Shown: piece after piece, positions 1 to 31,160 of the stretch
Layout of the letters: each line of letters opens with the position of its first letter
Numbering within the stretch: position 1 is the stretch's first letter
Assembly: GCA_015499985.1 (NCBI GenBank)
Contig: JAAAUF010000392.1
Coordinates: 1 to 31,160, forward strand
Source of the DNA: Haplosporangium gracile
Taxonomy: Eukaryota > Mortierellomycota > Mortierellomycetes > Mortierellales > Mortierellaceae
Length of the DNA: 31,160 bases
Direction of reading: 5' to 3'
Notes under the pieces: generated by a model
Database searches by the model: none
Told to the model about the DNA's origin: nothing
The model's input: the letters and a program-made list of their open reading frames with translations, nothing else
Position numbers and translations under genes: made by a program

Positions 1-210
1 GGGGGGGGGAGGGGGAAATGCAAAGAGTTGGCGGACAATTCGGTGCAGGTGTACGCCACGAAATTAATAGGCAGGAGGCGTGACTGGCTATTGGAGTTGC
101 AGCAGTCCCCTTGTTGTTTTCTCACAAAAAAAAGAAAAAGAAGAAAAAGAAACATCCTCGCCCCTACTTCACTCCCTTACCCACACACCAGACATAGACA
201 CATACATACC

Positions 211-1147
211 ATGGACAGCAAAGCAGACTCAAGAACCAAGAAGAAGTTTGTCAGGAAGGTGGCTCCATCCAAGGCACCTGGCCGTGTCTTGAAGAAACAG
301 CTCAGGAACATGGAGCGTCTCCTCAAGAACAAGGACTCTTCGAAGGATTTACCCGCAGAGGTCGTTGCAGAAACGGAAAAGAAGATTGCCGACGTCAAGA
401 ACAAGATTGAGGCATTGGGCCCACAGGCATCACCAGCAGCAGCTACATCCAAATCCAGCACACCCCAAGTCAACACCAATTCGGTCGCAAAGGGAGGCAT
501 CAAGGCCACAGGTAAATCAACATGGACATGGTGATCCTCTGCTCAACAGGCGCTCACAGTTGTGAACACAGTCTTGTTAATTACCAGAATCCATATTGAC
601 GTCTCTCTATATTCCAATGCCAATGTTGCACACGTAGAACTCAGACGTGCAGGACGAAAGATTGTTGCTTTCAAAAAGCAGCACCCCAACTACGAGGCTT
701 CCAAAGCAGACTCAAAAGAACTTGCTGAGCTCGAGCTTGACCTCATGTACATCAAGGTAACACTAAACCCTACCTATAACTAATAACATACAGCTCCTGG
801 CACTTATCAAAGACAACTGGTTCTGACTCTAACATTTTGGTTTATTTATGCAATGACTCATATAGTACTTCCCCAAGACGCACGCATACATCCCTATCTA
901 CGCAGTGTCCGCTGAACAGGACGAGTCGCAGGTCAAGGCACGGACACAGATTAGAGAGGACACCAGAAAGGCACTGGAGAGTGGCAAGGTCAAAAAGTCT
1001 ACAGGAGGCGATAAGCTCGAAGGAAAGACAGAGGCGGCCACAGAAAAGCACCCTATTAGCAACTGGAGTGACGACAATGAGGAAGATGGATCTAATGAGG
1101 AAGAGGAGAAGGATGAGCGGGAAACCAAGAAGCATAAGAAAGATTAA
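211..1147 (+). CDS. EFG1: EFG1-like rRNA-processing protein, 3 exons
   Basis: Proposed exons are 211-511, 638-756 and 866-1147. They keep phase (G|AA, then AAG|TAC) and encode 233 residues, about the length of yeast Efg1. EFG1-family proteins are nucleolar factors for 18S rRNA maturation in the small-subunit processome. The sequence shows a basic N-terminus, a charged helical stretch (LKKQLRNMERLLKN), a second helical region (RRAGRKIVAFKKQ), and then the strongest family signature, YFPKTHAYIPIY, created exactly at the exon 2/3 junction. The C-terminus is acidic/basic low complexity ending in a lysine-rich tail. ATG 211 was chosen because it opens the conserved basic segment; the in-frame sequence upstream lacks an ATG and looks like leader. 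The segment normally lying between the two helices (a Tyr-His-x-Val-Arg-Phe-like motif) is not visible, so the acceptor of intron 1 may be misplaced. The gene converges on the hemerythrin-like gene, leaving only 135 bp. Confidence 0.8.
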
Positions 1148-1282
1148 AAAGGAACCGACAATTGTTTAATACACTACGCGTTTATTGTCTGTGTGTATAC
1201 TGCTAAAAGTACATATAGTAGAGGTACAGGATCTTAATTGCAAGAGGGAATCTTGAGAGCGGAGAGATATTGTCACTTGTTT

Positions 1283-1759
1283 TTAGCCCATCCAGGGGAA
1301 AGCGCGGCGCATGTCACGCTCGGTAGGCCAGAGCTTGATGGTTTCTTCGGGCTTGCTGAGGTCCTCTTCGTCTCTCAGGTGAGGTAAAACAATGTCCGAC
1401 AGGTTCTCGAGCTGCTCAAAGAGGGTCGCCTTTTGGGCGTCAAACTCGAGGCCGTTCTGGTCAATGCCCTCCTGAGCCAACTTGCGGATGACATCCAAGG
1501 TATGGTCAAGTTCCTTATGGGAATGGCTCCAATGCGATATGTTGGTGACAGCAGCAAAGGCGGGGAAAATGACGGCCTCCTCGAGGTCGTGGTGGCCCTG
1601 GAGGTGACGACAGAATTGGAGGACGTTGCGCATCGAGTTCTTGACGGTTGTGGGCTGGGTGGCATTAGGGATGGTTTGAAGAAGGCTCTTCAATTCACGG
1701 CGGAGGCCATTGTGGATGGCAACCAAGTGGTCGGAGTAGTACTGGTGGAAGCGAGACAT
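1283..1759 (-). CDS. Hemerythrin-like HHE domain protein, single exon
   Basis: An uninterrupted 158-residue frame reads on the minus strand. It is a single four-helix hemerythrin/HHE cation-binding domain. Likely metal ligands are H16 (IHNGLRREL), H52 or H56 and E60/E61 (GHHDLEEAVIFP), H81 (HSHKELDH), and H127 with E131 (LPHLRDEED). The spacing His-40-His-4-Glu, then a His about 20 residues on and a final HxxxE, is the family pattern. Such proteins bind a di-iron centre and are linked to oxygen, NO or iron sensing and storage; the substrate cannot be told from sequence. No signal peptide or membrane segment is visible, so it is probably cytosolic. The promoter side (upstream, above 1759) holds a TATA box and an AGGGG motif. 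The stop is followed by the convergent EFG1-like gene. Confidence 0.85.
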   Translation of the reverse strand: MSRFHQYYSDHLVAIHNGLRRELKSLLQTIPNATQPTTVKNSMRNVLQFCRHLQGHHDLEEAVIFPAFAAVTNISHWSHSHKELDHTLDVIRKLAQEGIDQNGLEFDAQKATLFEQLENLSDIVLPHLRDEEDLSKPEETIKLWPTERDMRRAFPWMG

Positions 1760-4516
1760 GGTGAAACTTTATGTGAGGGGGAGTATGTGCTATGCAATGT
1801 GCGTGGGAAGATTTGTTTGTCAGGAAAGGATAGGACTTGAGTTGGGAAGAAGACTTGGGTAGGGAAGAACTTGATGTAGGGGCTGGTGAAAAAATGAGAG
1901 TCCCCTTTTATAGTTTTTTCCGAAGGGCTTTTTGGCTGATCTTGGAGGAATGGAAGATCATCTCCACTTTTTTTTGCATTGGTAATGCAATGAACCTTCT
2001 TTGCAAACAGGTTTGCACCTATCAAGATCAAGAAACTGGGCCACCGACGGTGCTACCCCAGCCACCGCCACCAAAAAAATGAACAGGAAAAACGCTCCAA
2101 TAGGAGAGCCTGAAGTGATGTATCGATCCATTCATGCGACACCGCTCGTTGGCCACGTTCTGGGCTGGAGGTTGTGGCCCCTGCTCTCTTTCCCTCTTTT
2201 CTACTTCTTAGAAGGAGATGCTCCGTAATTCAAACCATTCCTTCTTTTCTTTCTAGAGTTGGGTTGTGTGCCTGGCTCAATTCCTTTCGACCGTTCAAAT
2301 GTCTCGGATATTTATTCATTGTTCATGCATTGTTGCCTGAACAGTAAGCTCGCTTTTTTCTTCTTTTCTCTCTTCTATTGGTGATCCAGGGAGGAAGAAT
2401 GGGTTGGTACATGCAGATGCTCGCACTGATCCCTCAATTTTAAAAAAAAAAAAAAATAATAATAAGGAGTCAAGCAAGCAGGTCAATAACAATAATGAGA
2501 ATCAGGGGTGGCGAACAAGAACAAAATCATTTTGCGAAACAATAGAGCTCAAAAATCTTTTTTTTTCTTCTTGCGCCTCTTTCTCTTTCATATCTCCATT
2601 TGGTGTCTTCTTCTCTCTCATACTCTCTTTGCTGCCTCTGTTGTCAGTCACGATATCGCTTGTTGTATGCTACATCTTATGGATAGCTTCCTGTCTCAAT
2701 TACAAACAACTAACCGACTTTGTGGTTCCAGGACCCTGGCGAAGAGGATAAAACAATGCGCAAAGGATGAGATTTTGGGTGTACGCGTTTTTGCATGGGA
2801 CCTTATTACTACTCTTTTCTGTTCCTCCTCCCTACCCCTCCTCCCTCTTCTCGCCACTTTTTTTCCTCGCTTGTGGCTCTTCCCCTGCATTCATTAATAC
2901 CCGCCGAGTTTTTCTTTTGCCCCGTTTTTGCATTGACACAACGAGCACTTTGTTTTTTCCTGCTCAGAGTGTAATAGGTTACAGCGCACTCCGTTTTCCC
3001 CTTTTTCTAAAAAAAAAGGGAGCCTTGTCGGTCCAAGACGAGATCCGCTAAATCGATCAGGGGGAGAATGGATGAATGAAGGCAACAAAAACCTCTTGGG
3101 CGTTTTTTCCTTTTTCTTAGTTGTCGTCACCCCCTCTTCTGTTGCCACTCTGTTTTGTTTATCTGTGTGTCTTTGTCCGCCGTTCTTCCCCTCCATTCGA
3201 TACTCCAGACATCCCTTGTTTACTTTCCTGCCCAATGGATACATTACTATCGTTGTTGTTATATTGTTTGTCGGTTGGTTTGGTAGTTGGGATGGGATAA
3301 GACGGATGATGTTGTGTGTATGTGTGTATGTGACATACGATGAAAGCGTACACCGTCTCCTTGAATTCTGTTACTCTTTTGCCTCCTTTCAAGATTGGTG
3401 CTCATTATCCAACGAATGAAAATTAACATTTTCGCTGGGGCAAATTAAACCAGCCGCTGGGGCCTATTTGCTCTCGGGGATGTCTTCTTGTTGCTCTCTT
3501 TTGGTTCCCCTTCTATGTATGTGTTCGTAAATGTACGGTGGACGCCATGGTACATACTCACAGACACGTACTGATGGTCCCCCGAGTCTCTGACATTTCA
3601 CTAAAAAGAAGAGAAAGAGTAAGAGAGCGCCGCGTGTTATGTTCCAACTTCCAACCAACCAACCAACCAGTCGAACAAACAACTCTCTTACTGTCTGTCT
3701 GGCATGCAAGGGGGATCTTGGTCGCCCTTTATTATTCGCTTGTTCGCCCTTGTCTTTTTTGCTGTTCTCTTTTTTGTTTTGTTTTGTGCTTTTGTTTTTG
3801 TTTCTGTTTTCGTGCGATCCTTTATTATTCAACCATAATCCACCTCCTCGCATCCTCGCATCATTTGCCTTTCTCTTTTTCTCTTTCTCCTCTTATTATT
3901 TTCTTGTTCCCTGTGCCAAACTACATGTTTCGTTAAACTCCCTCCTCTTCTCCTCCCCTCTTTACCCTTCCTTCTCCTTCCGTCTCCCATCCTTGAATGC
4001 CCCTACCCTTACCTATCCATTGTATCATCTAATCACTCACACACACACATACACTTTTCACCCGTTTTTCTTTTCTATCCTACACTTGCATAATCCTTTT
4101 TCACTTTCCTTCCTCCTCCTTCTCTGCGCCCCACCCCGCCTTCGTCCCCGTCCATCTCCCAGAAAGTCACATCAGTCCACGACCATCACCGTATCCACTC
4201 TTGATTTTTTTCCTTGCTCATACACACACTCTCACTTCCCACTTTACTACTATTCCTCCTCCTCCTCTTTATCCCGATCTCAACGCCACACTTCCTCTCT
4301 CTACCTCCTTTGGTATCATTTTCGATTCTTTTTGTTCCTGCACAATTCTTCTTCCCACCACTTTATCGCCTCTCTTCCTCTACTTTTTTCTTTTCTTTTT
4401 TTTGTCCACATTGTTGTTCAAGCTTACCTCCAACAGGAAGTTATAGCACAATATCAGCCCTACACTCTCAGGGTCGACTAATCTGCTGGTGAAAGAGAGA
4501 GAAGAGGTGTGCCAGC
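1760..4516. other. Long non-coding interval with CT-rich leader
   Basis: No convincing gene is seen. 1760-2100 is the hemerythrin promoter. From about 2560 to 4480 the plus strand is increasingly rich in C and T, with runs of T and short tandem repeats such as AACC (3650-3669) and AC (4038-4049). Open frames here are long only because pyrimidine tracts contain few stops; their products are Ser/Phe/Leu/Pro strings. The stretch 3840-4430 resembles the pyrimidine-rich leaders found before other genes in this window, and probably belongs to the promoter or 5' untranslated region of the gene starting at 4517. Confidence 0.6.
1906..1912 (-). promoter_or_regulatory. TATA box of the hemerythrin-like gene
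   Basis: On the minus strand the sequence reads CTATAAAAGGGGACTC about 150 bp before the ATG at 1759. It combines a TATA element with AGGGG, the core of the yeast stress-response element. The stress role is inferred from the motif only. Confidence 0.45.
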
Positions 4517-7500
4517 ATGAATCGTATGGCAGACTCGGATCCATATTGGTTCTCCAATGTCCACTTACCGGCATACAAGAGGAGATCGTGTTCACTATGT
4601 TTACGCTATACCTGCATGCTCCTGGGCCTTGGATGTTCTGTTGTGTTAATGCTAGCCGAGATTTTTGTGGGAGTGACTCTTTTGTTGACCAAGGACTGGG
4701 CATTGCGAGTCATGCAGACAGGGCTTCTCCACATCAACAACCTTCTACCACCAGAACAGCAACAGCAACAGCAACCACAATCGACATCATCTCTCCCTCC
4801 AACTGTCGCAGATATGTTGCAACGACTTGGAGCAGCAGCCTACTGGGTAGTTATTGGATCGACAGGACTGACGCTCTGTGTGATGCTTTGGGATTGGACC
4901 AAGGCCCGGTCAATTGTGCAGTCAGAGAGTATTCCTCAGGCGTTCCTGAGCACACCAGCTTTCCGGTTTTGGGGGATCAAGTCGTATACGCACTTTTGTC
5001 TCCTGTCCAAGATTCGGTGGGGCCGGACCATCCGGCAACGGTTCGTGATGATGGTTTACTTTGGCCTGCAAGGTACGTACCTTTCACTTCACCCATCCTT
5101 GGCTCTCTTCCATCAAAAAATGAAACGCCGCCAAAATAATCTGTCTGTTGTTCCACCATCCATGCATCATTCAGCATACGCCACTCTCAAATACGGATGG
5201 GTCAAGAATACAGTTTCATGCTCTCACATGTTAAAGACAATGCATGGTTCCCACTCTTTCTCATCTTTTTTTTTTTATTACTCTCTCTGCGTTTCTTATT
5301 CTCAAACATGGATATTGCCCAAATAAATACATGCATACATACGTACCTTAGGATTTACGGCAGTGTTGGTCTCTATTCCAAGGCTCATGGTCTATGCAAG
5401 CATCCTCTTGGCTGTCAAGAACATTCCCGACCTCGCAACATCACAACAGGGCTTCCAAGCAATTCACCTCGCTTCTTTTGCAACTCTTAAAGGTGTCCTC
5501 CTGAAGGTTGCCCTGGCTGTGATGGCATTGTCGACAGTTCTCCATGGCCTCCATCTTGTCCGCATTGTGTTGGCTGCTGTGGTATGTATCTTCTCACTGT
5601 GCTATCTTGGGCGTATGCGAAAAGCCATGGTCAGAGATCTAGAGTCGAGGTATGTACTCTCATAAACTATGATGCACATGAAATGAAAAAGATTCAAATC
5701 TCCGAACGCGTCCGTCCTTTCTCAATTTGCTCTCATGTTATTCTCCCTATGTATATCTAACCACACTTACACTTGGGCCGCTTGGCGTGTGCATGACAAC
5801 CCAACAGAATCACGAGCCTTGTAGGTTCAACAAGCTATCGAGGTCACAACGGAAGCCAAACTTCTCAGGATGGCGTGTCAACGAGGAACGACACGAAAAC
5901 ATCATCGCAGGATCAACATCAGGAGCACAGTATGAGCGACAATGCATTCCAACTCAACAGCAGCATCACTGTCAGCTTTGTGAGCGAGAAGAGTCTCGAT
6001 GAACGTCCTCAGCCAGTGTCGAAGCTCAATTCAAGCAATGGTCGTTGTCCCTCTCAGGATACCCAAGACGTGTTTTACCCAATCGACCTCGGACAGCAAC
6101 TCTCACATGCACCATTGGATCCACCTGCAGACAGACCACTCACTCCAGGATTACGTCTCTACCCTTCATCCTCCGACGCTGTCCCTCTTGTCAACCTTTC
6201 CCTCAGTGAACGTAAGCAGTCGCAACCAGCTTTCTCTCAACCACCTCAATCTGCTCGGCCCTCCATTACGACTACATTCAGTAATACGAACGGAACACAT
6301 CTCACAACACCAGCACTACACAACCCCAACTTTTCGACTCGCTGTCAACAACAGCAGACAGAAGCACTTAACGAGGAAGCAGTGCAACGCAACACCATTG
6401 ATCAACTCATACCCAACAACCGACTCGCAGCTCTTTCGTTTTATGACGACTTGCTAAAGAGCATCAACTCAGAGAGGATGATATACGCCAACCAAGCCAT
6501 GGCCGATGTCAGGCAAAGCATTCATATTCCTGAATCTACAACAAGGCGGGAATCCCACAACCCATCGGTCAACTCCCCTTCGATCGCCCTCTGCTCCTCG
6601 ATCCCCTTGACCTATTCGAGCTGCAGCGAATACGACGACCGACACAGTACCGACCGGCCGGTACACCCCTTTGACATTGGCCCAAGTCAATCGCGTCTCC
6701 CTACCTCTGGATCTGGACAGGACATCGCAGCAGCCATTACCGACATCTACATGCACCCCCTAGATCTGATGGACATCCAAGGAGGACTCGAGATCAACCT
6801 TCAGTCTCGACCTGGGAGCCAAGAGAGCCTTCATGCGGCCAGTCTCAGGGACCTCCAGAGAGCGAGTCGGTGTGGGAGCCCTCATTCACAGAAGACAATT
6901 GAGAACTGGAGGATCCATGTTGCGCCTAGTTCTCCTGTGATCTCAGAGATCGACTTTGATATGCAGGATGGTCATCAGCAGAGGCGGCAGTCGAATGCGC
7001 CGACGCTCAGCGCTGGGTGGTACGACGGATATAACAACTCGAAGGACATGGAAGGAGATACCGACAGCAGACGAGGGACTATCCCAATCATCCTCTCAAG
7101 CCACCTGCAGGAGGCTGCAGCAATATTCCAGGACGACCAAGACTACTACAACATGGCCGATGACCTTCATGTCCCTCGCCCCTTTTATGCATACGGACAA
7201 GGACGATCACAGCGACAGGGAAGCATCCAGAGCAGCGTCGGTGGTTACAATTACTCGACAGCAGCTTCATCCCCATCGCTCGCAGACTCTCTCTCAAATC
7301 CAATGTACCAACAGGCCAATGAAATACTGAATGAGACTGGAGGAGGATATCCCCGCACTTTACCCCCTCGCAAGGGTTCCCTCCCTTGCTCCATCAGTAG
7401 CTCTGTCCTAGAGGATGCCACCACCCCTCGCGGACCTCAGTTTGTCTACCAGCAGCAGCAACCTCAAACCCAGAGCCAAAACACGTTTCTTTCGGCACAT

Positions 7501-8841
7501 AATGCTCTTCCGGCGACGCGTACTCGACCCAGGGCACCTAGTCATTTGAGCAACATGGTCAGCCATGCTGATGGGCTTGTCGGCGACTCTGAATGTTTAT
7601 CTTCCTTCCAGGTGAACCGTAAACACGTTCGCAGTCAGAGCCAAGGAAGCCGCTCTACAACAAACGGGGGCTCATCCTGGGATCAACTCGAAGCATTCAA
7701 GGAGGCTCAAGCAGGATACGCGACTCTTATCGACATTGCTGCAACATCGGTCTCGCACATAGACTATCAACTCAACGACGACGATGACGATTTCATGCTT
7801 CGCGAGAGCGTGAGGATGTCGATCAAAGCTGGCATGGGCCTGAAGGAAGCCCTGGCGATTGACAACCTTATGTACAGGAGCAGTATGCTGCAGTCTCAAC
7901 AACAACAACCTCAGCATGGAATACCTTCTTCTAGCTCCGGTGGCGAAATTGATGACAAGATGGTCCACCCATTGGATCTCTCCCCATTAATACTCCAAAT
8001 GACTCATTCAGGAACCCAACAACAGAATTATGGCTACTCTATACAGCAATCTCCACCAGTCTCTGTCATGCCATCGTCAACGGCAGTGGGTTATGTTCCT
8101 CCTCGCAGCCATGACTTGCCCTCGACTGCCACTCAGCAGGCTTGGGATGAGACCTGTATTGGGCTGGGTTTGACCATGACCACACCCACACCTGCATCCA
8201 CTCCTTGCCAAGAGCCACATCACGCCCACGCCCATCAAGCGCCTACCCCTGAGGATTGCTCCCTCCCTCAACGATCCATCCCTTTCAGATATCACCAACA
8301 GCTTGACAGAAGCGGCGACTCTTTTGCGCCATCACCACCACAGCACCAACAGCAAATACTCCGACGACCCGAGATGACCACGAAATCGACCTCAGGATTA
8401 ACAGCTCACACGCTTCAGTTCGACGCGACCCTAAACTCTGGCTCGCATTCGTATGCCACTTCAGCCACCTCCGGCAGCTTTGTAGATATGTCCTTCACGA
8501 ATCACCACTATTCATCCTATGCTTCACACTACCCGATGTCCTCCTCCACCAGTCAAAATAACAAACAACACGCAACTAATGATTATGACCAGGACACGAC
8601 ACACACCTACCCCCACCACCACCGCCACTACCACCAATACCCACAGCAGCCACAACAGCAATCACAGCAATCTCAGCCGGATCGGCAGTACTCTTACTCC
8701 CAGCACCACGGTGGTGGTGAGCAAGAGTCTCCATTCTTCCGTAAGGACTACAACAACCCTCCTGTCCAGCGCCAGTCCAGTCAACGAAACAGGAAAAACC
8801 TGGTCGTCAACGTTTCTCCTCCTAACCACAGTCAGATATAG
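4517..8841 (+). CDS. Unrecognised multi-pass membrane protein with a ~990-residue Ser/Gln-rich tail
   Basis: Exons 4517-5072, 5352-5649 and 5808-8841 join in phase (CAAG|GA, GAG TCG AG|A) to give 1295 residues. I do not recognise the family. The N-terminal ~285 residues carry hydrophobic segments at about 32-57, 107-125, 176-207 and a long 228-275 block that could hold two spans, with a polar Gln-rich loop at 80-90. From about residue 285 to the end the protein is low complexity, rich in Ser, Gln, His, Thr and Pro, with no globular domain I can name. Two short helical, less biased islands stand out: RLAALSFYDDLLKSINSERM (near 490) and the segment with FMLRESVRMSIKAGMGLKEA (near 950). A motif of the form [HY]P[LIF]D[LI] recurs four times. 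A plasma-membrane or endomembrane signalling scaffold is possible but only a guess. The ATG at 4517 is preceded by a CT-rich leader; another Met three codons on (MNRM) could also serve. Confidence 0.75.
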
Positions 8842-9563
8842 TAAATTGATAATGATGAAAAGTCTAAAAAAACAAGAAAATTTGGCGACAATGCGGGGAT
8901 TGCACATCAATGCTGCAGCCCCTCTTGTATGAATTAACGTTTGCTTTTTTTTTTCACAAGCATTTTTTTTTAAAAAAAGGCATGGAATACGTAGACCCTT
9001 TTCTTGAACACAAAGTAGAGGGGAACAGCACAAGACAACCGCATAACTATAAACAAATAACCAAACAAACAAACAAACAACAAATAAGAAAAGCAACAGG
9101 CGATAAGACCCACTCACTCCACTTTGAGGAGCCATGTTATCCATGATTAGCATCGGAGAAAGGGGTGTGGAAGCGGACAGATAGAGCATTCTGGACAAAA
9201 AAAAAACTGCGCCAGACGGGAGGGAAGTAATTGGATCTCCTTTATCCCTCTTCTTACTTCTTCCTTCTTTTCCCCTTTTTCAATCCCGCCCGAGCCAGCC
9301 CCTCACTCTTTTTTGCTTTCGTTGACTACCACCTATTCATGCTTCCAGAAAAGCAGTAACAAACGATGATGTGTGGAAAAGAGAAGCGATCTGCCAATGC
9401 TAAACATGTGGGCTTAATTTTTTTTCTGTTTCTGTTTTTTTTTAACTCACTTTTCTCTTTTCCTTCTCTCTTTCTCCCTTCTCTTTCTTCTTTCATCACT
9501 CTCAACTCCATACTCCACAAAACGCAACTCAACCCTCTATTCATAACTCGATAACAAGGAACC
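8842..9563. other. Intergenic: 3' flank and esterase promoter
   Basis: It holds homopolymer runs, a CAAA repeat (9061-9081), and a CT-rich stretch at 9415-9500 just ahead of the esterase ATG. No gene or structured RNA was seen. Confidence 0.5.
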
Positions 9564-11343
9564 ATGTCGCTCTCAAGCAGGATCGCATTGACAGCCACCC
9601 CCGCACGCCAGTACCTCACTCGCTCGTGCTTGACCACATCATCCACCACCTGGAGAACAACAACACCAGTTGCCTCCTCACTCATTTCCCAACCACAACG
9701 ATCTTTCTCTCACCAACACCCCTCCCTTCAGGTCACCCACAGCGACGACCATTCGCACTCCACTAAAAACCTTCACTCCCAAAAAAACAACGATGACAGC
9801 CAACTATCAACACAATTTGACCCCCCTCGCCTAATCTCCCGGATCTTAACCCATTACTGTCGCGAACCCCAACTTGTAATGATCGAGGGGTACGGGATCC
9901 TTCAGGGCGAGATGGATCAGAGTCGGTTGTTGACAAAGTACCTCAATGTCCCCTTTGCCAAGGTCCAGAACCGGTTTCGACAGGCTGTTGCGCCTGAGTC
10001 TTGGAAAGGAATCCGGGATGCGACACTTTACGGGTAATTATTTTGTTGTTGTTTTTTTGTGCGCACCGTTCTCTTCTCCTTTCCGTCATGAAATGCGAGT
10101 AAGCGAGCGAGTCCATGAGTGACGATAAATTTGATCTCGCATGACTTGTGACAAAAAAAGATGTGTTATCTGGGCAAAGCAATTACAGAAAGATAAGAAG
10201 GCTGACACATTTTTTTTTTTTTCATTGCTTCGATATCATGCAAAATAATATACCTTTTTAGACCCATGTGTCCACAGAACACACAAGAGTCCAACAACCT
10301 ATCCACATTGATGTTGGGTCTACCAGGACCAGGATTCGAGTACTCGGAACACGACTGCTTGAACTTGAATGTCTTTGCGCCCCGGTGCATTGTCGGTCAG
10401 GTGCCTGTTATCTGCTACATCCACGGTGGATTGAGTCAAGGAGGCATTGCTCTTCCCAAGCATGGTAAATGACCCCCATTCTTTGTTACTGAGTTTCACA
10501 ACATACGCATTGGCATGTACAGTATTGTACTTCCTTTAGTACCCTTGGGAAATTATGCAACTGGCCTCATTCATTACCTCCTAACATTGTACTGACTTGT
10601 ACCGACACGACATTTTCCTTTTTTTAGATGCAACAAACATTGTGAAAAAATCTGTCGCAAGGGGCCTTCCCGTCATTGTGGTAACGATTAATTACCGTCT
10701 CCTCCCGTCCGCGGGTTATCTAAAGGGGCCTGCAGGAAAGCATGGAGTCACCAACAAGGACAGGAAGAAAGTCGATGACGATGATGGGGAGGACGAGGAC
10801 GCGTCATTCAACTGGGGGTTGTATGACCAAAAGATTGCACTGGAATGGGTCCGGAAGCATATTCATAACTTTGGGGGCAACTCGAATGAGATTACGCTGA
10901 TGGGACATTCTAGTGGGGCGTCTTCTGCGGGGTACCATATGCTCACTACTGCGACGACGACAAAGACGAGACAACAACAGGATGGCAAGAAGAGGTTGTT
11001 CAAGCGGGCTATTATGTATTCAGGAGCACGAGAGGGGTCCTTGCAGCATATGAAGAACACCCATCGATTGGACTCGCTTATTGGAGATATGATGCCTATC
11101 GGATCATCATCTACATCATCATCGTCGTCGACGTCAATGTCGTCGCCCTTGACTGTGGGAAATGTTTCTGAACAGGAGAGCAAGGCCAAAGAGCAGCAGT
11201 CGACGTTCACATTCATGTCGGATGCATGTATACCTTTCATGGATGAAAAGGAGAAGCAGGCTGGATGGCGCGTTATCGACAAGTGGATTGATTTTGCTTG
11301 GGGTCAAGAGGGAGACTCTGTCAGTGACAGCGTCCGTTCGTAG
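9564..11343 (+). CDS. Type-B carboxylesterase-like protein, shortened, with mitochondrial-type leader
   Basis: Exons 9564-10033, 10262-10464 and 10628-11343 join in phase (TAC GG|A, CAT G|AT) into 462 residues. The fold is the alpha/beta-hydrolase of the carboxylesterase/cholinesterase family: a SEHDCLNLNVFAP block (near 186), the oxyanion-hole HGG (211-213), LPVIVVTINYRLLPSAGYL, NWGLYDQKIALEWVRKHI then NFGG (from 286), and the nucleophile elbow GHSSG with Ser319, followed by LFKRAIMYSGA. After that the protein is much shorter than usual for the family: a Ser-rich linker replaces most of the second half, and only a C-terminal helix-like piece (WRVIDKWIDFAWG) remains. The catalytic Glu and the late His are not visible. 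Residues 1-50 are rich in Arg, Ser and Thr without acidic residues, with QRSFSH as a possible cleavage region, which suggests mitochondrial import. Activity is therefore uncertain. It is followed by a fold-back element. Confidence 0.75.
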
Positions 11344-11679
11344 AGATTACTGTACCAGGATGAACTTATTTGTAAAAATACCTCTCTCGCTCTCACCGCA
11401 GCTAACTGTAACCAGGCTCTTTGTCAACAATGGTGCAACGGCCAATTGGTCTTCCGTCACTTTTTTTCGTCTGTGTGTGTGTGCAAAATACGCTTAATTA
11501 TGAGAGCAAGGCAAAGATGGTCCCTCTTTGCTTGCTCGCATTGAGATGAACAGTCGACAGTACAGTAGGATATTTAAGGCATCTCCCTCTCACCGCTCAA
11601 CCACCCAAGGAAAAGGTGGGGCACCGCCACGGGTAATGGTCAAAAAAATGTATCTCTCTCTCTCTCTTTGTCAACGACA
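11344..11679. other. Intergenic, 3' flank of the esterase gene
   Basis: No gene was seen. A short CT dinucleotide run lies at 11652-11668. ACGACA at 11674-11679 directly precedes the fold-back element and recurs at 12243-12248, a possible target-site duplication. Confidence 0.45.
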
Positions 11680-11862
11680 CAAAGCACAAGGAAGAAGCAA
11701 AGCTTTGAACCCAACCTATCATCAGCAATTTTTGCTGACGAGACGTTGGGTTACGCATCGTATTTCCTAAATGGAAGTCGCGCTTCCATTTTAGGAAGGT
11801 GACCACGTGACTACCAGCGGCCTAAGATCAATGGGCCATTTTTTTAAAAAAAACACCCCCAG
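11680..11862 (+). repeat. Left arm of the fold-back element
   Basis: Pairs with 12063-12242 in reverse complement. It contains a hairpin at 11764-11797 (CCTAAATGGAAG against CTTCCATTTTAGG), another around ATCAGCAA/TTGCTGA (11720-11739), and a CACGTG at 11804-11809. Confidence 0.8.
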
Positions 11863-12013
11863 TCTTTTTTGCACTCCCATTGAATTGAAAATAAGTGTTA
11901 TTCAATTTGGCGACCTTGTCTAATATCCTCACAGAGTTTACCTCTCCGTGATTCGTAAATCCAAGCAGAAAAGTGAATTGAATAATACTCCTTATATTTT
12001 CACTCCAATAATG

Positions 12014-12052
12014 AAAATGCTCCATTTTCTCCTATGATAACTGGAGCATTTT
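12014..12052. repeat. Internal perfect 11-bp hairpin of the fold-back element
   Basis: AAAATGCTCCA at 12014-12024 is the exact reverse complement of TGGAGCATTTT at 12042-12052, with a 17-base loop. It lies in the right half and has no equally strong partner in the left arm, which has only the shorter TTTGCACTCCCATTG-like stretch. This suggests an insertion on the right or a loss on the left. Confidence 0.75.
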
Positions 12053-12062
12053 GCAAATAGGG

Positions 12063-12242
12063 CTGGGGTGTTTTTTGTTTTTAAAAAAAAGGCCCATTGG
12101 TCTGAGGTCGCTATAGTCACGTGTCCACACTCCTAAAATGGAAGCCGCGCCTCCATTTTAGGAAGTACGATGCGTAAGAGCGAGCCTCTCGTCAGCAAAA
12201 ATTGCTGATGAGGGGTTGGGGTTCAGAGTTTCGCGCTTTGTT
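12063..12242 (-). repeat. Right arm of the fold-back element
   Basis: Reverse-complementary to 11680-11862. It holds the counterpart hairpin TCCTAAAATGGA/TCCATTTTAGGA (12131-12163) and CACGTG at 12118-12123. Differences from the left arm are mainly single-base changes and short indels, so the arms have diverged since they formed. Confidence 0.8.
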
Positions 12243-12403
12243 ACGACAAGTTCGTCCAATAACGTGATGTTTTTGATTGCTCTTTTCGACTCTCACAGAT
12301 CCTGAATGACCGCCGCCTTGCATAACACTTTTTATGCATTTGAGTTTTCGAGATGAACAAAGTGTTTGCTTTGCCACTGCCACCAAAAAGCCGAGCAACA
12401 ACG

Positions 12404-12412
12404 TATATAAAG
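12404..12412 (+). promoter_or_regulatory. TATA box upstream of the decayed membrane protein gene
   Basis: TATATAAAG lies about 90 bp before the ATG at 12501, a normal distance for a fungal TATA promoter, and is followed by a T-rich tract. It shows that a real gene once stood here, and transcription may persist. It is about 160 bp beyond the right end of the fold-back element. Confidence 0.5.
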
Positions 12413-12500
12413 AGCTGGCTGTCCGTTGCCCTTTTTTTTTTTTTTTTAATTTCTCATTCTTTGTCTCTCTTCCTCCGACTCTCTCACTATAAAATAAACA

Positions 12501-13159
12501 ATGTTGACGGTACTATCAATCACACGAATCATCTTAATCCTCCTCTCAACAGTAGTAGCCGGCTGCTCAATCTACCTCGTCGTCCAACTCCAAATAGGCA
12601 TCCATGCCGAAGCCTGGACCATCTGGACACCCCTCATCGTCTCTGTTCTCTCCAACATCCTCTACTCTTGTTCCCTCGACCCCAAGGACCGAGTGTCGAC
12701 CGCCCGAAACACATTTGCCTTCATCCTTGTTGCCGGATGATTCGTCCCCCCTCTTACCGCATACATCAGATCGTCCAGTTGATGGGCAACTCGACAGGCA
12801 GTACTGTTAGCTTCCTCACTGTCTAGAACTGTGGGTCGACCGCATGTACGCTGTTGATGGTTATGGATATCACCGGTCTGTTGTCGGGTGTGCTGGCGTT
12901 GTTGGAGATTGGGTTGGCGGATCAAGCATCGAGAGGTGTGATTACACCGGCTTCGAACAAGACGTCGATCTTTGTCCTGCCTGGAGGACAGCAGCAGTAC
13001 ATTCCTTTGCAGCAACAGCAACAGCTACCGCAGCAGCAGTTTGCTCAGTAACCCTATTATCAGCCTGCCAGTGCCCAGCCTTACTACGGGCAAACACAAC
13101 CTTACTACGCCCAGACACAACCCCCTACCGCCACCACTACCTATCCACACACCTACTAA
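12501..13159 (+). pseudogene. Decayed four-span membrane protein with Gln/Tyr-rich tail
   Basis: Reading starts at ATG 12501 (MLTVLSITRIILILL) and gives two clear membrane spans and the start of a third before a TGA at 12738-12740. Coding-like sequence resumes at once in another frame, with a C6 run at 12746-12751 as the likely site of a one-base loss. It then meets TAG at 12824-12826, passes a fourth span (CTLLMVMDITGLLSGVLALL) and a Gln-rich tail, meets TAA at 13049-13051, and still continues with Tyr/Gln/Pro repeats (AQPYYGQTQPYYAQTQPP) to a final stop at 13157. All three premature stops are one transition away from Trp or Gln codons. Alternative: an intron 12729-12826 (weak GTTGCC donor, good acceptor CACTGTCTAG) would remove two stops and the shift, but it deletes the loop between spans 3 and 4. 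Sequencing error could also explain the C-run. I do not recognise the family; a small tetraspan/MARVEL-like topology is all that can be said. Confidence 0.55.
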
Positions 13160-14015
13160 TATTATTTTATATAGTTGATTGACACTACCATTTATACATG
13201 TATATACTTTCTTTTGATTAAGAACAAATACCGCTCCTACGCGTGAGAGTTTATTATTTTCTTGGTTGCTTCGTTGTGTGTCTGTCCCGTTGACACGATG
13301 TGTGGAATTAGATGTCTTTGGTCAGTAGTGACAATAAGGACTAGAAGAGTCGACTGTGTGCCCTGTTTGTCGACCCGTTATCCGTTATCCGTTTTCCTTT
13401 GTCTGTTTCCCATTCTTTTCCTGTCTCCCTTTTACCCACATTTACACCCTCTGAATGCTCGGGGCAAGCGCACGTTGTCGAATCGCCTTCTGTCACACGC
13501 CACCACTTTTACTTTTCTTAAAATTTTATAGTCAGCCACCCTCTCTCCCCCATACTCCTCCCTCTCTCTTCCCTCGTACGCAGGTGAAATCATCAATCCT
13601 CGCTTCCTTCTCAATGGGCTCCTCCTTCCTTATTCTCCTTTTTTTTTTCTTTCTCTGCATACCGTTCACCATCATCATCATCAGCACTATCCTTGGTCCC
13701 CTTTTCTGTTACCCTCCTCTTCCTTCCTTCCTTCTTTCTCTTCTTCTTTCTTCTTTTCCCCCCACCCTTTCCCCTCACTCACCCTCTCTGATCCACCAAA
13801 GCATGATATCGTGAACCTCTCTCGTCACTTATTATTTTCTTTGTCAATACCCCTTCCTTTTCCCTTTTGTTTTGTGATCCTCCTTTCGACAGCCGTATCC
13901 TAACGAAGGCCTTTATCTATTCCCTTACTCTCCTCGGCGATATCTCTGCCCCGGTTGCACTCACACCTCCAAGCAGCAACTTTCTCATTCACACATTGCC
14001 TCATTCACTCGCACC
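13160..14015 (+). promoter_or_regulatory. CT-rich leader and promoter region of the PHO81-like gene
   Basis: From about 13380 to 14010 the plus strand is strongly C/T-rich with many CTT, CCT and TTC units, like the leaders before 4517 and (on the minus strand) before 28460. No coding region is seen; the open frames here are pyrimidine-tract artefacts. No CACGTG was found in this stretch. Confidence 0.5.
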
Positions 14016-17000
14016 ATGAAGGTAACGAGAAATACTAATGACCTTATTTTTTTCAACGTCAGGCAGACAAATTGAAAAAGACCCTTTATTCACTTCTGCC
14101 ACGAAAAAAAATAAACACTCACGCTCCCTCTGCTTCCTCCTTCCTCCTTCCTCATTACGACTGTTCCATCAATAGTTCGGAAAGCAGATTCAGTTTCAAC
14201 AGATTCCAGAATGGCAGAGCCATTACATGAGCTACAAGGGTCTCAAGAAGATCATTAACTCGCTCATTCAGGAAAAGGCACAGATATCCGTCACCATCGC
14301 TGCATCCCCTCCACCGCTTGGATCAGAGCCCGAACCCGAGTCCGAGGCCGAGGCCGCGTCGTCGTCGCTATTACCTGAGGATGAGAACTCGACACTTTTG
14401 CAGTCCCAGAAGGCTGCGTTTTTCTTTAAGCTCGAGCGTGAACTCGAAAAGGTAATGCTTGCCTTTTTTTTTTTTTTTNNNNNNNNNNTTTGCGGTTGCG
14501 AAACATTTGTCGTTACTGTTGGTTCAATCACGGATCCCAATTGGAATTCGAATTGACTGCATAGGCACTCACATTTTTTCATTTACTTCTGTGTGCGTAT
14601 AGGTTAACTCGTTCTATTTGCAAAAAGAATCTGAGCTGAAGGTTCGGCTACGATCCCTGATTGACAAGGAGAAAGTCATCCTGTCGCGTCAGGGAAGGCC
14701 AGGAACCAGTTCCTCGATCAATTCTCTCAAGGAGGCGTTCAAGCAGTTCGAGCAGGACCTCAACAAACTACAGGTAATTTTAACTTGGATAACTGGTCTT
14801 TGTACCCAAGATGTACCCAAAAAGGAGGGATAGCAACATTCATTGCGCACAGTTGAATGCATGATAATGATAATGATAATGAAAAATGAAAAATGAGAAC
14901 TAAAAACGCCTCCGCTCTCGTCCAATGCAAAACCCCTACTATTACATTGTCCTCGTGTTCATTTCGTACTAATTACGACCCAATTGCTATCAACCCTCCT
15001 TCTACCCTTGTCATTGTCTATACCCCTACAGAAATTTGTCGAGACCAATGGTACGGGGTTCCGAAAGATCTTGAAGAAGTGGGATAAACGGTCAAAGTCG
15101 ACGACTAAGGAACTCTACCTCGCCCGTCAGGTCGATCTCCAGCCGTGCTTCAACCAGGACGCCATGGTCGAGCTTGCCGACAGTGCCGCACATCATCTCC
15201 TCGGCCTGGACGATATTCAGCAAGGTCGTCCCTCTTCAGCACCCTCAAGTCCTATCTCCAGCAAACCTGCGCCCACGCATTCATATGCCCCTTCTTCCCC
15301 GATGCAGCAACAAATGGATGAACTGGAAACTGACCTCTTCAACGCCTTGACCACCAACCAATCGTCGATCGTCCAAGAGATCCTGGAGCGTCGGCTCACC
15401 ACGCCATCGGGCACAAAGAATAGTTCGCTTGGAGTAGAGTCTTCTCAGCAACGACTTCATTCGAACCTTATCGGGCCTGAACATGCTCGCGAAGTGGTCT
15501 CGCGCTTGTTCTGGAGATGTTGTTCCGAGATCAATGTGTCGGACGCTGTCATCCAACAGCTGGTCGACACGGGCTTGGTCAACTTCAAGTTTGTCGACGA
15601 TATCAGTGACCGGACGTGTCTGCACGAGGCTGCTATGGTCGGGCGTCTGTCTCTTCTCAAATTAGCGGTCGAACGAGGGGCTGCTGTCGAGGGCTCAGAT
15701 GTCTATGGGAGACGGCCACTTCATTATGTCTCGATGCACGGCTACGACGACTGTGCGACCTATCTTCTTTCCTTGAACGCGTCCCTGACGGTGACGGATC
15801 ATGATGGATTCCAGCCTCTGATCTACTCGGTCATGAACGGTCATTCCAAGTGCGTAGAGATATTCCTTGCCAGTAACGTCGAGATCGAGGCCAATCGAGA
15901 GGGAGATCCGATCCCGTTGAGTCTTGCCTGTCACTATGGCCACGAGGATATCGCCATGATGCTCATTGGTCGTGGCGCCGATGTTCTTGCTAGCAATGCG
16001 GATGGCCTCGAGCCTCTTCATATCACTTGCCGAGAGGGACATACCAGACTGGCCAAGACTTTGACGACACGAGGAGCTCGACTCGACCAAGAGGACAAAT
16101 ACATGTGCTGGACACCTCTTTTCTATGCTGCCAGCGAAGGTCATGTTGAGTGCGTCAAGATTCTTCTGGAGGCGGGCTGCAAGGTGAATGTGATTGACGA
16201 ACACGGCAAGAATCCGATCTATTATGCTGCTAGTGAAGGTCATTCTGACTGTGTCGAGTTGTTGGTCGAGGCTGGAGGCAAGGCAATCGCGTCTCCACAG
16301 GACACTGTCATGGAGACTACAGCTGCAGTCACTGCGAGCAGCATGCTGAGTTCGTCAACCACCTCAGCCTTGGATTCTCACTATCCTGTACACCCGGACT
16401 CTATGGACAGCCCCACCAACATGGACGACCTCGATATGGAACTCATTCCTTCGCTCTCTCTCCCTCCACCCATCATTCCCTTCAGAATCTACGGACACAA
16501 CTATCTGGACAAGAAGTTCCAGATCAACCTGACGCTGGGTCACACTTCCTCGCCTGACCAGATTGGAGCCCGGCAATCACCTGTTCACCTTTACGGAACG
16601 GCTCAGATCTCATCCTTAAAACTCGTCATCTCGTCGCGACCTGACAACGGCATGATCCCTCACAACGTGATTTTGCCCCTGGGCGAGAGCAGAAAGGTCT
16701 ATGGTTTCCAGGTGGACTCTTTGGATCAGTTCACAGTTGAGTTTGACATCTTTCCAACCTACGGAAGCAAGGCCATTGGACGAGCAGTTGCATTGCCCAT
16801 CACGTTCCTGTCGCCCTCGTTGTCCGTGGGCAAGGGTCTTCTTCCGCTCTTTGATGCCCATTTGAAGGTTGTCGGAGAGCTTGCCTTTGAGTACACGGTC
16901 ATACGGCCGTTTGAGGGCGTTCGTTTGGAGGTTGGAGGTCGTCTGGAAACTTATTGGAAGTCGACAAACAGTGTCGATTCGACCATCTCTGCCTCCGCCA

Positions 17001-18588
17001 CACCTCTCACGGGCACACCACCTTCACTCACACCCGTCAGCACATCGACCTCGCGTGGCACGTTGCCTTACCCTACGCCTCAGACGACTCTTGCTGGCAA
17101 CGTGATCCCGTCCTACATCACGGCGTCGTCACTCTCGGGGGAGTACATTCAGCTTTCTATTCAGATGACCAGGGACTGTATTCCTGTTGTTTTTGGCAAC
17201 TGGCAACTGCCTGTGGAAGGATTTGATTTGGCATTGTCGGACGTGAGCTTTGCACAGTTCAAGCGGTTTGGGCAGCTGATTCATCAGAAAGGGACGAGTG
17301 AGGATCTGGAGAGCATTAACATTCGTCTGGCAAATACTTGGAAAGCGGCCGAGTGGCGACGTAAAGTCTACGAGCGCTGGATGAGTCTTGAGCAAGTCCT
17401 CAAGGTAACCATCATCCCTTTCTTCATATTTGCTCTTATCAAGGGTTTCTTAGAAATCGTTTATTCTAACTACTGCCTCATTGTTTCTTTAGATCCTTCC
17501 CAAGAATATTGGAGTGAATTTGGAACTAAAGTATCCGACAGCGGCAGAGAGACGGTTCTACCGACTGAACAATACGGTCGAGTTCAACAAGTTTGTTGAC
17601 ACTATCCTTCAGACTGTCTACGACTCATCCTCAGCATCGCACCACCGCAGCTTCATGTTTTCGTCCTTTAGCCCTGTTGTTTGCTCCGCCCTCAACTGGA
17701 AGCAGCCCAACTGTACGTCTTCTCTTTTTGTTGTTGCCACCAATTTTGCACCCGCTCCTTTTCTTTCTCACACATCTCTTATTTTCTTTTTGTATTAGAC
17801 GCGGTGTTTTTCAACACATATGGAGGATACAACAAGCGACACAGGTCAGGCATTGCATGGACAGACGAGGTTGCCAAGGCTGGTTCCAAGAGACGGGAGC
17901 CCGCAGACCCAGAAATCCTCCCTTCACCCAAGCATGGTTCAGGCGCAACTACCATGTTTCCAAACCTGGGAGTCGATGGAATGGGAGGCGCTCCACCTTC
18001 GAGCGCATCCTCGGATACTGTCACGTCGTCACCCAGATTGGACTCATCTGCGATGTTTCCATCTGTTCAGAGCATACTTGCAGACAACTCGGAAAAGTTT
18101 CAGGAGACGGATAAGCGATGCACATCGATCAAGGAGGCGATCAAGTTTGCGAGAACTAATAACCTCCTTGGTGTCATCTGCGACGCCACTCCTCTGGTAA
18201 GCGGTACAAAACAAAACAAGCTTATCGCATATGATACTTACGTCCACCTTCTTTACTGATCATTTTTTTCTATTTTTTTTTTCATCCACTTTGAAAATAG
18301 ATCCAAGTGCCGAGCTTGATCACGCATATCAAGGAATCAGGACTGATTCTGACTAGCTTCGGAAAACTCAATAAGGACCCAGCGTTGGTCCAGGTGCAAA
18401 AGAGTCATGGTGTGGATGCATTTATGATCATGGAAAGTAGTGAGGAGGTTGTTGCTTCGTACCATACTCTGTCGGAGAAGCACACTAGGACGGCGTCTTC
18501 TTCTTCTTCGAGGGTGCAACAGATGGCGCCATCGGTGATTGAGGTTGAAGAGGGAGTGTTGAGATACCATAGTGGCGTCGATTCGTAG
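14016..18588 (+). CDS. PHO81: PHO81/NUC-2-like phosphate-sensing regulator: SPX, ankyrin repeats, degenerate GDPD
   Basis: Seven exons: 14016-14021, 14176-14451, 14603-14773, 15032-17404, 17493-17712, 17799-18196, 18301-18588; 1243 residues. The first exon is only ATG AAG; splicing yields MKFGKQIQFQQIPEW, the canonical SPX start, and exon 3 opens with VNSFYLQKESEL, another SPX hallmark. The SPX domain (1-~170) binds inositol pyrophosphates in known proteins. Ankyrin repeats run from about 344 to 569 (DRTCLHEAA ... NPIYYAASEGHSDCVELL). A conserved PHO81-type region follows (FRIYGHNYLDKKF, near 635), then a GDPD-like region with LEVGGRLETYWKST and IPVVFGNWQLPVEGFD (near 868). The HRG and HD catalytic motifs of true glycerophosphodiesterases are not seen, which favours the PHO81/NUC-2 type (inhibitor of the PHO80-PHO85 cyclin-CDK) over GDE1. 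The end is Ser-rich. A run of Ns lies in intron 2, outside the coding sequence. Confidence 0.85.
14479..14488. other. Assembly gap of 10 N
   Basis: Ten Ns follow a long T run inside intron 2 of the PHO81-like gene. The true length of this intron is unknown; donor (14452) and acceptor (14601-14602) are outside the gap. Confidence 0.99.
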
Positions 18589-19163
18589 ATATCACCCATG
18601 CTTATTCAGATATAATATTTGGCATACCCAGTTAATAATACCGCGTTTTTCATGCGAGTTTGGCACCTTTATTTTTACATATAAAAATGGTTCAAAAATA
18701 AAAGACGCAGTAGGCCAATATGAAATTGAACAGACGCGAACGTAGGGGGTATTTGTAGATCATACAAAATAAACAAGGCCATAAGAAAGCGCCGGCCTTG
18801 CATTCTCGTACAGGATTCCTAAAGATAATATTGCATAATAATGTAGATGCGCGACAACGCAGTTCTAAAAACAAGCCTGGAGTGTCTTTTAATAAATGTT
18901 CGGAGTTGTGAACTACACGGCGCATATTCGATTTCTTGAACATAATACACTCGTGTTATGTCGGGTCGGGAATTGATCTGTTTTTTTGACCTCAGGCAGT
19001 GTGCACAAATGACGTGTAATGCGTGGCACTTGTTCAATTCTCTCACCCCTTGAAATTTTTTTGGCCTCTCAAAGCCTTCAGCTCTTCTTTTCTTTTTCCT
19101 ACAAATACGCAAACACACACTCATGCCCAAGCTCTCTTCTCTTATCCCTCTCCCCCCCTTCGT
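18589..19163. other. Intergenic between PHO81-like gene and Crypton
   Basis: An AATAAA lies near 18698, probably the 3' end of the PHO81-like transcript. The rest should contain the left boundary and promoter of the Crypton, but no terminal repeat marks it. TTTTCATGCGAG at 18647-18658 recurs in direct orientation at 22801-22812. Confidence 0.4.
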
Positions 19164-21732
19164 ATGCCGCCAAGCGGCTCCAAACCCTTCAATAATGCGG
19201 CAGCCGCCTTGTTTTCCGCATTAATAACCAAGGACAGGAGTACTACTGACAGGAACACCACTGCCACCTCTGTCTTCCCTGCCGTCCCTGCCTCCCCTTC
19301 CCCTCCAACTGTCAGCACTGAAGACAGGAGCAAGGGCAAGGGATCCAAAGTCCTCGTCTCCAACGCTAAAGAAGCCCTAACAGGAGCAGCACAAACCACC
19401 GAGGATCATCTATACTCCAAGAAGACCAAGACCAACTACAAGGGCCAAGTTGCGCGAGCGTTGGCGTATGCTGCAGCACAAACCGAGCCTGGATGGAGAA
19501 ATGCATTCACCAAAATCTCCAGTCTTACGCCCACTGTCTTGATGGCCTATGTTGCGTCCAAGTGCCAGGAGCAGGAAGGAGAGGGATTGTCGTACAAGAC
19601 CGCCGAGGGCATCAAAAGTGGGTTAAAGCACTATTTCAAGACCGAGCTAGGCTGCCTAACGGATTCATGGTCCTGCGACAGCGACGGCAACTGCACCGGA
19701 AACCCTGTTCATGAAGAGGCCTTTGAACGATACCTTCAGTCTCTCAAGAATCGTGACGGACGAGCCGGTAACACTAGTAGTAGTAGGCGGAGTTTGGCTA
19801 TGTCCTACAGTGACATGGTAATACTCATGGCGCATCTTCAGGACCCAGCGACTATTGCGGAGAGAACTGAGGGTCTTTGTTTGTTATTCCAGGCCTTTGC
19901 AGCCACTGGGTTCACCTTATGGACCAGGTAATCCGTAATCATAACTCTACTCTATGTTTTCTTTCGTTCTCGTTTGTGATTTTACTGTAACTAACAGTCG
20001 ACTGCTTGCTTGTTTTTGTCACGCTTCTAGAAACGAGGAGCTTACTCGTTTACAAATGAAGGACATCGAGCTGAGTTTAACCACAGATACTGGCTCACCC
20101 TTCTTTGCCATCACGCTGACATTCCGCAAGGCAGACCAAGCAGACGCCTCCAAGGGTAAGAAGCTGTTTGTTTTATTACTTTTCTTGCTGTATGCTGACG
20201 AACAAAGATCACGAACTGACAATGCACACACCTTCACCATATTCACCTATCCTTCCCTTCCATTAGCCAATGTTTACCAAATTCATCCACAGCCGGACTA
20301 CGAGGCTATCTGCTGTTACACCAAACTCATGGCCTGGCTGCAGTGGATGGAAAGGAGTGGACGAAAGCTTCGTCCCGAGGACTACGTGTTCCCGGCATTG
20401 GATACACAAGGGCGTATCAAGTTTCAAGAAGCCCTGTCGCAGACTCGCGTGCAAAGTTGGTTGGACGGGCTCACGAACCAGACAGGTCTTCTTGCGCGAC
20501 GCAACGGTCGGTTCACCTCGCATTGCTTTCGTCGAGGCGGCGCCCAGTTCCGGTTCATGTTTGCCAAGGAGAAGTGGTCTCTTAAGGCGGTGAAATGGTG
20601 GGGAGGGTGGTCTGAAGGCGAGGGGACAGGTGCCATCATGCGGTACTTGTTGGAGGAGCTAACTCACCACGAGTATGGCTTTAGCGACATGTTGTCACCG
20701 TCTCGTCAGGACAGCCGGCACGCCGTTTTCATGGGCGAGACGGACACACCCGGCGCTGCTCCCATCACGCAATACAGTCTGGATGTCTCGCTGCAGTCTC
20801 TGAAGGAGGCAATCAACGTCGAGATGAACCGTCGGTCTTCAATCCAGGAGCAAGAGCTCAATCACAAACAGGAGGTGGCTAAGGCACTTATAAACTCGAA
20901 CAATGCAGTTATGGCATCAAACAAGGCCCTTCAGGAGTCGCTCCTAGCTGCGATTCAAGGGTTGGGGGTAGCTCAGCGGTACCAAGACTTACAAGGTCAG
21001 CAAGTGCATCAGCAGCAAGACCTCGCTCCAGCTCAAGCGGCAATCCCTGTTCTTCCTGTCCACCCTGTCCTCCCTATCCTCCCTGTCCCCGTCCCTGCTC
21101 CTACTCCAGCAAGGGAACAACCGCAGCAAGGGAATGTCGAGCCGCCACCTGCCCTTCGCATCCCTACCATCAAGCTGTGGAAAGACGCTGTCAAGCAATG
21201 GGAAATTGGAGACCCTGCGAAGGGATTAACGATACCTCTCAGGGACTGGACAAGAGCCATGCGAAAGACGGACCCTACCAAGTATTCGCAGAGGAAGCTG
21301 ATCGCGAAGGAGTTTGACCGTGTTGGAAGGAACGAGGGTAACATGAACGACATACATGGTGAGCATGCGAAGAGTGTCAGGTATCTGATTCAGTCTATCC
21401 GCTGGGGCAATTCGAGAAGGAAAGCTGAGGCAGCGAATAAGAGAGTGGCGGCCATGGAGGTTGCCCTGGATGAGAACGAGGATGTTGACGACGTTGAGAT
21501 GGATGAGGAAGACGATTCGGAGGAAATGGAAGAGGAGGAGTCAGAGGAGGAGTGCTTGATCCGACGCAAACTTCCTATACCTGTGCCCCCGAGTGCCAAT
21601 CAGGCGGCTCCCAAGCCCTTCAAGGCAAGCGTCGCCCCAACTTTAGTCCAGGCAGTTCCTGGCCACTCCACTCCATCCAAGCGACGACTGAGGAGCATGA
21701 GCGTTTGCCATACTCGAGCAAAGCGGCGTTGA
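19164..21732 (+). mobile_element. Crypton-type DNA transposon (coding core; ends not located)
   Basis: The single gene inside combines a tyrosine recombinase with a GCR1_C-like domain, the signature of fungal Cryptons. These elements move through a circular intermediate, lack terminal inverted repeats, and leave only very short duplications, so the borders cannot be read from one copy. Coordinates given are those of the gene only. Confidence 0.8.
19164..21732 (+). CDS. Crypton tyrosine recombinase with GCR1_C-type DNA-binding domain
   Basis: Exons 19164-19927, 20031-20155 and 20267-21732 join in phase (ACC AG|A AAC, AAG G|CC) into 784 residues. The recombinase active site is complete: Arg255 (TRNEELTRLQMKDIE, created by the first splice), His382 and Arg385 (SHCFRRGG), Trp408/Trp411 (KWWGGWSEG) and Tyr423 (IMRYLLEEL). 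The core N-terminal domain lies at about 90-230. After it come a helical, Gln-rich linker, a Pro/Val repeat (VLPVHPVLPILPVPVPAP), a GCR1_C-like domain from about 597 to 655 (IKLWKDAVKQWEIGD ... RDWTRAMRK ... YSQRKLIAKEFDR), a highly acidic stretch and a basic C-terminus suited to nuclear import. The second intron (20156-20266, 111 bp) is a multiple of three and free of stops, so retention would add 37 mostly hydrophobic residues rather than truncate. No frameshift or premature stop is seen. ATG 19164 was preferred to an upstream ATG, because the upstream segment reads like leader. Confidence 0.85.
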
Positions 21733-22111
21733 TAGACACAAACATATGGACAAATGCATAAGTGACTGCGATATATTTTTTGAATTAAATTGACCGCAGA
21801 TGGGATGTGTGAACAATCAGAGTTATGGCCCACACAACAAGAACCGAGGCATCGATACGAAAAGCACAAATAGAACCACAAAGCGTGTTTTTTTCATTTA
21901 CTTTTTTTATTCCTATTTTTTTTCTTTCGCGACCTATACAAAATACAAAATAACATTTGATACCAATAACCTATTTAGACTCTAACAAAACAAGAACAAA
22001 AAAATTCCGGTTAGAAAAAAAATGATCCAATCCTCATATTTCAAAGACTTTACTCCAATGGTCGCTCCAACAACCATGTCGTGAGAAAAAGAAAAAAATA
22101 TAGAGTAGGGC
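21733..22111. other. Intergenic, 3' flank of the Crypton gene
   Basis: A/T-rich with poly-T and poly-A runs. It probably holds the right end of the Crypton and the 3' flank of the possible minus-strand gene that follows. Nothing codes here. Confidence 0.4.
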
Positions 22112-22465
22112 TCAGAGATCTTGGTGTATAAAATGGTATGGTCCGCATGGCAATAAAGCTCTCAGGTAAGCGAACATCGTTCTAATCATAGCTACTTTCT
22201 TTCTTTTCTTTTTTTCTTTCGAGAGTGTGGGATAGTATGAAATGCAAAAGGAAATAATGGTTACTTACCATCTGAAAATTTTATCCTTAGTATCCTATTA
22301 TGGTCCTGAGAGAAAGAGAGAGCGAGAACTAAGAGTCTGGATAAAAATAAACGTACAAGCATCGTTAGCGATCTCGTTCCAGGTATCATCCACAATGAAA
22401 GGGGACGCGTTCTCTGATCCACTCCTCTTCACGCGATTGAAGGCGCGTCGAGGGGACAGGAGCAT
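22112..22465 (-). CDS. Possible small spliced gene, unrecognised
   Basis: On the minus strand an ATG at 22465 opens an exon (to 22357) with a natural-looking reading (SPFIVDDTWNEIANDA) that ends at a good donor, GTACGT. A downstream acceptor (AG 22193-22192) opens a frame-compatible segment 22191-22112 (MIRTMFAYLRALLPCG...) that ends in TGA. This would give 62 residues. Between them, ATG at 22271-22269 is bracketed by TTTTCAG and GTAAGT and could be a three-base micro-exon, giving 63 residues in the same frame. Another GTAAGT donor at 22702-22697 hints at a 5' leader exon. An alternative is translation from the micro-exon ATG joined to the acceptor ending at 22182. The splice signals are better than the coding evidence. 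I cannot assign a family, and a spliced non-coding RNA is equally possible. Confidence 0.3.
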
Positions 22466-22914
22466 GTAAAAGAGAAAAGAGATTGGGTGTAATGAAAAGG
22501 CTTCAGCGAAGTAGGGGTTTCATAAAGCACAAGACCGCTAGAGTAGACCCGGCGAGGTCCACGGCAACAAGGCCCAGATCAAACGCAAATTACAATAAGA
22601 CATCGTCAGCCGTAAAGAGGGAAGGGAAGGAAAGGAAGAAGGAGGGAAAGGACAATTGAGAAAGGAAGGTTGTTATAAGGCGATGAAAAGGATAACTTAC
22701 CAAGTGGACGTGAAGGTGGAGAGACGGAAGGATGTGAAAGGGAAAGGTGAAGAAACAAAAATGAAGCGAAAGAGTATTTATTTATTGCCAGCGTGCAAAA
22801 TTTTCATGCGAGAAAAAAAAAAATATTGATGCAATGGAAGAATTGATTCTCGCAAATACTACAGGATGGAGGGTATAGAAGGGTGTGAACGCCGATTGAA
22901 AAGGAAGAAAAAAG
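22466..22914. other. Intergenic, purine-rich on the plus strand
   Basis: The stretch 22610-22760 is GA-rich on plus, i.e. a CT-rich leader on minus, as seen before other genes of this window. It ends in the minus-strand donor at 22702 and may be the promoter and 5' leader of the possible small gene below it. The part above 22770 is the 3' untranslated region of the C2 gene. Confidence 0.4.
22775..22786 (-). terminator. Polyadenylation signals of the C2-domain gene
   Basis: The minus strand reads AATAAATAAATA about 130 bases after the stop codon at 22915, giving overlapping AATAAA signals. Confidence 0.55.
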
Positions 22915-24882
22915 CTAGAGCTCGCACTGGTGATCGGCCTGGTTGTGGGACGCAAGGAGTTCCTGCTCGCTGGAACCAAAATTGGCTCCAAAGAGCGACA
23001 TGGGTTGCGATTGCCGGGACGCCTGCTCTTCCTCAGCCTTCTTGGTCGCCTCAACAAGGTTCTTCAGGTACGGATCCTCCCGATCCACAGCCCTCACCAC
23101 CAGGTCCGGGAAGTTGAGCTGGAACATCTGCTGCACCTTGTCGAGCTGGTCCTTGCTGGGTGCATAGGTGCCCGAATTGTTGTCAATCAACAGCGACCAG
23201 TCATTGTTGTGATCCTCATCCCTATACAGCCTAAACTCTCCTGCAAACAAAACCTCCGTTGCCCGGTTGGCGTGCATTGCATGCTTCGACATGAAGTCCT
23301 GGAAGAACGCCGTTCCGGTCTCAGAGAAATACATGCCCTTGGGGATAATGCTGTATGTAAATACCACCGTCTTCAAATCCTGATCGGATCCCGTCCTCAA
23401 CCGATCGCCATGAAGCAACTCGCCAAGCTCGTTCGCCGTCGCCACAGAACCATAGATCGTGCTCCGTCCGTGACGGTACAACAGAGCGTGCTGAGAATGC
23501 AGGACGTTGCGGATGTTGGTACCATCAAGAGTTTCGGCAAAGATACGCTTGCTGGCTTCGTAGGCTTTATTCCAGCCCTGATAAAACTGAGAGTCTGTTC
23601 CAAAGATGTCGACAAGGTGATAGAGACGGATGCGGTAGGTATAGAACTCGAGTTTCTTATCCTGTGTCAAGACTCCTGCGGCGTAACTAGTGTGTCGAGA
23701 GTAGCGAGCAGGGCCCTTGGTCGATGGTCCCTTCAATGCAGCTGATGCGCCATAGCTCCTCATCGCAGTCGTCTAAATAAAACATGATGTCAATTTGCAA
23801 GTGTAACAACTGATACATTAGCATCATCATTCCCACGCACCTTTTGAACATGCTCACACAAAGCGCATGAAAGCAACAAAAAGCACATATCATACCTCGA
23901 GAATGAGTTGACCTTGACGACGAGTATCCGACTTCCAGATATCAATAACATGTTCATGAGTACCCTCGAGATCAGCTCCAAGGATGAGCGAGGCATGACC
24001 AAGATCGGTATCGACCATCATCTTGTTCTTGTCCTTGATTTGCATCTGCAGCTCCATCCCGTCCGTTACGTTGAGCAGAGTCCAGGTAGCATTCCAATTG
24101 GGGTTCAGCGTTGCCCATTCAACGCCCGTTCTGTTGTTTGTTTCCCAGGCACAGACACAAACAGTACGTCAGTACAAGGTGATCTCATTGACAGCAGAAA
24201 AAAAACCTATTTCTAGATACCATCTTTTCTCACAACTTTGCTCGTTCACTGCGCTTTTGTTTCGGTTGCTTTGTTATTGTTACAAGCGTTGATGAGGTTT
24301 CATATCGGCTCGGTAATATGCAGTCCGTCGTTGTAATGACGAAAATGAAAATCAAAGAAAACTTACACAAAGGAGAGAGAAGTTTGGTCCTCAGGTGGAC
24401 CAAGGTAAGCCTCTAAGAAAGGGTCAGAGCTCAACAGGTTGCCTCGAGGAAGGTCCTATAAGACAAAAAAAAAAATATGCAACATCATCAATTGGTAAAG
24501 AATTTTTCTTTTTGAATACATGAGAAAGAAAAAAAAATGTCGGGAGTGGAGAATAGGGCTGGGCTGGTTGACTCCTTTTTTGTTTGCCTGTTTGTCTGTC
24601 CGTCTGTGCATAAAAGCATAAATGTGTAACATAACGGGTAGAGAGTACAAGGGTAAAGAAAGAGAGTAGAAGAGGAATACTTACTTTGGCGCCTTTAAAG
24701 TTGATGGTGATATCCCACTTAGCATTGCTGAACGAGCGAGTATGGACGGGATGGTCGGCAGAGGAGGAAGAGGAGGGAGAGGAGGAAGAGGAGGAAGAGG
24801 AAGGATGGACGAGGGCTGAGACTTTGCGTTGGATGGAGGAAAGCATGTCGGAAGGAACGAGTTGAGAAATGAAGTTTGTCAT
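22915..24882 (-). CDS. C2-domain protein with large uncharacterised C-terminal domain
   Basis: Exons on the minus strand are 24882-24685, 24455-24367, 24130-23896 and 23772-22915, all with GTAAGT- or GTATG-type donors; 459 residues. The N-terminus (1-55) has a Ser-rich linker. A C2 domain spans about 54-155: WDITINFKGAKDLPRGNLL, then SDPFLEAYLG, TLNPNWNATW and IKDKNKMMVDTDLGHASL. Acidic residues at the usual calcium-binding positions are present (D77 in SDPF, D129, D136, D138), so calcium-dependent membrane binding is plausible. From about residue 190 to 440 there is a compact, non-repetitive domain (FYTYRIRLYHLVDIFG, LLYRHGRSTIYG, WSLLIDNNSGTYAPS, LNFPDLVVRAVDREDPYLK) that I cannot name. It has few charged low-complexity parts and looks like a real folded domain. 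No signal peptide or membrane span is visible. The neighbour upstream is the PPZ gene, same strand but with its own promoter interval. Confidence 0.8.
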
Positions 24883-25640
24883 TCAAAAAGTGAATGGAAG
24901 GTTTAAGTGGGAAAAAAAGAGGAGAGAAGAGAGGAGGCAGGCGAGTGGAGTAAAAGGAGCGGAGAATAAGAAAAATGGCGATTTGATGGTGTTGATGCTG
25001 TCGATGATTGTTGTTGATGAATTATTAGAGAGAGAGAGAGAGAGAGAGAGAAAAGCAGTGGCCCTTTTATGCCGCCAGGGTTTGGATTGCTTGCAGGCTG
25101 TCACAAGTGCAAGGGTGAATTGACCGGCTGTGTTCTTGCCTCTCCCTCTATTTCTCTCTCCATGTCTTTGCCGCACTGAGTTTTCTCCTCTGCTGTCACA
25201 CATGGGCTGAAGCAAAAGGGTGAGGGAAAGAGAGCAGCCTGCTGCTGTCTGCCCTCTCCATACCGTTCATTCGTGCCATCGTATCGTCGTTCGCATTTTG
25301 TCTTCTTTTGTCGCCAAACGATACCCCTTTGGCCATATCCACCCGTGTCACTCTCCCGCCACAAATGGCTCACTCAACTCCGCACTTGATTCCCGGGGAA
25401 CCAAAACTAAAAAAAAAAAAATCGTTTTTTGGTTGAAGAAAGTCTTGGCGAACAAAACGCCACCTTATCCACAATTAAACTGTCAATTGGCAACTAGTAG
25501 TCTGCCTCCATCCTTTCTCCAATCGATATAATAAGGTGATCATGCCAGAAGAGTATTGTACATCGTTCACGAGTAAAAAATATATTGTACAGGTTATGTA
25601 TGGTAAAAAATTATTAAACGTCGATCGAAGGTCGATCTTA
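24883..25640. other. Promoter region of the C2 gene and 3' flank of PPZ
   Basis: 24890-25060 is GA-rich on plus, so CT-rich toward the C2 gene on minus. A/T-rich sequence at 25560-25620 probably carries the end of the PPZ transcript. No gene was found. Confidence 0.45.
25027..25053. repeat. (AG)n microsatellite
   Basis: Uninterrupted AG dinucleotides, about 13 units, within the 5' leader or promoter of the C2-domain gene. Confidence 0.95.
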
Positions 25641-28284
25641 CTAGCCGTTGGCAACACTGCCTTGGGAACTGACAAATAACGAATTGCTATCGGGGAGGCT
25701 GTTGTATGACACATTTTCAAAGAAAAAAAATATAGGCGTTAGATTGATTGAGCAGGTAACAGCTCTAGGAAACATGACATAGAAAAGCTACGCCATTGGG
25801 CCATGGGCCTTGGCAGATGGGCAGCTCACACACTCTTTTCACTCAGTCGTTCTTCCGTTTTGCCATTCAACCTCTTCTTACCTGAGTCGTTGCTTATTCA
25901 CTCGCCAGCCTCCGGAAGATGCCGCCAGACTCTGCATTTGCGCCCTGGCTGTCGCCTGGTCGATGGGCTTTAACAGTTCGAAACTACAAAGCAGATCCTC
26001 ATTCACACTCATCACCGCGCCAAAGTTGTCAAACTCGCCACAGTAGTTGGGCGCCGAAAAGACAGTGACCAACGTCCGGTCATTAAAAAATTCGTACCCG
26101 TCCTCGACCACCATGTGCGCCCGGCACACTAGATCAAAGTCGTGCTTGTTCAAAAACTTTTGGATGATGCTTCCTCCAAAGCAATATGACACTCCACGCT
26201 CATTATCCTCCCAGTCTAGCGCCGTTTCTGATGGATCCGACCAGAGCAAATCGTTGAGCAAGCCATAGTCGGGAACATCTGTTGGTCGTCGAATCGCACG
26301 GATGTCGGCCATGGTCGACAGACTGGGTGACAATCCTCCGTGGACACAAAAGATCTTGTTGGCGACAATCGCTGCAATCGGCAGACAGTTGAACACATCT
26401 ACAAATGCCTTCCACATCTTGATGCTCGCCCTCCGTTTGCACTCGTCGTAGAATCCGTAGACTATGAGAAGTAGACAAGATGTTCCGCGAAATTGATTAG
26501 CAGGATGGCAAAGTAAACATCGATTGATTGCCTAGGGAAAAAAAAGTCCTAACTCTGCTCGGATAGCGTTATGTGAACACATAGCGGCGAGCGTATATAA
26601 AAATGTTTTCCATGACATGGTGGGTCCCCGAAAAAAAAAATATATCCTTGTCATGATCAGTTTTGCTCCTGTATGGCCAACATTCATCTGTTACGCTCCA
26701 GATCTAGAACTCGCGTTCATTAAGAAAACGTACCCAAACCACCCATATACTCCTGCAGTTATGTGATTTTGTCCATTGTCCATGATGAGATTAGCTGGTT
26801 GCCTCCTGGTTAACTGCGATACATTATTTGTTTCCCATCGCAAGGGATCGGTCATAACGGATGAGTGACAGCGGCAAAAGGAGGAAAATATCTTACCTTT
26901 GGTAACGTTGGCGCATTCGTGGTTCCCGCGGAGCAAGAAAAAGTTCTCTGGGTACTTGATCTTGTAGCAGAACAAGAGCAATATCGTCTCCAGACTCATC
27001 CTGCCACGGTCGACATAGTCGCCCAGAAACAAAAAGTTGGCCGAGGGTGGGAATCCGCACATCTCAAACAGTCGCAGCAGATCCGTGTACTGGCCGTGAA
27101 TGTCGCCCACAATCTTGACGGGGGCGCTGAGCTCAATCAGCGTGGGTTGTGACAAGAGGACCTCCCGTGCTGCCTGGCAGATGGCCAAAATTTCGCTGTT
27201 CTTAAGACAGACGCTCTTTGCGATTTTTCCAGAATATCCAGCATCCAGCAGACGAGAGATCATGTCGTCAATGTCCATAGATTTCCCACTCTTGTCCGAT
27301 CCAATGACTGGTAGGCGAGCAGTAGGCGACAGTTCAGAGGATTTTTTTTGACCAGCAGACAAAGGAGATGAAAGGGGTGGAGGAGTCCCCTTGAGAAGCA
27401 AGGACGAGTTGTGTGGTGTGATGACCAAGGGCGCAAGGTTGTGTTTCCTGATCAAAATGGGGTTGCCTGGTGATGTCACTGCAAAAGGGATGCTTGGTGC
27501 AGGATACGACGATGACTTCTCCTGTTGCTGTTGCTGCTGATGCTGTTGTGAATGTTGCTGCGGTGAGGGTTGCCTCGCCCGGGTATCTCCATGGGTGCCA
27601 TTGCTCTGAGGATGATTCGTCTGTTGTCCGTTTGTACTGTTGTTGCTGCTATTGTTGTTGTTATTATGGTAGTGGTGGTTAGGGGTGCTTTGATGGCTCC
27701 CATTGGTTCCCTGAGCCACTGTCTCCATCGAGCGAAGCGGTTGATCTTGCTGTTGAGAGCCCTGTCCATTCGACCCTTGTATTTGTCCTCCTCCTGTCTT
27801 GGCTGCTGCTTTTCCTGATGATGGATTTTGCCCAGGATAACCTCCTGCCGATGACGACGACGATACGAAATGGTCTGCACCTTCCCCTCCATGCGGGGTG
27901 TTGTTGTTGGTAGTGGTAGTAGAGCTCCGTTTCTCTGGATTTGCAACTGCAGCCGATCCTGTAGCTCCGTTTCTTAACTGTTGGTCACGCTGTTGTTGCT
28001 GCTGGTGAATTGAACTTTGACCGCCTGCTGCAGGTGTGGTGGTTTCACTGGTTGTCGTCGAATGGATCGGCTGTTTGGCTGTTGCCCCCGCGATACTGTT
28101 GCGGTTGTGATTGTTGTTGCGAGGTGCACTAGCCGTTGCTGTTGTCGTATGGGTTAATTGACCCTGCCAGGAGCTACGGTTGACGTCTTGTGAGGAGCGA
28201 GTTGGATAATTGGCTCCTCCTACTCCTCCCTTCTTGTCCTTTAGACCGTTGCTGCCGTTGCTGCTGTTGCTGTGTTGTTGAAGC

Positions 28285-28322
<38 letters not shown>

Positions 28323-28460
28323 GCCATTGGTATTAATGCCGGTATTATTATTAGTGTTAGTGGTGGCGGTGGCGGTGGCGGTTGATGTTGGTTTGGAGTC
28401 CAGGAAAGTTGAGTTGCGATTTGCCTTTGTGCTGGGCTTTTTTGAAATCTGGTTGCCCAT
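25641..28460 (-). CDS. PPZ1: PPZ-type Ser/Thr protein phosphatase with long disordered N-terminus
   Basis: Minus-strand exons 28460-26897, 26461-25882 and 25698-25641; 733 residues. The N-terminus MGNQIS fits N-myristoylation (Gly2, Ser6), as in yeast Ppz1. Residues 10-390 are a Gln/Asn/Ser/Thr-rich disordered region with a polyGln run at 48-59. The catalytic domain starts near 395 ([18 protein letters not shown]) and has the metal-site motifs GDIHG (452-456), GDYVDRG (480-486) and RGNHE (511-515), plus [14 protein letters not shown] and [35 protein letters not shown], formed across intron 1, is of the PPZ rather than PP1 type (CASINRIYGF). In yeast, PPZ phosphatases restrain potassium uptake and affect salt tolerance and cell-cycle entry. 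Without the third exon the frame would stop inside AG|GTAAG, i.e. on a perfect donor; a branch-like CTAAC and acceptor ACAACAG lead to 18 more residues ([12 protein letters not shown]...). The two-exon reading would end at 25878 with 715 residues. Confidence 0.9.
28285..28322. repeat. (TTG)n microsatellite coding polyGln in PPZ
   Basis: About 12 pure TTG units, read as CAA codons on the minus strand. Pure CAA use makes the tract prone to replication slippage, so its length probably varies between strains. Confidence 0.95.
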
Positions 28461-29311
28461 AGCGGGTTAATGGGAGAGGACAAGGAGGGGCTCTGTTGTA
28501 ATAAGCTAAGTGTATTATTGGTGAAGGTGTAAGTGAAATGAGAAAGTGGAGGGTGGAGGGTGGAGGGCGGAGAGTGATGGATGCAGTCGAAGGGTGTTGG
28601 AGACAGAGAGAAGAGAATGGAGGTAGGGGAAGTGAAGTTGAGGTTGAGGGGTGGCGGGAGGAGTGCAAAAAGAGAAAGGAAAAGGTAATAAGAAGGGTTC
28701 AGCGAAGAGAGAAAAGATAAAAAAATGTAAGCGAGATCTCATTTGTTCGCTGTAAAATGAGAGAAAAAAAAAGAAGGTAAAGAAACGATGACCGAATCGA
28801 TTTCGAGCTGACCACACAGATTACAGCTCTAACTCGCACTTGCACACTCACTCACACTCTTACTCGTCCATCCTCGCGTACTCACAACAAACAATAGGAC
28901 ACAAACGAAAGCCACACTCTCTCGATGCACATGCATGCCATATATCCTGTACCATGCCCCTAGCTGTCTTTTGCCATTGTTCATCCTTGTCACCCCATCC
29001 AACCTGTGTTTTGCCAAGAGCTGTCTCCTTAGCCTTCACTTCGATCCGCCAAAGCACTCTCGCTCTCTTGAACTCGCTCTTTCACACATTCCCACCTCGT
29101 TGCATTTGCAATTGCTCTCTTTCTTTCATTCTTCTTTTTGCATTTCTATCCTCCCTCCTCTCCTTTTTTCTTCTTCTCTTTCTCTCCCTCTCTCTCTTGT
29201 AGTCTCTATCCAGTTTTGCTCAAAGGGCTCAACTGTTGATGTTATTTCACGAATTTCTCTATTTTTTGCTCACTCTCTCACTCTCGTTTGCTATTTATTC
29301 GTACTTCCTCC
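28461..29311. other. PPZ promoter/leader and divergent intergenic region
   Basis: 28500-28750 is GA-rich on plus, the CT-rich leader of PPZ on minus. From about 29080 to 29310 the plus strand becomes CT-rich, pointing to a possible plus-strand transcript. No long gene is present. Confidence 0.45.
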
Positions 29312-29467
29312 ATGCAGATCGAAAATCAGCGCATTTTGTCTGCCAAAATGAACAGCAGCGTGTGGCATGATCCCTCTCTCACAAGTACTCTACTCTCACG
29401 CGATATAAAGTCTGTGTGTGTTGCGCCATTGAAGCAACATACCTCAGGACAACAGTTTTTCGACTAA
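29312..29467 (+). CDS. Possible small ORF, 51 residues, unrecognised
   Basis: ATG 29312 to TAA 29467 reads a 51-residue protein with mixed, non-repetitive composition (MQIENQRILSAKMNSSVWHD at its start, ending GQQFFD). This is unlike the biased products of nearby frames. It follows a CT-rich leader of the kind seen before true genes here, and an AATAAA lies about 160 bp downstream (near 29625). An internal ATG at 29348 would give 39 residues. No homologue is recognised and chance is a fair explanation; it may also be the last exon of a longer gene, since CCATGCAG just at its start could be an acceptor. Confidence 0.3.
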   Translation: MQIENQRILSAKMNSSVWHDPSLTSTLLSRDIKSVCVAPLKQHTSGQQFFD

Positions 29468-29652
29468 TAGTAAGCAATGAACACAAAACAGCCAGCACAC
29501 TATCCAAAAAATGTAAAATGTCATCCTTCGCTCCCTGTTGTTACCACAACATCACCCCCCTTTTGTCTTGCAAAAAAAAAAAAAAATAGGGGTTGGCTAA
29601 ACAAGCAACAAAGGAAACAAAGGAGAAATAAAGTATGGTAAACATTCATTGC

Positions 29653-29669
29653 TGTGTGTGTGTGTGTGT
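29653..29669. repeat. (TG)n microsatellite
   Basis: Uninterrupted TG dinucleotides in intergenic DNA. Confidence 0.9.
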
Positions 29670-30716
29670 TTACAACAATATCCGAGTGATCACTTTCTCA
29701 GTTTCAAATAAACGCATGATCAAGCGGTGAAAAGTAGAAAGTCGTTCAACGGACATTTGTTTTTATTTCTTCTTTTCTTTTCTCTCTCCTTCCATTACAT
29801 ACGATTGAGCTTCTTTTCCTGCCTTTTTCGACAACAGCAGCAGTCATCATACCAATCCTGTATCTGAGGAGGTTCTTACAAGATAAACAGCATGCCAATC
29901 TACACCATACAAAGCAAAGTAAGGCAAATAGAGCTATCTGTAGAATTCCATACTTTTTTCATCTCCTTAAAGGTTATTTTAATATAAAAATACAACAAGC
30001 TCTCAGCTTCAATGCTGCGTATTCTCTTTTTATGCTTGTTCTGTCCATGCTTGTGTCCGCATACAAGAAAGCAATTATCCTACTCGGCTGAGCACATTTC
30101 TCCTTCTTTACTTGTCTTCCCATTCCTTCTTTTCCTTCTTCTATTTCTTGTATTGCTAGGTGTCCGTTGTTGTTCTTGTCGTTTCGCAATTGTCATGCTC
30201 ATTGCCACAATAGAGACGATGACAAGCTCGGACCAACAGACCGACCTGACTGATCTCCTTTTTTTTTGATCTTCTTTGCTTCTCTCTGTGCTACCAACTT
30301 TACCGAAATAAACCACAAATAAACGCGTCTAGTGATTGTCCCCTTTTCTCTTTCTTCTATACATCTGAGGTGGTCTTAGAAAATAAATAAATAAAGGTAG
30401 TAGTCTCCGATCTACGATCATGTTAATAATGATGTTTCTTAGTTTCCTTCTATGCCTTTTTTGGAGCACTAGCGCCAAATAGCTCGAACAATGAACATCA
30501 TTCCGATCTTCATTCTTCATACTTTTTCCACCCCTAGAAATCATGATAATAGATCTTCTCTGAAGCTGGTCATGGGTCTACTTAAAGTAACTACCAAACG
30601 CAGAGTAACACTATCATAAATAATGGCTCAACGTGGTCCCCTAATCATACTCTATACCTGGAGACCTCCTCGACAAGGAGATTGGTTGAATATCTCCGAA
30701 GTCATTTGTGCCTTTT

Positions 30717-30739
30717 CCCTCCCTCCCTCCCTCCCTCCC
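30717..30739. repeat. (CCCT)n tandem repeat
   Basis: About five and a half CCCT units within a CT-rich stretch, ahead of the weak ORF at the end of the window. Confidence 0.9.
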
Positions 30740-30970
30740 GGTCTTTTCCCCCTCCTTTTGCTCAGACATTGTCTCGTGTCCTCATGATCGTCCCTCGTGC
30801 GCAAGATTCAGGACAACGACAGGACAGGCACCACCATCTCGCCATTTTTTTTTTATTTCTCCGCTCAGTCAACCGAGATACAATTTAGTGCAAATAAACA
30901 ACAACACTTGTCGCTGGCCCTTTCTCCTCGGACAACTCTCAACACCTCAGTCGACCCTCAGACGACCTAC

Positions 30971-31147
30971 ATGTCGAGTTCGGACCATTCTTCGTTCATA
31001 ACACGACGCACACTTGCACTTTTCGTAACCAACAACTACATTGCAAAACATATGTATCAATTAAAAATGGTATGTTCATTAGGAATAACTTATTCTACTG
31101 TACGGGGGTTCGGTTCAAAATACTCAAAATTTTTGTGCGAAATGTGA
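30971..31147 (+). CDS. Weak candidate: small ORF or first exon of a gene leaving the window
   Basis: ATG 30971 opens a 58-residue frame (MSSSDHSSFITRRTLALF...) after a CT-rich stretch. Within it, AAAATG|GTATGT near 31070 resembles a splice donor, so it could be a first exon of about 34 codons continuing beyond the window. The composition does not decide, and no family is recognised. Confidence 0.2.
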   Translation: MSSSDHSSFITRRTLALFVTNNYIAKHMYQLKMVCSLGITYSTVRGFGSKYSKFLCEM

Positions 31148-31160
31148 AGATTGTTCCTGG

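Follow-up and report, generated by a model that had tools for sequence, protein, structure and literature searches.

A composite fold-back site: a likely pogo-type MITE at the centre of an outer inverted-repeat element

Positions 11680–12242 of the window (the whole stretch analysed here, contig C510, 31 160 bp) form a fold-back that is real but composite, being made of two non-coding repeats, one nested in the other. We consider it likely, with a probability of roughly 0.75, that the inner repeat is a pogo-type MITE centred exactly within an outer inverted-repeat element, itself likely a mobile fold-back. The kinds of element involved, a pogo-type MITE within a fold-back element, are ordinary; the members are new and the exact centring is odd. 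The fold-back site is probably without host function.

Results

The fold-back and its parts

With DNA parameters, 11680–12242 folds on itself far past chance, at −164.6 kcal/mol compared with −60.45 ± 4.63 kcal/mol for 100 dinucleotide shuffles of the same interval (z −22.5), none of which folded as well. The fold-back reported in the preliminary description is thus real. The extensive pairing also stands, with a lower count than the ∼500 of 563 positions given there, because the best fold pairs 444 of the 563 nucleotides. Its 222 pairs, 155 of which span more than 200 nt, leave only two hairpin loops, so that the best fold is essentially one long stem. The sub-hairpins described earlier are present, two in each arm (11718–11742 and 11764–11797 on the left, 12188–12212 and 12131–12163 on the right), but the branched fold that they were taken to produce is the weaker alternative: with RNA parameters the whole folds at −287 kcal/mol, as against −52, −72 and −56 kcal/mol for left arm, right arm and centre folded separately. 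The outer arms are mutually complementary at 81–82% of positions across ∼180 nt.

Consistent with the earlier view that the site lacks coding capacity, none of the four open reading frames of at least 60 codons that overlap it reached the Pfam cut-off (best E 0.012, 16.4 bits against 27). An Rfam scan of the window gave no match at gathering score; across seven loci, with E up to 5, there were nine matches, all under the gathering score of their family and none in the window locus, L001. The features of the site are as follows.

11674..11679, + strand: left ACGACA, a doubtful target duplication (from sequence; chance 0.28% per pair, fixed ends)
11694..11752, + strand: left hairpin end module, TIR CAAAGCTTTGAACCCAACC plus hairpin (profile built without window copies, E 1.3e-9; alignment)
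11699..11859, + strand: left arm of the outer fold-back element (81–82% complementary to the right arm)
11764..11797, + strand: second sub-hairpin of the left arm (from sequence)
11860..12065, + strand: inner MITE of 206 bp, likely pogo-type, in the middle of the outer palindrome (dispersed relatives; ends common to DDE_1-bearing elements)
11860..11873, + strand: left TIR of the inner MITE, CAGTCTTTTTTGCA (window sequence compared with the ends of other copies)
11900..11985, + strand: conserved core of the inner MITE (eight-copy alignment; partial matches to transposase-bearing copies)
12051..12065, − strand: right TIR of the inner MITE, reading inward CAGCCCTATTTGCAA (window sequence compared with the ends of other copies)
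12066..12232, − strand: right arm of the outer fold-back element (81–82% complementary to the left arm)
12131..12163, − strand: second sub-hairpin of the right arm (from sequence)
12183..12236, − strand: right hairpin end module, reading inward GAAACTCTGAACCCCAACC plus hairpin (profile built without window copies, E 1.3e-9)
12243..12248, + strand: right ACGACA, a doubtful target duplication (from sequence; chance 0.28% per pair, fixed ends)

The centre is a separate, dispersed element

When the whole stretch was used to search the genome (37.5 Mb in 1157 contigs), six other contigs matched, C215 (at 87%), C267, C726, C242, C705 and C855, in every case only within 11871–12066; the centre alone as query returned the same six. 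The fold-back had been treated as one element, and this separate element at 11860–12065 had been missed. It is short (206 bp), non-coding and multi-copy, with flanks that differ between copies. Where ends are present, the copies take the form TA-CAGTCCTTTTTGCA plus the conserved core; the core lacks recognisable ends in C242 and C855 and has a single end in C705. A genome scan for CTAYASTCCTTTTTGCA with at most one mismatch found 19 ends, as compared with none for the reversed control. One of these matches, at C381, may be due to chance because the core is absent after it, and those at C411, C418, C852 and C947 lie less than 250 bases from a contig end, as expected, since long repeats break assemblies.

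TA is present on both sides in four of the six two-ended inner copies read (C267, C726, C535 and C14, the last two having been found with a pattern that itself includes TA), on one side in C215 and on neither in the window, where the flanks are of CC/GG type instead. The C535 copy (C535:20636–20665, in L045) is a perfect 30-bp palindrome in which two inner-element ends, each with its TA, meet directly, and that in C14 (C14:51152–51220, in L047) is a 69-bp version of the element. Two other identities considered for the inner core were rejected. As a structured RNA it was folded six times, for three copies on both strands, and only the two strands of the window copy reached z −2 (−2.9 and −2.0); as for a tRNA origin, ARAGORN, run with the bacterial code, found no tRNA in seven loci.

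Transposons that share the inner ends

In C274 and C1077 the same end as that of the inner element runs into open reading frames, on the other strand, that carry the DDE_1 domain PF03184 (7.1e-14 in C274; 1.9e-6 and 6.2e-5 in C1077, two more frames of which had no match). The inner element thus shares its ends with elements encoding a DDE_1-type transposase, the domain being found in three of the five partial frames scanned from these two copies; a CENP-B or helix-turn-helix domain was found in none of the five. Of the full-length, transposase-encoding relative that the preliminary description proposed to look for, there is a counterpart for the inner element (same end, PF03184); none was found for the outer one.

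The end in C274 matches the second C215 copy of the MITE at 83% over 93 bp (E 3.4e-22). Two shorter matches lie upstream of the C1077 transposase, one of 25 nt (84%, E 0.006) to the remaining half of the core of the window MITE and one of 29 nt (90%, E 1.8e-6) to the end in C231. These matches suggest a MITE made of both ends of its parent joined together, with a core that apparently unites the parent's two subterminal regions; such an origin is well supported for the 3′ side and weakly supported for the 5′ side.

Matches to the C274 transposase number 27 across the genome; they lie on 22 contigs, fall as low as 34% in identity and in 15 cases contain internal stops. Downstream sequence was read for seven transposase-bearing copies: the end was recovered by pattern in C274 and C1077 and, allowing three substitutions, in C265; in C992 it was recognised by eye only, having been missed by a pattern with four substitutions; and C418, C227 and C513 showed no such end in the sequence read. 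Among 57 relatives of the transposase listed, those with names come from Mortierella, Linnemannia, Haplosporangium and Actinomortierella. On sequence grounds, then, the inner element is likely to be a non-autonomous derivative (MITE) of the pogo-type transposons that have the same ends.

The outer element ends in a dispersed hairpin module

Used as genome queries, the right arm (E up to 1) and the left arm (E up to 10) matched only the window itself. These searches were insensitive, as shown by the module copies that both of them missed, and further whole copies of the outer element were not among what they returned. The single-copy outcome named beforehand as a possible refutation therefore holds in part, for whole arms in searches of this kind. 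The copies with shared ends and differing flanks that had been proposed as a check do exist for the inner element and for the end module of the outer one, and were not found for the arms as a whole.

The outermost 55–60 nt of the arms constitute a hairpin module with ends GAAGCTCTGAACCC that is present at seven other loci. A 25-nt pattern of the outermost hairpin, with up to three mismatches, found one site outside the window, in C651, and none in the control; this site is a 66-bp palindrome that agrees with the window module in both end sequence and hairpin. As a query it gave 12 matches on six contigs (C651, C219, C275, C643, C550 and C883), a lower bound because the same query missed both C785 and the window. 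A profile of the module was built without the window copies, with palindromes entered on both strands and a cut-off of 10. Over the window's 31 kb it matched only the two arms (four matches, both strands, E 1.3e-9 to 2.6e-8), these E-values being not fully independent since the search for the module had started from the window's own hairpin. The other sub-hairpin, 11764–11797/12131–12163, was rejected as a dispersed module: a 21-nt pattern gave five matches, three of them in the window, and the control gave three.

A complete 513-bp sister of the outer element lies at C785:15068–15580, with two inverted end modules (profile E 1.6e-19 and 1.9e-13) and with an 8-bp direct repeat, AGGAGTTA, abutting both ends. 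It was picked by eye, on 16 exact bases, from an outer-TIR pattern scan that was uninformative by count (eight matches against 10 in the control), and was then confirmed by the profile. Its ends are 94% complementary over 47 nt and its fold has a z of −21.3; inverted repeats thus take up nearly the whole length of the outer element, both here and in the window fold. Beyond the ends, the C785 interior has no match better than E 0.4 to the window element. It is palindromic as well, with nested inverted repeats of 42, 32 and 25 nt, and part of this interior is common to C275 and C219.

A shorter copy of the outer type, ∼70 bp, is found in C883 with the 9-bp sequence ATTGTTTTG on both sides; an abutting 9-mer match is expected by chance with P 3.8e-5 per pair. 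The copies in C651, C643 and C550, like that in the window at 11699/12232, have no flanking duplication in the sequences read, so that a duplication accompanies two of the six two-ended copies of the outer type (8 bp in C785, 9 bp in C883). Two candidates were rejected as further two-ended copies: for C275, a second end was not detected by the profile over the 781 bp that follow the first, and C219, considered as a long copy, reads as its own mirror image, for which reason its two module copies were counted once.

C219 (118 361 bp; L081, L091–L096) mirrors itself wherever it was sampled: agreement is complete at the contig ends (250 of 250 positions) and, apart from a single 2-nt gap, in an inner sample (200 of 200), and amounts to 98.7% across the 3.16 kb in the middle. 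The assembler probably joined two haplotypes, or one contig, head to head; a real giant palindrome is less likely. A separate observation is a dispersed repeat starting TAGGCTCGACTCCAGCCATCGATA (L097:246–277 and 603–634, L082, L081, L056), common to C785, C275, C219 and C726 (29 nt), which may resemble a tRNA T-arm.

Ends and centre of the window element

In direct register, the arms cease to pair no more than 2 nt from the module ends that the relatives indicate, 11699 and 12232. The 9-mers flanking these ends differ, with no abutting duplication. The 6-bp duplication ACGACA proposed in the preliminary description is there as letters, but as a target duplication it is at odds with the 8 and 9 bp of the two outer relatives; its chance of 0.28% per pair applies to a matching 6-mer no more than 2 nt away from ends that are fixed, and is higher if the ends are chosen freely. 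It adjoins a 7-nt inverted match, ACAAAGC (11679–11685, 12235–12241), which lends some support to the wider ends first given; both matches lie beyond 11699 and 12232, by up to 20 nt on the left and 11 nt on the right.

No spacer separates the inner MITE from either outer arm, which puts it at the centre. Complementary bases directly outside the inner copies number five in C267 and three in the window (in direct register; longer with one gap), one each in C535, C14 and C215, and none in C726. Since the flank pairing of these six two-ended copies is mostly 0–1, centring is on present data not a general habit of the inner element. Four of the six lack palindromic surroundings, and the C267 copy occupies the middle of a palindrome with five perfect pairs.

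Discussion

In the simplest history, the outer element would have been moved by a transposase that recognises hairpin ends and makes 8–9-bp duplications, as Mutator and fold-back elements do. The inner element, mobilised in trans by a pogo-type transposase, would then have entered the outer palindrome, the older of the two, at a central TA, and the site would have decayed afterwards, leaving arms that are now ∼19% apart. The C-rich flanks that replace TA on both sides of the inner copy call for something further, either exchange between the arms or an inverted duplication.

The inverted duplication would have arisen where a MITE stood beside a small hairpin element and repair copied one flank, inverted, to the other side; the arms would then be flanking sequence present in duplicate instead of a transposon. 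It would explain why the MITE is central, with no spacer and with flanks that pair perfectly over 12 nt, why TA is gone alike on both sides, and why genome queries with the arms found no second copy of them. Even so we think it unlikely, because the palindrome in direct register stops at most 2 nt from the known end of the module on both sides, and because the complete sister in C785 has the same ends around another interior and carries an 8-bp duplication. The direct junction of arms and MITE, and the single fold that covers everything, would equally suit a pogo-type MITE with greatly lengthened terminal repeats, outer arms included, that moves as a unit. This we regard as very unlikely: the other inner copies read carry no outer arms, and in C651, C643, C550 and C883 the outer module is present with no inner element.

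The strength of the fold (z −22.5) might also be thought to reflect a selected, structured transcript, either a hairpin RNA precursor or a regulatory RNA. Against this, the window has no Rfam match at gathering score; the differences between the arms comprise 13 transitions and 11 transversions, with the wobble-compatible ones split 8 to 5 between the strands; and of the inner-core folds only two of six, both from the window, reach z −2. A selected transcript is thus a distant prospect. More improbable still is an artefact of assembly in which a sequence was joined to its own reverse complement. C219, from the same assembly, seems to be a case of this, mirroring itself as it does, but the arms in the window are ∼19% different, short, and placed off the centre of the contig.

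The preferred reading, a pogo-type MITE within a mobile fold-back element, might be extended to a family of ‘Russian-doll’ palindromes that share a hairpin end and grow by pogo-type insertion into extruded hairpin tips, with the window as the clearest case. We hold this to be a long shot. The central loop of C785 contains a string that resembles a pogo TIR; it was noticed after the fact, and 38 of 20 000 shuffled loops and 47 of 20 000 38-mers from the window score as well. If insertion into hairpin tips did occur, it would be a simple way for fold-back elements to gain length, and hairpin extrusion in the living nucleus could be tested by mapping insertions. Otherwise, the site would be ordinary selfish DNA of a likely Mortierella-type fungus, of use for annotation.

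Fold-backs of this type are usually filed as a single MITE; here two element families lie in register, and the outer one keeps its hairpin end around a palindromic interior that differs between the window member and C785. The earlier assignment of the site to non-autonomous fold-back or MITE-type DNA is supported. FARE, Tnr8, Drosophila FB and SoFT are fold-back elements that can fold back over nearly their full length, and in this they resemble the outer element.

For the inner element the comparison is with the pogo family of Tc1/mariner and its MITEs, as presented in PMC7325037: DDE_1 in the parent, short TIRs and TA beside most two-ended copies are alike, whereas the partial frames scanned had no CENP-B/helix-turn-helix domain and the window copy lacks TA. 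For the outer element it is with Tm1, a Mutator/Foldback element of root-knot nematodes which, according to PMC3169594, has structured inverted repeats, MITE-like members, duplications of 8–10 bp (mostly 9) and, in one copy, another inverted-repeat element inside it. These traits recall the present elements. In contrast, the ends of Tm1 hold arrays of 13–15-bp tandem repeats (PMC3169594), and the window element has a single hairpin module and no linked transposase. In PMC3310237, plant elements likewise have extra inverted repeats within one element, with nested insertion discussed as one origin; they differ in TIRs that are typically 100–500 bp and mostly tandem, and in duplications of 9–11 bp. 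A search of open-licence papers found no description of these families in Mortierella-type fungi, a scope that says little.

Neighbouring sequences

Left of the fold-back, ending ∼340 bp from it, the window has a carboxylesterase-like open reading frame at 10597–11343 (PF00135, 1.2e-25). Elsewhere in the window, at 15014–17596, is a PHO81-like gene, 95% identical over 92% of the query to a Linnemannia elongata gene. To judge from this gene and from the named relatives of the transposase, the host, a soil fungus, is likely a member of the Mortierellaceae. Near the end of C215, at L002:2030–2173, an LSU rRNA-like fragment (41.9 bits, under the gathering score of 50) lies ∼290 bp away from one of the inner-element copies. 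The sequence CGCCATAATTACGTCACCGAAG occurs near inner-element ends in both L008 and L057 and is perhaps another short repeat family.
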